This document shows positions 1 through 64,000 of a stretch of DNA of 64,000 nt, piece after piece. The stretch's first letter is position 1. Each line of letters starts with the position of its first letter. The notes under the pieces were generated by a model. The model searched no databases. It was given only the letters and a program-made list of their open reading frames with translations, and was not told the origin of the DNA. Origin of the DNA: Halobacteriales archaeon QS_4_62_28 (GTDB lineage: Archaea; Halobacteriota; Halobacteria; Halobacteriales; Haloarculaceae); NCBI GenBank assembly GCA_003021685.1, contig PXRO01000017.1, positions 62,001 to 126,000 of the forward strand, given 5' to 3'. The translations under genes and the position numbers were made by a program.

Positions 1-4
1 CAGG

Positions 5-1066
5 TCAGTTTTCGCTCTCGTAGGGTTCACCGACGCGAGCCGGCATCCGCGTCCGACCGTACGCCGCGAGGACGATGATGACGACGACGTAGGGAAGCAG
101 TCCGGTTAGCGTCGCCGGTACGTCGACGTTGATCGTCTGCAACTGGATCTGGAACATGTCGGCCGCGCCAAACAGCAGTGCCGCCCCGAAGGCACCGACC
201 GGGTTGTAATTGCCAAACAGGTAGGCGACGATGCCGATCCAGCCGCGGCCATCGACCATCGTCAGACCGCCGCCGACGAAGCCCGACGAGAGGCCGACCG
301 AGAGGACGGCCCCGCCCAGACCGGCCATCGCACCCGAGAAGATCACCGCGGCGTAGCGAACGCGACTGACGTTCACACCGGCGGTATCGAGCGCTTCCGG
401 GTTCTCGCCGGCCGCCTGCAGCCAGTAGCCATAGCGCGTCCGGTAGAGAAACACCCACGCAGCGGCCACCAGCAGGAGCGTTAGCACGACCAGCGGTGAG
501 GTATCGAAGAAGACGTCCCCGAGAAACGGAATCTCGGCGAGGCCGGGGACCGAGACGGCGTCGATCCGGCCGACGCGGGGACTGGACTGGCTGCCCCAGA
601 TGACGACTGCGGTGAAGGGACCAAAGCCCAGTCCGAGGATCCAGACGGCCAGCCCCGCGACGATCTGGCTGGCCTCGTACCGGAGCAGGATGATCGCGAA
701 GACGACGGTGTACAGCACGCTCAGGACGACGGCACCGACCAGCCCGATCCAGAGGTCTGTCTGTGTGACCGTTCCCGCCGTCCCGCCCGAGACGAGCCAC
801 GTGACCGCGACGGCGTTGACCGCCCCGAAGATCATGAACCCCTCCAGGCCGATGTTGAAGACGCCGCTCTTCTCGGCGTACAGCCCGCCGATGGCCGCCA
901 GTGCAATCGGTGTCGCAGCCCGTATCGAACGTTCGACGAAGCCGGTCGTGAGCAGTGCCGTCAGCGCCACGTCACGCCAGACGGCGACGGCCAGCGCGGC
1001 GACGAGGGCCACGACGAGTACCCCGAGTCGGAGGCGATTCCGCCGAATCGTCCCGGCGACACTCAT
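5..1066 (-). CDS. BMP-type nucleoside ABC importer, membrane permease 2
   Basis: Inner-membrane permease of a nucleoside/purine-type ABC importer (family of bacterial NupQ/YufQ, related to ribose permeases). The 353-residue protein has multiple hydrophobic helices. The family hallmark GLYAEKSGVFNIGLEGFM lies at residues 61-78, in the loop thought to contact the ATPase. It is the last gene of a four-gene minus-strand operon (substrate-binding lipoprotein, ATPase, permease 1, permease 2). Its ATG overlaps the permease-1 stop by 4 nt, implying coupled translation. The stop lies 4 bases inside the window edge, so the gene is complete. Nucleoside specificity is inferred from family, not shown. Confidence 0.9.
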   Translation of the reverse strand: MSVAGTIRRNRLRLGVLVVALVAALAVAVWRDVALTALLTTGFVERSIRAATPIALAAIGGLYAEKSGVFNIGLEGFMIFGAVNAVAVTWLVSGGTAGTVTQTDLWIGLVGAVVLSVLYTVVFAIILLRYEASQIVAGLAVWILGLGFGPFTAVVIWGSQSSPRVGRIDAVSVPGLAEIPFLGDVFFDTSPLVVLTLLLVAAAWVFLYRTRYGYWLQAAGENPEALDTAGVNVSRVRYAAVIFSGAMAGLGGAVLSVGLSSGFVGGGLTMVDGRGWIGIVAYLFGNYNPVGAFGAALLFGAADMFQIQLQTINVDVPATLTGLLPYVVVIIVLAAYGRTRMPARVGEPYESEN

Positions 1067-2190
1067 CGTCGCTCACTCCCCAGACCAGTCCGACGTGCGG
1101 CCATCCGGAACAGTTCGGGTGCAGCCACGAACAGGATCACGAGGCCGATGACACCGTCGACTAGCTGTGCCGGGATGTCCGTCGTGATCCCGATGAACGA
1201 GCCACCGCGGGAGAGGCCGCCAAAGAGGACTCCTGCCGGGACGACGCCGAGTGGATTGTTCGCGGCCAGCAGGCTCACCGCGATGGCGTCGAATCCGTAG
1301 GTGTGGATCCCCTGCGGGTCGACGTAGCCACCGAGGACCATGATACTGAACACCGCCCCGGTGAGACCGGCGACCATTCCCGAGAACGTCATCGTCCCGA
1401 TGATCGTTCGCTCGGCGCGAACGCCGGAGTAGAGGGCCGCAGATGCCTGTTTACCGCTGGTCACCATATCGTATCCCATCCGGGTCCTGGTCAGCAGGAC
1501 GTACGCGACCGCGACACTCGCGAGTGCGACGACGAGGCCGACGACCGAGAACGAGCCGGTTTCGAACAGGAGGCTGGGGAACTCGACGTACTCCGGAAGC
1601 GAGTCGGTCCGTGGTTCCTGGCGGCCCTCTCCCTGGAAGGGGCCGCTGATCAGGTACAGCACGACGCCCAGCGCGATGAAGTTCAGCATGATCGTCGTGA
1701 TGATCTCGTTGGCGTCGGCGTAGGCCTTCAGCGCTCCCGGGAGGGCAGCGTAGGCCCCGCCGACGGCGATTCCGACGAGCGAGCCAAGGACGATCAGTGC
1801 AACGCCGCCGACGGCCCCCGTCGGCAGGAACGGTGCGAGCCGGAGAATCGCCATCGTCGCCGAAAGCCCGCCGACGATGAACTGGCCCTGGACGCCGATG
1901 TTGAAGATCCCGGCCCGGAACGCGACCGCGACCGCGACGCCGGTCAGGATGTACAGCGAGGACTCTCGGAGCGTGAGCGCGATCCCCCGCTGGCTGCCGA
2001 GCGCGCCCAGCAGCATCTCGTTGAGGAAAATCAGCGGGGAGTAGCCGGCCGCCGCGACGATGCATAGACCGACGACGAAGGCCAGCACGACAGACGCGAT
2101 TCCGATGCCGAGCCGTTCGACCACGCCCGCAGTCAGCATCCGGTCTGCGGCCCGGTCGAGTGCCGAACGGACCGTCCCCTGCCGACTCAC
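1063..2190 (-). CDS. BMP-type nucleoside ABC importer, membrane permease 1
   Basis: Partner permease (NupP/YufP-like, 375 aa) of the same importer. It would pair with permease 2 to make the transmembrane channel. The conserved motif RAGIFNIGVQGQF is at residues 92-104, flanked by about eight to ten hydrophobic segments. The N-terminus is longer than that of permease 2, which is usual for this pair. It overlaps the ATPase gene by 4 nt upstream and permease 2 by 4 nt downstream, so the operon is tightly packed. The substrate is inferred from the BMP-type binding protein at the head of the operon. Confidence 0.9.
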   Translation of the reverse strand: MSRQGTVRSALDRAADRMLTAGVVERLGIGIASVVLAFVVGLCIVAAAGYSPLIFLNEMLLGALGSQRGIALTLRESSLYILTGVAVAVAFRAGIFNIGVQGQFIVGGLSATMAILRLAPFLPTGAVGGVALIVLGSLVGIAVGGAYAALPGALKAYADANEIITTIMLNFIALGVVLYLISGPFQGEGRQEPRTDSLPEYVEFPSLLFETGSFSVVGLVVALASVAVAYVLLTRTRMGYDMVTSGKQASAALYSGVRAERTIIGTMTFSGMVAGLTGAVFSIMVLGGYVDPQGIHTYGFDAIAVSLLAANNPLGVVPAGVLFGGLSRGGSFIGITTDIPAQLVDGVIGLVILFVAAPELFRMAARRTGLGSERR

Positions 2191-3767
2191 GACAGGTCGC
2201 CCCCGTCCCTGGCCGCGGGTGGTGTCTCGCCTGCCGCCTCCCGGTGGCCGGTCATCAACAGACCCAGATCCTGCTCGGTCACGTCGTCCGGACGGACCGT
2301 GTCGACGAACTCGCCCTCGTACATCACGGCGATGCGATCAGCGAGGTTCTGGATCTCTTCGAGTTTCGACGAGACGAGCACGATTGGTAATCCGTCGTCA
2401 CGCATGTCCAGCAACTGGCTGTGGATGAACTCTATCGAGCCGATGTCGACGCCGCGGGTCGGGTGTGAGGCGACCAGCAGGTCCGGGTCGTGGCTGAGTT
2501 CCCGGCCGACGACGAACTTCTGTTGGTTGCCTCCGGAGAGTGACCGTGCCAGTCTGGTCCTGTCGGGCGGTTTCACGTCGTACTCGTCGATGATCCGGTC
2601 GGCGTGGTCCCGGACCCCGTCCCAGTCGATGAACCACTCGCCCACGAACGGAGCGAGCGTCTGGAAGCCAAGCAAGGCGTTGCGCACGAGGTCGTCCTCA
2701 AGCACCAGTCCGTCTTCGAGACGATCCTGGGGAATGTAGGCGATCCCGGCTTCGATTGCGTCGCGACGGCTGATGTCGGTCATGTCCTCGCCCTGGAACC
2801 GGATCCGGCCGTCGTCGACATCCCTGCGGCCAGTTACCGCCTGGACGAGCTGTGCCTGGCCGTTGCCCTCGACGCCGGCGATACCGAAGATTTCGCCGCG
2901 CCGGAGGTCGAAGTCGACGCCACTGACACGTTCGAGCCCGCGGTCGTCGCTCACCCTGAGGCCGTCCACTTCGAGGACGACCTCGCCGGTCTCGGTCGCT
3001 CGCTGCTCGTCGTCGAACAGGACCTCGCGACCGACCATCATCTCTGCGAGTCGTTCGCGAGTCGCGTCGGCCGCCGCTATCGTCCCGACCTTCTCGCCGT
3101 CCCGGAGGACCGAGATCCGGTCGGCGATCTCCATCGCCTCCTCGAGCTTGTGTGTGATGAAAATCAGCGAGGTCCCCTGGTCCCTGAGTTCGCCCATCAG
3201 ATCGAAGAGGCGGTCGACCTCCTGTGGGGTCAACACCGCCGTCGGTTCGTCGAGGACGAGCACCTCGGCACCCCGATAGAGACTCTTGACGATTTCGACG
3301 CGCTGCTGGACGCCGAGATCGAGGTCCCGAACTGGCGTGTCTAGGTGCTCGTCGACGTCGAAGTCGTATCGCGAGCAAATCGCCTCGATGTCTGCGCGGG
3401 CACGCTCCTCGTCGACCATGCCGTAGGTCGTCGGTTCGTGGCCGAGGATACTGTTCTGGAGGACGGTCATCGGTTCGACGAGCTGGAAGTGCTGGTGGAT
3501 CATCCCGATCCCGGCGTCGATTGCGTCCCGCGGCGAGTCGAAGGTTCGTGGCTCCCCGTCGACGACGATCCGACCCTCGTCCTGATCGTACAGTCCGTAG
3601 AGCACACTCATCAGTGTCGTCTTCCCGGAGCCGTTCTCGCCGACGAGCGCGTGGACCGTCCCGTCGTCCAGTTCGAAGTCGATGCCGTCGTTTGCGACGA
3701 CGCTCCCGAACCGCTTCGTGATCCCGTCGAGTCGAACAACTGTCTCCCGTGAATCAGGTCCAGCCAT
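2187..3767 (-). CDS. BMP-type nucleoside ABC importer, double ATPase
   Basis: Energising subunit (NupO/RbsA-like, 526 aa) with two tandem ABC domains. Domain 1 has Walker A GENGSGKTT near residues 43-51, followed by a signature and VLDEPTA. Domain 2 is degenerate: its P-loop reads GVEGNGQAQ and its Walker B reads LLVASHPTRGVD, with LSGGNQQK as signature. One degenerate site is normal for this subfamily. I chose the ATG at 3767 (MAGPDSRETV) because it leaves a 16-nt gap to the lipoprotein gene; a further-upstream start at 3869 would overlap that gene by 86 nt. The 3' end overlaps permease 1. Confidence 0.9.
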   Translation of the reverse strand: MAGPDSRETVVRLDGITKRFGSVVANDGIDFELDDGTVHALVGENGSGKTTLMSVLYGLYDQDEGRIVVDGEPRTFDSPRDAIDAGIGMIHQHFQLVEPMTVLQNSILGHEPTTYGMVDEERARADIEAICSRYDFDVDEHLDTPVRDLDLGVQQRVEIVKSLYRGAEVLVLDEPTAVLTPQEVDRLFDLMGELRDQGTSLIFITHKLEEAMEIADRISVLRDGEKVGTIAAADATRERLAEMMVGREVLFDDEQRATETGEVVLEVDGLRVSDDRGLERVSGVDFDLRRGEIFGIAGVEGNGQAQLVQAVTGRRDVDDGRIRFQGEDMTDISRRDAIEAGIAYIPQDRLEDGLVLEDDLVRNALLGFQTLAPFVGEWFIDWDGVRDHADRIIDEYDVKPPDRTRLARSLSGGNQQKFVVGRELSHDPDLLVASHPTRGVDIGSIEFIHSQLLDMRDDGLPIVLVSSKLEEIQNLADRIAVMYEGEFVDTVRPDDVTEQDLGLLMTGHREAAGETPPAARDGGDLS

Positions 3768-3783
3768 GATGAAAAGCGGGGCG

Positions 3784-4896
3784 TCAGCAACCGGTCGCGT
3801 CACACGGCACGTCGATGTCGCCGTCGACGATGCCCTGCTTTGCCGCTTCGAGGTTCTCCGAGAGGACATCCGGCATCGAACCCTCGAACTCCTGTCCGAT
3901 CACGAGGTCGACACCGTCCTGAGAGAGATCGACAACGTTGAAGCCCGCAACCTCGTCGAAGTTGTCGTTGACGGTCGCTTGCGCACAGTCGTAGGTCCCC
4001 TGGTCGATGTACTTCACCGCAGAACCGATAATCACGTCCGAGTACTCTTCGAGCGTGATCGACTGGTCTGCGTCGACGCCGACGGCGAACCGGTTGTTGG
4101 CCTGTGCAGCGTCGAACACGCCGGGGCCTGACGCCGCGGCGGCGTGGTAGATGATGTCGGCACCGGCATCGTACTGTGACTGTGCCACGTCTTCGGCCGC
4201 CGAGGGGTCGCTGAAGCTCCCCGCGTAGCCTGTCGCCACCTCGACGCTGTCGTCGACCCACTCGGCACCGGCGACGTAGGCTCGTTCGAAGGCCTCGATC
4301 AGTGGGACCTCCTCACCGCCGACGAACCCGATCTGGTTGTTGTCGGGGTCGTTCGAGCTGCCCGCGTGGTTCAACTCCTCGGACGTCATCGTGCCGGCCT
4401 GGACGCCGGCCAGGTACGACATCTCGTGGTTCGCCCAGACGTAGCCAGCGACGTTCGGTTCGTCGACGTCATCGTTGATCAGCATCCAGTTCGTATCCGA
4501 ATACTCGGTCGCGTTCTCTTGCAACGCTTCGGTGTGCTGGAAGCCCACGAGAACGATCAGGTCGTTGCCCGCCTCGGCGGCCTCGGCCTGAGTGTCGCCG
4601 AACTGCGCGATGTCGGTCTCCTCGATCTCGTTGACCTCGATGTCGAATTCCTCGGCCGCCCGCGTGAGTCCGTCTCGGGCCATGTCGTTGAACGCCTGAT
4701 CGTCGAAACCGGCGTTACTGGAGATGATGGCGACCGTCAGTCCGTCGTCGCCGCCACTCAGGTCGGCACAGCCAGCGAGTGCGGTCGTTCCGAGTGTCAC
4801 GCCCGAAGCGAGGACCGCTCGCCGACTGAGGCGGCCGTCTCGCTCGCCGCCACGAGACTGCCCGGAAGTAGTCTGGTAACTGGTATCTTGCACCAT
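3784..4896 (-). CDS. BMP-family substrate-binding lipoprotein (nucleoside importer)
   Basis: Extracellular solute receptor of the importer; the family (BMP/PnrA, Med-type) binds nucleosides. The 370-residue protein begins with a Tat lipoprotein signal: the twin arginine is at residues 25-26 (RLSRRAVLASG) and the lipobox LAGC places the lipidated Cys at 43. Typical BMP blocks follow (DDGLTVAIISSNAGFDDQAF; GADIIYHAAAASGPGVF). It is the first gene of the operon, with its own TATA box about 30 nt upstream. The C-terminus carries two cysteines (PCDATGC), which could form a disulfide; this is an inference. Confidence 0.93.
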   Translation of the reverse strand: MVQDTSYQTTSGQSRGGERDGRLSRRAVLASGVTLGTTALAGCADLSGGDDGLTVAIISSNAGFDDQAFNDMARDGLTRAAEEFDIEVNEIEETDIAQFGDTQAEAAEAGNDLIVLVGFQHTEALQENATEYSDTNWMLINDDVDEPNVAGYVWANHEMSYLAGVQAGTMTSEELNHAGSSNDPDNNQIGFVGGEEVPLIEAFERAYVAGAEWVDDSVEVATGYAGSFSDPSAAEDVAQSQYDAGADIIYHAAAASGPGVFDAAQANNRFAVGVDADQSITLEEYSDVIIGSAVKYIDQGTYDCAQATVNDNFDEVAGFNVVDLSQDGVDLVIGQEFEGSMPDVLSENLEAAKQGIVDGDIDVPCDATGC

Positions 4897-4922
4897 GTCA
4901 GTCCGGTTGTTTGTTACCTATT

Positions 4923-4934
4923 ACTATAAAAATA
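4923..4934 (-). promoter_or_regulatory. TATA box of the nucleoside importer operon
   Basis: On the minus strand the AT-run TATTTTTATAGT lies about 28-38 nt before the ATG at 4896. That spacing fits an archaeal box A serving a leaderless or short-leader transcript. It is the only AT-rich stretch before the operon. Confidence 0.5.
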
Positions 4935-4988
4935 TCGCACATTTCATGTATTCGACTATTGCTCGTACAGCCACAGGACGGTGAGGTA

Positions 4989-5020
4989 GTTCACTGTGCG
5001 CCCGTCTGTGCACTGGTCGT

Positions 5021-5043
<23 letters not shown>
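4989..5043. repeat. 25-bp direct repeat at the 3' end of the ABC exporter gene
   Basis: Two 25-bp copies (4989-5013 and 5019-5043) lie 30 bp apart and differ at two positions. The right-hand copy encodes the last residues of the exporter (AQTGAQ-stop). The left-hand copy would encode the same peptide again just beyond the stop codon. This looks like a tandem duplication of the gene's 3' tip. Confidence 0.75.
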
Positions 5044-6946
<1,903 letters not shown>

Positions 6947-7012
6947 CTTCGACTGACTATTCAGTCAGGTCGTATAACCCCGTCGGAACCGTGCCAGACT
7001 GTCCGGGAACCG

Positions 7013-7660
7013 TCACTCGGTCCGGGACTCGCGAGCGCGCTCGACGGTCTCGGCCAGTCGTCGCGTCGCAGTCGCCGGGTCGTCGGCCCCCGTGATCGCC
7101 GTAATGACGGCGACACCGTCGGCACCCGCTTTGACGACGGGACCGGCGTTGTCTGCAGTGATCCCGCCGATACCGACGACCGGGACCGAGACGGCCTCGG
7201 CGATTGCGCCGAGTCGGTCCGGGCCGATGGCGTACTCGTCGTCGTCGATATCTGCTTTCGACCCCGTCGCGTAGACGGCCCCCACCCCCAGGTAATCCGC
7301 ACCGGCCCGTTCGGCTTCGACGGCATCGGCGACGACGGAGACAGAGCGACCGATGATGGCGTCCTCGCCCAGCAGGTCACGGGCCACCTCGATGGGGAGG
7401 TCGTCGTCACCCAGGTGGACGCCGTCGGCAGCGAGCGCCCGGGCGATGTCGACCCGGTCGTTGACGATCAGTGGTACGCCCGCCTCACGAGTGTGTTTTT
7501 GTACCTCGCGACCGATGGCGAGGCGCTCCCGAGCCGACACGTCCTTCTCGCGCAACTGGACGATATCGACGCCGCCCGCTATCGCCGCTGTGACGACAGC
7601 GGGTGTCGGCCGCCCCGCCGACCGACTCGCCTGCGTGACCAGATACACCGAGCAGTCCAT
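7013..7660 (-). CDS. thiE: thiamine-phosphate synthase ThiE
   Basis: Cytosolic TIM-barrel enzyme that joins HMP-pyrophosphate to HET-phosphate, making thiamine phosphate. The 215-residue protein shows the N-terminal YLVTQ, the diphosphate-binding stretch VDIVQLREKD, GVHLGDDDLP, GVGAVYATGSK and the phosphate loop GIGGITADNAG near the C-terminus. The start at 7660 (MDCSVYLVTQ) matches the usual family length. An upstream in-frame start at 7708 would add an unconserved 16-residue tail. No other thiamine genes are nearby, so it is probably a monocistronic gene. Confidence 0.92.
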   Translation of the reverse strand: MDCSVYLVTQASRSAGRPTPAVVTAAIAGGVDIVQLREKDVSARERLAIGREVQKHTREAGVPLIVNDRVDIARALAADGVHLGDDDLPIEVARDLLGEDAIIGRSVSVVADAVEAERAGADYLGVGAVYATGSKADIDDDEYAIGPDRLGAIAEAVSVPVVGIGGITADNAGPVVKAGADGVAVITAITGADDPATATRRLAETVERARESRTE

Positions 7661-7794
7661 ACTCGTGGCTGTGGCCGGCCTCACTCTTGTGTTTGCCGAG
7701 TGGTCCACACCCGTGGCTATGACCGTTGTGTTCGAGCGACGGCCCCAACAGTCCCAATATAAAGAGTGAAACGTACCGATCAGTTGATGACGAT

Positions 7795-8700
7795 ATGGAC
7801 CTGGTGGGGCGGTTCGCGTACATGCTCGTGCTGGTGGTCACCGGGTTCGGCGCCCGCTACTACGGCGTGTTGACCAGCGAGCGCAACGGCCGCCTGGGCC
7901 AGATCGCGTTCTACGTCCTCCTGCCGGCGCTGGTCTTTCACTCGACATACGACAGGCAACTGACAGAACTCGTCTCCGTCGAACTCGTGGTGGGCCTGCT
8001 TGCCGTCCTCGGCACGCTCATCGGCCTATCATGGCTGCTCAATCGCGACGGTGACGCATCGATCTGGAGCGTCGCCGTCGTCCAGTCCTACCACGGCAAC
8101 CTCGGGTACTTCGGCGTCCCCGTCGTCGCCGCGACGCTCGGTTCGGCGGCCGCCGGGACTGCGAGTCTCATCCTCGGTCTCGTGGCACTCGTCCAGATCC
8201 CACTGACGGTGCTGACACTCATCCTCGTCAACGACGCCGCGGCAGACCTGCGTGGCGAACTGCGACGCATCGCCACCAACCCCATCTTCGTCGCGCTGGC
8301 GCTTGGCCTCGTGGTCGCCACGGCGGGCCAGTCGATCCCGCCCGCCGCCGACACCGGCCTGGGCTGGCTCTCGACGCTCGCGCTCCCCGTGGCCCTGCTC
8401 GCAGTTGGTGGCTCACTCGACCCGATTGGCGAAGAGATCCCACTGGACCGAACGGGACGCGTGGTCAGCCTGAAAGTCCTCGCGATGCCATTGATCGCCT
8501 GGATCGTCTTTTCTGGCCTGGGTGCGGACGCGCTGACCCGCACCGTCGGTGTCGTGATGTTCGGCGCGCCGACGGCCGTTTCGACGTACGTCTATGCCGC
8601 CGAACTCGGTGGCGACGAAGCCTTCGCCTCGGTGAACGTCTTCGCGACGACCGTCGCCTCGATCCTCTCGCTGTTCGTTCTCCTGCAGTTTCTGGCATAG
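7795..8700 (+). CDS. AEC-family (auxin-efflux-carrier-like) membrane transporter
   Basis: A 301-residue integral membrane protein with about ten hydrophobic segments and the two-bundle layout of the AEC family, whose members move organic acids or auxin-like anions. Recognisable blocks are the N-terminal GRLGQIAFYVLLPALVF, VVQSYHGNLGYFGVPVV in the middle, and the C-terminal MFGAPTAVSTYVYAAELGGD. The ATG at 7795 (MDLVGRFAYM) was chosen because the hydrophobic sequence starts there. It is divergent from thiE across about 134 bp. The substrate cannot be inferred. Confidence 0.85.
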   Translation: MDLVGRFAYMLVLVVTGFGARYYGVLTSERNGRLGQIAFYVLLPALVFHSTYDRQLTELVSVELVVGLLAVLGTLIGLSWLLNRDGDASIWSVAVVQSYHGNLGYFGVPVVAATLGSAAAGTASLILGLVALVQIPLTVLTLILVNDAAADLRGELRRIATNPIFVALALGLVVATAGQSIPPAADTGLGWLSTLALPVALLAVGGSLDPIGEEIPLDRTGRVVSLKVLAMPLIAWIVFSGLGADALTRTVGVVMFGAPTAVSTYVYAAELGGDEAFASVNVFATTVASILSLFVLLQFLA

Positions 8701-8768
8701 ATCGCGCGATCCCAAATTCGTATTGCCGCGCACCAAATGTTAAGAGCCCGCACTGACAACTGCGTGTC

Positions 8769-9212
8769 ATGGTATCGTCGCACGTAACGAGCATGCTCGT
8801 GATGGGGATACTCGCGGGGATCGTGATCGCAGCCATCGCCAGGAGCCGACCGTGGCACCAGTACTCGCCCCGGGCGACCAGCGACACCGAAGCGGGCTGG
8901 TCGCCCGACGACCAGGACGGGCAGTCGGTGTTGTCGGGAACCGGTCTCTGGGCCGGGGCGTTCGTGCTCCTCTCAGTCGGTGCGATCGCCGGCGTCGTCG
9001 TGTTCGTGTCGAACCCGGCTGCGCCGACCGGACTGTTGAGCGGTCCAATCGCAGTCGCTGCGGGACTGTTCGTCGCCGTCTACGTGGTGCTCGGCGTCTA
9101 CATTACCGCCACACAGCGCGGGCATCCGAAATCACTGGCAGCCGCAGAGACAGCAACAGTCACGGGCGCGCTCTTCTTGCTCGCCGTGGCGACCCAGTTG
9201 ATCGGCGCGTGA
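8769..9212 (+). CDS. small hydrophobic membrane protein, unknown function
   Basis: A 147-residue protein with about four predicted transmembrane segments: residues 8-24, 60-82, 88-110 and 128-146. A polar stretch of about 35 residues (YSPRATSDTEAGWSPDDQDG region) lies between the first and second. No catalytic motif is visible and I do not recognise the family. It follows the AEC carrier by 68 bp with an AT-rich pre-start sequence (AAATGTTAAGAG), so it probably has its own promoter. Confidence 0.65.
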   Translation: MVSSHVTSMLVMGILAGIVIAAIARSRPWHQYSPRATSDTEAGWSPDDQDGQSVLSGTGLWAGAFVLLSVGAIAGVVVFVSNPAAPTGLLSGPIAVAAGLFVAVYVVLGVYITATQRGHPKSLAAAETATVTGALFLLAVATQLIGA

Positions 9213-9269
9213 CCTTCCGTCGCCGTCGGCGGGGGAAACCTCTTGTTCGTCGCCGCCCCCCGTTCGTGC

Positions 9270-10574
9270 ATGACTGACTGGATCGGCGAGACGTTCACGA
9301 GTACGGTCGGCTGGGACCATCTGGTGGACCTCGTCGACATCGGAAACCGCATGGCTGGGAGTGACGGCGAGCGGGCGGCCGCCCAACAGACGCGGGACGC
9401 GCTGTCGGCAGTCGGGGCCCGCGATACCCACCTCGAAACGTTCGACATCCAGGGGTGGGCACGCGGCGAGAGCGAGATCCGCGCCGGCGAGACCACCCAG
9501 GAGTGTATCGCGCTCCCGCGGAGTCCATCGAGCGAGGTGACGGCCGAACTCGTCGACCTGGGATATGGCCTGCCCGAAGACTTCGAGGACGCCGATTTGA
9601 CAGGAAAGATCGTCGTGGCAGACAGTTACGTCCCCGACTGGTTCGACCGGTACATCCACCGGCGCGAGAAGTACTACCGGGCGGTCGAAGCGGGAGCGGC
9701 GGCGTTCGTTTACCGGAACCACGTCGAAGGCTGTCTCGCACCGACCGGCAGCGTCGGGACCGAGGACGACCCTATCGGCGCGATACCGGCCGTCGGCGTC
9801 TCCAGGGAGGTCGGCGCTCGCCTCGTCCGGCGCTTCGAGGGGGAGATCGCCACCGTCGCAGTCGAGGCAGACGTTCACGACGCGACGAGCCAGAACGTCC
9901 ACGCCGACCTGGGACCGGACACCGACGAGGTGGTCTTGCTGACCAGTCACGTCGACGCTCACGACATCGCCGAGGGCGCGGCCGACAACGGGGCCGGCAC
10001 GGCCGTGGTCGTCGAGGTCGCGAACGCACTCGCCCGGCGCGAGGGCGACCTGGACACCCGCGTCCACATCGTCGTCTACGGGGCCGAGGAGGTCGGCCTC
10101 GTCGGGTCGAACCACGACGCCGACCAGCGAGACCACGACACGATCAAGGCCATCGTCAACAACGACGGGGTGGTCCGTGGCCGAACACTCGAGTGTCACA
10201 CCCACGGGTTCGACGCGCTGGCGACTACCGCCACGGACGTGGCCGAGACGTTCGACCACCCGGTGGAGGCGACACCGCGTCTGGGCCCCCACAGCGACCA
10301 CTGGCCCTACGTCAAATGGGGTGTCCCCGGTTATCACGTCAGATCAGACACGGCCTCGGAGGGCCGAGGGTGGGGCCACACCCGCGCCGATACGCTCGAC
10401 AAACTCGAAAGCCGCAATCTGCGTGAACAGGCGGTACTGTTGACAGAACTGGTCGTCTCACTCGCAGACGAGAGCGTCGAGGTCACCCATCGAGACCCCG
10501 ACGACATCGCCGACCAACTCGAAGACGAAGCGCTCGCCGAGGGGATGCGAGTCATCGGCGACTGGCCGTACTGA
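9270..10574 (+). CDS. M28-family zinc aminopeptidase
   Basis: Predicted di-zinc exopeptidase (434 aa) of the M28 family. Metal and catalytic residues are visible in order: H227 and D229 in SHVDAHD, the Asp of GAADNGAG, the Glu pair in YGAEEVGLVGS, NNDGVV, and a late His in LGPHSDHWPYV. A protease-associated-like segment (residues about 90-190) precedes the catalytic core. There is no signal peptide, so it is probably cytosolic. The ATG at 10 codons into the open frame (MTDWIGETF) was chosen. The TGA stop shares its last base with palindromic element A5. Confidence 0.88.
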   Translation: MTDWIGETFTSTVGWDHLVDLVDIGNRMAGSDGERAAAQQTRDALSAVGARDTHLETFDIQGWARGESEIRAGETTQECIALPRSPSSEVTAELVDLGYGLPEDFEDADLTGKIVVADSYVPDWFDRYIHRREKYYRAVEAGAAAFVYRNHVEGCLAPTGSVGTEDDPIGAIPAVGVSREVGARLVRRFEGEIATVAVEADVHDATSQNVHADLGPDTDEVVLLTSHVDAHDIAEGAADNGAGTAVVVEVANALARREGDLDTRVHIVVYGAEEVGLVGSNHDADQRDHDTIKAIVNNDGVVRGRTLECHTHGFDALATTATDVAETFDHPVEATPRLGPHSDHWPYVKWGVPGYHVRSDTASEGRGWGHTRADTLDKLESRNLREQAVLLTELVVSLADESVEVTHRDPDDIADQLEDEALAEGMRVIGDWPY

Positions 10575-10651
10575 TACTATCGACTGTCAGTCTGTGAACG
10601 ATTTCGACACCCGGGTGTCGGATATCGCCACGTCGTCACAGCCGACAGTAC
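10574..10651 (-). repeat. palindromic element A5 (family A, reversed, diverged)
   Basis: 78-bp nested palindrome between convergent genes. Outer arms are ATACTATCGACTG and, at the right end, CAGCCGACAGTA; the inner palindrome is CGACACCCGGGTGTCG. It aligns with the reverse complement of A1 (shared ACGATTTCG-core and TCTGTGAACG-like spacer). Its first A is the last base of the M28 peptidase TGA stop. Confidence 0.75.
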
Positions 10652-10680
10652 GAGACCGGCAGACGAGAGGAGCCGAGCGC

Positions 10681-12441
10681 TTAGTCGTCCGACGGAAGCG
10701 GCTGGTCGTCGGCGTCGGTCGGGGCCGGCGAGGACTGCATGTCGGTGTCCTCGGCGTAGGGATACCAGGTCATCTTCGTGTTACCCAGATACGGGTCGTC
10801 GTAGCTGGTCTCCTCGGGGTCTGCGAGGTCTTGTAGGGTCGCTTCGTCGCGGTCGGCAACGAAGTCGCGGAAGGTTTCGTCGCCGTCGCGCTTGGCTTCG
10901 AAGGCATCGAGCAGGTTGTCGATGTAGCCCGGCACTTCGTCGGCGGCGACGCGCATCTCGACCCAGTCGGCAAAGAGCGGGTTCTCACCGAGACCGCCGC
11001 CGAGGCCGATGTCGAAGGCTTCGACGGGTTCGCCGTCCTTGCGTGTCTTCATGCCCCGCAGGGAGATATCGGCGATCTGTGGCTGGGCACAGGAAGCCGT
11101 ACAGCCCGAGAGGTGGATGTGGAAGTCCTCGACACCCTCGGGGAGCGAGACGTTGTCCGTGAGCCAGCGCGCATAGCGGACCTGGCGGTTCTTCGTTTCG
11201 ACAATCGACAGCGAACAGAACTCCGTGCCCGTACAGGCAATCGAACCACGCATGAACGGGTGGGGATCGGGCGAGTAATCCTCGAGGAGCGGTTCATCCA
11301 GGAACGCGTCGAGACGGTCGCTATCCACGTCGGTGACGATGATGTTCTGGCGCTGGGTGAGTCGGACCTCGCCGGAACCGTATTCGTCGGCGAGATCGGC
11401 CAGTTCGTACACGTCGTCGACGCCCATCCGACCGACGAGGACGTTCAGGCCGACGTAGTAGTTGCCGTCTGGCTGCTCGTACACGCCGACGTGGTCACCG
11501 TGTTCGTTGTCCCCGGCGTTGTAGGTGTACTGGTCGCGCATATCCTCACCGGCGCTCGGGAGTTCGAAGTCGACAAACTCCTCCTGGAGGACCGAGCGCA
11601 TCTTCTCGGGACCCCACTCGTCCATGAGGAACTTGATGCGGGCGTTGAAGCGGTCCTCGCGGTCACCGTACTCGCGGAAGAGTGCGGACATACCGGCAGA
11701 CATGTCGTCGACCCTGTCGGTGGGCACCCACACGTCGATGTCGCGGGCAAAGCGTGGTTCCTTGCGGGCGAGGCCGCCGCCGACGCGGACGTTAAACCCG
11801 AGTTCGCCGTCTTTCTCGGCCGGTTCGAAGGCCAGATCGTTGATATCTCCCTGACCACAGCCCTGGTCACAGCCAGTGACCGACACCTTCCACTTGCGCG
11901 GGAGGTTGGCGTAGTCGTCGTCGCCCTTGAACGTGTCGTGGAGGTCTTCGGCGACGGGCCAGGCGTCGATGTGTTCGTGCGTGTCCTTGCCAGCGACCGG
12001 ACAGCCGACGATGTTCCGCCAGGAGTCACCACAGGCCTGCTGAGTAGAGAGACCGACAGATTCGAGCATATCGAAGATTTCCGGGATGTCCTCGATCTTG
12101 ATCCAGTGGAGCTGAATCGACTGGCGGGTCGTCCAGTCACAGTACGCGTCGCCGAACTCGGGGTTGTCGACGGGACCGCGGGCGTACTTGTCGGCGACTT
12201 CGGCGATCACGTCGAGCTGGCCCGGCTCGATGACACCGTTCGGTGTCCCGATACGCATCATGAAATACGACTCCTGACCCGAGCGCTGGTGGTACAGCCC
12301 CCACCACTTGAAGCGCTCGAACCAGGCGTCGTGCTCGTCCTCGGGAATCGCGTCCCAGCCCTCTTCGGCGAACGTCATGAGGTGGTCACGGATCTCGTTT
12401 CCGTACACCTCGTCTTTCCAGTTCTCGACTTTGGTCGGCAT
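10681..12441 (-). CDS. siroheme/4Fe-4S nitrite or sulfite reductase
   Basis: Assimilatory six-electron reductase of the ferredoxin-dependent NirA/Sir family (586 aa), reducing nitrite to ammonium or sulfite to sulfide in the cytosol. The cluster and siroheme ligands are present: CTGTEFC (C-x5-C) followed by GCTASC (C-x3-C). The N-terminal half-domain carries the pseudo-symmetric CDQGCGQGDINDLAF. Both ferredoxin-like half domains are complete. No nitrate reductase, nitrate transporter or sulfate-activation gene is adjacent, so I cannot choose between nitrite and sulfite. A Cys-rich small gene lies 112 bp upstream on the same strand. Confidence 0.88.
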   Translation of the reverse strand: MPTKVENWKDEVYGNEIRDHLMTFAEEGWDAIPEDEHDAWFERFKWWGLYHQRSGQESYFMMRIGTPNGVIEPGQLDVIAEVADKYARGPVDNPEFGDAYCDWTTRQSIQLHWIKIEDIPEIFDMLESVGLSTQQACGDSWRNIVGCPVAGKDTHEHIDAWPVAEDLHDTFKGDDDYANLPRKWKVSVTGCDQGCGQGDINDLAFEPAEKDGELGFNVRVGGGLARKEPRFARDIDVWVPTDRVDDMSAGMSALFREYGDREDRFNARIKFLMDEWGPEKMRSVLQEEFVDFELPSAGEDMRDQYTYNAGDNEHGDHVGVYEQPDGNYYVGLNVLVGRMGVDDVYELADLADEYGSGEVRLTQRQNIIVTDVDSDRLDAFLDEPLLEDYSPDPHPFMRGSIACTGTEFCSLSIVETKNRQVRYARWLTDNVSLPEGVEDFHIHLSGCTASCAQPQIADISLRGMKTRKDGEPVEAFDIGLGGGLGENPLFADWVEMRVAADEVPGYIDNLLDAFEAKRDGDETFRDFVADRDEATLQDLADPEETSYDDPYLGNTKMTWYPYAEDTDMQSSPAPTDADDQPLPSDD

Positions 12442-12553
12442 GGTTGGTGTATCCTAGAGCGCCACGCATATACACCACGCTTTCTCGACAAACCTCCCCA
12501 CATCTCCCCGCAACAGGATAATATTGCTGATTGTCGGAAGCCACCCACAGTGC

Positions 12554-12868
12554 TCACTTCTCGGGTATGTGGACGCTATCCTGGACGACGCCGTAAAATT
12601 CTCCGGATTCGGGTTCGATGACGCGGCCGACTGTCAGCCAGTTCGTAACGCCCTCGGTACCACAGGTGATGCAGCGACCGGCGATCTTCGCCTGGATATT
12701 CGGCGGGTCGATGCCAGTCTCGACGAAGCCCTCGGCGAGGAAATCTGTGGGTGCACAGTCACAGAAGTCGCTTTTCGCCAGCAACCACAGGTCACTGACG
12801 TTCACCTCCCGGGAATCGTTGACGCTGATCCATGCCCCATCGTCGAGCTGGTGAACGTCGGTCGTCAT
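12554..12868 (-). CDS. Cys-rich small protein upstream of the reductase, unknown function
   Basis: 104-residue acidic protein. Visible features are DFCDC near residue 36 and GRCITCG near residue 67, two cysteine pairs that could bind zinc or an iron-sulfur cluster. The rest is soluble and has no signal peptide. It lies on the same strand as the nitrite/sulfite reductase, 112 bp upstream, so co-regulation is possible but unproven. I do not recognise a functional family. Confidence 0.65.
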   Translation of the reverse strand: MTTDVHQLDDGAWISVNDSREVNVSDLWLLAKSDFCDCAPTDFLAEGFVETGIDPPNIQAKIAGRCITCGTEGVTNWLTVGRVIEPESGEFYGVVQDSVHIPEK

Positions 12869-13062
12869 TACATGTCATTAGGTTCTCCGATCACCTGAGT
12901 CGTTCGGCGCTCCCAAGTTTCGCCGGAACTTCGCTGGCCCCGTCGCAGTCCGGTGGTCCATGTGTCGTGGTATCACAGTTCGTTTCGACGGATCGGCCGT
13001 ACAAGATATCTGCACGGATTGCCGGCAAACGGGAGTGCTGGAAGGGATTACAGGCGAAAGCG

Positions 13063-13072
13063 GCTTTATATG
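13063..13072 (+). promoter_or_regulatory. TATA box before the 49-aa CGC protein gene
   Basis: GCTTTATATG at about 65-70 nt before the ATG at 13135, preceded by a purine-rich AGGCGAAAGC that resembles a BRE. The distance implies a leader of roughly 40 nt. The 266 bp between 12869 and 13134 show no supportable gene. Confidence 0.45.
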
Positions 13073-13134
13073 GACAGGGGAGGTAGAGAGGGCTACCGAA
13101 ACACCGCGTCGTCGACCGGCGCGTTGCAACACCA

Positions 13135-13284
13135 ATGACCAACGCACAACAGAGTTCGCGCGAAGACGAAGCAGCCGAAGAGCCAGCAACCGACCACCTC
13201 GACGACATCGAGGACGGATGCGGTTGTACCGAGATCTGGGAACACCTCTCGGAGAACCGCGAAGAAGCCCCAGCAGACGGTTAG
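13135..13284 (+). CDS. 49-aa small protein with C-terminal CGC-T-EIW motif (HcsS-like)
   Basis: A very short acidic protein (MTNAQQSSREDE...) whose conserved-looking part is the C-terminal EDGCGCTEIWEHLSE. The Cys-Gly-Cys followed by T-EIWE-L close to the C-terminus resembles the haloarchaeal 'halo-CC-star' small proteins (HcsS). That assignment is from memory and not checked. It has a clear upstream TATA box and lies about 100 bp before the ParB-like gene on the same strand. Function unknown; the two cysteines could bind metal or be redox-active. Confidence 0.6.
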   Translation: MTNAQQSSREDEAAEEPATDHLDDIEDGCGCTEIWEHLSENREEAPADG

Positions 13285-13382
13285 CGCTGTCCACTGACAG
13301 CGAGTCGTGGCCAGTGCGTTGTGCAGCAGTTGTGCACACCGTACCGGACCCTTTTATCAGACCGTTCCTAACAGTAGCAGTG

Positions 13383-14051
13383 ATGACTGCCGATGGCCAC
13401 GATGGCCGGAGCCACGCCGAGCGCGAGTCGCCGGTCGGGAAACCCGTCATCCGCGGAGACCCATCACTGACCGGGCAACACGCCGAGGAGGCCGTCGAAT
13501 TCGATCCCGACGACTCCGAGAGTCTCGAACTCGCGGCCCGGACGGTACGGGCGTTCTCCGAAAACACCGCCGGGGCTGACGACAACGTCTACATGCTACG
13601 GGGCGCAGCGGCGTGTGCCGCACTCGTTCGGGGCGAAGGATCGTACAAGGCTGCTGCCGAACGGGCCGGCGGGGACGCGACAGTCTCGTTTATTCGCAAA
13701 TGGTCCCGCGTGCACGACCTCCCGCGGTCGATCCGCCGACACGTCGCGATGGGCCACATCGCGCCGACCGCCGCCAAGCACATCGCCCGCGTCGCCGGCG
13801 AGGCCCGCCTCCAGTTGGCCTGGGCGATCCTGGACCACGACATGACGGTCCGACAGGTCCGGTCGGTCGCCAGCGATGTCAACGACGGCCAGTCGGTCGC
13901 ACGCACACTCGAAACGGAGGGGATCACGCTGGGCGAACTCACGGTAGAACTCGATCCGGTCGTGTACCGGGAACTGCGCCGCCGGGCAGCCATCGACGGC
14001 GAATCACCCGGCGACCTGGTCAGCGAACTGCTCGACGGACGACTGGAGTGA
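13383..14051 (+). CDS. haloarchaeal HTH protein with ParB/KorB-like helical domain
   Basis: 222-residue soluble protein. Residues about 75-165 (RGEGSYKAAAERAGG, WSRVHDLPRSIRRHV, HIAPTAAKHIARVAG, MTVRQVRSV) resemble the DNA-binding helical domain of ParB/KorB proteins. The C-terminal piece (YRELRRRAAIDGESPGDL) resembles a short ribbon-helix or HTH tail. There is no ParB CTPase box, so it is more likely a regulator than a partition protein. The ATG at 13383 follows a TATA-like CTTTTATCAG by about 27 nt. I associate it with a haloarchaea-only DUF. Its TGA stop overlaps element A1. Confidence 0.7.
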   Translation: MTADGHDGRSHAERESPVGKPVIRGDPSLTGQHAEEAVEFDPDDSESLELAARTVRAFSENTAGADDNVYMLRGAAACAALVRGEGSYKAAAERAGGDATVSFIRKWSRVHDLPRSIRRHVAMGHIAPTAAKHIARVAGEARLQLAWAILDHDMTVRQVRSVASDVNDGQSVARTLETEGITLGELTVELDPVVYRELRRRAAIDGESPGDLVSELLDGRLE

Positions 14052-14130
14052 TACTGTCGGACGTAACTATCTGAAGATTCTCGCCACCCCGGGGTGGCGA
14101 AATCCGTCGCGGACTTCCGTCCGACAGTAT
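14051..14130 (+). repeat. palindromic element A1 (family A)
   Basis: 80 bp. The outer arms ATACTGTCGGAC and GTCCGACAGTAT are a perfect 12-bp inverted repeat, and the centre CGCCACCCCGGGGTGGCG is a perfect 18-bp palindrome. It fills the gap between two convergent genes: its first base is the last base of one TGA stop, and it ends 2 bp before the TAG of the other. Confidence 0.9.
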
Positions 14131-14132
14131 GA

Positions 14133-14870
14133 CTACGACGTTTCCTCGGCTTCGTACGTGACCTGTACCTGGGCGGTGACGGTCACCGGGCCGCTCTCGA
14201 TGGTCGTACTCCCGCCGTCACCGGCGGCCGCGGTCGCCTGTGCCTCGTAGGGTCGGTAGCCCCGTTCGACGGTCGTGACCGTTCGAACGCCGGTAACCGT
14301 CAGGTTCGCGCGGTCAGCGATGGTGTCGGCTTTCGTCCGCGCCCGATCAACTGCGTTCTGCAGTGCCTGCTCTTCGAGTTCGTCGCGGCGCTCGCCAGAG
14401 ATCGTGAAGCGAACATCGTCGACATCGTTCGCGCCGTTCTGGACGGCCGTATCGATCACTGTCCCTGCGTTGTCCGTGTCGTTGATCGTGACCTCGAAGG
14501 TCTGGCGGGCGACGTACGTCGGTTCTGCGTCGGGGTTCTCGCGGGACCGGCGGTGATCCTGGCCGATGTCGTACCCGCTCGTCGTCACCTGTGCGCCCTC
14601 GATTTCCGAGAGCGCGTCACGGAGTTGTGTGACGTTCTCTGCGAGGCGCTGGCGGGCAGTCGCTGCGTCGGAACCACTGGTTCGGACGCCGAGACGGACC
14701 ACCGCCTGATTCGGCTGGGCGTCGACGGCACCACTGCCGGCCACTTCGACGGTTCGATTGGTCGTTGTCGGGGCTGTACTGCTGCTATCACCGGCACCGA
14801 GCGCACCTGTGCATCCACTGAGGAGGACAAGTGTCGCGATGACGGCAATCAAAGGGAGTGATCGTCGCAT
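14133..14870 (-). CDS. SIMPL-domain (DUF541) lipoprotein
   Basis: 245-residue secreted lipoprotein: signal peptide MRRSLPLIAVIATLVLLSGC with the lipobox Cys at residue 20. The remainder is a SIMPL/DUF541 domain recognisable from VEVAGSGAVDAQPNQAVVRL, the heptad-like LAENVTQLRDAL helix, YVARQTFEVTI, and the repeated-helix stretch ALQNAVDRARTKADTIA. The family resembles periplasmic oxidative-stress proteins, but its biochemical role is unknown. Probably anchored outside the cell membrane. Convergent with the ParB-like gene across element A1. Confidence 0.85.
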   Translation of the reverse strand: MRRSLPLIAVIATLVLLSGCTGALGAGDSSSTAPTTTNRTVEVAGSGAVDAQPNQAVVRLGVRTSGSDAATARQRLAENVTQLRDALSEIEGAQVTTSGYDIGQDHRRSRENPDAEPTYVARQTFEVTINDTDNAGTVIDTAVQNGANDVDDVRFTISGERRDELEEQALQNAVDRARTKADTIADRANLTVTGVRTVTTVERGYRPYEAQATAAAGDGGSTTIESGPVTVTAQVQVTYEAEETS

Positions 14871-14954
14871 ACACGTCGATCAACACAGAGCAACATAAAG
14901 TAGCTCTCGCACGCTCAAAACGGATTTTGAGCGACTATCTCCGAACGGTGCAGG

Positions 14955-16271
14955 TCAAGGCGGTTCACCAGCCCGTTCGACGGTCACGAAGCGAACTTCC
15001 GTCGAGACATCGCGGCCAGCGGTCCGGTCTGCCATCGCGTCCAGTTCTGTGAGGATCCCGGGAGTTGGTTCGTCGGGTGGGACGCCGATCGTGACGACGA
15101 CATGATTCGGTTGCTGGAAGACGGCCGTGTTGGTCTGTTCGATCTCGATGTTGATCATCGTCCCGCTCGACTCCGCGACGATTTCCTCGGCCTCGGTCCG
15201 AATCTCCTCTTCGGTGGTCGCTCGCTCGAACGAGTCAAGCGTGACCCCGCCCAGGAACACCGAAAGGACGACGATTGCGGCGACGAGGACGCCGATTCGC
15301 GTGACCGTTGCGCTCCTTGCCTCGTCCGTTCGGAACCACTGGGTCGGCTGGTACCCCTTGTACCAGAGGACGACCAGCGCCGCGAGATTGATCGAGAGGA
15401 CGTTCACCAGCAACAGCACGCTCGACCCCAGACTCACGAGTGGCTGGCCCCACGCCAGCCCGATGCCGACGGTCGCGGCCGGCGGGAGCAAGGCGACAGC
15501 GATCATCACGCCGACCAGCGCCGTCGAGACGCCAGACGAGAGGCTGACGACGCCTGCGACACCCGCGCCCAGTGCAACCACCAGTGAAAGGAAATCCGGC
15601 GCGATCCGCTCGCGAATCTCCGGGATCGCAGTCAGGTCTGCGAGCGGGGGAATGAGATTGACGGTGCGAACGAGAAACGCGAACAGCGTGGCGCTCGCAA
15701 CCGCAACGACTAGTCCGAGCAACTGGAGTTTGACACCGCGGCGGAACAGTTCCGTGTCGCCCATGACAGTGCCGACGCTTGCGGCCATCGCCGGACCGAT
15801 GAGGGGCGCGATCACCATCGACCCGACGACGACCGCCGGCGAGTCGAGCAACAGGCCGGCAGTGGCGATCAGTGCACTGATGATCGTCATGAGGACGTAC
15901 GTCGGCAGCGACGGTTCCAGATCGCGGGCCCGCGCCGACAACTCCTCGCGGGCGATCCGGTCTGCGTCTTCCTCCTCGGTGTAGCGCTCCTGCAGTTGGT
16001 CGAATCGCCGGGAGATCACCGTGTTCGCCTCGATGATCACCGTGTAGCCGTCCTCGTCGACCCCGATCTCGCGGAGGCGTTGAAGCACCGGCTCGACGGC
16101 CGCGCTCGGGAGTGGAAAGTAGACGATGCCAGTGTACTCCTGACCGCTGACTTCGTCGCTGACGACGTAGTCGACCCCTTCATCGTCAAGCGCTCGTAGG
16201 ATGGTGTCGCGCTTACCCGCCGGAATTGTAACTTGAACCAGTCGCACGTCACTGGCTGCGTCCCCGAGCAT
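14955..16271 (-). CDS. TIGR00341/DUF389 family membrane protein
   Basis: 438-residue protein. An N-terminal cytosolic ACT-like domain (residues 1-90, VRLVQVTIPAGKRDTILRAL) is followed by six or so transmembrane segments with the family blocks LDSPAVVVGSMVIAPLIGPAMA and VGVMIAVALLPPAATVGIGLAWGQ. A C-terminal extracytosolic domain of about 100 residues ends the protein. Function is unknown; gly/pro-rich membrane motifs suggest transport. Start ATG at 16271 as MLGDAASDVRL; a TATA-like run (TTTTTATGC) lies at the start, consistent with a leaderless message. Confidence 0.85.
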   Translation of the reverse strand: MLGDAASDVRLVQVTIPAGKRDTILRALDDEGVDYVVSDEVSGQEYTGIVYFPLPSAAVEPVLQRLREIGVDEDGYTVIIEANTVISRRFDQLQERYTEEEDADRIAREELSARARDLEPSLPTYVLMTIISALIATAGLLLDSPAVVVGSMVIAPLIGPAMAASVGTVMGDTELFRRGVKLQLLGLVVAVASATLFAFLVRTVNLIPPLADLTAIPEIRERIAPDFLSLVVALGAGVAGVVSLSSGVSTALVGVMIAVALLPPAATVGIGLAWGQPLVSLGSSVLLLVNVLSINLAALVVLWYKGYQPTQWFRTDEARSATVTRIGVLVAAIVVLSVFLGGVTLDSFERATTEEEIRTEAEEIVAESSGTMINIEIEQTNTAVFQQPNHVVVTIGVPPDEPTPGILTELDAMADRTAGRDVSTEVRFVTVERAGEPP

Positions 16272-16341
16272 AAAAAGACGGTGGGGTCCGAGGGTCCAAC
16301 CTGGCGAACTGTCTTGTTGGGGGCGAACGAATCAGCAAGTA

Positions 16342-16818
16342 ATGAACGACGACCCCGAGACGCTGCGGACACGACTCCAGGCGGCCGCCTGGGAGCGCCA
16401 CGCGAACCCGTGGAGTGGCTGGTCGCGCGTCCTGACGTTGCCGCTGTTGCTGTACGGGGTCTACGCCCGGCGGCTCCGCGTCGTCGCGAGCGTCCTCGCC
16501 TTCACTGTCGTCAACCCGGTCCTCTTCTCGCCGCCCACGGACGCCGACGCGTGGATGACCCGCGTCGTGCTGGGTGAACGGATGTACTACCGCCACCGGA
16601 AGGGGCGACGGCCGGTCGACCTGTTGAACTACGTCAACGGTCCGATCACGGCCTACGCCGTCTACGCGGCCTACCGCCAGCGGGCCGCCCACACCGTCCT
16701 GTTCGGGGCACTGTCGATGGTCACGAAGTTCGCCTTCGTCGCGTACGTCGCCCGCTACTACGAGCGCAATCGCGAGCGGTTCCCCGAGGACGCGCCCGCG
16801 TTCGACGACCGCGAGTGA
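16342..16818 (+). CDS. haloarchaeal membrane protein, DUF6653-like
   Basis: 158-residue protein with an N-terminal amphipathic part (RLQAAAWERHANPWSGWSRVL) and about four hydrophobic segments. A conserved-looking polar loop (MTRVVLGERMYYRHRKGRRP) lies in the middle. The WERHANPWSGWSR start is characteristic of a haloarchaeal family I recall as DUF6653. No function is known. It is divergent from the TIGR00341 gene and followed by a gene-poor, decayed kilobase. Confidence 0.65.
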   Translation: MNDDPETLRTRLQAAAWERHANPWSGWSRVLTLPLLLYGVYARRLRVVASVLAFTVVNPVLFSPPTDADAWMTRVVLGERMYYRHRKGRRPVDLLNYVNGPITAYAVYAAYRQRAAHTVLFGALSMVTKFAFVAYVARYYERNRERFPEDAPAFDDRE

Positions 16819-16955
16819 AGGGTCGAGGCCCGCGTTCACGGCGGCCGATCACCGCTCGATACCCGCCGGTCCGACCTCGAACTCGCCGCGGGCCGGTTCG
16901 GGGATGCAGTCGCGAGGTCGGCGTCGTCGACATCGATGCGCTCGGCGCGTTCGGA

Positions 16956-17455
16956 CTACAGGTCGACGGAACGAGAGACGGAGTGTTCGGCGACTTCCTC
17001 GGCGCTGACCTCGTGGCTCAGTTCGTCGGAGAGATAGAGCATTTCATCACGAGCATCGAGTTGAGTGCGATGTCGGCGGTCGGAATCGGATCGACGGTCC
17101 TGCGGATCGACTCGACGAAGTGGTCGTACTGGTCGGGCCGGTCGTCGACCTCGTACCCGCTCTCGCCGCGAAGCAGACCGTGACGGCGCTCGAATCCGGC
17201 GATATCGACCTCGGCGGTGGTTTCGTAGTCGTTGGTCGTTGTCATATGCTCCACGGGGTCGAAGGCGATACCGCCCTCGCTGCCGACGACGACGCCGCGT
17301 TCGTCTGGCTGGTAGGCGTGCCAGGCCGCCCGAATCTCCAGCCTGGAACCGTCGGCCAGGCGAGCCGCGCCGGTGCCGGCGTCCTCCACGTCGTGGCCCG
17401 GCTCCTCGATTCGCTCGGCGTAGGTATGTTCGGGAGTCCCATCTTGCCTGCCTGA
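16956..17455 (-). pseudogene. remnant of a Gfo/Idh/MocA-family oxidoreductase (C-terminal part)
   Basis: On the minus strand, sequence from about 17455 down to 17050 encodes a C-terminal Gfo/Idh/MocA-like domain: GTGAARLADGSRLEIRAAWH, GVVVGSEGGIAFDP, IAGFERRHGLLRGESGYEVD, TADIALNSMLVM. The frame then runs into an unrelated tail. A different frame continues the family-like ending (DEMLYLSDELSHEVSAEEVA) to a stop at 16956, so there is a frameshift near 17050. The N-terminal NAD(P)-binding Rossmann half is absent. A decayed fragment rather than a gene. Confidence 0.65.
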
Positions 17456-17700
17456 CGCATTCGACGGGGATCGAACCGCTCGACCGGAAACTTGCGGGCG
17501 GTATCCACCCGGGGAGTATCGTCGCAATCGTCACGCCGCCGGAGGCACAGGTCGAACCCCTGCTGTGTGCGTCCATTGACCACTGGCCGACCCAGCACTA
17601 CACCACGGTTCAGACAGCAGACGAACTGCGCCGACAGCTGAACCGTCTCGCCGACGAGCCACAGCTCGAACGACTCGAACACGTCGGTATCGACGGCGCA
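17456..17700 (+). pseudogene. remnant of a KaiC/RecA-superfamily ATPase (N-terminal part)
   Basis: The plus frame reads HSTGIEPLDRKLAGGIHPGS, IVAIVTPPEAQVEPLL and HYTTVQTADELRRQLNRLAD. This resembles the first 80 or so residues of haloarchaeal RecA-superfamily (KaiC/HTR-like) proteins. The Walker A equivalent is TPPEAQVE, already non-canonical. The frame has no plausible start and runs straight into palindromic element A2 at about 17699, where the similarity ends. It abuts the oppositely oriented oxidoreductase remnant. Most likely a truncated gene. Confidence 0.5.
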
Positions 17701-17763
17701 CTGCCGAAGATTCTCGCCACCCCAGGGTGGCGAAATCCGTCACGGACTTCCGTCCGACAGTAT
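17699..17763 (+). repeat. palindromic element A2 (family A, internally deleted)
   Basis: About 65 bp. It keeps the start ACTGCCG, the core CGCCACCCCAGGGTGGCG and the right arm GTCCGACAGTAT. The roughly 15 bp between the left arm and GAAGATTCTC found in A1 are missing. It marks the end of the ATPase remnant. Confidence 0.75.
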
Positions 17764-17842
17764 GAGCGAAGCCGCGGACGGAAGTGCTATGGACGCCGTC
17801 AACAACCACTCAGGCTTTCAACCTCGGTGAACTACCAGCGGT

Positions 17843-18460
17843 ATGTTCCGAGAACGACCGAACCGGGACGCAGAAATCGTCCTGGTCGGGCGCTCCAACG
17901 TCGGCAAGTCGACGCTGATGCGCGAGATCACCGGCCACAGTGTCGACACCGGTCAGAAGCCCGGCGTCACGCGAACGCCCAACCACTACGACTGGAACGG
18001 GCCGGACTTCATGATGACCGACCTGCCGGGCTTTGGCTTCATGAACGGCGTTCCCGACGAGGTACGCGAGCAGATCAAGACCAATGTCGTCCAGTACGTC
18101 GAGAAACACGCCGACAAGATCATGGTCGGCATCCTCGTCGTCGACGGTAAAGCCGTCATCGACATCATCGACCGCCACGCGGGTCGCGACGAGATCCCCC
18201 ACGACGTGGAACTGTTCCACTTCCTCCGGGACATCGGTGTCACCCCCGTCGTCGCCGTCAACAAAATGGACAAGGTCGACGACAGAGACGAGCGCCTCGA
18301 CGACCTCTGTGACCGCCTGGGCATCTATCCCCCGTGGCAACAGTGGCAGGAGACGATTGCTCCGATCTCGGCCAAACGCGGCGACATCAACGCGCTCAAT
18401 GAGGCCGTTCGCCACCACCTGCACGAGGCCGGTCGGGACGACCTGTTCCAGTTCTTCTAA
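17843..18460 (+). CDS. engB: ribosome-associated GTPase EngB/YihA family
   Basis: 205-residue small GTPase of the TrmE-Era-EngA-EngB branch; in bacteria EngB assists assembly of the large ribosomal subunit. All nucleotide-binding boxes are visible: G1 GRSNVGKST from residue 16, G3 DLPGFGF, G4 NKMD and G5 SAKRG. Length is typical. The ATG at 17843 gives the expected N-terminus directly before the first beta strand. Element A2 lies about 80 bp upstream. Probably monocistronic. Confidence 0.93.
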
Positions 18461-18568
18461 CACCGCTTTCGGCGTCGGATTCGCCGGACGCTCACGCTAC
18501 TCGTGGAGCCACTCGTATCACTCTCTCGGGTCGGCCAGTTCGCCTTCGATGCCTGCTGTCCCGTACTG

Positions 18569-18648
18569 ATACTGCCGGCTATAACTGTTTCAAGATATTC
18601 GCGACCCCGGGGTCGAGAAATTCTTCACAGACTTACAGCTGGCAGTAT
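18569..18648 (+). repeat. palindromic element A3 (family A, A/B intermediate)
   Basis: 80 bp. The outer arms ATACTGCCGGCT and AGCTGGCAGTAT pair imperfectly, and the core CGACCCCGGGGTCG is a perfect palindrome. The right half contains CACAGACTTACAG, which is like family B rather than A, so it links the two families. It lies in the 271-bp gap between engB and the next gene, with no stop codon of a supported gene at its edge. Confidence 0.85.
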
Positions 18649-18731
18649 GAGTGAATATCGCCCGCTGGTACCGCTGACAGTCCCGGCCCGGAGTCGCGAG
18701 ACTTTTCCCCGCGAACGGACACAGAAGCAGT

Positions 18732-19163
18732 ATGAGCAAGCGGACGGAATTTCTGGCGGGCGAGCGCGTCGAAGACGTGGCCGTCTTCCTGCACGAGGAC
18801 GCGGTCGGCAACGTCGACGCACTGGCCGACTACGCCGAATCCGTCGAGGACGGCGTCGTGCTGATCATCGACGGCGACAGCGGGCGCAGTGCGTTCCAGT
18901 CGGCGACGGGCATCGATCCGATGGGCCTTGCACGGGAAGCGATGGGGACCGACGGAGCGATTGCCGACGATCTGACCGGCGGTACCTGTCCGGTCGCAGA
19001 TGACGAACCAGCGGAAACCCACACCGCGAAGTTCGTGTTCGCCTTCGCCGAGGCACAGAACGAGGACGTGGGCGGTCTCTACGCCGAGGGTGACGTGGTC
19101 CACGCCTATGCAGTGTGTCAGTGCGGAGAGACGTACTCTGAGAAGTGGGTTCTCGACGCTTAA
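18732..19163 (+). CDS. haloarchaeal conserved protein, DUF5807-like
   Basis: 143-residue soluble acidic protein without signal peptide or membrane segment. Notable stretches are EFLAGERVEDVAVFLHEDAV at the N-terminus, a central SGRSAFQSATGIDPMGLARE, and a C-terminal VVHAYAVCQCGETYSEKW with a CxC pair. I recall it as haloarchaeal DUF5807; the function is unknown. It is convergent with the DHH phosphoesterase gene across 67 bp. Confidence 0.65.
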   Translation: MSKRTEFLAGERVEDVAVFLHEDAVGNVDALADYAESVEDGVVLIIDGDSGRSAFQSATGIDPMGLAREAMGTDGAIADDLTGGTCPVADDEPAETHTAKFVFAFAEAQNEDVGGLYAEGDVVHAYAVCQCGETYSEKWVLDA

Positions 19164-19230
19164 CCACGTTTTTTCGCTTCGGGTTCGCGCTCCACGTGAC
19201 CCGCTCGCGTGGCTCAGGTGTGCCAGCCAT

Positions 19231-20319
19231 TCAGCTGTCGCTTTCTTCGTCCTCAATCTCGTCGGGTAACCGTTTGAACGCGTCGACGATTGCTTGCTTT
19301 GCCACAGCGCCACGCGTTGTCCAGTGGTGGGCGTAATCCAGCATGTCGTCGTAAACGCTGGGTTTGCAGCCAGCGGCGCGGGGGTGGCCGCCACCACTGA
19401 CCTGGGCGGCGACCTCGTGGCAGCGCTCGAAGGACTCGGTCCCCCGGATGGAGGCCGAGCCGGCAGGCTTGACGATGACGGCGGCGTCCGCGCCCTGTTC
19501 TCGCAGCGCCTCGGCGACCTCGTTCTGGGAGCAGCGACCGTAGGTGACGCCAATCGTCCAGTCAGCGACCTCGCGCAGTTGTGCGCGTTCGACGGCCTTC
19601 TCGACGAGGGCCTCCTTCTCGACGCGTTTCTCGTCGAGGTAGTCGTGCCACTCCGGCGAGAGGTCCGGGCCGTGTTCGAGGACCGCCTCGATGTACTCCT
19701 CGGGTTCGAGCCAGTAGCTCAGGTCTGCCAGGTCGTCGCTGCGCTCGTCGTCGCGAATCCAGAGGTCGTGGTCGCGGGTGACGAGAGCCAGTTCGGCGAA
19801 GCGCTCGTCGAAGTCGTAGTCCAGTTCCGTCCGAACCACGTCGGCGGTACAGACCTCGTCGGAGTTGCCGACGACACGCTCGATACCGCTTTCGTCGACG
19901 AGCGTCCCGAGATCATCGTTCCACTGGTGGTGGTCGTACCAGCGAACGTCGTCGACGCGGGCGGTCAGGTCCTCGAGTGCGCGCAGGTCCTCGACGCTAT
20001 CGGGACAGAGGTCACAGATCACGAGCGTCGCGTCTGGTTCGACGTACTCGGCAGCCCAGGCCAGTGCCTCGTCGAGTTCGTGTGGGCTGGCCGGGACCAG
20101 CGATCCCTCGCCAAGCGCCTCGCGAACGAGGGCCGTACAGGCCAACCCGTCGGCATCGGCGTCGGCGATGGCGACGACGCTGGCGTCGTCCATCCGTTCT
20201 GCGGCCGCTCGCTCCTGTTCTTCTTCTTCTATCGAATCGGGGAGAAAGAATCCCTCGCCCGGCAGGATGGATTTCCGTTCGAGCGAGAGTCTATCGTCGT
20301 CGATGAGCCAATCGTTCAT
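19231..20319 (-). CDS. DHH-family phosphoesterase (RecJ-like nuclease)
   Basis: 362-residue RecJ/DHH superfamily protein. The N-terminal DHH domain shows VAIADADADGLACTALV (motif I, DADADG), VICDLCPDS and WYDHHQW (the DHH motif). The C-terminal DHHA1 domain ends with SGGGHPRAAGC. Members hydrolyse phosphodiester bonds in single-stranded nucleic acid or in small nucleotides. Haloarchaea carry several RecJ-like paralogues and I cannot say which this is. Length fits the short archaeal form lacking an OB fold. Palindromic element C1 lies upstream. Confidence 0.85.
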   Translation of the reverse strand: MNDWLIDDDRLSLERKSILPGEGFFLPDSIEEEEQERAAAERMDDASVVAIADADADGLACTALVREALGEGSLVPASPHELDEALAWAAEYVEPDATLVICDLCPDSVEDLRALEDLTARVDDVRWYDHHQWNDDLGTLVDESGIERVVGNSDEVCTADVVRTELDYDFDERFAELALVTRDHDLWIRDDERSDDLADLSYWLEPEEYIEAVLEHGPDLSPEWHDYLDEKRVEKEALVEKAVERAQLREVADWTIGVTYGRCSQNEVAEALREQGADAAVIVKPAGSASIRGTESFERCHEVAAQVSGGGHPRAAGCKPSVYDDMLDYAHHWTTRGAVAKQAIVDAFKRLPDEIEDEESDS

Positions 20320-20373
20320 ATCGCCACCAGCGGGCGACGGGGCATGAAGGCCGTGGTCTCTCTCCGTAGTGGC

Positions 20374-20455
20374 TATACCGGTAGACGGAACGTTTTACAT
20401 CCCAGCCGTCACGGTCCCCGGTCTGAATGTATCGCTGCGTCCGTCCACCGGTATA
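20374..20455 (-). repeat. palindromic element C1 (family C)
   Basis: 82 bp. The ends TATACCGGTAGACG and CGTCCACCGGTATA are inverted repeats (one mismatch). Its reverse complement aligns along most of its length with C2 at 60.7 kb (shared CAGCGATACAT, GACCGTGAC and GATGTA blocks). It ends 12 bp before the UspA stop; those 12 bp begin, read from the UspA gene, TGATACTGT, like the left edge of a family-A element. Confidence 0.8.
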
Positions 20456-20467
20456 TAATAAACAGTA

Positions 20468-20938
20468 TCAGTGGTCCTTCGTCGCTGCTTCGATCTGGCG
20501 GACTGTCAGCACTGGAATCGCCGAACGTCGGACGACGCCCTCGGCGACGCTTCCGAGCAGGTAGCCGTGTTCGCCGTGGCGGCCCCGGGTCCCCGTCGCG
20601 ATCACGTCGGCGTCGATGTCCTCGGCGTACGCACAGATCTCGGCGGCGGGGTCTCCCTCACGGATCGCCGTGATGACCGCCTCGGTCCCGTCGGACGCGG
20701 TTTCGGCGTCTGCTTGGGCGGCCTCGCGGACGAACGTGAGTGCGCGGCCGCCCGATGTCGCCAGGGCCTGCTCGAACTCTTCGCGGACGGCCTCGGGCGA
20801 TCCGGCAATTTCGCCAGCGTCGACGACGTAGAGCGCGTGGGCAGTCGCGTCGAATCGGCTCGCGATATCGAGTGCCGCGGTGACTGCTCGCTCGGCACTC
20901 GCAGAGCCGTCAGTCGCAATGACGACGGTGTCGAACAT
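20468..20938 (-). CDS. universal stress protein, ATP-binding UspA type
   Basis: 156-residue single-domain Usp. It starts MFDTVVIATDGSASAERA and carries the full ATP-binding signature G-x2-G-x9-G-S in GTRGRHGEHGYLLGS, followed by the usual PVLTVR. Usp proteins of this class bind ATP and take part in stress responses; the specific role here is unknown. The ATG at 20938 was chosen over far-upstream in-frame starts that would run through the divergent neighbouring gene. Divergent from a second Usp gene with only 68 bp between starts, suggesting a shared promoter region. Confidence 0.9.
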   Translation of the reverse strand: MFDTVVIATDGSASAERAVTAALDIASRFDATAHALYVVDAGEIAGSPEAVREEFEQALATSGGRALTFVREAAQADAETASDGTEAVITAIREGDPAAEICAYAEDIDADVIATGTRGRHGEHGYLLGSVAEGVVRRSAIPVLTVRQIEAATKDH

Positions 20939-21006
20939 ATCCGAGATACTGGCGGCGCTGTCAAAAAGCCGCGGGCTTTTTGCTCGTCGGACAGGACTGC
21001 GAACGT

Positions 21007-21453
21007 ATGAACATCGACCTCGTGCTCGCGCCGGTCGACGGCTCGTCACAGTCGGAGCAAGCGGCCGGGTACGCCCTCGCTCTTGCCGACGCGTACGACG
21101 CCGATCTGCATCTCCTCTTCGTGCTCGACGAGACGCTCGTCCGGGGGATCGAGGCGGGGGACGTTTCGGCCGATGCGGTCGCAGACGAACAACACGAGTT
21201 CGCGGGTAAAGTGCGTGATCGCCTCGACGAGCGGGGTCACGACGCTGGCCTGAACCACTCGACTGCGGCGGGGTTCTCACCCTCTCGGCTCCGCCAGTCA
21301 CCCGGCAGCGTCATCCTCGATGTCGCCGAAGCGGTGGACGCGGACTTCCTCGTCGTCCCGCGCGAACCCGGCAGTGGCGAACCAGCAAAAGCGATCGGCC
21401 GCGCGGCGCTGTACGTCATCGAGTACGCCAGTCAGCCGGTCCTATCAGTCTGA
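21007..21453 (+). CDS. universal stress protein lacking the ATP-binding signature
   Basis: 148-residue Usp domain (MNIDLVLAPVDGSSQSEQAA, ending ASQPVLSV). Where ATP-binding Usp proteins carry G-x2-G-x9-G-S, this one reads PREPGSGEPAKAIGRAA, so it probably does not bind ATP in the usual way. It is divergent from the ATP-binding Usp gene. The TGA stop shares its last base with the split palindromic element B4, directly before the inserted integrative element. Confidence 0.85.
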   Translation: MNIDLVLAPVDGSSQSEQAAGYALALADAYDADLHLLFVLDETLVRGIEAGDVSADAVADEQHEFAGKVRDRLDERGHDAGLNHSTAAGFSPSRLRQSPGSVILDVAEAVDADFLVVPREPGSGEPAKAIGRAALYVIEYASQPVLSV

Positions 21454-21513
21454 TAGTGATTGCTGTACGTCTGTGCGGGATCGATCGCACGACAGCGTGT
21501 GACCGACCCGGTA
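21453..21513 (-). repeat. palindromic element B4, left part (interrupted copy)
   Basis: These 61 bp match positions 1-61 of the reverse complement of element B1 with roughly ten substitutions (ATAGTGATTGCTGTACGTCT, then GATCGATCGCACGAC and GACCGACCCGGTA). Similarity stops abruptly at 21513. The missing end (TACACCAGTCACTAC) is found at 23303-23317, on the other side of the integrative element. Confidence 0.7.
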
Positions 21514-21603
21514 TATACGGAAACCCATTCCCCCCATATCAAAGTTAGATTCGAGACGAGCCTCTTCATTTGCACGCCAGGAGGTGCATTCTCACCCGCA
21601 GAA

Positions 21604-21613
21604 TTGATATACA
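21604..21613 (+). promoter_or_regulatory. TATA box of the HNH nuclease gene
   Basis: TTGATATACA lies 21-30 nt before the ATG at 21634, the spacing expected for a leaderless archaeal transcript. This supports the chosen start. Confidence 0.5.
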
Positions 21614-21633
21614 ATCGATGCAACAAGAATTCT

Positions 21634-22056
21634 ATGAAGAGAGAGTATCCCAGTAATTGGGATTCTCGTCGCAAAAAAGTCTACAGACGAGATGGTTATA
21701 CCTGTCAAAACTGTGGTGCGAAAGGGGGTCCTAAGGGGAACACGGAGTTACATGCTCATCATATTGTTCCGAAAAGTAAAGGAGGGACTCACGAAACCAG
21801 TAACCTCCAAACAGTCTGTAGTGAGTGTCACAACGCGATTCATGAGGATTCTATTGCTCCAACGGGACAATATAGGTCAGGAGATTCAACTGAGGATGAA
21901 GCCTCTTCACTGCTCGTATTTGGGATTGTTATAGGCACTCTTCTCGTGGCCTTATTCGCGGACAATTGGGGCTTTCTTGGGTTCTTGGCAGGGGTACTCC
22001 TTCTTTTTATATTGACGGTTGCTCTTACTATTGTATGGTCCGCCGTTGCTGATTAG
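21634..22056 (+). CDS. HNH endonuclease with two C-terminal transmembrane segments
   Basis: 140-residue protein. Residues 13-75 form an HNH nuclease fold: zinc pairs C24/C27 (CQNC) and C62/C65 (CSEC), the core HAHHIVPKSKGG at 40-51, N57, and H66/H70. After an acidic linker come two hydrophobic segments, about 93-109 and 113-138, so the nuclease would be tethered to the membrane with the catalytic domain presumably inside. It is the only cargo gene of the small integrative element. The lysine-rich N-terminus (MKREYPSNWDSRRKKVYRRD) could bind DNA. Start set by the TATA box. Confidence 0.85.
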   Translation: MKREYPSNWDSRRKKVYRRDGYTCQNCGAKGGPKGNTELHAHHIVPKSKGGTHETSNLQTVCSECHNAIHEDSIAPTGQYRSGDSTEDEASSLLVFGIVIGTLLVALFADNWGFLGFLAGVLLLFILTVALTIVWSAVAD

Positions 22057-23147
22057 ACGTTATTGAGGTAGTCCCACCTTCTTTCCATCTTACCTTCCTC
22101 ATCCTCAGCGTCATAGTGCTCGTCAATCACGTTAGGTGAGACATCCATGCGGTCACTCACCATCGGCTCTGGCACGTCTTGGTTGAGATGGTGCGTGATA
22201 GCCGCACGACGGAAAGGATGGGCACTAACACTATCGGGGCACTCAGATGCTTTGTCGTAGTTCATCGCCGCATCGCAGTCCTCAGGGTTCTCGTCGTGTG
22301 GACATTCCCCTGCCACTACGCAAGGGCGAGTGTATTGGTAGGTGATCCGACGGACGGTAACTTTGCCGATACGCCCGTTCTTAGTGGTAATCAAGGGGTT
22401 GCGCCCATGTTCGTCAGTGACATCTACCCTCTTGTGGCGGATGTAGTCGTCCAGTACCTCTGCTTCCTCCTCACCGAGTGCAATCATCCGCTCTCCATCG
22501 GTCTTGTTTTTCAGAGGGGTGCCTGCCTCGGGACGGTGGTTCAGGTCAAGGACTGGCTTACGGGCGTAGTAGTCCTCAAGGTCAAGGGAACGTAGGCTTC
22601 CCGTTCGCACCCCCGTTTTTCAGAGAAGGAGAAGAACCACATGGTCCCGCGTGGCATACTCAAACTTCTCTATGAACCCTAGAATGTCCTGTATTCGCTC
22701 GGATTCGATGGTGTCCTCACTGCGGTTCTCTCCCTTTTCTAGTGAGGGAAGGATTACCTGTTCGTAAAGTTGCGGATGGACACCGTTAATCCGCCCGCAG
22801 TATTCGATGAATTGGCGGATTACAGACATCTGGGTTCGGACAGTCGTCTTTTTCAGATTACCGTCCCCTTTCCGCCAATGCTTGTAATCCTCTAGGTCCC
22901 GCCTGTTCAGGTTGTTCAGGTTCTCTATCCCCCTTTCGTTACACCAGCGAACGAAGTGGCGGAGTTTGTAGTCCCGTGTTCGGATGATACCTTCTGCCTT
23001 GTCGTCTTCAAGTGCTCTTAGGTAGCGTTGCTTTGCGTCTTCGGGCGTCAAGGGTTGCAGGTCCGTGTCGTGCATGGATGGTTCCTGCAAAGCCCGTGCG
23101 ACGCGCTGATTCGCGGCCTGTTCTCTCGCGGCGTAGGTGTTCGACAT
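22053..23147 (-). pseudogene. tyrosine recombinase/integrase interrupted by an in-frame UGA
   Basis: The open frame from 23147 (MSNTYAAREQAANQRVARAL) encodes an N-terminal SAM-like DNA-binding domain. It reaches a TGA at codon 176 (22620-22622) after RDHVVLLLL. The same frame continues without shift through the catalytic domain: KTGVRTGSLRSLDLED (Arg I), HPFRRAAITHHL (H-x-x-R) and IDEHYD (Tyr) to a TAA at 22053. Related enzymes have LLLW at this point, so a TGG to TGA change is the simplest reading. Readthrough or two separate polypeptides cannot be excluded. It overlaps the HNH gene by 4 nt tail to tail. Confidence 0.85.
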
Positions 23148-23302
23148 TGGTTGACATGGTGTTGACTGTTGGTTGGGTGTGCTCAGCGGAGCAATACCAT
23201 GCCCAAGGGTATCGGGCGAACATTGGTAATAATTTGTACCAGATTGATGTTTGAAATGCATATTGCGGCAGTAATTGCCTGCTGGGTGTGTGGGTGCGCC
23301 CC

Positions 23303-23317
23303 TACACCAGTCACTAC
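23303..23317 (-). repeat. palindromic element B4, right end
   Basis: TACACCAGTCACTAC matches the last 15 positions of the B element (TACAACAGTCACTAT) at 13 of 15. It contains the TAG stop of the GNAT gene at element positions 2-4, mirroring the stop-docking on the UspA side. Confidence 0.55.
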
Positions 23318-23847
23318 GAGTCGCCGGCGAGTCGAATTCCCATCTCCAGTTCGAAGCGCTCGCTGTTCGACGTTTCGAAGCCGACCTTCCGGTAGAGCGC
23401 TATCGCAGGGTCGTTCCACCGCTCGACGGTGAGCCAGACCTGTTCGATGCCGTCGGATTGGGCAAAGCCCAGCAACGTCTCGACGAGTGCCGTCCCGATG
23501 CCCGCACCCTGGTACTCCGAGAGGACGAAAATCGCCAGCTCGTACCCCTCCTGTTCGTCGGGAACGAGCGTCGCGTGGCCGACGACATCGCCGTCGTGGC
23601 TGGCGACGACGTTGCGACATTCGTCGGCCAGAATATTGTTTAGCCAGCGTTCGATGGCCGTCTCGCGCGAGGGTGGGATCCCCTGCGCGCGGTCGGCGGA
23701 ATCGAACCGGCTGTACATCTCGATCAGTGCCGTCCGGTCGGTCGCGTCACCGCGACGGATGTGGACCGCTCGGCCCTCACGATCAGTGATCGTTCGCGGC
23801 GGTTCCGGGAACGAGCCGACCGGGTCGTCTGGATAGCGTCGTATCAT
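23314..23847 (-). CDS. GNAT-family N-acetyltransferase
   Basis: 177-residue acetyl-CoA-dependent acyltransferase. The GNAT core is visible as VVGHATLVP, YELAIFVLSEYQGAGIGTAL (motif A, Q/R-x-x-G-x-G/A) and IALYRKVGFET (motif B). The N-terminal 30 residues (MIRRYPDDPVGSFPEPP) precede the fold. Family relatives are sometimes stress-linked acetyl-CoA synthetase-type acyltransferases; the substrate here is unknown. Its ATG overlaps the stop of the upstream Usp gene by 4 nt, so the two form an operon. Confidence 0.87.
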   Translation of the reverse strand: MIRRYPDDPVGSFPEPPRTITDREGRAVHIRRGDATDRTALIEMYSRFDSADRAQGIPPSRETAIERWLNNILADECRNVVASHDGDVVGHATLVPDEQEGYELAIFVLSEYQGAGIGTALVETLLGFAQSDGIEQVWLTVERWNDPAIALYRKVGFETSNSERFELEMGIRLAGDS

Positions 23848-24212
23848 CTGATGAGCGTGACGGGCGTCTGGGCGTTCAGCAGCACGAACTCCGCGATTGA
23901 TCCGAGCTGGATCTTCCCGAGCGTGGAGCGTTCTCCGCTGCCGAGGACGATGCGGTCGAAGGTCTCGCTTTCTGCGATGTCGACGAGTCGGCTTCCCGGA
24001 TCGCCGTCGATCTGTCTGATTTCGGCCTCGAAATCGGCCTCGTCGAGCGTTTCCTGGACCCGCTGGATGACCTCGTCGGCGTTCGTATCTATCTCCTCGT
24101 TGTCGAACACGGCGACAGTCAGGTCGTCGCCGGCCTCACTGGCACGTTCAATCGTCTTTTCGAGGGCCTGGTACGACAGTTTACTGCCCCCGGCACCGAG
24201 TAGGAGTTTCAT
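23844..24212 (-). CDS. universal stress protein in operon with the GNAT gene
   Basis: 122-residue short Usp domain starting MKLLLGAGGSKLSYQALEKT, with a variant phosphate loop GSGERSTLGKIQLGS followed by TPVTLIR. The ATG at 24212 was preferred because it begins directly at the first beta strand. It overlaps the GNAT gene by 4 nt. Pairing of a Usp and an acetyltransferase suggests a common stress cue, which is an inference. Confidence 0.83.
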   Translation of the reverse strand: MKLLLGAGGSKLSYQALEKTIERASEAGDDLTVAVFDNEEIDTNADEVIQRVQETLDEADFEAEIRQIDGDPGSRLVDIAESETFDRIVLGSGERSTLGKIQLGSIAEFVLLNAQTPVTLIR

Positions 24213-24292
24213 GGTGGAGGCAATACGTCCACTGCTCAAAAAGCCACCCAAACGCCGACACCCTTTTTCACGCCGGGACCACAGAGAGGAGC

Positions 24293-24916
24293 ATGACAGA
24301 CGGTGCGCCGCCGGAGAGCACTGACGACGAGCAGCCCACGCCGGATCCGGACGATGCGGACGTGGATGGAAACACCGGGTCCGAGACTGACGCCGTACCG
24401 CCGGACGTCGAAAAGTACGACCGTTTCAAGAAAATCGATAGTGGGACGTACGACCGCGCGAACGAGTTTCTGCGCGAACGAACGTACATCACTGCCCGGG
24501 AGTGGGCCATCGCCCGCCTCTGTGCGGATTTCAGGACCGAGACGGGTGTCGAGATGACCAAGATCGGTGAGAACCTGCCCGAACTGATCCCCTTTATGAC
24601 CGACACCTACACGCCCCAGGCGGTCAACCAGGCCCGGGCGTCCTTCGAGGAGAAAGTCCGGACAGCCGGTGCGACGTTCCTCTATGGCGCGATGTGTGAC
24701 TTCTTCACTGCCGAGGAACTCGACGACGTGATGTACGAGGCGACGGAGGTCGCAAAGTTCCTGCTGGAAGTCGAAGGCGTCGAGCTGAGCGTCGAGGAGG
24801 AACTCGCGACCGAAGACCAGATTTCGGAGGTGATGCGGGACGTGCGTGAACACAGCGCCGCCCTACGCCACGACGAGTGTCCCAACTGCGGGCACGCACT
24901 GAGCGACGAGGAGTAA
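24293..24916 (+). CDS. haloarchaeal conserved protein, DUF5806-like
   Basis: 207-residue soluble protein with a disordered acidic first 40 residues. A well-ordered region (YDRFKKIDSGTYDRANEFL, TYITAREWAIARLCADFRTE, TYTPQAVNQARASFEEK) follows, then a helical tail ending DECPNCGHALSDEE, which looks like half of a zinc ribbon. I recall it as DUF5806; the function is unknown. It is divergent from the Usp-GNAT operon with 80 bp between starts. Confidence 0.7.
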   Translation: MTDGAPPESTDDEQPTPDPDDADVDGNTGSETDAVPPDVEKYDRFKKIDSGTYDRANEFLRERTYITAREWAIARLCADFRTETGVEMTKIGENLPELIPFMTDTYTPQAVNQARASFEEKVRTAGATFLYGAMCDFFTAEELDDVMYEATEVAKFLLEVEGVELSVEEELATEDQISEVMRDVREHSAALRHDECPNCGHALSDEE

Positions 24917-24929
24917 GCAAGCGCCGCCG

Positions 24930-25451
24930 CTACTCGGGGAAACAGGGCTCCGGGTCGTCGAGGGTGAACACCACGCGCTCGTCGTCGGCCAGTGGCCGTA
25001 CGTACACCGAGAGGCCGCTCTCGCGAGTCACGTCTCGAAGCGCTTTCTCGTCGCTCTGGTCGTAGTACGCGGGGACGAGCAGGACGATATCGCTCCACTG
25101 TAGCCCAAAGAGGAGAAAGACCATCCCATTGCCCGTCGCCTGGAACACGTCGACGTACGTCGGGTCGGGGCCAGTGAGGGCAGACCGTGCGTCGTCGAAC
25201 TCGTTACCGGGGACGACGACATCGAGACCGAGTCGACGGTCTGGCGCGTCTGGGTCGTCCTGTCCCGTGAGTTCTGCGGCAGTCCGTGGCTCACCGGTGA
25301 GTGTTGCCACGTCGCCAGGGTGGCACTCGATGACGGTCAGACCTTCCTCCCGGTAGCCCTCGGCGGTCGCGTGCATGTCGTCGATCACTTGCTCCCAGGG
25401 ACCGACGACGCGACCGAACGGGTTCGTCTCGCGGTCAGTCGTGTCGTCCAT
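24930..25451 (-). CDS. haloarchaeal hypothetical protein (173 aa)
   Basis: Soluble acidic protein beginning MDDTTDRETNPFGRVVGPWE, with a helix (DMHATAEGYREEGLTVIECH) and later beta-rich blocks (YVDVFQATGNGMVFLLFGLQ; DIVLLVPAYYD). No catalytic motif is evident and I cannot name its function. The ATG at 25451 is preceded by AT-rich sequence and replaces an implausible 59-residue upstream extension. Convergent with the DUF5806-like gene across 13 bp. Confidence 0.65.
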   Translation of the reverse strand: MDDTTDRETNPFGRVVGPWEQVIDDMHATAEGYREEGLTVIECHPGDVATLTGEPRTAAELTGQDDPDAPDRRLGLDVVVPGNEFDDARSALTGPDPTYVDVFQATGNGMVFLLFGLQWSDIVLLVPAYYDQSDEKALRDVTRESGLSVYVRPLADDERVVFTLDDPEPCFPE

Positions 25452-25650
25452 CGATACACCGTATCGCTCCCCCACACAAAAATATTGGCTGGTTGATTGC
25501 TCCGGGCTCGCGGTCGTCGGTAGCGGCCAGTGACGTAGACGATCCGTATGTGAAATGTATCCAGTCAGAGAGCTGCCACCAGTGAGAAGGGAGACTCTAC
25601 TGTCCGAAACCCCACAGTAACTTTGCACCCAATGGGTGATCCGTTGACAG

Positions 25651-28368
25651 ATGTCGAACCTTCTTACGCTTTCTGATCTTCACACGTACTTCGAGACCGA
25701 GCGAGGCACGGTCCACGCCGTCGACGGCATCGACCTGACCGTGCGCGAGGGCGAGACAGTCGGTCTCGTCGGTGAGTCCGGGTCCGGGAAATCCGTGACG
25801 GCGCTCTCCGCGATGCGGATCGTCGACGATCCGGGGTTTATTGCCGGCGGTGAGATTACCTTTGGCTCTGCGAGCACCGTCACACGCCTCGCTCGGCGCT
25901 ACCCGAAGGGCGTCACGACGGCCGACCACGACGGCTATCTCCACCTCGACACCGTCGATCTCCAGCGCAATCGACTGCCCGACAGTTTCGACCGGTCGCT
26001 CGACGACGCGGAACTGGCCAGGCAGTTCGTCCGCCAGCAACCGAAGCGTGCCTTGGGTACCGGCCGGCCGGCAGGAACTAATCGCCGGGCCGACGGCGGG
26101 GACGTGACGGCCGACATCGACTGGGCGGACGACGAACCACAGGATCGCCCTGTCAGGATACGAGACGGCTACGTCGATCTGCGGGCCGCCCCGGAGCGAG
26201 TCCTGCGAAACGTTCGGGGCGGGGACATGGGGATGATCTTCCAGGATCCGATGACCTCGCTCAACCCGGCGCTGACCGTCGGCCAGCAGATCGCCGAAAG
26301 TCTGAAACTCCACCGCTATGGCCGCCAGCGTCGAGATTCCTGGGCCAGCGCCGTTCGCGAGATCCTGCCGAAGGTCGGTGGCGGTGCGGTGACCGGTCAG
26401 GTGCGCGAGGACGTGATCGAGTTGCTCGACGAGGTCGGCATTCCCGAACCGACGACCCGGATCGACGAGCACCCCCACGAGTTCTCCGGCGGGATGCGCC
26501 AGCGGGTACTGATCGCCATCGCGCTGGCCTGTCGGCCCAAGTTACTTGTCGCCGACGAACCGACGACGGCACTGGACGTGACGATCCAGGCCCAGATTCT
26601 CGACCTGATCAACGACCTGCAGGACGAACTCGGGATGTCGGTCCTGTTTATCACCCACGACCTCGGGGTCGTCGCCGAGACCTGCGACCGTGTCGCGGTG
26701 ATGTATGCCGGTGAAATCGTCGAGGAAGGCCCCGTCGAGGAGATCTTCCACAACCCCTCCCATCCCTACACCTACACCCTGCTCGAGTCGATTCCACGGG
26801 AAGACACCGAGCGACTCACGCCCATCGGCGGGAACGTCCCGAGCCTGATCGACATGCCCGACGGCTGCCACTTCGCGTCGCGGTGTCCCTGGGCGACTGA
26901 GGAGTGTCGCGAGGGCGAGATCCCGTACCTCCAGCACGGTCCCGATGACGTGAATCACCGCTCGAAGTGTCTCTTCGAGTCGTTCGACACCGGCGAATAC
27001 GGGACCGACGAGTCCGGCGTCGCCGCCAGTGACACCACCCGCACCGATCATCAGATCCTCGAGACCGACGGCCTGAAAAAGCACTTCTCTCGGGCTGACG
27101 ACCTCCTCGACAAGTATCTCGGCCGCGAACCGGGATCGGTCAAGGCCGTCGACGGCGTCTCGCTGGACATCTACGAGGGTGAGACGCTGGGACTGGTCGG
27201 CGAATCTGGCTGTGGCAAGTCGACCGCCGGCCGGACGATCCTCCGGTTGCTCGAACCGACCGACGGCACTGTCCTCTTTGCGGGCGACGACCTCGCGACG
27301 CTCGACAAGGACGACCTCCGGCGAAAGCGCCAGGACATGCAGATGATCTTCCAGGACCCGCTGTCCAGCCTCGATCCACGGATGACGGTGGGCCAGACGA
27401 TCATGGAACCGCTGAAGATTCACGACCTCCCCGACGAACCGGCCTCCGAGACGTCGGCACGGCAGCAACGTCGCGAACGCGTCGACGAACTCATCGAGGC
27501 CGTCGGCCTCGACACCGACCAGTTCGACCGCTATCCGCACGAACTCTCCGGCGGACAGCGCCAGCGCGTCGGCATCGCGCGTGCGTTGGCGGTCGATCCC
27601 GACTTCATCGTCTGTGACGAACCCGTCTCGGCACTCGATGTCTCGGTGCAGGCCCAGATCATCAACCTGCTCGAGGATCTGCAAGTCGAGTTCGGATTGA
27701 CCTATCTCTTTATCGCCCACGACCTCTCTGTCGTGCGCCATATCTGTGACCGTGTCGCGGTGATGTATCTGGGCGAAATCGTCGAGACAGCAGACACCGC
27801 GGAACTGTTCGCCGACCCGAAACACCCCTACACGCGGGCGCTGCTGTCGGCGATTCCGGTTCCCGATCCGAACGCCGACACAGACCGCATCATCCTCAAG
27901 GGCGACGTGCCCAGCCCGATCGATCCACCCAGTGGCTGCCGGTTCCACACGCGCTGTCCGTCTGTCATCCCGCCGGCCGATATCGACATCGACCAGGAGA
28001 CGTTCCGCGAGGTGATGGACTACCGCCAGCGCGTCGAGTCCGGCCGGATCGACCTCGATGCTGCCTGGGACGCCGCCGGTAGTGAGCGAAGCGCGGCCGT
28101 CGCCGACGGCGGGAGCGAGGCCGGTCCATCGCTCTCGGCGTTCAAGCAGGTCCTGTTCGAGGAACTGTTCGACCGGTCGCTCTCGGGTCGGAACCGGGCC
28201 GTCGTCGAGGAGTCGTTCGAGTATCTCGCCGACGACGACTGGGACAGCGCTGGGGCCGTTCTCACGGATCGGTTCGAGAGCGTCTGTGAACGTACGCATC
28301 CGGAATTACAGGATCAGCCACATCCAGCGGCCTGTCATCTATACGATCAAGAGGACAAACGAGAGTAG
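25651..28368 (+). CDS. peptide ABC importer ATPase, fused DppD-DppF (905 aa)
   Basis: Two oligopeptide-type ATPases in one chain. The N-terminal DppD-like half has GESGSGKSV near residue 45, [14 protein letters not shown] near 193, [19 protein letters not shown] and the C-terminal oligopeptide ABC cysteine region ([14 protein letters not shown]). An insert of roughly 90 residues sits between Walker A and the Q-loop. The DppF-like half has [46 protein letters not shown] and its own Cys region. A helical tail of about 110 residues ends the protein. It powers the permeases encoded downstream. Confidence 0.9.
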
Positions 28369-28470
28369 TGCACAACAGTACCTTCCTGGTAACAACCTGT
28401 AGACGATCTTCACCAAACGTCTAGACAGTTCGCACATACCATTATGGTTATTCTATTGTCAATTTAGGTC

Positions 28471-30243
28471 ATGCAGTCTGACGACCCACTCGGACGACGT
28501 GACTTCCTCAAAACGGCAGGCGGTGCCGCTGTCACAGTAACGCTCGCAGGATGTGCCGGTGACGGCGGCGACGGTGGCGGCGAACAGACTGGCACCGACA
28601 CCGAAGCGGATGATGGTGATGGTGGCGGCGGTGAGATGACAGAGGAAGACGGTGGCGACGGCGGTGGTGGCCAGGGCCAGACGCTGGTCTATGCACGCGG
28701 CGATCACCCGGAGAACTACGATCCCCAGCAGACGACCAGCGGTGAAGTCGCGAAGGTGACCAACCAGCTATTCGATACGCTGATCCAGTTTGCAGCGGGA
28801 AGCGGCGGCCAGCTGGAGGCGGGCCTCGCGACGGATTACTCACTCGATGGCCAGACGGCCACGCTCACGCTCAGAGAGGGTGTCACCTTCCACAGCGGCG
28901 AGGAGTTCACCGCCGCCGACTTCAAGGCGACCTTCCAGCGCTTTACCGACTCGGAGTACGACTACTACCTGGGTGACGCCAACCGCTCGGGCTACGGACC
29001 GTTCACGCTTGGCAACTGGATCGAGTCCGTCGACGCGAGCGAGGAGTATCAGCTGGAAATTCAGCTCAGCCAGCGGTACGCACCGTTCCTGCGCAACCTC
29101 GCGATGTTCGCAGCGGCAGTCCTCTCGAAGGCCCAAATCGAGAGCGTCGAAGCGAACCCGGACGCCCAGGTCACACTCGGGACTGAGCCGGTCGGCACCG
29201 GTCCCTTCGCGTTCGATACGCTCGACAATCCCAACGACCGGATTCGCCTGACAGCAAACGACGATTTCTGGGGCCCCGGCCCGAACGTCGGCGAAGTGGT
29301 GTTCAAGACGATTACCGAGAACAGCACCCGCGTTCAGGACGTGATCAACGGCGCATCCCACATCACCGACAACCTCGACTCCGACGGGTTCAAACGGGCC
29401 GACAGCAGTGACACCGCGACGCTCCTCCGGAAAAACGGGATCAACGTCGGCTACATGGCGATGAACATGGAGCGGATGGAACCGTTCCGCGACAGACGGG
29501 TCCGGCGGGCCGTCTCACTCGCGGTCAACACCGAAGCGATCGTCAACCAGATCTACCAGGGCTTTGCGACACAGGCCTCACAGCCACTGCCACCGGATGT
29601 GACGGGACACAACGAGGATATCGATCCGTATCCGACGGACAAAGAGGAGGCCCAGTCACTGCTCGAAGCGGCCGGCTACGGCGACGGGTTCGAGTTCGAA
29701 CTGGCGACGTTCTCGAATCCACGCGGATACAACCCCAGTCCGGTCCAGACGGCCAACCAGGTCCGTTCGGACCTCGAAGAGATCGGGCTCTCGGTCAACA
29801 TCAATCAGTTCTCCGATTTCGGCCCCTATCTCGACTACACCGACCAGGGCAAGCACGACGCCTGCTTCCTCGGCTGGTACACCGACAACGCCGACCCGGA
29901 CAACTTCCTGTACGTGCTGCTTGATCCGAAAGTCGACATGGAGCAAGTCCCCGACGACCAGGACTGGGTGAGTTTCGACACCGAGGGGTACAGCACGCTC
30001 AACGTCTCTGCGTGGGCGAACACCGAGTACATGCAGATCGTTCGTGAAGCCCAGGCGACCTACGACGAGGGCGAACGCGAGCAGATGTATATGGAGGCCA
30101 ACCAGATCGCGCACGACGAGGCCCCCTGGGTGTTCGTCGACTACGCGGAAACCCTGCGCGCGATAAACGAGGCCGTCGCGGAGGACTCCTACACCGTCAG
30201 TTCCGTCGGTGGCCCGTACCTCAACACGGTCGAACTCCAGTAA
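28471..30243 (+). CDS. peptide ABC importer substrate-binding lipoprotein
   Basis: 590-residue family-5 extracellular solute-binding protein (DppA/OppA type). It has a Tat-type lipoprotein signal: RRDFLKTAGGAAVTVTLAGC, followed by a Gly/Asp-rich linker of about 50 residues that would span the S-layer-side space. Family blocks include LREGVTFHSGEEFTAADFKA and GTGPFAFDTL, then the C-terminal ANQIAHDEAPWVF. It has its own AT-rich pre-start region (TTATTCTATTGTCAATTTAG), so it may be transcribed more strongly than the ATPase gene 100 bp upstream. Confidence 0.92.
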   Translation: MQSDDPLGRRDFLKTAGGAAVTVTLAGCAGDGGDGGGEQTGTDTEADDGDGGGGEMTEEDGGDGGGGQGQTLVYARGDHPENYDPQQTTSGEVAKVTNQLFDTLIQFAAGSGGQLEAGLATDYSLDGQTATLTLREGVTFHSGEEFTAADFKATFQRFTDSEYDYYLGDANRSGYGPFTLGNWIESVDASEEYQLEIQLSQRYAPFLRNLAMFAAAVLSKAQIESVEANPDAQVTLGTEPVGTGPFAFDTLDNPNDRIRLTANDDFWGPGPNVGEVVFKTITENSTRVQDVINGASHITDNLDSDGFKRADSSDTATLLRKNGINVGYMAMNMERMEPFRDRRVRRAVSLAVNTEAIVNQIYQGFATQASQPLPPDVTGHNEDIDPYPTDKEEAQSLLEAAGYGDGFEFELATFSNPRGYNPSPVQTANQVRSDLEEIGLSVNINQFSDFGPYLDYTDQGKHDACFLGWYTDNADPDNFLYVLLDPKVDMEQVPDDQDWVSFDTEGYSTLNVSAWANTEYMQIVREAQATYDEGEREQMYMEANQIAHDEAPWVFVDYAETLRAINEAVAEDSYTVSSVGGPYLNTVELQ

Positions 30244-30265
30244 CACCCGACAGCGTCCAGTTTAG

Positions 30266-31309
30266 ATGGCCTCGAAACGGTTCGTCGCGAAACGACTCCT
30301 CTTGCTCGTTCCGGTCCTGTTCGGAGTCGCCTCTGTGGTCTTTGCAATCTTGCACCTGGCACCGGGTGATCCCGCCCGCGTGATCGCCGGCCAGCGGGCG
30401 TCCGCAGAGCAACTCCAGCAGGTTCGCAGGGAACTCGGACTGAACCGCCCGCTGTGGATCCAGTACCTGTCGTTCCTCGTCGACGCCGCCCAGTTCGAAT
30501 TCGGCCAGTCCTACAGCATCAGCCGCGGCGCGCCTGTCCGTGAAGTCCTGATCGACCGCCTCCCTGTCACGCTCGAACTGGCGATTTACGGCCAACTCGC
30601 GGGCATCTTCATTGGCCTTCCGCTGGGCATCATTTCGGCAGTCAAGCAGGACTCGCTGACCGACCACCTCACCCGGGTCGGCGCGTTAACGGGTATCTCG
30701 GTACCGATCTTCTGGTCGGGTCCGCTACTGATCCTCGCGTTCGCGACGTATCTCGACTGGTTCCCGACCAGCGGGCGCATCGACTCTACGCTGTTTTTAC
30801 CCAACACCTGGACGCTGTTCGGCACTGAACTGCCACTCACAGGGATGGTGACTGTCGACGCCGTCCTGCTCGGGAACTGGCAAGCGTTCACCTCCGCGGT
30901 CCATCACCTGTTCCTACCGGCGCTGGTGATCGGCATCTACTCGACGGCACTGATCTCCCGGATGATGCGCTCGTCGATGCTCGAAGTCGTTCGGCAAGAC
31001 TACATGCGAACCGCCCGGGCGAAGGGCCAGGGGGCCAAGATCACGCTGATGAAACACGGCTTTCGGAACGCCCTGATCCCCGTCGTCACGATCATCGGCA
31101 TCCAGTTCGGCACGCTCCTAGGCGGGGCCGTCCTGACCGAGACCGTCTTCGGGATCAACGGCATGGGCCTGACCATCGTCACCGCCATCGGCGCGCTGGA
31201 TTACCCGGTCGTCCAGGGCACCGTGCTGACCTTTGCACTCCTCTTTACGCTCGTCAATCTCTTCGTCGACATCACCTACGGGTATCTCGATCCACGGATC
31301 CAGCAATGA
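30266..31309 (+). CDS. peptide ABC importer permease, DppB type
   Basis: 347-residue permease. Signs are the N-terminal KRLLLLVPVLFGVASVVFAI helix, the conserved periplasmic block AEQLQQVRRELGLNRPLWIQ, and the coupling-helix EAA loop YMRTARAKGQGAKI. It starts 22 bp after the binding-protein stop and overlaps the next permease by 4 nt. Forms the channel with the DppC-type partner. Confidence 0.92.
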   Translation: MASKRFVAKRLLLLVPVLFGVASVVFAILHLAPGDPARVIAGQRASAEQLQQVRRELGLNRPLWIQYLSFLVDAAQFEFGQSYSISRGAPVREVLIDRLPVTLELAIYGQLAGIFIGLPLGIISAVKQDSLTDHLTRVGALTGISVPIFWSGPLLILAFATYLDWFPTSGRIDSTLFLPNTWTLFGTELPLTGMVTVDAVLLGNWQAFTSAVHHLFLPALVIGIYSTALISRMMRSSMLEVVRQDYMRTARAKGQGAKITLMKHGFRNALIPVVTIIGIQFGTLLGGAVLTETVFGINGMGLTIVTAIGALDYPVVQGTVLTFALLFTLVNLFVDITYGYLDPRIQQ

Positions 31310-32235
31310 GCACCGAAACCTCACAACGCGGCGTCGTCGGGCGGCTCAGAGCGTCGCCGTTCCTCTCACAGCTCCTGTCGAATCGCCTGGCCGTCGTCGG
31401 CCTGACCATCATTCTCGGCATGCTGGCAGTCGCGATCTACGCTCGCGTGACCCTCGATCCGGGCGCACTCGCGAGTTCGCGCCTGGGGACCGAAATCCCC
31501 GACCGGGCACCACCCGGGTGGACCGGACCCGCCGCGTTCGACCAGCATCTCTTCGGGACGGACTCGGCCGCCCGAGACATCTACAAACGCTGTCTCTACG
31601 GCGCGTGGCTTGCCCTCCAGTACGGGACGATCACGGTCGGCATCTCGACCGTCGCCGGCGTCGGTCTGGGGATCATCGCCGCCTACTACGGCGACGTGAC
31701 CGACAACGTCGTGATGCGAACGATGGATGTCCTGCTCGCGTTTCCGCCACTCCTGCTCGCACTCGCGCTCGTAGCGATCTTCCCTCGAGAGCTGGGACTG
31801 TGGCGGGCAGTGGCTGCGCTCACGCTCGTGTACACGCCCCGCTTCGCCCGCGTCGTCAGGGGAGCCGCACTGAAAGTGCTCGAAGACGAGTACGTGGACG
31901 CGACGATTGCGCTGGGAGCCGCCGATCCGCGAGTGCTGGCCCGACACGTCCTCCCGAACACGCTCGCGCCGATCACGGTCCAGTCGACGCTGAATTTCGG
32001 ACTCGCGATCATCGACCTCGCGGCGCTGTCTTTCCTCGGGTTCGGCGCGACTGCCGGAACGCCGTCGTGGGGGCTGATGCTCTCCCGTGGCGTCGAGAAC
32101 GGCCTCCTGACCGGTCGATGGTGGCTCTCTTTTTTCCCCGGCCTCTTCCTCGCGATCACGGTGCTCGGTTTCAATCTCCTCGGCGACGGAATGCGTGACG
32201 CACTCGACCCACGAATGCGTGAGGCGATCGACTGA
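31306..32235 (+). CDS. peptide ABC importer permease, DppC type
   Basis: 309-residue permease, partner of the DppB type. It has one N-terminal helix, a periplasmic segment (ending FDQHLFGTDSAARDIYKRCL, the family hallmark FGTDxxGRD), then five helices and the EAA loop region ATIALGAADPRVLARHVLPN. The C-terminus DALDPRMREAID is typical (LDPR). Starts inside the DppB stop; its TGA overlaps the next ATG by one base (TGATG). Confidence 0.92.
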   Translation: MSTETSQRGVVGRLRASPFLSQLLSNRLAVVGLTIILGMLAVAIYARVTLDPGALASSRLGTEIPDRAPPGWTGPAAFDQHLFGTDSAARDIYKRCLYGAWLALQYGTITVGISTVAGVGLGIIAAYYGDVTDNVVMRTMDVLLAFPPLLLALALVAIFPRELGLWRAVAALTLVYTPRFARVVRGAALKVLEDEYVDATIALGAADPRVLARHVLPNTLAPITVQSTLNFGLAIIDLAALSFLGFGATAGTPSWGLMLSRGVENGLLTGRWWLSFFPGLFLAITVLGFNLLGDGMRDALDPRMREAID

Positions 32236-32585
32236 TGGAAGCGACGCTGTCGGCCTGGGCACGCCCCCGCCTCTGGCTCGTCGGGACAGCACTCCTCGCC
32301 GGCGTGATCGTCGGACCCGCTGCTGTTGCGCTGCTCACCCTCTACGGCGGCGGCGCTGCATTCGGCACCCGGAAAGCGTTCGCACTCGGGGCGCTTGCAC
32401 TCGGTTTTGGCGTGATTGGCTGGTCCGGGTCGATCTTCGCCGGGCGCGGCATCGAGAGTATGCAACGCCACCTCGACACCGGGAGCGACTGGACCGAGGC
32501 CGACTCGCGGCGTGCAATGGGTCGAATCGCCGGTTTCGGTGGCGGGATGATGGTCGGAGTCAGTGTCGTCGAACCGCTCGTCTGA
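32235..32585 (+). CDS. small membrane protein at the end of the peptide-import operon
   Basis: 116-residue protein with three predicted transmembrane segments (about 14-37, 43-66 and 96-112) separated by a polar stretch, QRHLDTGSDWTEADSRRAMG. Translationally coupled to dppC by a TGATG overlap, so it belongs to the operon. Similar small proteins occur in haloarchaea but I know of no function; an accessory role in the importer is only a positional guess. Its stop touches the convergent dihydroorotase stop. Confidence 0.7.
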   Translation: MEATLSAWARPRLWLVGTALLAGVIVGPAAVALLTLYGGGAAFGTRKAFALGALALGFGVIGWSGSIFAGRGIESMQRHLDTGSDWTEADSRRAMGRIAGFGGGMMVGVSVVEPLV

Positions 32586-33860
32586 TCAGTGCTGCCGGAC
32601 GCTCTCGCCGTGCGTGTCGCCGAACTCGTCGTCCGCGCCATCGTAGACGACGGTCCCACGGACCATCGTCAATTCGGGGAAGATACCGTCGAACCCTTCG
32701 AACGGCGTCCACCCACACTTCGAGTGGAGGTCCTCGCCGCTGATCTCGCGTACGTCTTCGGGGTCGACCAGCACGAGGTCGGCGTCGTTGCCCTCGGCGA
32801 CCACGCCCTTCGACGGGAGGTCGAACACGTCGGCGGGGTTCGCCGCGGTCAGGTCTCGCACGCGCTCGTAGGTCAGGTCGCCGTCGCGAACCTCGGCCAG
32901 CAACAGGGGGAGCATCGTCTCGACGCCGGGGACGCCTGACGGCGCATCCCAGATCGGGGCGTCTTTCTCCCTGCGCGTGTGGGGCGCGTGGTCGGTCGCG
33001 ATCATGTCGACGGTACCGTCGACGACGCGCTCGTACACCTCCTGGCGGCGTGGCTCGCTCCGGAGCGGCGGGTTCATCCGGCCGTGGGTGCCCAACTCGT
33101 CGAGGTCGTCGCGTGACAGCAGGAGGTGGTGGGGGGTGACCTCCGTGGTCATGCCGGCCTCGCTGGCGATATCGATACCCGCCGGCGTGCTGGTGTGGGC
33201 GATGTGAATGCGCACGTCGTGGGCCTGCGCGACCTCGCAGGCGCGTTCGACGGCAGCGACCTCGGCGCGTGCCGTCCGAAACGCGCTCCAGGCGTCGGCG
33301 TCGTCACGTTCGCGGGCGTCTGCATCGAACAGCGAGGCGTCCTCGGCGTGGACGGTGACGGTCACGTCCCGGTCACTGGCCGCGACCAACGCCTCCTCGA
33401 ACAGGTCGGCCTCGATGCCCATGTCGCCAGTCGAGTCGGCCAGAAACACTTCGCCGAGTGCGAACAGCGGCCGGTCGAGCAGCGTGTCGGGGTCCCAGTC
33501 GGCCGTGACGCCACCGTTGATGCCGAAATCGACGAGTGACTCGCTCGCCAGGTCGAACTTCTCGTCGAAGGCGTCGCCATCGACCGTCGGCGGATCGGTG
33601 TTTGGCTGGTCGACGACGGTCGTGACGCCGCCGGCGGCGGCCGACCGCGACCCGGTCGCCCAGGTCTCCTTGTGGCCGTACCCCGGCTGGCGAACGTGGA
33701 CGTGAGCGTCGATTGCCCCGGGCAAGAGCAGTTTGTCGGTCGCGTCGACGACCCGGTCGTCGCGGGCTGTGAGTCCCTCGTCGACGGTGTCGATTCGATC
33801 CCCGCTGACGCGAACGTCCCGGGTTCGACCGTCCGCGAGCGTGGCGTTCCGGATGAGCAT
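32586..33860 (-). CDS. pyrC: dihydroorotase
   Basis: Third step of de novo pyrimidine synthesis: interconverts carbamoyl-aspartate and dihydroorotate. The 424-residue amidohydrolase barrel shows the metal motif DAHVHVRQPG (HVH at 53-55), QPNTDPPTVDG, HAED, RIHIAHTSTPAG, ATDHAPHTRREKD and the family-typical ending region GKVVAEGNDADLVLVDPE (here GVVAEGNDADLVLVD). ATG at 33860 preferred over a GTG two codons earlier. Allantoinase is a close relative, but the HVHxRxPG and GMNPPLR-like blocks favour dihydroorotase. Confidence 0.88.
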   Translation of the reverse strand: MLIRNATLADGRTRDVRVSGDRIDTVDEGLTARDDRVVDATDKLLLPGAIDAHVHVRQPGYGHKETWATGSRSAAAGGVTTVVDQPNTDPPTVDGDAFDEKFDLASESLVDFGINGGVTADWDPDTLLDRPLFALGEVFLADSTGDMGIEADLFEEALVAASDRDVTVTVHAEDASLFDADARERDDADAWSAFRTARAEVAAVERACEVAQAHDVRIHIAHTSTPAGIDIASEAGMTTEVTPHHLLLSRDDLDELGTHGRMNPPLRSEPRRQEVYERVVDGTVDMIATDHAPHTRREKDAPIWDAPSGVPGVETMLPLLLAEVRDGDLTYERVRDLTAANPADVFDLPSKGVVAEGNDADLVLVDPEDVREISGEDLHSKCGWTPFEGFDGIFPELTMVRGTVVYDGADDEFGDTHGESVRQH

Positions 33861-33899
33861 ACCCACTCTGGGCCGGCCCGACTACTAAGTCCCCCGGAG

Positions 33900-34586
33900 T
33901 CACTCGCCTGCGCCGACGTGCTCGACCGTGACATCTCGGTCGCCGGCGAACGCATCCGTGATCGCCCCGATCACGGCCTCGGGATCGGTGGTCCCGCCGG
34001 CGCGGGCGACGCTCCCGACGCTGTCGGGATCGAATGGGACGCCCAACGCGTCGTAGACGGGGTCGAGCACCCGCTGGATCGCGTCGTGGTCGGTGATCAA
34101 CACGATGGCCGCAACGACCGCGACGTGCCTGTGGACGCGCTGGGCGATGCCGACAATCTTGCCCCCAGACTGGAGCGAGTGTGTGCCGGGACAGAAGGCG
34201 TCAGGTGGTTCACCGGTCGTTGCATCGACGCCGAGGCGCGCGAGTGCGTCCCGGAGTCGGTCGCTGGCGTCGTCGTACCGCGCCTGGATTGCCCCGCGGG
34301 CGTCCTCGACGGGTGTGGCGACGGCGACTGCCACGGTTCGTCCCGTGTATGCGACCGCCCGCCCGCCGACCTCGCGCTCGCGAACGGCGTACCCCCGCTC
34401 ACGGGCGGCCTCGCGAGCGCGGCCGTAGCTGTCGCTGCGGGCGTCCCGGCGGCCGAACGCGATCTGCCTGTGCGGTCGCCAGACGCGGAGTGCTGTTTCC
34501 TCGCGCTCCTCGACCGTGTTGGTCATCGCTCGCGTGCGCTCGTAGTCGGTGTCGATGTTCGCACAGCGACCGTACAGGACGCGCAT
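33900..34586 (-). CDS. lipoate-protein ligase/octanoyltransferase-like protein
   Basis: 228-residue BPL/LplA-fold protein. Its N-terminus MRVLYGRCANIDTDYERTRA and the block FCPGTHSLQSGGKIVGIAQR, with the likely catalytic Lys in GGKIVG, match the lipoate ligase/octanoyltransferase family. The usual RRxSGGGAVYH pocket is replaced by REVGGRAVAYTGRTVAVAVA, so substrate handling may differ. No lipoylated-enzyme gene is nearby. Start at 34586 places the gene next to an inverted repeat at 34589-34622. Confidence 0.75.
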   Translation of the reverse strand: MRVLYGRCANIDTDYERTRAMTNTVEEREETALRVWRPHRQIAFGRRDARSDSYGRAREAARERGYAVREREVGGRAVAYTGRTVAVAVATPVEDARGAIQARYDDASDRLRDALARLGVDATTGEPPDAFCPGTHSLQSGGKIVGIAQRVHRHVAVVAAIVLITDHDAIQRVLDPVYDALGVPFDPDSVGSVARAGGTTDPEAVIGAITDAFAGDRDVTVEHVGAGE

Positions 34587-34588
34587 GG

Positions 34589-34622
34589 CCAGAGTTAGTA
34601 TCGGAACGAAATAACTCTCTGG
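34589..34622. promoter_or_regulatory. inverted repeat directly before the lipoate-ligase-like gene
   Basis: Arms CCAGAGTTA and TAACTCTCTGG flank about 14 bp. It lies at the start codon of the minus-strand gene, where an operator or RNA hairpin would affect expression. No protein can be assigned to it. Confidence 0.35.
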
Positions 34623-34624
34623 TC

Positions 34625-34910
34625 CTCGCCCTTTCATCCGCCAGGGCTCAGACTGTGAAGTGGCCGATACCTAGTGGATGAAAGGGCGAGCGGCGGTCGA
34701 TCCCTCCCGGGCGACGTAAGCACCGCAGCCGGAGGCGAGGAGCGTGGTTCGAAAGACCTCCGGTCTTTCGTCATCACGAGAGAGCGCAGCTCTCTCGGAC
34801 GACAGCGAGCGCCGGAGCGGTCGAGTGGGCGGTCGGTTCCACCGACCGCCTTCTCCGCGGCGGCAGTTGCCGCCGCGCAAAGCGAGGGCTTTCGGTATCT
34901 CCGATGTATT
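34625..34910. other. hairpin-rich non-coding stretch
   Basis: A perfect 15-bp inverted repeat (CTCGCCCTTTCATCC at 34625-34639, GGATGAAAGGGCGAG at 34676-34690) is followed by four tight hairpins: CGAAAGACC/GGTCTTTCG (about 34750-34770), CGAGAGAGC/GCTCTCTCG (34778-34798), GGCGGTCGG/CCGACCGCC (about 34829-34851) and GCGGCGGCA/TGCCGCCGC (34858-34877). I see no credible coding frame on either strand. It could be a structured RNA or a degenerate repeat; the motif GGATGAAxGGGCGAG recurs at 59302. Confidence 0.45.
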
Positions 34911-34993
34911 CGGCACGGTTATTATTCGAATAGCGCTATATCACAGTACCTGACCCTCGTGAGGTACTGATCATCGGTATGTCCACCGGTATA
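34911..34993 (+). repeat. palindromic element C3 (family C, diverged)
   Basis: The right end ATGTCCACCGGTATA matches the C-family end. Inside is a separate palindrome CAGTACCT/AGGTACTG. The left half is not recognisably C. It ends 1-2 bp before the TAA stop of the membrane-protein gene, the same stop-docking as other copies. Confidence 0.5.
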
Positions 34994-34994
34994 A

Positions 34995-36035
34995 TTACGA
35001 TTCGTCCTCTGGCGTAGTGAACTGCGCAGGCGAGATTGTGTTCTGTGCAACGGTAGCAACGCGGATCACAAACGAAAATAGCATTGCTAGCGGCGCAAAT
35101 GCCACCGTGACGATGACCGGCGCAAGTAAGGGAAGCGTCACCGGGAGGCCCGAGAGCGAACTCCCCGACTTGGACATGGCGATCAGGGCCGCCACCGTGA
35201 TGAACTGCGCGGGGACACCGACGTACAGTAGTACACGGGAAAAGTACGATAACTCTTCTTTGATATACATCGTTTTGAAATACTGACGGGCGATGTCTAC
35301 GTCCTTGATACGACGTGTGATGTTTTCCAGCGCCTCGGCACCGTCCTCGGAGAGTTGACTCTCGTACCGGACCTGTATTCGACGCACAGCATTGAGTTCT
35401 TGAGCGTAATTCGTCGACAACGTTGAGGCGAGTGCGCCGAACACACCTGTATCCGACTGGTCGAGTAGCCTGATCACATTATCAATGTGATCAGTTAGCC
35501 TATCAGTCAAGTTTTCTACATCTTCTTGCAGATCGCGATCGTCGGCGTCGAGCATAATACGATGGACTCGGGTCGCCTCCTCTCGGGTACTTCGGAGGAG
35601 CATTTCGAGAAACGCTGCGGGTTCTTCGGGCATTACCTCCTGGTCGGTTTCTCGGCGGACACGCTCACGATAGTCGCCCACTCCCTCGATGTTGTCCTCA
35701 ATTCCACTGACGCCGCCGAGTGCCCGAGAAAGGACGAGCTGGTTTATCGAAAGTACCACTGTAATGAGTGTGACATTCCCGGACACGAGTGCGCCAAATG
35801 CCGTCGAGAGCGCACTGAACTCCTGGACTGCGGTGAATCCGACAAGTTCGAGTCCTGTATACGCAACGAGGAGGCTAACGAGCAGACCACCCGCAACGAC
35901 CATTCGATTACCGTTGAGTAACACCCACTGGCGTACCTTGTTCCATCTGCCTACAGTGCGTGATCGAGCGCCGAAAGTCGGTCTATCGGATACCTCTTTT
36001 CCCTCCTGAGCGCGCGCGCTGTTGTCTTCGTCCAT
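34995..36035 (-). CDS. membrane protein with cytosolic helical middle domain, unknown function
   Basis: 346-residue protein with two N-terminal transmembrane segments (about residues 44-66 and 81-105), a charged helical middle of about 150 residues (EDNIEGVGDYRERVRRE; HIDNVIRLLDQSD), and two C-terminal transmembrane segments. This 2+2 layout with a cytosolic helical domain recalls some haloarchaeal ion-channel-like families, but I do not recognise it. ATG at 36035 (MDEDNSARAQEG) chosen; an upstream in-frame ATG would extend into the C4/B1 repeat area. Confidence 0.65.
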   Translation of the reverse strand: MDEDNSARAQEGKEVSDRPTFGARSRTVGRWNKVRQWVLLNGNRMVVAGGLLVSLLVAYTGLELVGFTAVQEFSALSTAFGALVSGNVTLITVVLSINQLVLSRALGGVSGIEDNIEGVGDYRERVRRETDQEVMPEEPAAFLEMLLRSTREEATRVHRIMLDADDRDLQEDVENLTDRLTDHIDNVIRLLDQSDTGVFGALASTLSTNYAQELNAVRRIQVRYESQLSEDGAEALENITRRIKDVDIARQYFKTMYIKEELSYFSRVLLYVGVPAQFITVAALIAMSKSGSSLSGLPVTLPLLAPVIVTVAFAPLAMLFSFVIRVATVAQNTISPAQFTTPEDES

Positions 36036-36104
36036 GCTTGCTGTACGTTCGCCAGTACCGAAAGTCTCCCGTAGCGACCAGTATCCCAGAACCGGTTGCT
36101 GCAT

Positions 36105-36128
36105 ACATCGGTGGACGTACCGTTTGAT
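36105..36128 (-). repeat. half element C4 next to B1
   Basis: ACATCGGTGGACGTACCGTT matches one arm of family C (in C2: ATCGGTGGACACACCGTTTG on the opposite strand). The other half is absent and B1 starts at its inner end, as if B1 had inserted into or replaced part of a C element. Confidence 0.45.
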
Positions 36129-36208
36129 AGTGACTGTTGTAACTGATTACCGGATCGGTCGCACGTCGTCGTGCGATCAATCCCGTACAGACTTACAACA
36201 GTCACTAT
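36127..36208 (+). repeat. palindromic element B1 (family B)
   Basis: 82 bp with perfect 16-bp terminal inverted repeats (ATAGTGACTGTTGTAA / TTACAACAGTCACTAT) and the central hairpin TCGCACGTCGTCGTGCGA. Identical to B3 and one base different from B2. It sits between divergent genes, in the same orientation as B2 two kilobases away. Confidence 0.95.
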
Positions 36209-36264
36209 GATCCGGTTTGGACCCGTGCGACAGGCACATGTCCGTCCCGGCCAATACGACGACG

Positions 36265-37107
36265 ATGGCCGTCACGCTGCCCGCCGACGTACTCCACCAG
36301 TACTACCGGTTCTCGCTGTACAACTCACCCTTCGTCGCCCACAGGGAGGGGCGAGCAATCGATCTGTACCCTGCCGGCGAGACGGTACCGTCGCCGGTCG
36401 CCGGCGAGGTCCTAGAGGTCAAGCGCGTGCGCGCGCCGCCAAAGCCCTACGCGGCTGACCACGACGTACTGGTGCTCGTCGACACCGGCGACGCGGTCGC
36501 GCGCCTGCTCCACGTCGATCCGGTCGTGGCGGCTGGCGACCGGGTGGCAGTCGGGGACGACCTCGGCGAGACGATCCGGGCCGGCTTTTTCGCGCCGTGG
36601 GTGCCAGATCACCTCCACCTGGAGTTTCGTGACCCCGGCGCGAACCTGTACCGCGCGGACGGGTCGATGGTGCTCGACGTGGGGGTCACCGTCGAGGGAG
36701 TGGCCTGGGACGGGACCGGAACGGTCGTCGAGACGGGGGAGACGTGGGCGCGCCTGGACGCGCCGGCGCATCCGGCACCCGGTGAGCGGTTCGTCGGACT
36801 GGTAAACGGAGAGAACGAGAACGGCAGCGGTGGTGTCGTCGACGGTGGCCTCCCCCACTACGATGCCGGCGGCCTCCTCGGTGGCACAGCAGATCTCGTC
36901 TCGGTGGCCGGTACGCGGGTCGGGACTGCGGCGGGCCGGACCGTCGCCTGGGACGATATCCGGGTGCTCGCAAACGGCCGGCCCGTCACCGGCCTCGCGC
37001 TGTTCTGTGCACGCGACCAGTCCGGCGTCAAAATCGTCGGCGAGAACGTCTCTCTGGCTGTCGGCGAGTCGGTGACAGTCCGGGTCGAGCGTCAGGACTC
37101 GCCGTAG
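36265..37107 (+). CDS. M23-peptidase-fold protein, cytosolic
   Basis: 280-residue protein whose first 150 residues resemble the LytM/M23 zinc peptidase fold: FVAHREGRAIDLYPAG (H and D ligands), VPSPVAGEVLEVKRVRAPP, LLHVDPVVAAGDRVAVGDDL and the terminal DHLHLEFRDP (HxH). The remainder is beta-rich and unassigned. There is no signal peptide and haloarchaea lack peptidoglycan, so a cell-wall role is unlikely; the substrate is unknown. ATG at 36265 chosen (MAVTLPADVL); 36238 is an alternative. Overlaps the convergent gene by 16 nt. Confidence 0.72.
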   Translation: MAVTLPADVLHQYYRFSLYNSPFVAHREGRAIDLYPAGETVPSPVAGEVLEVKRVRAPPKPYAADHDVLVLVDTGDAVARLLHVDPVVAAGDRVAVGDDLGETIRAGFFAPWVPDHLHLEFRDPGANLYRADGSMVLDVGVTVEGVAWDGTGTVVETGETWARLDAPAHPAPGERFVGLVNGENENGSGGVVDGGLPHYDAGGLLGGTADLVSVAGTRVGTAAGRTVAWDDIRVLANGRPVTGLALFCARDQSGVKIVGENVSLAVGESVTVRVERQDSP

Positions 37108-37574
37108 CGCTCCCGGTGGCGCTGTTTTGCCTGCTGGTAGGCGTCGTCGCCCCGAACCTCGTCGAGTCGGTCCCTGTAGACCAGCGATATCTCGCGTTTC
37201 TCCTCGTCGTACCACTCCTGTGGCTCGCGTTGCTCCCCGTCCTCGTACTTCTGGCCACCGGGGTACTTCGCGTAGCGCAACGCCCGCGTCCACCCCATCT
37301 TGAGGTACTTTCTGGCCATATCCATCCCGACGAAGTCGTCGTCCTCCCGGTAGGAGCGGTACTGCTCGTAGATCGCTTCGGCAGCCTGCCGGGCGGGTTC
37401 GAGATCCGAGATGGTCCAGTCGTCGAGCAGTTCCGATTTGTATGGCTCGACTTTGAACGCGCCCTGCTCGTCGCTGGTGTGGCGGTATCGCTCGGGATGC
37501 TCTCGGAAGTCGATGTCGTACTCCGGTCCGTCCTCGATCGTCTGTGGGTCGCCCCGGACAATGTCGTCGGTCAT
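37092..37574 (-). CDS. DUF4385-family protein
   Basis: 160-residue soluble protein rich in charged and aromatic residues. Typical stretches are YDIDFREHPERYRHTSDEQG, FKVEPYKSELLDDW, MDMARKYLKMGWTRALRYAK and the C-terminal YRDRLDEVRGDDAYQQAKQR. This matches the DUF4385 family found in bacteria and haloarchaea, function unknown. It lies 4 bp upstream of the isochorismatase-like stop on the same strand and probably in one transcript following that gene. Confidence 0.75.
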   Translation of the reverse strand: MTDDIVRGDPQTIEDGPEYDIDFREHPERYRHTSDEQGAFKVEPYKSELLDDWTISDLEPARQAAEAIYEQYRSYREDDDFVGMDMARKYLKMGWTRALRYAKYPGGQKYEDGEQREPQEWYDEEKREISLVYRDRLDEVRGDDAYQQAKQRHRERYGES

Positions 37575-37578
37575 CTCG

Positions 37579-38151
37579 TTACGTGAACGCAATCGTCTCG
37601 CGGTCGGTCACTTCGCCGAACAGCCAGTCGGCGTGCTCCAGCGCATACTCGCGGTGGTCCTCCTGGATACAGCCGATGGCATCCTCGACGAGGACTGGCC
37701 GGAAGTCGCGGAGACCGGCACTCCCGGCCGTGTGGAGCACGCAGACGTTGGCCAGCGTCCCACAGATCACGAGATCGTCGATGCCGTGGGCGTCGAGCCA
37801 TCCGTCCAGCTGCGTCTCGTGGAAGGCGTCGTAGGTGTGCTTGACGACGACGAGTTCGTCGCCTGCAGGCGTCAGCTCCTCGACCAGTTCGGTCTCCCAG
37901 GAACCTTCGAGGACGTGTTCGCCCCAGCGGTCGAACTCGTCGTAGTAGTGGGCGTCCTCGAACTGTTCGGGCGGGTGCACGTCACGGGTGAACACGACGC
38001 TTGCGCCCGCTTGGCGTGCGCGCTCGACCAGATCGGCACAGGGGCCAATCACCGCTTCGCTGTTCGGTGCGTAGAGGCTCCCATCGGGGTGACAGAAGCC
38101 GTTTTGCATGTCGACGACGACGAGCGCTGTTCGTGCTGGATCGAACTCCAT
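37579..38151 (-). CDS. isochorismatase-family cysteine hydrolase (nicotinamidase candidate)
   Basis: 190-residue amidase with the full catalytic triad: D14 in VVVDMQNGF, K104 in VVVKHTYDAF, and C137 in GTLANVCVLH preceded by the cis-peptide-like region. Metal-binding DVHPPEQF and the length resemble nicotinamidase PncA, which feeds nicotinate to PncB. A pncB gene lies 3 kb away. Isochorismatase or other amidase activity is possible, so no symbol is given. Divergent from the twin lipoprotein genes, with element B2 in between. Confidence 0.83.
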   Translation of the reverse strand: MEFDPARTALVVVDMQNGFCHPDGSLYAPNSEAVIGPCADLVERARQAGASVVFTRDVHPPEQFEDAHYYDEFDRWGEHVLEGSWETELVEELTPAGDELVVVKHTYDAFHETQLDGWLDAHGIDDLVICGTLANVCVLHTAGSAGLRDFRPVLVEDAIGCIQEDHREYALEHADWLFGEVTDRETIAFT

Positions 38152-38205
38152 GCGTATGTGATCCTACGTTCTCACCGCTCAACAGCGTTGTGCCAGTCTC
38201 CTGTC

Positions 38206-38287
38206 ATAGTGACTGTTGTAACTGATTACCGGATTGGTCGCACGTCGTCGTGCGATCAATCCCGTACAGACTTACAACAGTCACTAT
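38206..38287 (+). repeat. palindromic element B2 (family B)
   Basis: 82 bp, identical to B1 and B3 except GATTGG for GATCGG. It lies between the divergent hydrolase and lipoprotein genes. B1 and B2 are direct repeats bracketing 36209-38205. Confidence 0.95.
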
Positions 38288-38338
38288 CAGCCGTCACTGC
38301 GGGCCCTTTTTGAGTGCGGGGGCCGTTGTGACAGACAG

Positions 38339-39799
38339 ATGTTACGCGCCGTCCTCCTCGCCGCCCTACTGGTCGTCGCCGGCTGTCAGGCCCCGACTGC
38401 ATCCTCCTCGGCCGGAGCGCAGACCGATGCTACGTCGCCATCCGAGAAGGTCACTGCCTTGTCCACCACTGCTGGAGAGCAGGTCATTTCGCCGCCAGAT
38501 CCGGCCACTGACCGCCTCGGCTGGGAGAACGGCTACTGGTACAACGAGACGCTGTCGGCGAACAGTACGGACGGATTGAACGAGAGCGAACTCGATGCTG
38601 TCGCCAGCCGGGCGATGGCTCGAATCGAAACGATCCGCGAACGAGAATTCGAGTCGACGGTTCCGGTCAGCGTGATCAACCGGTCGACCTATCAGAACCG
38701 CTCCAGTCGGGACCGGAGCGACGCGTTCCGGCGATTCGACAACGGGAAATTCGAGGCGCTGTTCCTGATCGGCGAACAGACGGATTCCATCGCTGCTCAG
38801 AACGACGCACTGAGCCAGAACGTCCTCGGCTTTTACAACACCAACCGCGACGAGATTGTCGTCGTCGCGGACAGCCAGACGCCGCGTTTGAACGGTGAAC
38901 GGATCCTGGCCCACGAACTCGTCCACGCACTGCAAGACCAGCAGTTCGACCTGCGCCAGAGTATCCCACGGACACGTGACGGCTACCAGGGACGCAACGC
39001 TCTGGTCGAGGGCGACGCTACCGTCGTCGAGCAGCGATACATGGCCCGGTGTGGCGACGAGTGGTCGTGCCTCGACGAGAGCGAAAGCCGAAGTAATCAA
39101 AGCGGCGACACGCACTTCGGACTCAATTTCCTGCAGTTTTTCCCGTACAGTGACGGTCCCGGATTCGTCCGCCAGCAGTACCGCACCGGTGGCTGGGACG
39201 CAGTCGATGCTGCCTACGAGGACGTCCCCGACGGCGCAACGGAGGCACTCTACCCCGAGCGATATCCCGGGTGGGAGCCGGCGAACGTCAGTATCGACGA
39301 CCGGAGCAACGAAAACTGGAAGCGGATCCGTCCCATGGGCCGGTCCGGCTCCGATGTCGTGGGCCAGTCAGCGATTGGGGCGTCGCTGGCCTACACGGTG
39401 ACCGACGACTACAACACCAGCAGGGTCGTCACTCCGGGAGCGGTCGTCAACTACGAAGGCCCGGTCCAGATCAACGAGAGCGATCCGTACAACTACGACC
39501 TGGCGGCGGCGCGTGGCTGGACCGGTGGCAAGATGTTCGTCTACGAGAACGACGGCGGCGAACTCGGCTACGTCTGGAAGACCCGCTGGGAAAACGCGAG
39601 TGAGGCAACCGAGTTCGCCAGGACCTGGGAGCAGGTCATCAGACACTGGGGCGGACAGCGAGTGTCCGAGACAGTGTGGCGGATCGACGACGGCCCGTTC
39701 GAGGATGCGATCCGTATCGAACGCCGTGGCGCGACCGTAACTGTCGTCAACGCACCGACCGAGACACAACTCACTGGAGTCCACGAGACTGATGCGTAA
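38339..39799 (+). CDS. Hvo_1808-like surface lipoprotein with zincin motif (copy 1)
   Basis: 486-residue secreted lipoprotein (MLRAVLLAALLVVAGC, lipidated Cys16). It contains a gluzincin-like metal site: HELVHALQDQ with H192, E193 and H196, and a candidate third ligand E224 in ALVEGDATVVEQ. This predicts an extracellular zinc metallopeptidase. I recall the family as 'Hvo_1808 family surface protein'. The rest is Asn/Ser-rich with many N-x-S/T sites, consistent with glycosylation. It overlaps a paralogue by 8 nt; the two are a tandem duplication. Confidence 0.85.
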   Translation: MLRAVLLAALLVVAGCQAPTASSSAGAQTDATSPSEKVTALSTTAGEQVISPPDPATDRLGWENGYWYNETLSANSTDGLNESELDAVASRAMARIETIREREFESTVPVSVINRSTYQNRSSRDRSDAFRRFDNGKFEALFLIGEQTDSIAAQNDALSQNVLGFYNTNRDEIVVVADSQTPRLNGERILAHELVHALQDQQFDLRQSIPRTRDGYQGRNALVEGDATVVEQRYMARCGDEWSCLDESESRSNQSGDTHFGLNFLQFFPYSDGPGFVRQQYRTGGWDAVDAAYEDVPDGATEALYPERYPGWEPANVSIDDRSNENWKRIRPMGRSGSDVVGQSAIGASLAYTVTDDYNTSRVVTPGAVVNYEGPVQINESDPYNYDLAAARGWTGGKMFVYENDGGELGYVWKTRWENASEATEFARTWEQVIRHWGGQRVSETVWRIDDGPFEDAIRIERRGATVTVVNAPTETQLTGVHETDA

Positions 39800-41108
39800 G
39801 GAACTACTGCTCGTCGTCGTCGTTGTTCTTGCGGGGTGTACCGGTTCGATCAGTGACCTGAACCCGGTCAGTCAGGATGATACTGGCGACGGCCAGATCG
39901 GCCAGGAAGACGGCTACGCTCACGACGACCCCGTCTCGGTGACAACCGAAGACGGCCTCAACGAGAGCGAACGGGCCGCAGTGCTTGCCCGGACAAAGGC
40001 CCGCGTCGAGAAGCTACGCGACCGCGAGTTCAACGGATCGGTCGCCGTCGAGGTGATTAGCAGGGACGAGTACCGGAACCAGTCGCGCGGGCCGGGTGGT
40101 CCCGGTTCGGACGATCCCTGGAACGATCAGGTGTGGGAAGCGCTGCTGTTGATCGGCGAGGACAGAGGGACCGGCGAAGCGTTCGGCGAGACCTACAATA
40201 CCTCGGTCCAGGGGTACTACTCGCCCGCCTCGAACAACATCACCATCGTCAGCGACTCGCCGACGCCGACGATCGATCGGGCAACGCTGGCCCACGAACT
40301 CGTCCACGCCCTGCAAGACCAGTACGGGAACCTCCAGAATTCGTCCCATACGCAAGACCGCCAACTTGCACAGCAAAGCGTTACGGAGGGCGAGGCCAAC
40401 TACATCCAGTACACCTACGAGAATCGCTGTCAGCGTACCTGGGACTGCATCGAACGGCCAGCGCGCGATAGCGGTGGTGAGAGCAGCGGCGGCCAGCCGT
40501 CCGATGGGGTCTTCGTCACCATCTACCAGCCCTACGCGACGGGACCGCTGCTGATCGACGAGCAGTACGGCACAGACGGCTGGGACGGCGTCGCAGACCT
40601 CTATGAGCGCCCGCCCAACAGTACCGAGCAGGTGATCCATCCCGACACGTACCCCGACGAGGAACCAGTCAACGTGACGGTGCCAGACCGGAGCAACGCG
40701 GAGTGGTCCCGATTCGACCACGACCCCGTCGCAGACACCGCCGGGGAAGCGTCGATTTACGCGATGCTGTACGCCAACGACGCCGTCGACACCGAGCAGT
40801 GGTACCGGTATCGCAGTGCCCCCTCGGCGGGGTGGGGCGGAGACACAATCGTTCCCTACAAGAACGGGTCCGGGGGCTATGGCTACGTCTGGGCGCTGGA
40901 GTGGGACACGGAACAGGACGCCCGTGAGTTCGAGCAGGCCTACCGGTCGATCCTCGCTGATCGGGCCAGTGAGCGCCCCGACGAGAACGTCTACCGACTT
41001 CCGGAGTCGAACAAGTTCGGGGACGCCTTCCGCGTGACTAGGTCCGGGACGCGGGTTCGGATCGTCAACGGGCCGACGGTCGAAGCTCTAGATACAATCC
41101 ACGGGTAG
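39792..41108 (+). CDS. Hvo_1808-like surface lipoprotein with zincin motif (copy 2)
   Basis: 438-residue paralogue of the preceding gene, also a lipoprotein (VVVVVLAGC, Cys16), with HELVHALQDQ at 168-177 and the downstream EGEANYIQY (E199). Shared blocks with copy 1 include DGLNESE, REFxxSV, LLIGE, DSPTP and the C-terminal GYVWxxxWxxxxxAxEF. Sequence has diverged widely outside these, so the duplication is old. Translationally coupled to copy 1. Predicted extracellular metalloprotease; target unknown. Confidence 0.85.
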   Translation: MRKELLLVVVVVLAGCTGSISDLNPVSQDDTGDGQIGQEDGYAHDDPVSVTTEDGLNESERAAVLARTKARVEKLRDREFNGSVAVEVISRDEYRNQSRGPGGPGSDDPWNDQVWEALLLIGEDRGTGEAFGETYNTSVQGYYSPASNNITIVSDSPTPTIDRATLAHELVHALQDQYGNLQNSSHTQDRQLAQQSVTEGEANYIQYTYENRCQRTWDCIERPARDSGGESSGGQPSDGVFVTIYQPYATGPLLIDEQYGTDGWDGVADLYERPPNSTEQVIHPDTYPDEEPVNVTVPDRSNAEWSRFDHDPVADTAGEASIYAMLYANDAVDTEQWYRYRSAPSAGWGGDTIVPYKNGSGGYGYVWALEWDTEQDAREFEQAYRSILADRASERPDENVYRLPESNKFGDAFRVTRSGTRVRIVNGPTVEALDTIHG

Positions 41109-41202
41109 GACAGTTCGAGACCGACGGCCAATCGTCCGGCCCGCCACGCTCCAAGTGACCTACGGGGTGGCTTTTTCACTCCCACCAGCCGAAGGACAAC
41201 CA

Positions 41203-42360
41203 ATGAGCGAGCAGTTCGACATCATTTCGCCAGCGCAGATCCGTGCTGGCCGGGCAACGGACGCGTACTTCGACCGGACGATGGAAGCGCTGGAGCATGC
41301 AGATAAGAACCCCCGCGTCGTCGCAGAGGTGACCGCAGACCAGTTCGCAACCGGGGAATGGGAACTGTTCGCCGGTGTCAAAGACGTTGCACACCTCTTC
41401 GAGGGGCGGGCGGTCGACGTGGATGCACTCCCGGCGGGCCAGTTGTTCGACGGCGGCCCAGTCCTGCGAATCGAGGGCCACTATCGTGAGTTCTGCCGAC
41501 TCGAGACGGCGTTGCTGGGCTTTCTCTCACATTCGTCCGGGGTCGCGACCAGAGCACTGGAAGTCCGCCGGGCCGCCCCGGAATCGCTGGTGTTGAGTTT
41601 CGGCTCTCGCCACGTCCACCCCGCCATCGGTGCGATGGTCGAGCGGTCGGCCCTGCTCGGTGGGCTCGACGGTATCTCCAACGTCGCGGCCGGCGAGGTG
41701 ATCGGTCGCGAAGCGAGCGGGACGATGCCCCACGCGCTCGTGATCTGTTTCGGTCGCGGGCACCAGGAAGACGCCTGGCAGGCCTTCGACGAGGCCGTCG
41801 GGGAGAACGTGCCACGCGTCACGCTGTGTGATACCTACTCCGACGAAGTCGACGAATCACGTCGGGCCGCCGAGGCCATCGAGGACCTCGACAGCGTCCG
41901 TATCGACACCACGGGTTCTCGCCGGGGTGACTTCGAGCACATCCTCAAGGAAATCCGATGGTCCCTCGATGCCCACGGCCACGAGGACGTTGGCATCTTC
42001 GCAAGCGGCGGTCTCGGCCCCACCGAACTGCACCAGTTGCGCGACGTCGTCGAGGGCTTCGGTGTCGGGGGCTACGTCAGTAACGCCGACCCCGTCGACT
42101 TCTCGCTGGACATCGTAGAACTCGAGGGCGAGCCAGCGGCCAAACGCGGGAAATTGACCGGTACGAAGGCCGTATACCGGACGCCAGACGGCGGCCATCA
42201 TATCGGACTCGCCGACCGCTCCGAGCCTGCTGGTGGCGAGGCGCTGCTCGAACCACTACTCCGGGACGGCGACGTGGTCCGGACGTTCGACCTCGGAGCG
42301 GCCAGCGAGCGAGCGGCGACCGACGCCGACCGCGTCGGGTTCGACCCCGTCGAGCAGTAG
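41203..42360 (+). CDS. pncB: nicotinate phosphoribosyltransferase
   Basis: NAD salvage enzyme joining nicotinate to PRPP. 385 residues; starts MSEQFDIISPAQIRAGRATD and shows the family stretches FEGRAVDVDALPAGQLF, the phosphate-binding area FASGGLGPTELHQLRDV (G-G-L near the C-terminal barrel) and GVGGYVSNADPVDFSLDIVE. Start at 41203, after a short AT-rich run, gives the normal archaeal length. With the isochorismatase-like hydrolase at 37.6-38.2 kb it could make a nicotinamide-to-NaMN route. Confidence 0.9.
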   Translation: MSEQFDIISPAQIRAGRATDAYFDRTMEALEHADKNPRVVAEVTADQFATGEWELFAGVKDVAHLFEGRAVDVDALPAGQLFDGGPVLRIEGHYREFCRLETALLGFLSHSSGVATRALEVRRAAPESLVLSFGSRHVHPAIGAMVERSALLGGLDGISNVAAGEVIGREASGTMPHALVICFGRGHQEDAWQAFDEAVGENVPRVTLCDTYSDEVDESRRAAEAIEDLDSVRIDTTGSRRGDFEHILKEIRWSLDAHGHEDVGIFASGGLGPTELHQLRDVVEGFGVGGYVSNADPVDFSLDIVELEGEPAAKRGKLTGTKAVYRTPDGGHHIGLADRSEPAGGEALLEPLLRDGDVVRTFDLGAASERAATDADRVGFDPVEQ

Positions 42361-42374
42361 CTCGCGGTACGAAC

Positions 42375-42383
42375 GCTTAATTT
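42375..42383 (+). promoter_or_regulatory. TATA box of the RNase P RNA gene
   Basis: GCTTAATTT lies about 17-25 nt before the predicted 5' end of the RNA at about 42400, appropriate for an archaeal box A. Confidence 0.5.
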
Positions 42384-42399
42384 CTCCCGCCTGCTAGAC

Positions 42400-42763
42400 G
42401 CTGATGGCAGAGGGAGTCCGGCTTCCGTGAGGGCCACCCGGCCCGCATGAGGAAAGTCCCCCCACCTGCTGGGCGGGTGACCGGGCGCAAGCCCGGGGCG
42501 GGAGACCGTCGGCGCTGGAACAGAAACGAGACCCCTCCACCCGACCGATGAGGCGCGCGAACCCGGACCGACAAGGGACGGGGAGTTGACCCGCCGAGGG
42601 TCGTTCGGCCCACACGGGCCCGACGGTGGAGAACGGATGGAACGGCGAATCCTCACCGGTGCAAGTCCGTGCCGACAGGTAGCCCGGCACTGCGCGATTG
42701 CGCTGGGCACGGACGCTGAGCCGAATGCTGGATCGAACAGAAGGGGGCTTACTCCCCTCAGCC
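42400..42763 (+). ncRNA. rnpB: RNase P RNA
   Basis: Catalytic RNA of tRNA 5'-end processing. The two most conserved regions are present and paired as in P4: GAGGAAAGTCC near 42450 and ACAGAAGGGGGCTTACT near 42737-42753. The terminal helix P1 forms from GCTGATGGCAGAGGGA at the 5' end and TCCCCTCAGC at the 3' end. Internal GC-rich stems such as CCGGGCGCAAGCCCGG are visible. Length of about 364 nt fits archaeal type A. Open frames through this stretch are artefacts of the RNA gene. Confidence 0.95.
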
Positions 42764-42876
42764 ACGATGCCACGAGGTGCGACCGGTGTTTTGCCGACGG
42801 CGGCTGCCGGCCATACACTGCCGACGTATCACGTAACTGCCAGCACGTTCAAGACGCTCGGGGTCCAAAACGGAAT

Positions 42877-43170
42877 GTGGACCGACAGGCACTCGACGAG
42901 GCGCTCGCAGACCGCTACGATGCCGACGAGACAGTCCGGCGCGCAGTCACGCGCCAGGCCCGTGATCTGGCAGATTCGGGACAGATCACCGAGGACCTGG
43001 GTTACAGGCTGGCCATCGAGCACGTGCTCTCGAACGTCGACGATGCGCCCGACGACCACACACTCGCCGAGCGCTGGAACTGGTGGCTCGGGTCACTCGA
43101 CATCTCACACGGCGGTTACGAGCGGTTCTGGGTCCGGCCAGACGTCGCCGAGGCCGACCGAACAGAGTAG
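42877..43170 (+). CDS. small acidic protein downstream of rnpB, unknown function
   Basis: 97 residues from a GTG start (MDRQALDEALADRYDADETV), mostly helical, with a recognisable C-terminal block LAERWNWWLGSLDISHGGYE. No catalytic motif. The start is inferred because upstream sequence belongs to the RNase P RNA and its trailer. Codon pattern and D/E richness support a real gene. Function unknown. Confidence 0.65.
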   Translation: MDRQALDEALADRYDADETVRRAVTRQARDLADSGQITEDLGYRLAIEHVLSNVDDAPDDHTLAERWNWWLGSLDISHGGYERFWVRPDVAEADRTE

Positions 43171-43232
43171 CCTCTCCGGATCGAGACGCCTACAAAAAAC
43201 AGTCGTCGTTCGTCGATACGCCGCCAGTGACC

Positions 43233-43355
43233 TCAGAACACTGAGAGTCCGTGTGCCTCTCGTGCGTGTTCGAGAAGCTTTTCCGTGGTTTCGAACTGCT
43301 CACCACAGCTGCACGAGTGATACGTTGTCGTCGTGGTCGACTGGCGTGTCGCCAT
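43233..43355 (-). CDS. 40-aa C2H2-like zinc-finger microprotein
   Basis: ATG at 43355 to TGA at 43233 encodes 40 residues: a Ser/Thr-rich start (MATRQSTTTTTY), then HSCSCGEQF, a helix TTEKLLEHAREAH and a short tail GLSVF. The layout C-x-C-x3-F-x5-L-x2-H-x4-H resembles a C2H2 finger with a shortened Cys knuckle. Such microproteins are common in haloarchaea. It is preceded by an AT-rich region (TTAATGAATGTTTA) that would serve as promoter on this strand. Role unknown, possibly nucleic-acid binding. Confidence 0.6.
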   Translation of the reverse strand: MATRQSTTTTTYHSCSCGEQFETTEKLLEHAREAHGLSVF

Positions 43356-43597
43356 ACATACACAGTCGGCCCGATCCTTAATGAATGTTTACCCTATTTG
43401 TGAGACAGACTCACCCGCGTGTCAAGAGATGCCACCATATGGAACGTGTCCACTTTCGCTTGCCCTGTGTCCACGACAGGCCGACCGCCCGTTCGATGCG
43501 ATGGCAAAATCGTCCCTTGTTAATGCTTGTCCACCGGCTACTCACCACTCCGTACACTACCAATACTGATTTACCATCGCTCCACGTGAGAGAATAC

Positions 43598-44884
43598 ATG
43601 ATCAACGCTCGCACGGCCCTCGCAGTCCTCCTGTCGGGCCTCCTCGTGACGACGGGCATCGCCGGAGTCGCTGGCGCGCAGTCTTCACAGAAAGTGACAC
43701 TGACAGTCACCGTTGTCGACAGTGACGGTGAGGCAGTCGGGGATATCGACCTCATGGCGACGTGGGACGTCGATGGCGGCGGGTCTGTCAACGAGACGAC
43801 TCGGGCAAACGGACAGGCACTGATCGACGTGCCCGACGGGGCCAGGGTGGTTATTTCGGTCGATGACGACCGGTACGTCCGAAACACGCCATACGTCGTC
43901 GAGAATGCAAGCACGAGCGAGATTGAAATCCCAGTAACGGAAAGTGGCACGGCGACAGTCGAAGTCGTCGATAGCGACGGCCCGGTCAACGCGGCCGTCC
44001 AGTTGTACAGTTTCAGATCGAACTCCTATGTCGGGAACACCCGGACAGGCGAAAACGGCCAGTACACCACCCAACCAATCGAACAGGGACAGTACCGCCT
44101 CACCGTCCTGAAAAGCGGCTATCTACGCAATCGCACGACACTGACCGTGGATGGCGACGTGACCCAGCAGGTCGAACTCACGCAGGCCGCTCGACTGGTG
44201 ACGTTTTCGGTCACTGACGATCACTCCGACCAGTCACGACCGCTGTCAGGGACGACAATCACGGTGGCTGGCAACACCATCACGACGGTGTCGAACGGCG
44301 AAGCAACGCTCCAGCTCCCGGTCAACAGCGACTACGAGGCTGAAGTCACCAAGGACGGATACGAAACCGTCACACGCTCGTTCTCGGTAAATGAGGAACC
44401 AGTCCAGCAGAACATCTCGATCCAGCGCACGCCCACGATATCGGTCCAGTCGGATCAGACGCAGGTCGTCGTCGGCCAGTCGGTCCGTGTGACCGTTACC
44501 GACGAGTACGACGACCCCGTGGAAAACGCCACGCTGTCGATTGACGATGAGACTGTCGGCGAGACCGACGAGACCGGCGCGGCGACGATCCCCATCGACA
44601 GTATCGGCCAGAACGCCGTCACCGCCACGAGCGGCAATCTGACGGCGACGGTCACCATCAGAGGCGTCGATCCGAGCACCGAGACGCCGACCGACACCGC
44701 GACGTCGACAGATACCGCGACGCCGACTGACACCGCGACGCCGACGGCAAACGACACCGCGACCGAGCCACAGACCACGACAGAACCGACCAGCATCACC
44801 GGTCCCGGCTTCACCGGCCTGACGGCGCTGGTGGCCGTCGTGCTTGCCGTGGCACTACTCGCTCGCCGAGTGCGCCACCCTTAA
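43598..44884 (+). CDS. PGF-CTERM surface protein with repeated beta-sandwich domains
   Basis: 428-residue secreted protein: Sec signal (MINARTALAVLLSGLLVTTG...AGAQ), then at least four beta-sandwich units resembling carboxypeptidase-regulatory/PEGA or Ig-like domains. A Thr-rich spacer (TETPTDTATSTDTATP) follows, and a C-terminal PGF-CTERM signal (ITGPGFTGLTALVAVVLAVA plus Arg-rich end) ends the protein. PGF-CTERM proteins are processed by archaeosortase and lipid-anchored. The Thr stretch is likely O-glycosylated. Probably structural or adhesive; ligand unknown. The ATG at 43598 begins the signal peptide. Confidence 0.87.
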   Translation: MINARTALAVLLSGLLVTTGIAGVAGAQSSQKVTLTVTVVDSDGEAVGDIDLMATWDVDGGGSVNETTRANGQALIDVPDGARVVISVDDDRYVRNTPYVVENASTSEIEIPVTESGTATVEVVDSDGPVNAAVQLYSFRSNSYVGNTRTGENGQYTTQPIEQGQYRLTVLKSGYLRNRTTLTVDGDVTQQVELTQAARLVTFSVTDDHSDQSRPLSGTTITVAGNTITTVSNGEATLQLPVNSDYEAEVTKDGYETVTRSFSVNEEPVQQNISIQRTPTISVQSDQTQVVVGQSVRVTVTDEYDDPVENATLSIDDETVGETDETGAATIPIDSIGQNAVTATSGNLTATVTIRGVDPSTETPTDTATSTDTATPTDTATPTANDTATEPQTTTEPTSITGPGFTGLTALVAVVLAVALLARRVRHP

Positions 44885-44910
44885 TTCGCTAAAGCGCCCA
44901 TCACAGTCCA

Positions 44911-45999
44911 ATGACTGTCATCGAGGGCGTCCACGAGGATCACGATGCCACATTCCGCGAAGTAGGCGGGAATCGCGTCGTCGCCAACTACGGTCGCCCC
45001 GAGCGCGTCCATCGGGCGGTTCGGCAGGTCGTCGGCGTCATCGAGATGGGCTATGGCGTCGTGGCCATCACCGGCGAGGACCGGGTCGATTTCGTCGACA
45101 ACGCCGTCTCGAACCGCGTCCCGACTACTGACGGCGAGGGTGTGTACACGCTCTTACTCGATCCGCAGGGCCACGTCGAAACCGAACTGTACGTCTACAA
45201 CGCCGGCGAGCGCCTGCTCCTCTTTGTCCCGCCGGCCCGCGCCCGACCGCTGATCGAGGACTGGCGTGAGAAGACGTTTATTCAGGACGTGACGATCACC
45301 GACGCGACCGACGACCTCGCGGTCTTTGGCATCCACGGCCCGCAGGCGACCGAAAAGGTCGCGAGCGTCCTCAACCACGCCGCCTCTCCCAGTGAACACC
45401 TCTCCTTCGTTCGTGGTTCGATGGTTGACGCCGGTGTGACGGTGATCCGCGGCGATGGGCTTGTCGGCGAGGACGGGTACGAGGTCGTCTGTTCGGTCGA
45501 CGTGGCCAGTGACGTTTTCGACACGCTGGAGAACCGCGGTCTCAACGCCGCGCCCTTTGGCTACGACACCTGGGACGCGCTCACGCTCGAAGCGGGCACG
45601 CCGCTGTTCGACACCGAAATCGAAGGCCGGATTCCCAACGCCGTGGGACTTGGCAACGGCGTCGACTTCGAGAAAGGCTGTTTCGTCGGCCAGGAGGTCG
45701 TCTCTCGCATTCAGAACCGCGGTCGCCCGCCGGGACGCCTCGTCGGTCTGACCTGTGAGGCCGTCCCCGATGGCGGTGCGGCGGTGTTTGCCGGCGACGC
45801 CGCAGTCGGTGAAATCACCCGCGCCCTCGCGAGTCCGACCCGCGAGGAACCGATTGCCTTCGCGGCCGTCGACTACAACTTACCCGACGATCCGCTGTCA
45901 GTTCGCGTCGATGGCGAGGAAGCAGTCGCCGAACGCGCCGAGTTGCCCTTCGTCGAGGGGTCTGACGAGTCTGCGCGACTGCCGCGGTGCCCCGCGTAG
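44911..45999 (+). CDS. GcvT/YgfZ-family folate-binding protein
   Basis: 362 residues with the aminomethyltransferase fold. The YgfZ signature K-G-C-[FY]-x-G-Q-E is present as KGCFVGQEVVSRIQNRG near residue 250, pointing to the folate-dependent iron-sulfur-cluster helper group rather than glycine-cleavage T protein. Other blocks are FVDNAVSNRVPTTDGEGVYT and GIHGPQATEKVASVL. No gcvH or gcvP lies nearby. Annotated copies in haloarchaea are often called 'aminomethyltransferase', which may be misleading. Confidence 0.85.
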   Translation: MTVIEGVHEDHDATFREVGGNRVVANYGRPERVHRAVRQVVGVIEMGYGVVAITGEDRVDFVDNAVSNRVPTTDGEGVYTLLLDPQGHVETELYVYNAGERLLLFVPPARARPLIEDWREKTFIQDVTITDATDDLAVFGIHGPQATEKVASVLNHAASPSEHLSFVRGSMVDAGVTVIRGDGLVGEDGYEVVCSVDVASDVFDTLENRGLNAAPFGYDTWDALTLEAGTPLFDTEIEGRIPNAVGLGNGVDFEKGCFVGQEVVSRIQNRGRPPGRLVGLTCEAVPDGGAAVFAGDAAVGEITRALASPTREEPIAFAAVDYNLPDDPLSVRVDGEEAVAERAELPFVEGSDESARLPRCPA

Positions 46000-46073
46000 C
46001 GACTACGCCGTCGTCTCCTGATCACTCGAAGGCCATACCGACGCTCACGGACGAGCGTCACAGGACCGTCACG

Positions 46074-47159
46074 TCAGGACCGGGAGAAGAGCGCTTTCAG
46101 TTGCTCTGTCGAGAACAGCGACGACGGCCGGTCCATGTGAACACCGATTTCGCCCTCGAAGGCAGCCATCCCCACTTGCTGGACGGGACCGGGCAGCGAG
46201 TACCCGGCGCGGACGAGATGGCCCAGACGGATATCTGTGCGTAGGTCCTCGCGCCAGGCACGCTCGTAGTCGCCCAGCGTCCCGGGGTCGTCGGGGTCGA
46301 TTTCGCGGGCGGCGTGGTCGGCGGCGGTCATGCCATAGAGGATGCCACCGCCGGTGAACGGCTTGGTCTGGGCGGCGGCATCACCGATCAGGGCCGAGCG
46401 CCGGCCAGTGACCCGCCTGGGCGGGCCAATTGGGATCAGACCCGAACAGCGGTGATCCGTCCTGACGCCGTAGCCGGCGGTGAACGACTCGAAGCGCTCG
46501 CGAACGTCGTGGCCGGGCGGCATCGCCAGTCCGTATTCGACGCCGGCCTCGCCCCGCGGAATGCGCCACGCGAAAAAGCGTGGGACGGTCAGGTGGACGT
46601 CGACGAAGTTCTGGTGGTCGACTTCGTCGGTAAAGCCCAACACGCCGTGGAGGAGTTCACCGGGTTCGGGCAGGTCGAGCGCTCGGCGGACCCGGGATTT
46701 CGGGCCGTCACAGCCAGTGACCATCTTGGCCTCGTGGGTCTCGGTCCCCTCGGGTCCCCGAACCTCGACGGTCACGCCGTCGGCGCGTTCGGTCACGTCC
46801 AGTACGGTGTGGTTCTCGCGCAGGTCCGTCCCGGCCTCGCGGGCCAGTTCGGCGAGTCGCCTGTCCAGCCCGACCCGGTCGATGACGTTCGAAATCGTCT
46901 CGTCCTTGTAGAAGGGATGGGCCTCACTCGACGGCCCGCCACGGTGAAAACGCGCGCCCGAAATCTCGTTCTGGAACAGCGCGTCGCGCGCGTCGTCGGG
47001 GACGAACTCCCAGATATCCGTGCTGACGTGGCCAGAACAGGCCAGTGGCTCGCCGACGGTGCCCTGCTCGAAGGCGAGCACGTCGTGGCCGGCCTCGCTG
47101 GCCCGCCGAGCGAACCGGGAGCCGGCGGGACCGCAGCCAACGACGACGAAATCGTGCAT
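46074..47159 (-). CDS. geranylgeranyl-reductase-type FAD flavoprotein
   Basis: 361-residue FAD-dependent oxidoreductase. The N-terminal Rossmann motif VVVGCGPAGSRFARRASEAG and the distal ALIGDAAAQTKPFTGGGILY (FAD-binding GD box) are clear, with ACSGHVS between them, a Cys typical of archaeal geranylgeranyl reductases. The family saturates the isoprenoid chains of archaeal lipids or quinone/carotenoid side chains. Haloarchaea carry several copies, so the substrate is uncertain. Start at 47159 gives the usual MHDFVVVG beginning. Confidence 0.85.
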   Translation of the reverse strand: MHDFVVVGCGPAGSRFARRASEAGHDVLAFEQGTVGEPLACSGHVSTDIWEFVPDDARDALFQNEISGARFHRGGPSSEAHPFYKDETISNVIDRVGLDRRLAELAREAGTDLRENHTVLDVTERADGVTVEVRGPEGTETHEAKMVTGCDGPKSRVRRALDLPEPGELLHGVLGFTDEVDHQNFVDVHLTVPRFFAWRIPRGEAGVEYGLAMPPGHDVRERFESFTAGYGVRTDHRCSGLIPIGPPRRVTGRRSALIGDAAAQTKPFTGGGILYGMTAADHAAREIDPDDPGTLGDYERAWREDLRTDIRLGHLVRAGYSLPGPVQQVGMAAFEGEIGVHMDRPSSLFSTEQLKALFSRS

Positions 47160-47323
47160 ACCTGTCGATTGGGCAGGGAAGACATATGCTTTGTTAGATA
47201 GCTTTTTCGCCGACGATTCCTGTGACCTGCACGTGACGGGGTACCAGCCTGGCGTCTGTAACATCGGGCGCTGTTCACGCTTCGTATACCGTCACTCCTC
47301 ACTGACTTTTCGGACGTGACAAC

Positions 47324-47563
47324 TTACTTCGGCTTCCAGTCGAGTTCGATCCGGACAGTTTCTCGGTTCCCGCGAAACCGGCGTTGCTTCTCGACGACAT
47401 CGATCCTGTAATTGACAGTGTCTGCGGGGTTGAGTGCGATGTCTTTGTTGCCGACGCTGACGGTCATATCCTTCCCTTCGCGAAGTCCACTGGCGATGGC
47501 GTTCAGTCGGTCCGCGGCGCGCTCGCGCTCCAACTGTTCGGCACTGCTTGTCTCTTCTGCCAT
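47324..47563 (-). CDS. amphi-Trp domain protein
   Basis: 79-residue protein with an amphipathic N-terminal helix (SAEQLERERAADRLNAIASG) and a beta hairpin ending in RVELDWKPK-like sequence (here TVRIELDWKPK). The pattern matches the haloarchaeal 'amphi-Trp' domain, named for its amphipathic helix and C-terminal Trp. Function unknown. It sits beside the IS1341-type element, whose left end begins about 40 bp upstream of its start. Confidence 0.75.
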   Translation of the reverse strand: MAEETSSAEQLERERAADRLNAIASGLREGKDMTVSVGNKDIALNPADTVNYRIDVVEKQRRFRGNRETVRIELDWKPK

Positions 47564-47624
47564 ACAGGGACAGCAGCGCGAAGACGTTTCATTATGCGGT
47601 ACTTACGGAAAATCAAGGCGAAAG

Positions 47625-47650
47625 CCTCGCGCTTTAGCGCGGGGATGAAG
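47625..47650 (+). repeat. left-end hairpin repeat of the tnpB element
   Basis: 26 bp, direct copy (23/26) of the right-end hairpin at 49164-49189. The GCGC...GCGC stem would be recognised by a Y1 transposase in trans. Confidence 0.65.
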
Positions 47651-47733
47651 CCGACTTGATACAGAATAAACCACACGACGATGACTGCTTGTAATCCCAA
47701 CGTTTATTACTAATTGACACGCTCGAAACAAGC

Positions 47734-49134
47734 GTGAGCGACCGGCCACAACGAACGAACACGTACACCGCTGACCCGGTCAGCGACCGGTATCGGGAGT
47801 GTTTGTTCGAGTGGCTGGCCGCACACGCTCCACTCTGGAACCAGATCACCTACCGCCGCCGACAACAGTACTTCGCTGAAGATGGCGACATCTGGGACGT
47901 AGAGTATACCGATTTATACGCGCAATACGCTCCGGTCCTCGGGAAAGCAACGTGCCAGCAACTCGCTCGAAAAAACAGCGAAGCCTGGCGAAGCCACTTC
48001 GAACTCCTCTCACAATACCACGATGAATTATACCCATCGGTGACCGAAAAGCCCTCTCCGCCGGGATATTGGGGCAGCCGTGACGATGGCTACGAGTTGT
48101 ACGGTCTCGTCCGCAACGACCTCTACACGTTCGACTGGGACGACCACCGAAGTACACTCGAATTCGGCGTCGGTAGCGTACTCGAAGACCGGTACGGTTT
48201 CGAGCACAACGAGCGCATCACACTCGAAGTCCGTGGCAAGCCGCACTGGCGCGGTGACGATAGTCGATTGGAACTCATCTACGATGAGCACGCTGACCAG
48301 CTTCGTGTCCAGCACCCTGTCCGCATTCAGTCAGACGATCTCAGAGAACAGCGGCAGGCTGCATTCACTCATACACTCGATTCCGAGAACACGACGCAAT
48401 CAGCAGCCATCGATGTTGGCGCAAACAACACGCTGGCGGTCGTCACCGAAGACGGCGATACCGCTGTGTACCACGCCCGCCCTGAGTTCGAACGATTCCA
48501 GACGCAGTCTACGCGCATCGCAACACTCCAATCGCAACTTCCAGAGGGTCAGTGGACAAGCACTCGAATCAAGCGCATCTATGCCGACCGCTCACGGAAG
48601 CGTGATCATAGTCGGGACGCGGCAGTGAAACACGCTGCTGAGTGGTTGCTCGACCGCAACGTTGAGACGGTCTACGTCGGTGATCTCACGGACGTGCTGG
48701 CGACTCATTGGAGTGCTGATGTGAACGAGAAGACGCACGCGTTCTGGTCGCACGGCGAGTTGACTAACCGCATCACGCTCACGCTTGGTGATGTCGGTAT
48801 CACGGTCACAGAGGTAGACGAATACGACACGAGCAGTCAGTGTCCCGCGTGCGCCAGTGAGACCGTCACACGTGACGGGGACTCGTTCTGGTGTAACGAC
48901 TGCGGATTAGAGGCGCACAGCGACATCGTTGGGGCGTGGAACATATTGCAGTCCGAAGTTGGGCCGATGGCTCGGCCTGCTGCTCTGTCTGCTGAACGCG
49001 ACAGGGACGCACCCACGGACGGGGCGTACTGGCAGTGGAACGACCACGACTGGATACCCGCCGATTTTGGGGAACAGTCACGGTCACTCGACCAACCCAG
49101 CGTCAGCAAACCCGCAAGTTCACAGCCGGGGTAA
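47734..49134 (+). CDS. tnpB: TnpB, RNA-guided nuclease of an IS1341-type element
   Basis: 466-residue TnpB (GTG start). RuvC residues: D227 in AAIDVGANNT, D317 in VYVGDLTD where most TnpB proteins have Glu, and D397 in AHSDIVGAWNIL. The zinc ribbon is C370/C373 (CPAC) and C387/C390 (CNDC). The N-terminal 220 residues hold the guide-RNA-binding part. TnpB cuts DNA guided by an RNA read from the element's right end. Whether D for E at the second site preserves activity is unknown. A Pro/Ser-rich tail of about 60 residues follows the RuvC fold. Confidence 0.9.
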   Translation: MSDRPQRTNTYTADPVSDRYRECLFEWLAAHAPLWNQITYRRRQQYFAEDGDIWDVEYTDLYAQYAPVLGKATCQQLARKNSEAWRSHFELLSQYHDELYPSVTEKPSPPGYWGSRDDGYELYGLVRNDLYTFDWDDHRSTLEFGVGSVLEDRYGFEHNERITLEVRGKPHWRGDDSRLELIYDEHADQLRVQHPVRIQSDDLREQRQAAFTHTLDSENTTQSAAIDVGANNTLAVVTEDGDTAVYHARPEFERFQTQSTRIATLQSQLPEGQWTSTRIKRIYADRSRKRDHSRDAAVKHAAEWLLDRNVETVYVGDLTDVLATHWSADVNEKTHAFWSHGELTNRITLTLGDVGITVTEVDEYDTSSQCPACASETVTRDGDSFWCNDCGLEAHSDIVGAWNILQSEVGPMARPAALSAERDRDAPTDGAYWQWNDHDWIPADFGEQSRSLDQPSVSKPASSQPG

Positions 49135-49193
49135 TCGACTGACTGGATTACCCACGGAGGAATCCTCGCACTTCAGCGCGGGGAGGAAGTCAA
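49135..49193 (+). ncRNA. candidate guide-RNA 3' scaffold at the right end of the tnpB element
   Basis: In IS1341-type elements the guide (omega) RNA overlaps the 3' end of tnpB and ends at the element's right end. Here the hairpin CCTCGCACTTCAGCGCGGGG and GAGGAAGTCAA close the element at about 49193, so the guide would begin at 49194 (ATGACGAATACC). The extent is inferred; the 5' part would lie inside tnpB. Confidence 0.4.
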
Positions 49194-49387
49194 ATGACGA
49201 ATACCTTGCCTACTGTCGGTTCGTACACGAAGACTGTTCGAGTCGAATCGTGGTCGTTTCGGACCGTATTCGAGGCCTGTCGAAGTTTACGGAGATCCAC
49301 GCACCGCTGGAACGTCCGATCGGATCTCTGCACACGCTCTCCTCCGGTAGCCGATAGTATAAGTAGGATCACGCGTAATCCTCAGCT

Positions 49388-49663
49388 ATGCTTGGTTCCC
49401 GGAATGCCCGGGATGTCGTCATCTGCATCGCCTGCGGGGAGTCGGTTCCCCGGTCGGACGCTCGCGAATACGACAAACACGGCGACCGATGGAATCGGTC
49501 CGACAAGGACTTCGAACACCTCTGCAAACCGTGTTACAACGACCTGACACACCAGCCACGGGCCGGCCTCGAAGCCCTCCTCAAAGACATCGAGGCCGAC
49601 GCCGACGGCCGAAATTCGTTTCTCCAGCGGTACACGGAACTCGCCGAAAAGCGACGGGACTGA
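49388..49663 (+). CDS. small zinc-finger protein upstream of the RNB exonuclease
   Basis: 91 residues with two CxxC knuckles: CIACGES near residue 13 and CKPCYND near residue 46, separated by a basic/acidic loop (REYDKHGDRWNRSDKDFEH) and followed by a helix. This fits the small zinc-ribbon proteins common in haloarchaea. No function known. It is followed by two hairpin repeats, then the RNase gene on the same strand. Confidence 0.7.
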   Translation: MLGSRNARDVVICIACGESVPRSDAREYDKHGDRWNRSDKDFEHLCKPCYNDLTHQPRAGLEALLKDIEADADGRNSFLQRYTELAEKRRD

Positions 49664-49749
49664 TTTCGAGATTCCGGCGGAATCTCGCACGCCTCGCGGG
49701 TCGCCGTTCTCCCCGCTCGCTATTTCGAGATTCTAGCGGAATCTCGCAC
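49663..49749 (+). repeat. two 28-bp hairpin direct repeats before the RNB gene
   Basis: 49663-49690 and 49722-49749, differing at two positions, 59 bp apart. Each contains the inverted repeat GAGATTCC/GGAATCTC (second copy GAGATTCT/GGAATCTC). The first copy starts on the last base of the zinc-finger gene's TGA. They occupy most of the 122-bp gap and could act as a terminator, RNA-stability element or site for the downstream exonuclease itself. Confidence 0.8.
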
Positions 49750-49785
49750 ACAATGCCTAACTGTCCACTCCTCATACCTCGGGCC

Positions 49786-51099
49786 ATGAGTAACGAGGAC
49801 GCCCAGGCCGCGGCCGGGACGCCGGAGGGACAGGGCCCAGTCGAAATCGACGAGGAGATGGCTCGCCACATGGCGAACAAGCGCGAGGAACTGTTCGAGA
49901 AGTTCGAGATCCGCGACGAGTTCCCTCCGGAGGTCATCGAAGAGGCCAAAGAGCGGACGACTGGTGTCCAGCAAGAAATCGCCGACGAGATCGACGAGCG
50001 ACGAGATCTACGTGATCTGACGACGTGGACGACCGACCCGATCGACGCCCAGGACTTCGACGATGCGCTGTCAATCGAGGAACGAAACGAGGAGTACGTC
50101 CTGTGGGTTCACATCGCCGACGTAACCCACTACGTCAATCCGGACACGGCGATGTGGGACGAGGCCGTCGAACGCGGGAACACGGTGTACCTGCCGGGCT
50201 ACACCATCCACATGCTGCCCCCGATTCTCGCCGAGACGGTGTGTTCGCTCGTGCCCAACGAGGACCGACTGGCCCATACCGTCGAGATGCACCTCGACAA
50301 GGAGAACCTGGGCTACGAGACCATCGAGATTTACAAGTCCGTCATCGAGAGCGACGCCCGCCTCACCTACACGGAGGCCGAACGACTACTCGACGACCCA
50401 GAGACCGCCGAGGACCTGCTGGAGGACCAGCGCGTCGACCTCGCAGCGAAGAACGAACTGGTGTGGCAACTCGCGGATCGGATGCACGAACAGCGCAAGG
50501 AGGACGGCTCGCTCGTCCTCAACCCGAGTCGGGACCGCGCACACACCATCATCGAGGAGTGCATGCTCAAGGCCAACAAGGCCGTCACCCACGAACTCAT
50601 GTGGGACCGCGGCGTCGAGGCGATGTACCGGGTCCATCCCCAGCCAAGCCCCGAGGAGTGGGACGAGGCACTCGTCGAGATTCAGGAACTCGACGGCGTC
50701 TCCATCCCGGGATCGACCTGGGACGACCCGCGGAAGGCGGTCAACGCCACGCTCGAACAGGCACCGGGTCGGCAACTGGACAAGATCCAGTGGGCCGTGA
50801 TGAAGGTGATGCCCCGTGCGAAGTACATGAACGATCCCTTCGGCGGGCATCACGCGCTCAATTTCGAAATCTACGGCCACTTCACCTCGCCGATCCGTCG
50901 ACTCTCGGACCTGATCAACCACTGGATCGTCTACACGAACGACGTGCCAGAGGACCTCATCGCGCTGTGTGACCAGGCCAGCGACAAACAGAAGGCCGCA
51001 GAGACCTGCGAGCGCGAGTACAAGCAGTTCCTCGAAGAGATCGGTCTCGATCCGTCGGCCGTCAACAACCGCGGTCTCGACATCGTCGATATCGAGTGA
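49786..51099 (+). CDS. RNB-domain exoribonuclease (archaeal RNase R-like)
   Basis: 3'-5' exoribonuclease with essentially only the RNB catalytic domain (437 aa). The four metal-binding aspartates are in DPIDAQDFDDALS (D84, D90, D92, D93), and HFTSPIRRLSDLINH gives the C-terminal catalytic Arg region. The cold-shock and S1 RNA-binding domains of bacterial RNase R are absent, as in haloarchaeal homologues. Likely cytosolic RNA decay. ATG at 49786 chosen. Its TGA stop shares its A with palindromic element B3. Confidence 0.9.
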   Translation: MSNEDAQAAAGTPEGQGPVEIDEEMARHMANKREELFEKFEIRDEFPPEVIEEAKERTTGVQQEIADEIDERRDLRDLTTWTTDPIDAQDFDDALSIEERNEEYVLWVHIADVTHYVNPDTAMWDEAVERGNTVYLPGYTIHMLPPILAETVCSLVPNEDRLAHTVEMHLDKENLGYETIEIYKSVIESDARLTYTEAERLLDDPETAEDLLEDQRVDLAAKNELVWQLADRMHEQRKEDGSLVLNPSRDRAHTIIEECMLKANKAVTHELMWDRGVEAMYRVHPQPSPEEWDEALVEIQELDGVSIPGSTWDDPRKAVNATLEQAPGRQLDKIQWAVMKVMPRAKYMNDPFGGHHALNFEIYGHFTSPIRRLSDLINHWIVYTNDVPEDLIALCDQASDKQKAAETCEREYKQFLEEIGLDPSAVNNRGLDIVDIE

Positions 51100-51180
51100 T
51101 AGTGACTGTTGTAACTGATTACCGGATCGGTCGCACGTCGTCGTGCGATCAATCCCGTACAGACTTACAACAGTCACTAT
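51099..51180 (+). repeat. palindromic element B3 (family B)
   Basis: 82 bp, identical to B1 over its full length. It begins on the last base of the RNB gene's TGA and lies between convergent genes; the facing HxlR stop is 25 bp further on. Confidence 0.95.
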
Positions 51181-51205
51181 GATACACGGCCCGGCCTCGC
51201 TGTCG

Positions 51206-51583
51206 CTATCGGTGTTGCTCTTTGCCTGTCTCCGTGATCGCGTCGAGATAGCGCTCGCCCCATTCGGCCATCGCCGTCACGACCAGTTCCAGTTGTTCAC
51301 CCCATCTGGTCAACGAGTACTCGACACGCACCGGCTTGTCGTCGATGACGGTCCGGTCGACGATATCGCGTTCCTGCAAGTCGTCTAAACTCTCCGAGAG
51401 TACCTTATCCGAGATCCCGTCGACGCGTTGCTTGAGGTCGTTGAACCCGAGCGGTCCGTTCTCCAGCAACTCGGCGACGAGCAACGGATGCCACTTTTTT
51501 CCGACGATCTTCGCAGTCGATACCACTGGACTCACGTTCGTTCCCCCACGGCCCATCGTTTTCTGATCCCCCATGGTCTTCAT
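51206..51583 (-). CDS. HxlR-family winged-helix transcription regulator
   Basis: 125-residue regulator: KIVGKKWHPLLVAELLENGP (first helices of the HxlR wing), GFNDLKQRVDGISDKVLSES (recognition helix), LERDIVDR-like wing (here LQERDIVDRTVIDDKPVRVE) and YSLTRWGEQL. HxlR proteins bind DNA as dimers and often sense redox or small molecules; no conserved Cys is visible here. Divergent from crtB with about 270 bp between starts, so it may control carotenoid synthesis, an inference from position. Start at 51583 or 51574. Confidence 0.87.
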   Translation of the reverse strand: MKTMGDQKTMGRGGTNVSPVVSTAKIVGKKWHPLLVAELLENGPLGFNDLKQRVDGISDKVLSESLDDLQERDIVDRTVIDDKPVRVEYSLTRWGEQLELVVTAMAEWGERYLDAITETGKEQHR

Positions 51584-51852
51584 AGATACTATGATCTTCT
51601 CCCGGGAAATAAATACTGCATTTGGCACGAAAGGACCTCGAATCGCGTCCTGATCGTTCCAAACGGCAGCCTATGTCGATAGACACCACACTGCTCTCCA
51701 ACCTAGTTGGGCACACAATTTATCAGTCGCGTCACCGTACATAACAGTCAAGTGAGTGTAGACGCCTCTCACCGCTCAGCCGATGGAACCCTGGCGCGGC
51801 GGCCCTGTTCCAACAGTCGAACCGCTGTTAGCTCTGACGACATGAACTTCCA

Positions 51853-52818
51853 ATGGTAGACACAGACGACATCAAGACGAGTAAATCGATCCAGCAGCGA
51901 ACCGGCCGGACGTTCCACCTGGCGACTCGCCTGCTGCCAGAGCGAATCAGGCACGCGACATACGTCCTGTACGCGTTTTTCAGGGTCGCAGACGACGTGG
52001 TCGACCAGCCGGACGGCCCACCGCCAAACGTCAAACACGAGCGACTCGAACAGTTCAGAGAAGCGGCGCTGGGTCACTCGACGGTCGCCGGCGAGGACGG
52101 TGTGGTTCTCGATGCCTTCGCGACGCTTCGCGAGCGCCACGACATTCCCGACGAAGAGGTCAACGTCTTCATCGACGCGATGGAGATGGACATCGCACAG
52201 GCTCGCTACGAGACGTTCGAGGACCTCCGCGAGTACATGCGCGGCTCGGCCGTCGCCGTTGGCACCATGATGATGGACGTGATGGATGTCGACGATGCCG
52301 AGACGGCCGGCCCGCACGCGGCGGCCCTCGCCGAGGCGTTCCAGTTGACGAACTTCCTGCGAGACGTTCGCGAGGATATCCACGAGTACGGCCGCGTCTA
52401 CCTGCCCCAGGAGACCCTCGCCGAATATGGCGTCACCGAGGAAGACCTGGCCGAAGCGAACGTCACCGACGACTTCCGGGCGGTGATGCAGACGGAACTC
52501 GCACGGACGGAACAACTGTACCACGAGGGCGTCGCTGGCATCCGGTATCTCCCGGAGGACTGCCAGTTCGGTGTCCTCCTGTCGGCCGTCCTGTACGCAG
52601 AACACCATCGACTCGTTCGGTCGCGAGGCTACGACGTGCTGACCGAGACGCCCGAACTGACCCGCCGCCGTCGCTTCTGGTTGCTCGCCAGGACGTGGTG
52701 GCACTGGCGGCAACACCACGACCCGGAAGCGGCCTTCTACGCGGTCAGCGCGATTTCGGAACCGGCCCCGACTGCCGACACGCAGGTCGAGATGACAGAT
52801 TCCAGCCAGCTAGTCTGA
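51853..52818 (+). CDS. crtB: phytoene synthase
   Basis: Head-to-head condensation of two geranylgeranyl diphosphates to phytoene, the first committed step to bacterioruberin and retinal. 321 residues; both Asp-rich magnesium sites are visible: DDVVD at 47-51 and RDVREDIHEYGR at 170-181, plus LTNFLRDV and RVYLPQE. Start at 51853 (MVDTDDIKTSKSI) fits other haloarchaeal CrtB. No other carotenoid gene lies in the window. Convergent with rpl15e across 6 bp. Confidence 0.92.
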   Translation: MVDTDDIKTSKSIQQRTGRTFHLATRLLPERIRHATYVLYAFFRVADDVVDQPDGPPPNVKHERLEQFREAALGHSTVAGEDGVVLDAFATLRERHDIPDEEVNVFIDAMEMDIAQARYETFEDLREYMRGSAVAVGTMMMDVMDVDDAETAGPHAAALAEAFQLTNFLRDVREDIHEYGRVYLPQETLAEYGVTEEDLAEANVTDDFRAVMQTELARTEQLYHEGVAGIRYLPEDCQFGVLLSAVLYAEHHRLVRSRGYDVLTETPELTRRRRFWLLARTWWHWRQHHDPEAAFYAVSAISEPAPTADTQVEMTDSSQLV

Positions 52819-52824
52819 TCGCTG

Positions 52825-53415
52825 TTACTTGCCGCGACCGCGGTTGCTACGGAGGCTCGGACGGGTGTGTTCGCTGCCCTTGCCCTTCTTGCTCAGGCCG
52901 CGGTTGCGTCGGCCAGCGCCGGTGAGGCCACGCAGTGCGCGGTCAGTCTGGTCGTCCGCACAGATCCAGTTGAGGTCGTCGTCGTTCTGGATTGCGGGGT
53001 GTTCGGGGTCGACGAGGATGATCTCGTGCCATTTCTGGCGGCCGTCTTCCCCGACCCAGTAGCTGTTGAGCACGCGGAGGTTCGGGTACTTGCGGGTGGC
53101 CCGTTCCTCGGCGACGCGCTGGATGTCCTTGCGGCGCGTAATCCGGGTGACGCCCTGTCGCTTCGAGCGTCGGCCTGCCTTGAATCGCTTCTTGCGAGCG
53201 CCCCCCTTCCGGACGGAGGCCCGGACCACGATGATGCCTTGCTTGGCTTTATACCCCTGCGAGCGGGCCTTGTCGAGGCGGGTCGGGCGCTCGATACGTT
53301 CGAGCGCGCCCTCTTCGCGCCAGTCCTGCTGTCGCTGCCATTGCAACTCTGCTAGCTTGCCGTCGCCTGGGTCCGCCCAGGCCTCTCGGATGTACGAGTA
53401 CGAACTTCGTGCCAT
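52825..53415 (-). CDS. rpl15e: large-subunit ribosomal protein L15e
   Basis: 196-residue archaeal/eukaryotic L15e, recognisable from MARSSYSYIREAWADP, ERPTRLDKARSQGYKAKQGI, RRSKRQGVTRI and the basic C-terminal GAGRRNRGLSKKGKGSEHTR. It contacts 23S rRNA in the large subunit. ATG at 53415 gives the universally conserved start. A leader with two overlapping hairpins precedes it. Very high confidence. Confidence 0.97.
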   Translation of the reverse strand: MARSSYSYIREAWADPGDGKLAELQWQRQQDWREEGALERIERPTRLDKARSQGYKAKQGIIVVRASVRKGGARKKRFKAGRRSKRQGVTRITRRKDIQRVAEERATRKYPNLRVLNSYWVGEDGRQKWHEIILVDPEHPAIQNDDDLNWICADDQTDRALRGLTGAGRRNRGLSKKGKGSEHTRPSLRSNRGRGK

Positions 53416-53540
53416 GTGTGTCACCACGGGCGTTGCGTGGTTCAACGCCCACACGAGGTGTGGGAGTCACATCCCGACCTGTACACGAGACAGTGCATGC
53501 AGGTGCCCGCTGGTGCCCGTCGTCCAGCGAGTTACTGTGT
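53416..53540 (-). promoter_or_regulatory. structured leader of the L15e gene
   Basis: Two hairpins overlap by three bases just upstream of the ATG: GGGCGTTG/CAACGCCC (53428-53450) and CCCACACC/GGTGTGGG-type arms (53448-53464). They cannot form together because they share the CCC at 53448-53450. A TATA-like GGCTTAAGG near 53560 suggests a leader of about 120 nt, long for haloarchaea. Mutually exclusive hairpins before a ribosomal gene hint at translational control; this is inference. Confidence 0.4.
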
Positions 53541-53707
53541 CGTTTCCGGCTTGCGCCCTTAAGCCATTCGAACTATCGCGCTCGCCCCGGCGAACCGAAA
53601 AAGTGGTCGCATCGTAGATATCTCAGTCGCGATATGGCGAGCGACCGGGTAGGTGCGCCGTCGGCGACGGAACCGTTTATTTGTCTGCCGGCCAGTGGAT
53701 TCGGTAG

Positions 53708-54616
53708 ATGCGCGTCGTCACGCTGCTCCCATCCGCCACGGAAATCGTCTACTCGCTGGGCGTCGAACCCGTCGGCGTCTCACACGAGTGTGACTATCCG
53801 CCGGCAGCCCGCGACCTGCCCTCGGTGAACCGCGCTCGCATCGATCCGACGGCGTCGAGCGGCGAGATCAACGAGCAAGTCGCCGCGGCCGAGGACGACG
53901 GCGGCGTCTACGCAATCGAGACGGAGACGCTCGCCGACCTCGATCCGGACCTGATCGTCACGCAGGGCGTCTGTGACGTGTGTGCCGTCGATCACGTCGT
54001 CGTCGAGGACGCCGTCGCCGAACTCGGTCTGGACACCGAGGTGCTGACGCTCGATGTCCACAGCCTCGACGACCTCTTCGACTCGATCCTCGCCGTCGGC
54101 GACGCCATCGACCGCGGTGAGCGGGCGACCGAGGTCGTCGCCACCCTCCGCGCTCGCGTCAACGACATCGAGATGGCGGCTCCGTACGTCGAAGACACCC
54201 CGAGCGTCGCCGTCCTCGACTGGATGGATCCGGTCATGGTCGCCGGCCACTGGGTCCCGGAGATGATCGAACTCGCTGGTGGCGAGTACGAGATGGAGAC
54301 GGCGGGCGCTCACTCTCGCCCGCGCGAATGGGCCGAGATCCGTTCGCACGACCCCGACGTGCTGGTCGTCGCTCCCTGTGGCTTCGACTTGGACCAGACC
54401 GTCGACAACCTCGCCGACCTGACCGGGCGACCGGGGTGGGGCGACCTGAGCGCCGTGAGAAACGACCGCGTGTTCCTGATCGACGGCCACCACTACGTTA
54501 ACCGGTCGGGCCCGCGACTCGTCGACACGCTCTCCTTCCTCGCCTGGGCGCTCCACCCGGACGTGTTCGACGACCCGCCGAGTGATGCTGTCAGGCCGCT
54601 GACTGGGATTCAATGA
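53708..54616 (+). CDS. cobalamin-binding-protein-like (BtuF-fold) protein without signal peptide
   Basis: 302-residue helical-backbone metal receptor fold (BtuF/FecB superfamily): MRVVTLLPSATEIVYSLGVE, VGVSHECDYPP, DLIVTQGVCDVCAV, VAVLDWMDPVMVAGHWVPEM and GRPGWGDLSAVRNDRVFLID. It lacks an export signal, so unlike BtuF it would act inside the cell; such cytosolic versions are widespread and of unclear role. Cys pairs (CDVC) are a family trait. Preceded by a GC-poor TTTATTTGT promoter-like run at about 53677. Confidence 0.82.
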   Translation: MRVVTLLPSATEIVYSLGVEPVGVSHECDYPPAARDLPSVNRARIDPTASSGEINEQVAAAEDDGGVYAIETETLADLDPDLIVTQGVCDVCAVDHVVVEDAVAELGLDTEVLTLDVHSLDDLFDSILAVGDAIDRGERATEVVATLRARVNDIEMAAPYVEDTPSVAVLDWMDPVMVAGHWVPEMIELAGGEYEMETAGAHSRPREWAEIRSHDPDVLVVAPCGFDLDQTVDNLADLTGRPGWGDLSAVRNDRVFLIDGHHYVNRSGPRLVDTLSFLAWALHPDVFDDPPSDAVRPLTGIQ

Positions 54617-54625
54617 ACGGCCTCG

Positions 54626-55438
54626 TCACTCAGACAGCGAGCATCGCTCGTCGTAACTAACTTCGGTCACCGACGAGAGGGTCGGATCGTCGCCACACAC
54701 CGGACAGTCGGGATTCCGTTCGATTGGGACCTCGTCGACGCGCATCTCGCTGGCGTCGTAGACCAGCAGGCGGCCGTCGAGTGACTCCCCCTCGTCGAGA
54801 ACCCACTTGACGACCTCCGTGGCCTGGAAACAGCCAATCGTGCCGGGTAATATTCCGAGGACACCTGCCGTCGCACAGTCGGGTACTGCGCCCTCGGGCG
54901 GCGCTTCGGGGAACAAACACCGGTAACACGGTCCCTCGCCGGAGAAGGTCGTCACCTGGCCCTCGAAGCGGTAGATCGATCCGTGCGAGACGGGCGTCCC
55001 TGCGAGCGTACAGGCGTCGTTGACCAGATACCGGGTCGCGAAGTTGTCGGAGGCATCGACGACGATGTCGTAGTCGGCGATCAGTTCGGCAGCGTTGTCC
55101 CGTTTCAGTCGTGTCTTGTAGGTGTCGACGGTCACGTCGGGGTTCAGGTCGGTCACGAACGCGCGGGCGCTGTCGACTTTCGGTTGCCCCACGTCGCTGT
55201 CGGCATGGACGACCTGTCGCTGGAGGTTCGACCGCTCGACCACGTCGTCGTCGACGATACCGAGTCGACCGATGCCCGCCGCCGCCAGGTACTGCAAGAC
55301 CGGTGAGCCGAGACCGCCCGCACCGACGACGAGTACTGCGGTTTCGAGCAGGGCGGCTTGCCCCTCGGGACCGACATCGTCCATAATGACGTGCCGGGAG
55401 TAGCGGTCGAGTTGCTCGGGAGCGAGATCCAGCGCCAT
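54626..55438 (-). CDS. ubaA: E1-like SAMP-activating enzyme UbaA (MoeB/ThiF family)
   Basis: 270-residue adenylating enzyme: GAGGLGSP (39-46), the Arg finger region ERSNLQRQVVHAD, DASDNFATRYLVND, zinc pairs CYRC (171/174) and CPVC near the C-terminus, and the candidate catalytic Cys188 in PDCATAGV. In Haloferax volcanii UbaA adenylates the ubiquitin-like SAMPs for protein conjugation, tRNA thiolation and molybdopterin synthesis. Length and the Cys position match that protein as I recall it. ATG at 55438 is set by a TATA box about 27 nt upstream. Confidence 0.9.
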   Translation of the reverse strand: MALDLAPEQLDRYSRHVIMDDVGPEGQAALLETAVLVVGAGGLGSPVLQYLAAAGIGRLGIVDDDVVERSNLQRQVVHADSDVGQPKVDSARAFVTDLNPDVTVDTYKTRLKRDNAAELIADYDIVVDASDNFATRYLVNDACTLAGTPVSHGSIYRFEGQVTTFSGEGPCYRCLFPEAPPEGAVPDCATAGVLGILPGTIGCFQATEVVKWVLDEGESLDGRLLVYDASEMRVDEVPIERNPDCPVCGDDPTLSSVTEVSYDERCSLSE

Positions 55439-55458
55439 ACTCGCTGTTGACGGGCACG

Positions 55459-55467
55459 GAAAATAAG
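55459..55467 (-). promoter_or_regulatory. TATA box of ubaA
   Basis: On the minus strand CTTATTTTC lies 21-29 nt before the ATG at 55438, indicating a leaderless transcript and supporting the start. Confidence 0.5.
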
Positions 55468-55521
55468 CGGCCGGTTCTATGCAACGATGGGTTGGGATGA
55501 TGTCCACGCGAGAGACCGGTT

Positions 55522-55601
55522 ATACTGCCGGACGTAACCTCGTGAAGATATTCGCTACCCCGGGGTGGCGAAATAGTTCACGGACTTCCGTCCGGCAGTA
55601 T
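55522..55601 (-). repeat. palindromic element A4 (family A)
   Basis: 80 bp with perfect arms ATACTGCCGGAC / GTCCGGCAGTAT and core CCACCCCGGGGTAGCG-like palindrome (on the plus strand CGCTACCCCGGGGTGGCG, one mismatch). Its right edge overlaps the vapC TAA stop by one base. The other side faces the upstream region of ubaA. Confidence 0.9.
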
Positions 55602-56008
55602 TAGTCCCAGACCGTGTCCTCAGACGCGAATGCGCTATCATTGCTGACGATAGCCTTCGTGTTCTGCACCCGATGTGTTGCTGTGAGTAACCCGTCGTGC
55701 ATCGTGTACAGGTCGATCTCACTGGCGAACACCGACAGTTCATGCTCTCTAATCGACGCGATCTCGACGGGACCGTTTGTAACGAGCCGGCTGAGCGTCT
55801 CGCGGGGGTCTCCCTGGAGTTTGACCCCAGCAATCACCGCACCGCTCTCGACCTGATAGAGTGCCTCGGCCGCCTGCACGTCTGGGGCTCGGAGTACATC
55901 GATCCCCTGTTCTGCTCGCGTGAACACCTCATCGGCGGCATCGGGAAGCTCGTCAACAAGATACCGCAACAACGCAACAGCATCCACCATGTACGTCGCC
56001 ATCGTCAT
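55601..56008 (-). CDS. VapC-type PIN-domain toxin
   Basis: 135-residue PIN ribonuclease. The acidic metal residues are visible: D9 in YMVDAVALL, E48 in AAEALYQV, D105 in MHDGLLTATHR and D124 in SNDSAFASED. VapC toxins usually cut tRNA or rRNA. Its start overlaps the antitoxin stop by 4 nt. The stop touches element A4. A functional toxin-antitoxin pair is likely as all catalytic residues remain. Confidence 0.87.
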   Translation of the reverse strand: MTMATYMVDAVALLRYLVDELPDAADEVFTRAEQGIDVLRAPDVQAAEALYQVESGAVIAGVKLQGDPRETLSRLVTNGPVEIASIREHELSVFASEIDLYTMHDGLLTATHRVQNTKAIVSNDSAFASEDTVWD

Positions 56009-56304
56009 GCACCGCTATCGTTGAGTAGTTCGTCTTCGATGGTCTCGCGATGGTCTCGTACTCGGTGTTCGAGCTCTTCAGCGACTTCCTCCCGCTTCTC
56101 AGGTGGCGTATCGTCAGGAATGAGCATTCCGCGGGCACTAGAGCGGTTCGCCTTCCGAATCACGATACCCTCCTCTGCTATCTTCCAAACGACCTCATCG
56201 CCTGGCTTCAGGCCGAACTCATCGCGGAACTCTTTCGGGATCGTCACTTGACCTTTCCTCGTGACCTGCGTCGTCTCTGATTCTGGTTTGTCGTCAGTGC
56301 TCAT
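56005..56304 (-). CDS. VapB-type AbrB/SpoVT-domain antitoxin
   Basis: 99 residues: an N-terminal swapped-hairpin AbrB domain (TTQVTRKGQVTIPKEFRDEF, GLKPGDEVVWKI) binds DNA, and a helical acidic tail (PPEKREEVAEELEHRVRDHR) would wrap the toxin. Located before and translationally coupled to the PIN gene, the normal vapBC order. A palindrome just upstream is a likely autoregulatory operator. Confidence 0.88.
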   Translation of the reverse strand: MSTDDKPESETTQVTRKGQVTIPKEFRDEFGLKPGDEVVWKIAEEGIVIRKANRSSARGMLIPDDTPPEKREEVAEELEHRVRDHRETIEDELLNDSGA

Positions 56305-56309
56305 ACTCA

Positions 56310-56328
56310 GTACTACGGTGTGTAGTAC
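56310..56328. promoter_or_regulatory. palindromic operator candidate for vapBC
   Basis: Perfect 7-bp arms GTACTAC and GTAGTAC around GGTGT, lying 6-24 nt before the antitoxin ATG. A TATA-like AAGCTTAGG follows at about 56329-56337 (minus strand upstream). The site would let the VapB dimer block initiation. Confidence 0.55.
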
Positions 56329-56408
56329 CTAAGCTTTTGGTCAACTAGTCCAGCAAGGAACCGACCCCGCTACCAGCAACGAAACACGCGATCAGGCATC
56401 CAGAAGGT

Positions 56409-57920
56409 TCAACAGTCGTACAGGTTCCGGTACTTCTCGTCGGCGTAGTCGAGGAAGTAGTCGGCGGTGAAGGACTCGCCGGTCGCCTCCCGGATCAGGT
56501 CGTCGGTCCGGTAGCGTGCGCCGTGGCTGTGGATGTTGTCAGTGAGCCACTCGTGGAGGTCGTCGAACTCGCCCTCACGGATGGGGTCGTCGAGCGAACC
56601 CAGGTCGTCCTCGGCGGTGGCGAAGAGTTGCGCGGCCAGCACCGACCCCAGCGAGTACGTCGGGAAGTAGCCAAAGGAGCCGTGCGTCCAGTGGATGTCC
56701 TGCAGACAGCCGTCGGCGTCGGTGTCCGGTCGCACACCGAGATACTCGTCCATCTTGTCGTTCCACACCTGCGGGATCTCCTCGACGTCGATGTCGCCGT
56801 GGATCAGGTCACGCTCGATTTCGAAGCGCAGGACGACGTGCATGTGGTAGGTGAGTTCGTCGGCCTCGACCCGGATCAGGTTCTCCGGGTGGACGGTGTT
56901 TGCAGCCTCGTAGAACGCCTGTGGCGACGCCGAGACGCCGAGGTGCTCATCGACAGTCGGGGAAAAGCCCTCCCAGAATGGCAGCGAGCGCCCGACGTGG
57001 TTCTCCCACAGGCGGGACTGGGACTCGTGGACCGAGAGGTCACGCGACTCGCCCAGCGGCGTACCGTAGGCCTCGTCGGGCAGGCCGAGCGTGTAGGTCG
57101 CGTGGCCGAACTCGTGGATGGTCGAGCTAAGCGCGTCCAGCGGGTCGTCCGGCGAAAAGCGCGTCGTGACGCGGGCGTCGAACTGCGTTCCCGAGGAGAA
57201 CGGATGGGGCGCGGTGTCGAGCCGGCCGCGGTCCCAGTCGTAGCCTAGGTAGTCAAGCGCCGACCGGACGAGTTCCTCCTGGGTGTCCTCGCTATAGGCC
57301 CCCTCGAAAGGGTCGGCCAGTGTCACGTCGCTGGCCTTGATATCGTCGATCAGCGGCACCAGGTGCTCCCGCAGGTTCTCCAGCGCTTTCTCGGCGGTGT
57401 CCAGCCCGAGATACGGTTCGTACTCCTCGAACAGCACTTCGTAGGGATCCCTGTCGGGATCGATGGCCTCGGCGTACTCTCGCTTCAACTGGACGAGTTC
57501 CCGCAAGGTGTCGGCAAAGGCGTCGAAATCGTCGTCGGCCTTTGCCTGTTCCCACACCGGGAGCGCGTTCGATGTGGTCTCCGAGATGCGCTGGACGAGA
57601 TCGCCCGGCACCTTGACCGCGCGGTCGTGCTGGCGACGGACCTCACGCACGACGGCCTCCTGCTCGGCGTCGAGGTCCGTCCCTTCGAGTTCGTCGAGCC
57701 ACTCGGTGAGGTCGTCGTCGGTGAGCAACTCGTGGGACAGCGTCGAAAGCGCGGAGGTTTGCTTGGCGCGGGCAGGCGTCCCCTCGTCGGGCATCATCAC
57801 CTGCTGGTCCCACTGGAGAACGCCGGCGGCGTCGCCGACGTAGTTCATCCGCTCGACGTGGGCCTCGAAGCGCTCGTAGGTGTCCGGTGTCTCAGTTTCG
57901 GCGTCGGCTTCGGTTGCCAT
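56409..57920 (-). CDS. M32-family (Taq-type) zinc carboxypeptidase
   Basis: 503-residue cytosolic metallocarboxypeptidase. The zinc motif HEFGH and third ligand in SVHESQSRLWEN are present in the spacing typical of M32. Other family blocks are AGVLQWDQQVMMPDEG at the N-terminus, DVRVTTRF-like FDARVTTRFSPDDPLDAL and the C-terminal YSLGSVLAAQLFATA. ATG at 57920 chosen; an in-frame upstream start would overlap the M20 gene. Its role is probably peptide recycling together with the neighbouring M20 enzyme and the M28 enzyme elsewhere. Confidence 0.93.
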   Translation of the reverse strand: MATEADAETETPDTYERFEAHVERMNYVGDAAGVLQWDQQVMMPDEGTPARAKQTSALSTLSHELLTDDDLTEWLDELEGTDLDAEQEAVVREVRRQHDRAVKVPGDLVQRISETTSNALPVWEQAKADDDFDAFADTLRELVQLKREYAEAIDPDRDPYEVLFEEYEPYLGLDTAEKALENLREHLVPLIDDIKASDVTLADPFEGAYSEDTQEELVRSALDYLGYDWDRGRLDTAPHPFSSGTQFDARVTTRFSPDDPLDALSSTIHEFGHATYTLGLPDEAYGTPLGESRDLSVHESQSRLWENHVGRSLPFWEGFSPTVDEHLGVSASPQAFYEAANTVHPENLIRVEADELTYHMHVVLRFEIERDLIHGDIDVEEIPQVWNDKMDEYLGVRPDTDADGCLQDIHWTHGSFGYFPTYSLGSVLAAQLFATAEDDLGSLDDPIREGEFDDLHEWLTDNIHSHGARYRTDDLIREATGESFTADYFLDYADEKYRNLYDC

Positions 57921-57957
57921 GTGGACGCATAACGCTGGCTGGCGTAAAATATCGACG

Positions 57958-59088
57958 CTATCGACCGTCGAGTTCTCCCAGTCGCTCGGCAATCCCCCGG
58001 TAAATCCGCTCACATCGCTCCAGCACGGCAATCGACACCGACTCCTCGGCAGTGTGGGCCTCGCCCGGTTCGGCCGCCCCGACGACGACACACTCCGTCC
58101 CGGCCCCCGAGAGGTTGCCCGCGTCGGTGGCGTGGGGCTTGATAACGCGTTCGGGTGCACCCGCCTGGGCGTCGCCGGCTACGTCGAGCACCAGGTCGGC
58201 GAAGGCATCGTCGCCACAGGCCATCGGCGGCAGGTCCTGATCGACGGTCCACTCGACGCCGGGAATCTCCTCGACCCGTTCCAGGGGCGCGCGTTCGCCA
58301 GGGACGGTCCGTTCGTCGACGGTCACCGGACAGGACTCGGGGATGACGTTCCAGGCTGTCCCGCCCTCGATCTCCGTGACTGCGATGCTTCCGCCGACGC
58401 GATGGCCCATGACGGTCGTCTCGGGGACGGACAGGTCACGCACCACGTCGACGGCATCGGTCGCCCGGTAGATAGCGTTCTCGCCGGCCGCGCCCTCGCT
58501 CGCGTGAGCGGCAGTTCCACTAGCCCTGATCGTGCTCCCGCGCCGGCCCTTGTGGGCGACTGCCACGTCCGTGACGTCATCGCCGGAGTAGTTCGTCGAT
58601 CCCTCGCCGACGACGGCGTCGTCGGGTGCGAACCCGTCCTCGACCGCCGCCGCTGACCCCAGACAGCCCGACTCTTCGGCGACGAAGGAGACGAAGACGA
58701 GTTCACACGCCGGATCGTCGGCCGTCTTGAACGCGAGCATCGCGGCCGCGACACACCCCTTCATGTCGGCGGTGCCACGGCCGTACAGTCGACCGTCGCG
58801 CTCCTCGACGACGTACTCGCCGTCCTCGATCTGATCCTCGTCCGGGGGCACCACGTCGTGGTGGCCCGCCAGTGCGAGCGAGGGCCCGCCTGCTCCGTCC
58901 CGGGCCAGCGAGTCGCCGTCTGGATCGATGCCCCGACCTTTGCGCGCGAAAACGTTTCCGTGGTCGTCGCGATAGACAGCGCTGTCGGTGTGTTCGCGCA
59001 ACCACGACTCGATGAAATCGCCCGCTTCGGTCTCGTCGTCGTGGCTCGGGATCGAGACCAGATCGCGGGTCAACTCGGCGACATCCAT
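57958..59088 (-). CDS. M20-family peptidase/deacylase (ArgE/DapE type)
   Basis: 376-residue di-zinc hydrolase. Metal and catalytic residues: LALAGHHDVVPPDE (H, D), LYGRGTADMKG (bridging D), FVAEESGC (catalytic Glu pair), and a late KPHATDAGNL (H). A lid domain occupies the middle third. Family members cleave acetylornithine, succinyl-diaminopimelate or dipeptides; context does not decide. ATG at 59088 follows a CG-rich stretch and starts MDVAELTRDLVSIPS, the family norm. Confidence 0.88.
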   Translation of the reverse strand: MDVAELTRDLVSIPSHDDETEAGDFIESWLREHTDSAVYRDDHGNVFARKGRGIDPDGDSLARDGAGGPSLALAGHHDVVPPDEDQIEDGEYVVEERDGRLYGRGTADMKGCVAAAMLAFKTADDPACELVFVSFVAEESGCLGSAAAVEDGFAPDDAVVGEGSTNYSGDDVTDVAVAHKGRRGSTIRASGTAAHASEGAAGENAIYRATDAVDVVRDLSVPETTVMGHRVGGSIAVTEIEGGTAWNVIPESCPVTVDERTVPGERAPLERVEEIPGVEWTVDQDLPPMACGDDAFADLVLDVAGDAQAGAPERVIKPHATDAGNLSGAGTECVVVGAAEPGEAHTAEESVSIAVLERCERIYRGIAERLGELDGR

Positions 59089-59204
59089 ACCAGAACAGGG
59101 GGCGGCGGGCACAAAAGCGTCCGCCGACCGAACAGCGCCACGAACGATTCCAGCGCATTTGTTGGACCCGAATGCGTCTGCCGTGGCCAAAGAACACCTG
59201 CTGT

Positions 59205-59320
59205 GGCCGAGAGCGCGTCCGTTCGAACGACGAGCGAAGCGAGTCGTGCGGGCGCGCTCTCACGGGGAAGGGCAGGACCGCTGCGCGGTGGCGGTCCTGG
59301 CGGATGAACGGGCGAGAGAC
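59205..59320. other. hairpin-rich non-coding stretch upstream of the minisatellite
   Basis: The stretch has the palindromic GTTCGAAC, the hairpin GACGAGCGAAGCGAGTC and a larger stem AGGACCGC/GCGGTCCT around TGCGCGGTG. The motif GGATGAACGGGCGAG follows at 59302, nearly identical to the arm at 34676. I see no credible gene between 59089 and 59396. Confidence 0.4.
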
Positions 59321-59396
59321 GGTCGCGCGGCCTGTGTGGGCACTATCCGAGCGACGCGAGGATATCCTGCACAGACCGCGCGAGCGGATCGAGGGC

Positions 59397-59650
59397 GTTC
59401 GAGTCGGTAGGAGTGAAAGCGGTCGAATTAGTGATAGTGAAAGCGGTCGAGTTGGTGATAGTGAGAGCGTTCGAGTTGGCGACAGCGAGAGTATTCGAGT
59501 TGACAGGAGTCAGAGCGGTCGAGTCGATAGTGATACCAGAACGGTCGAGTTGGCGACAGTGGGAGTATTCGAGTCGGTAGGAGTGAGAACGGTCGAGTCG
59601 ACAGGAGTGAGAGCATTCGGGTCGATAGAAGTGAGAGAGTTCGAGTGAGT
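59397..59650. repeat. 24-bp tandem minisatellite, about ten imperfect units
   Basis: Unit GTCGAGTTGGTGATAGTGAG plus four bases (period 24) repeats about ten times, with GTCGAG/TTCGAG beginning each unit. One unit near 59520 is 26 bp. Because 24 is a multiple of three, every frame yields 8-residue repeats: RVGDSESV on the plus strand, or Ser/Thr/Asn-rich (TITNSTAF, TPTDSNAL) on the minus. The minus frame ends in an ordinary-looking ALDPLARSVQDILASLG and stop at 59343, but the 26-bp unit breaks it. It may be a decayed repeat-protein gene. Confidence 0.8.
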
Positions 59651-59709
59651 ACGATAGAGAGAACCTAACTCCACAAGAGCCTTTGTGTGGATGGCCGAAC
59701 AGGTGTTCA

Positions 59710-60675
59710 ATGACGACCTCGTCGAGCGAGGCGACGGAGGACACCACGCTTCGCAGTTCGGTCCCGCCGCTTCGCCTGTGGGTGAAGACGTTCCTGATCG
59801 GCCTCTGCATGGGATCGGCCGACGCGGTGCCGGGGGTATCAGGTGGGACTATCGCACTGATCGCTGGCATCTACGAGCGCCTCATCGCGGCCGTCACTGC
59901 CGTCACGCCAGAGCGGGGGATCTACTTCTGCCGGGCGTTGCTTCCGGTTGACGGCGGCACCTCGCCTCGTCGGGCGGTCGTAGTGCTGGAGGAGATCGAC
60001 ATCTGGTTCCTGCTGGCACTCGTCGCCGGCGTCGGCGTGGCGGTCGTCGCCGTGACGCGGATCGTCCACGTCGCCAGCCAGAACGCGCCGGTGGTGCTGT
60101 ACGGCGTCCTCTTTGGGTTGATCGCCGCCTCTGCGATCATCCTCCTGCGCGAACTCAGTATCCGGACGGAATTCCAGGCGGCGGCCGGCGTCGTCGGCTT
60201 CGTCGTCGCCTTCCTGCTGTCGGGTCATATCACCTTCCTGGAGCGAGGCGGCCTCCTCGTCGTCTTCGTCGCCGGTGCCGTCGCCGTCAGCGCGATGATC
60301 CTGCCCGGTATCTCCGGGTCGCTGTTGCTCGTCATCCTCGGGCAGTACACGCGGATGTCCGAGACACTGAGTAACTTCATCGACGCGCTGATCGGTCTCG
60401 TCGGGGGAGACCCACTCGCACCGGCGGTCGAGCTTGGGACCGTCGTCGCGACCTTCATGTTCGGTGGTCTGGTCGGCCTCTTTACCATCTCGCGGTTGAT
60501 CCGCCGGGCACTCGACGCGAACCGACGGGCGACGCTTGCCTTCCTCGTTGCGCTGGTCGTCGGGGCCCTGCGTGCGCCGATCACTGAACTGTCTACGGAG
60601 TACGGCGTCACCTGGTCGGTCGAACCGATCACCACCTTCTGGTACGCCGTCGATCTCGACCTCGACGGGGTCTGA
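59710..60675 (+). CDS. DUF368 membrane protein (polyprenyl-phosphate transporter family)
   Basis: 321-residue protein with eight to ten hydrophobic segments and the DUF368 signature SADAVPGVSGGTIALIAGIY near residue 40, with the related block SAMILPGISGSLLLVILGQY repeated in the second half (inverted-repeat fold). Bacterial DUF368 proteins recycle undecaprenyl phosphate across the membrane. By analogy this could flip dolichyl phosphate for S-layer N-glycosylation, which is inference. ATG at 59710 chosen. Confidence 0.87.
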   Translation: MTTSSSEATEDTTLRSSVPPLRLWVKTFLIGLCMGSADAVPGVSGGTIALIAGIYERLIAAVTAVTPERGIYFCRALLPVDGGTSPRRAVVVLEEIDIWFLLALVAGVGVAVVAVTRIVHVASQNAPVVLYGVLFGLIAASAIILLRELSIRTEFQAAAGVVGFVVAFLLSGHITFLERGGLLVVFVAGAVAVSAMILPGISGSLLLVILGQYTRMSETLSNFIDALIGLVGGDPLAPAVELGTVVATFMFGGLVGLFTISRLIRRALDANRRATLAFLVALVVGALRAPITELSTEYGVTWSVEPITTFWYAVDLDLDGV

Positions 60676-60726
60676 CGGGCTTCGTCGAAACGATCACGAT
60701 TCTGTACACTCTCAGAGCGTTTCAAC

Positions 60727-60810
60727 TACACCGGTGGACGTATACAGCGATACATCTAACCCGGAGACCGTGACAGCCGAGATGTATCAAACGGTGTGTC
60801 CACCGATATA
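60727..60810 (+). repeat. palindromic element C2 (family C)
   Basis: 84 bp with ends TACACCGGTGGACG and TGTCCACCGATATA and an inner inverted pair GATACATCT/GAGATGTATC. It aligns with the reverse complement of C1. Located between the DUF368 gene and a convergent lipoprotein gene, 51 bp after the former's stop. Confidence 0.8.
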
Positions 60811-60894
60811 TGCCGAAAACTATCTTAAAATCAGGACGTGAAGCACTCAAACACGCGATCCGAGCGACACCCTGAAATCAGCAACGTGTTACGA

Positions 60895-61311
60895 TCATTC
60901 ATATGATCCTATCGAAATATCATCCGGACGAATTTCGACCCTCAGATTTCGCCCGTTGTCTACTGCAAATTGACTTACCTGGATGGTTTCAGACCTGGTG
61001 ATGTCTGCCGTCGAAACCTGAATAGCATAGCTTCCTGTCTCCGTAATTCCCACATCAACAACCCTACTGTCACCTGAATCAAGACTCAACGACGTATCTA
61101 CGATGCTCGTTGAGTTTTTTGATGCAGATAATTGTACAGATATTTCCTTTTTGGTATTTTTGACATTATTTATAACTCGAATGTCAACTCCTGGATTAGA
61201 TTGTGTCGTTGAAGTAGTTTCCTCTGAGGCGTCAGGTGACACACATCCAGTTATAAATAGGGTCGTTACGGAACAACTTTTGATTATCTCTCTTCTACCT
61301 AACTTTTTCAT
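60895..61311 (-). CDS. small lipoprotein of AT-rich composition, unknown function
   Basis: 138 residues: twin-arginine-like start MKKLGRREIIKSCSVTTLF, lipobox FITGC, then a Ser/Thr-rich linker and a single beta-sandwich domain (IRVINNVKNTKKEISVQLSA; TGSYAIQVSTADITRSETIQ). It resembles small haloarchaeal exported lipoproteins but I do not recognise it. The gene is far more AT-rich than its neighbours, suggesting acquisition from a different source. An ATG two codons earlier (61317) is also possible. Confidence 0.65.
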   Translation of the reverse strand: MKKLGRREIIKSCSVTTLFITGCVSPDASEETTSTTQSNPGVDIRVINNVKNTKKEISVQLSASKNSTSIVDTSLSLDSGDSRVVDVGITETGSYAIQVSTADITRSETIQVSQFAVDNGRNLRVEIRPDDISIGSYE

Positions 61312-61511
61312 GTACATAGAGTTCGGAGTCTATTTGAAACGTTTTTTGCCCTCCAACTACCTCAGGCCCGCTCGTCAAACCACAGTCGGTTCCTTCCCAG
61401 TAAAAAACAGTGTCTATAGTCGACGATTGAGATCTTATACTGTCTATACCACTACGCTTGTCTCGATTGTACCGAAATAACTAATACATTGTAGTGTCTG
61501 CCGGGTGGTGT

Positions 61512-61637
61512 ATGGCTGATCGCCTCACATATCGCGACGTCAGTGCGATGAAACGCCACTACTGCCGCGAGAACGACAACATCGTGGGGTTTTTCGGGGG
61601 AACCGAGGACGACGAGGCCGGGGAATCGAACGACTGA
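61512..61637 (+). CDS. 41-aa small protein near the urease genes, unknown function
   Basis: MADRLTYRDVSAMKRHYCRE followed by NDNIVGFFGG and an acidic end. Preceded at about 25 nt by a TATA-like AATAACTAATA (61486-61496). Strong haloarchaeal composition and promoter spacing argue for a real gene. I know no function; a link with the urease cluster is only positional. Confidence 0.45.
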   Translation: MADRLTYRDVSAMKRHYCRENDNIVGFFGGTEDDEAGESND

Positions 61638-61687
61638 TATCAGATCACCAAATTTTCGTGTGCAGCCCCGTATACACTTCGTCACCT

Positions 61688-61819
61688 ATGAGCGACCGGG
61701 CTCCGGTGAGCGTCTTGCTCCCGACAGTCGAGTGGACCAGGGCGTGTGACCAGGTGGCTACACAGTTGGTGGAAGGCGACGAACTGTTCGTTATAGAGTC
61801 GGTCGGTGCTGTCGGTTAG
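61688..61819 (+). pseudogene. truncated glycosyltransferase-like N-terminus
   Basis: 43 codons (MSDRAPVSVLLPTVEWTRAC, DQVATQLVEGDELFVIESVG) resemble the first beta-alpha units of a family-2 glycosyltransferase, then stop. The TAG overlaps the ureF stop on the other strand. Probably a fragment left by rearrangement at the edge of the urease cluster; too short to be an enzyme. Confidence 0.35.
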
Positions 61820-62505
61820 CTCAAAAAGAGTCGCCTATCGGCCCGCTCGTGTACTGCCGAACTGATCTCGATCAGCGGCGCGAACGGCGTCATCGCCGCC
61901 AGCGCCCGCTCGGCACTCGCTTCGACGGCCTCGATCATCACCGGCCGCAGATCGTCGAGCACGCGCTGGACTGCCGTCGATCCGAGGCGCATTAATCGCT
62001 GGGCCGCCCCGAGCAGCGCCGAGACGAACTCGTGGCAGGCCAGCAGGCAGGCCTCACGAACGCCAACGCCCTCGCGGCCGGCGATTGTCCCCAGCACGAC
62101 GGGGTAGTTCCCCGCGGCAGCACCCGCGTCGATAGCGTCCGCGTACTCGTCAAGCAGGTCGTCCGACCGCAGGTCGCGCTGGAGATCGAGGAGTCGCTCG
62201 CCCGTTCGCTCTGCACTCTCGCGAAACTCCGCCGACAGCGTCACCGCCTGCAGCCGCTGGTCGGCAGCGACGACACCGGCACAGTCGCCCTCGCTCGCGG
62301 CGGCGTGGGCCACCCGCAACGCCACCAGGTCGCCGGGGCCGAGTTGCTCCGTGAGATACGTCGACAGCAGCGCCCGCAGGTCGTCGCTGTCCCCGACCCG
62401 GTCCGACGCGATGAACTGCTCTAGCCCGTAGGAGACGCTGTCGGTGCCCACGGGCAGGGCGGTGTCGGCGAGTCGGAACGCCGCCAGCGTCGTGTCGTCG
62501 CTCAC
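61816..62505 (-). CDS. ureF: urease accessory protein UreF
   Basis: 229-residue all-helical chaperone that with UreD and UreG inserts nickel into urease. Typical blocks are LADTALPVGTDSVSYGLEQF at the N-terminus, the central GNYPVVLGTIAGREGVGVRE and the C-terminal RLGSTAVQRVLDDLRPVMIE. It starts with GTG overlapping the ureE stop by 4 nt. Order ureD-ureE-ureF implies that ureG and the structural genes lie outside the right edge of the window. Confidence 0.92.
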   Translation of the reverse strand: MSDDTTLAAFRLADTALPVGTDSVSYGLEQFIASDRVGDSDDLRALLSTYLTEQLGPGDLVALRVAHAAASEGDCAGVVAADQRLQAVTLSAEFRESAERTGERLLDLQRDLRSDDLLDEYADAIDAGAAAGNYPVVLGTIAGREGVGVREACLLACHEFVSALLGAAQRLMRLGSTAVQRVLDDLRPVMIEAVEASAERALAAMTPFAPLIEISSAVHERADRRLFLS

Positions 62506-63089
62506 GAGTCGCCCTCCGTGTCGATATCGTGGATCGCGTGACTGTGAGCGTGTGACTCGTCGTCCGTGTGGCCACTGTGGCTGTGACTAACCGAATCGCT
62601 GTGACTGTGCCTGCCGTCGCCCTCGTCGAACAGCGCCGGCGACACCGCTTCCTCGGTCATCGTCGCGCCTTCGGGCAAGTGCGGGCGGATCTCGGCGTCC
62701 ATCCGATCACGGTTCTCGGCCAGCGGGAGATACGCGCGCTCACCCTCGATTGTGAGGTCCCAGTGACGATTACCGACGGCGTGGCCCAGTTCGACGGCGG
62801 CAGTCACGGCGTCGGTCGATTCCTCGCTCTCGCTGAGATCGACGACCAGTGCGGTGACCTGTGCCAGCGAGACGACGACGAGTGTGTCCCCGGCCGCGAG
62901 TACGTCGCCGTCGCGCAGTTCGCGAGCGACGACGATGCCCAGGTCGGTGCCGTCGTCGGCAGTCGTTCGCACTCGCGAGCGGCGGCGCTCGGTGTCGTCG
63001 ACCGTCACCCGAAGGGGGGCCGCGCCGTCGAGGCGGTCGGCGAGTTCCGGTTCGTCCCGGTGGCCCAGATGACTGTCTGCGACGAGCAT
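62502..63089 (-). CDS. ureE: urease accessory protein UreE, nickel carrier with His-rich tail
   Basis: 195-residue metallochaperone. The N-terminal peptide-binding-like domain contains RRRSRVRTTADDGTDLGIVV; the middle LGHAVGNRHWDLTIEG carries the conserved GNxH site; the C-terminal 45 residues are His-rich (GRHSHSDSVSHSHSGHTDDE, then SHAHSHAIHD), giving at least nine His for nickel storage. It overlaps ureD by one base (TGATG) and ureF by four. Confidence 0.93.
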   Translation of the reverse strand: MLVADSHLGHRDEPELADRLDGAAPLRVTVDDTERRRSRVRTTADDGTDLGIVVARELRDGDVLAAGDTLVVVSLAQVTALVVDLSESEESTDAVTAAVELGHAVGNRHWDLTIEGERAYLPLAENRDRMDAEIRPHLPEGATMTEEAVSPALFDEGDGRHSHSDSVSHSHSGHTDDESHAHSHAIHDIDTEGDS

Positions 63090-63991
63090 CAGTTCTTTCG
63101 CACCTCCGGAGCAGGGACGCCGAGCACCGCCTGCCGGCTCTCGTCTCTGGCGGCGTGGAGCGTCTCGGTGACCGGTTCGCTCTCGTGGCCGAGCGCACGG
63201 ACGACGACGCCAGCGTCGTTCGGAAGGGTCGTCGCGCCCGCTGTCGCCGGCCCGCCAGCGACCCGCCCGTGGATCTCGTCGGCGAGGCTCTCACAGTCCT
63301 CGTCCGGTGCGAGCACGTACAGCGTCCCGTAGACCGCACACTCTCCGAGGACGCCGGGGGCCGTCGGGTCGCCGTCGGCGGGGTCGAGATGTGTCGCGTC
63401 GGCGGCCAGCAGTCCGTCCTCGCCCCGGACCTCGAACCGCGAGACGAACCGCTCGAAGTCGAAGCGCTCGCCGCGAGCGAGTCGTCCGGGGACGACGACG
63501 TCGCCGACGATGGCACTCGCGCCGGCGTCGAGGTCGAGGGTCACGTCCTGGCAGTACCGGGCGTCGGGATTAAGAATCGTCGGTTCGGGCACGTAGTCGA
63601 GGTGACCGCCAGCGGCAACCGACAGCGACACGTCGGCGGCGGCGTAGTTGCACTTCATCGAGAGCACCTTTGTCGCGCTCTGGGTCGTGACGCTGGCGAC
63701 GGCGTCGGTGCCGACGGTTATTTCGACGGTGTGGCGGTCGCCCTGTGCGATACCGCCGGTGGGCGACTGGACGAACACCGTCGTCGCGTCGGGATGGGGA
63801 TCGTGGTCGAGCGTGCCGCTGACGTGGAAGGGAACGCGGGCCAGATCCCGGGCGAGATAGCTCTCGCCGTCGGCAGCTACCCGGAAGGCCAGTTCCAGCT
63901 GGCCCACCTTTCCCGGTGCCCCGACCGCCGCCTGTGGAACCGGTTCGCTCGCGTAGCCCTCGAAGGCAGGATGGGGCGCGTCGGTGGCCAT
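63089..63991 (-). CDS. ureD: urease accessory protein UreD
   Basis: 300-residue UreD (UreH), scaffold of the urease activation complex. Blocks seen are GKVGQLELAFRVAADGESYL, VFVQSPTGGIAQGDRHTVEI, TTQSATKVLSM (TQSATK is the family signature), YVPEPTILNPDARYCQDVTL and FERFVSRFEVRG. The ATG at 63991 lies 10 bases inside the window edge, so the gene is complete. Head of the accessory genes seen here, but probably downstream of urease genes beyond the edge. Confidence 0.93.
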   Translation of the reverse strand: MATDAPHPAFEGYASEPVPQAAVGAPGKVGQLELAFRVAADGESYLARDLARVPFHVSGTLDHDPHPDATTVFVQSPTGGIAQGDRHTVEITVGTDAVASVTTQSATKVLSMKCNYAAADVSLSVAAGGHLDYVPEPTILNPDARYCQDVTLDLDAGASAIVGDVVVPGRLARGERFDFERFVSRFEVRGEDGLLAADATHLDPADGDPTAPGVLGECAVYGTLYVLAPDEDCESLADEIHGRVAGGPATAGATTLPNDAGVVVRALGHESEPVTETLHAARDESRQAVLGVPAPEVRKN

Positions 63992-64000
63992 CTACGCGAA

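Follow-up and report, generated by a model that had tools for sequence, protein, structure and literature searches.

Insertion sequences in the IS1031 group (IS5 family) are reported to use TNA as their target and to generate an exact 3-bp direct repeat, including upon insertion at TGA (PMC12016507). In the haloarchaeon Haloquadratum walsbyi, the SMR-A and SMR-B elements were reported to lack a target duplication, and SMR-A to target PATE palindromes (PMC3119063). The palindromic elements examined here, designated A-type and B-type, share the 3-bp TNA duplication with IS1031, whereas their ends (TACTG, TAGTG or TACGG) differ from the GAACCTG... ends of that group (PMC12016507), and IS1031-type terminal repeats are absent from them. 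They are similar to SMR-A/B (80-110 bp, haloarchaeal, with terminal inverted repeats, high in copy number, parentless and nested in repeats; PMC3119063), but duplicate TNA and favour gene ends. With miniature inverted-repeat transposable elements (MITEs; reviewed in PMC10969869), they have in common a short non-coding sequence, inverted ends, target-site duplication and intergenic bias, although the elements here consist almost wholly of a palindrome.

REP/REPIN sequences and their RAYT proteins provide another point of comparison. REPINs are not known to make a target duplication, in contrast to the elements here, which duplicate TNA. The two are alike in being palindromic and extragenic, with GTAA/GTAG tags inside the arms (PMC3733652). 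The literature searched contained no account of target-site duplication restoring a stop codon, and nothing came up either on extragenic palindromes of haloarchaea or on insertions into stop codons that duplicate 3 bp.

Our analysis started from a 64,000-nucleotide stretch (hereafter, the window; G000:C17:62001-126000) of a 2.64-Mb haloarchaeal draft genome, whose family is represented by 146 genomes, and covered regions surrounding the search hits as well as evenly spaced ones. Five copies in the window abut stop codons, which agrees with the preliminary description of this DNA. A1 is a 78-bp palindromic mobile element (TACTGTCGGACG...CGTCCGACAGTA, positions 14052-14129, assigned to no strand) docked on the plus-strand TGA at 14049-14051, which is the stop of the DUF7119/ParB-HTH gene 13383-14051 and also the first copy of the duplication. 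The second, distal TGA (14130-14132, plus strand) is directly followed by the stop TAG (reading CTA, 14133-14135) of a facing SIMPL gene, the same TAG that had been noted beyond the other end of A1. A5 (10575-10650), a degraded A-type copy, is docked on the TGA (10572-10574) of an M28 peptidase gene, and its distal duplicate has decayed to CGA. Among the B-type copies, B3 (51100-51179) is docked on the TGA (51097-51099) of a gene for an RNB-domain protein, with TGA again at 51180-51182, and B4 (21454-21521), whose right end has degraded, is docked on the TGA (21451-21453) of a Usp gene. No GNAT stop was found inside the far end of B4, where one had been described; instead, an ORF possibly encoding an HNH-type nuclease (21460-22056) starts within the degraded element. 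A4 (55523-55600) is an A-type copy with a TTA duplication. Its right-hand TTA (55601-55603) serves, on the minus strand, as the TAA stop of gene 55601-56008. This gene was earlier called vapC; the stop is indeed TAA, but the 135-aa product has no Pfam match and the name rests on its neighbour, a MazE-type antitoxin gene.

Of the remaining copies, A3, B1 and B2 are not docked. A2 (17704-17762) is an A-type half element that has lost its left end and has TGA at the right, and A3 (18570-18647) is an intergenic A-type copy with TGA on both sides that sits on no called gene's stop. Two undocked B-type copies are B1 (36128-36207), which has a TGA duplication and adjoins a copy of a third repeat family, C, and B2 (38207-38286), which has a TCA duplication and lies between divergent genes. 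Family C (TATACCGGTGGACGTA...GCCGTCACGGTC...), which was only glimpsed, occurs in the window at 20396-20455, 36096-36129 and 60727-60818 and also at the loci L008, L030 and L036; its repeats are targets themselves, with A or B copies and their TNA duplications inside or adjoining them. At another locus (G000:C50:59247-59402), an A and a B element are directly joined, and the B element starts at the TGA bordering A.

By reading 72 distinct copies with their flanks, the A-type mobile unit was defined as TACTG...CAGTA (78 bp) and the B-type unit as TAGTG...CACTA (80 bp), with at least 40 A-type and about 30 B-type copies recovered by nucleotide searches. Most of the 72 are flanked by the same TNA on each side (TGA/TGA, TCA/TCA, TAA/TAA or TTA/TTA), matching at both borders in 48 of them, which identifies a 3-bp target-site duplication of TNA, mostly TGA or TCA. 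The preliminary description had stated that the first base of an element is the last base of the neighbouring stop. That register is real, yet the shared base belongs to the duplicated TNA, outside the mobile unit: the element was earlier taken to start at the A of the duplication, one base too soon, hence the apparent overlap. The same duplication accompanies insertions into intergenic DNA and other repeats, as well as the rare ones within genes.

As a guard against ascertainment by intact duplications, a census of A-type copies was made with a covariance model built from 25 copies of the palindrome, which uses neither flanks, duplication nor stops. It yielded 101 usable genomic places; its E-values are rough, and the matches used were mostly strong. 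Matching TNA was present at both borders in 48 of the 101, and at least one TNA flank in 91. In this census, 34 copies directly abut a stop codon (distance zero), and no other distance from 1 to 40 bp is represented by more than two. Such a peak at zero had been anticipated, together with the assertion that chance placement would not give this register. The latter holds as well, since stops make up only 51 of the 429 non-coding TNA sites in the window (12%) compared with 34 of 101 docked copies genome-wide (binomial P=9e-9). Genes were called by a codon-usage script trained on the window, on sequence from which the elements had been excised to guard against truncation artefacts; errors in the calls would blur docking but could not produce a peak at zero. 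In stretches of a relative (G003) totalling 757 kb, taken at even steps and chosen regardless of elements, 20 of 34 copies are on stops. Between one-third and one-half of the copies lie exactly on gene ends, largely because the TNA duplication leaves a TGA or TAA stop intact when a copy lands in it. In the 15 docked copies whose duplicates differ, the distal duplicate has drifted, and the one next to the gene is the stop, the latter point being given by the definition of docking.

TNA is present at approximately 80% of stop codons. On one rival reading, docking is a compositional artefact, TNA being common at stops. Given the intergenic interval in which each copy lies, 20 of the 29 cases of docking are expected, but the 29 observed exceed the expected 20.1 significantly (P=3e-4), and stops are occupied more often than TNA sites 1-30 bp further on (flank-matched Mantel-Haenszel odds ratio 3.55, P=0.001), which makes composition on its own a highly improbable explanation.

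The origin of the docked stops could be examined at 14 loci at which one relative carries the element and another an empty allele (stretches of three relatives, flanks 87-99% and mostly 90-99% identical). Presence or absence of the elements differs between close relatives, and they are therefore mobile. Empty alleles measure -3, that is, the element and one TNA copy are absent, except for one of -2 and one of -6, the latter coming from one of two comparisons of that locus. Examples of filled and empty alleles are CCCGACTGA[79]TGAGGCC versus CCCGACTGAGGCC and GGCCGTCA[80]TCAGTCG versus GGCCGTCAGTCG. Six of the 14 loci are stop codons, and in all six the stop is already present in the empty allele; the TGA stop of the A1 gene is likewise found in three relatives without A1 (G001-G003). 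The stop is thus older than the insertion and is regenerated by the duplication. The possibility that insertion creates the stop, for which a comparison with empty sites had been proposed, was rejected accordingly; moreover, where the duplicated TGA is in frame, it can only have been a stop already. Copies shared between relatives are docked in 12 of 19 cases and polymorphic copies in 6 of 14, and this difference between older and younger copies is not significant (P=0.30).

What the elements recognise was examined from insertions off stops, in which TSA is preceded by C and followed by G, with a weaker G and W further out, giving the consensus GWC-TSA-GWC. A target matrix trained on these non-stop insertions alone separates occupied from free stops (P=1.6e-7), and the average target score of stops is higher than that of other non-coding TNA sites; acidic C-terminal codons (GAC/GAG) of these proteins often contribute part of the preferred flank. 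The earlier suggestion that the elements insert at stop codons is therefore right as to mobility and frequent landing in stops, whereas the target proper is TNA, preferably GWC-TSA-GWC, rather than the stop as such. If this sequence rule is true, matched GACTGAGAC sites should be used equally, whether they form an in-frame stop, lie out of frame or belong to non-coding DNA.

In the unbiased G003 stretches, 20 of 536 TNA sites at stops are occupied, compared with 1 of 235 sites 1-30 bp past a stop, 3 of 1197 on the promoter side, 6 of 2301 in other intergenic DNA and 4 of 12685 in coding sequence, or 3.7% at stops versus 0.26% at other intergenic TNA. Coding sites are the majority (about 12,700) and yet hold only 4 of the 34 copies, one of these being a spurious palindrome. 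In the pooled analysis, which did not include the G002 stretches (most G002 copies have orthologues in G001), adjustment for target score left stops with a 7.3-fold excess over other intergenic sites (exp(1.99 +/- 0.27)) and a 2.7-fold excess over the next 30 bp (exp(0.99 +/- 0.38)); in the first dataset alone, the adjusted excess over the flank was not significant, with a bootstrap interval that includes 0.

This residual odds ratio of 2.7, together with the six of 14 polymorphic insertions already on stops and the presence of different element families on the same stop in different species, could point to an integration machinery that actively recognises stop codons, or translating or terminating complexes, beyond the DNA sequence. 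We regard such recognition as quite unlikely, because a target learned off stops predicts which stops are occupied, the best-scoring sites are used almost equally at stops (20%) and just past them (16%), and the same excess would arise if insertions at +10 to +30 were purged for disrupting the T-rich terminators of archaea, as they may be.

A stop with different families or orientations was seen at L153:13849-13926 and the orthologous L137 and L138 sites, where each relative carries its own form (TACGGAAGG..., TACTACCGGCTG... and TACTGCCGGCTG...), which suggests that this site was hit more than once or that one element replaced another there.

The preliminary description also raised the possibility that the elements are 3'-end signals under selection. 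According to this explanation, they would be held at stops as bidirectional terminators or RNA-stabilising hairpins, in keeping with their enrichment at gene 3' ends, the residual 2.7-fold stop excess and the strong palindromes. The arms are complementary and show compensatory changes, by which the palindrome itself is seen to be maintained, but such upkeep fits a transposition substrate and arm-to-arm correction as well as an RNA hairpin. On the other hand, the orientation of docked elements relative to the gene is 15:15, occupancy is alike at convergent and tandem stops (4.3% versus 3.6%), and A1, the copy inspected in this respect, contains no terminator-like site and has no T-run after its stem. 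In addition, many copies are polymorphic for presence or absence between close relatives, nested and intergenic copies carry the same ends and duplication, and a terminator role alone would not predict the exact zero register, which the duplication does. With even balance of orientation, no convergent preference, no A1 terminator-like site and turnover of copies, selection for a 3'-end signal gained no positive support and appears very unlikely as the cause of docking.

Being short (78-80 bp) and non-coding, with terminal inverted repeats, target-site duplications and empty sites, the A and B elements share these features with MITEs. They are very probably non-autonomous palindromic transposable elements of a MITE-like kind, inserting at TNA (consensus GWC-TSA-GWC) and duplicating its three bases. 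A transposase acting in trans would make a 3-bp staggered cut at TNA. At a TGA or TAA stop, the gene would still be terminated by the left copy, and the old 3' flank would still be preceded by the right one, so that no protein would be changed and no 3' signal interrupted, and insertions elsewhere in genes or promoters would be purged by selection. The target rule combined with purging would account for most of the docking, and we think that the remaining 2.7-fold stop excess arises because insertions shortly beyond the stop damage native 3' signals. Purging alone may nevertheless be insufficient for everything, given this remainder and the recent polymorphic insertions, 6 of 14, that are already docked. 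Integration might be actively guided to gene ends, for instance by transcription or translation termination, on top of the GWCTSAGWC preference; this appears improbable, but if true, a mobile element would have evolved a truly harmless landing site, namely a stop codon that it rebuilds itself.

With regard to a parent of these MITE-like elements, the DDE_Tnp_1 genes of four genomes (PF01609, PF13586) yielded no transposase whose terminal repeats match, and approximately 1.2 Mb of sampled relatives yielded no parent insertion sequence (inverted ends 100-4000 bp apart with a TNA duplication). The insertion sequences with readable borders were rejected as parents, having different ends and 8-9 bp duplications. 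One insertion sequence with GAGGGTGTCATAGAAC ends (L218:1045-3153) lies apparently within a palindromic element (TACGGTTTATTGT...).

Covariance-model relatives were detected in 76 of the 243 Halobacteriales genomes tested and in 30 of 77 genera, and the elements are thus relevant to gene 3' ends across haloarchaea. Some genomes, such as G267 and G007, contain numerous copies that are almost identical. The odd register is reduced to a simple rule, by which a transposon can enter the end of a gene without cost if the target that it duplicates may be a stop, and this rule predicts where such elements accumulate. Moreover, the pairs of filled and empty alleles are clean material for asking whether expression changes when a gene's 3' end carries an 80-bp hairpin. 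A further difference between alleles concerns the hairpin tip: in two relatives carrying one element on one stop codon (L139:4395-4473 and L140:4548-4626), the 11-bp central loop is exactly inverted (TACTCCGTGGC versus GCCACGGAGTA), as if the tip of the hairpin had been flipped.
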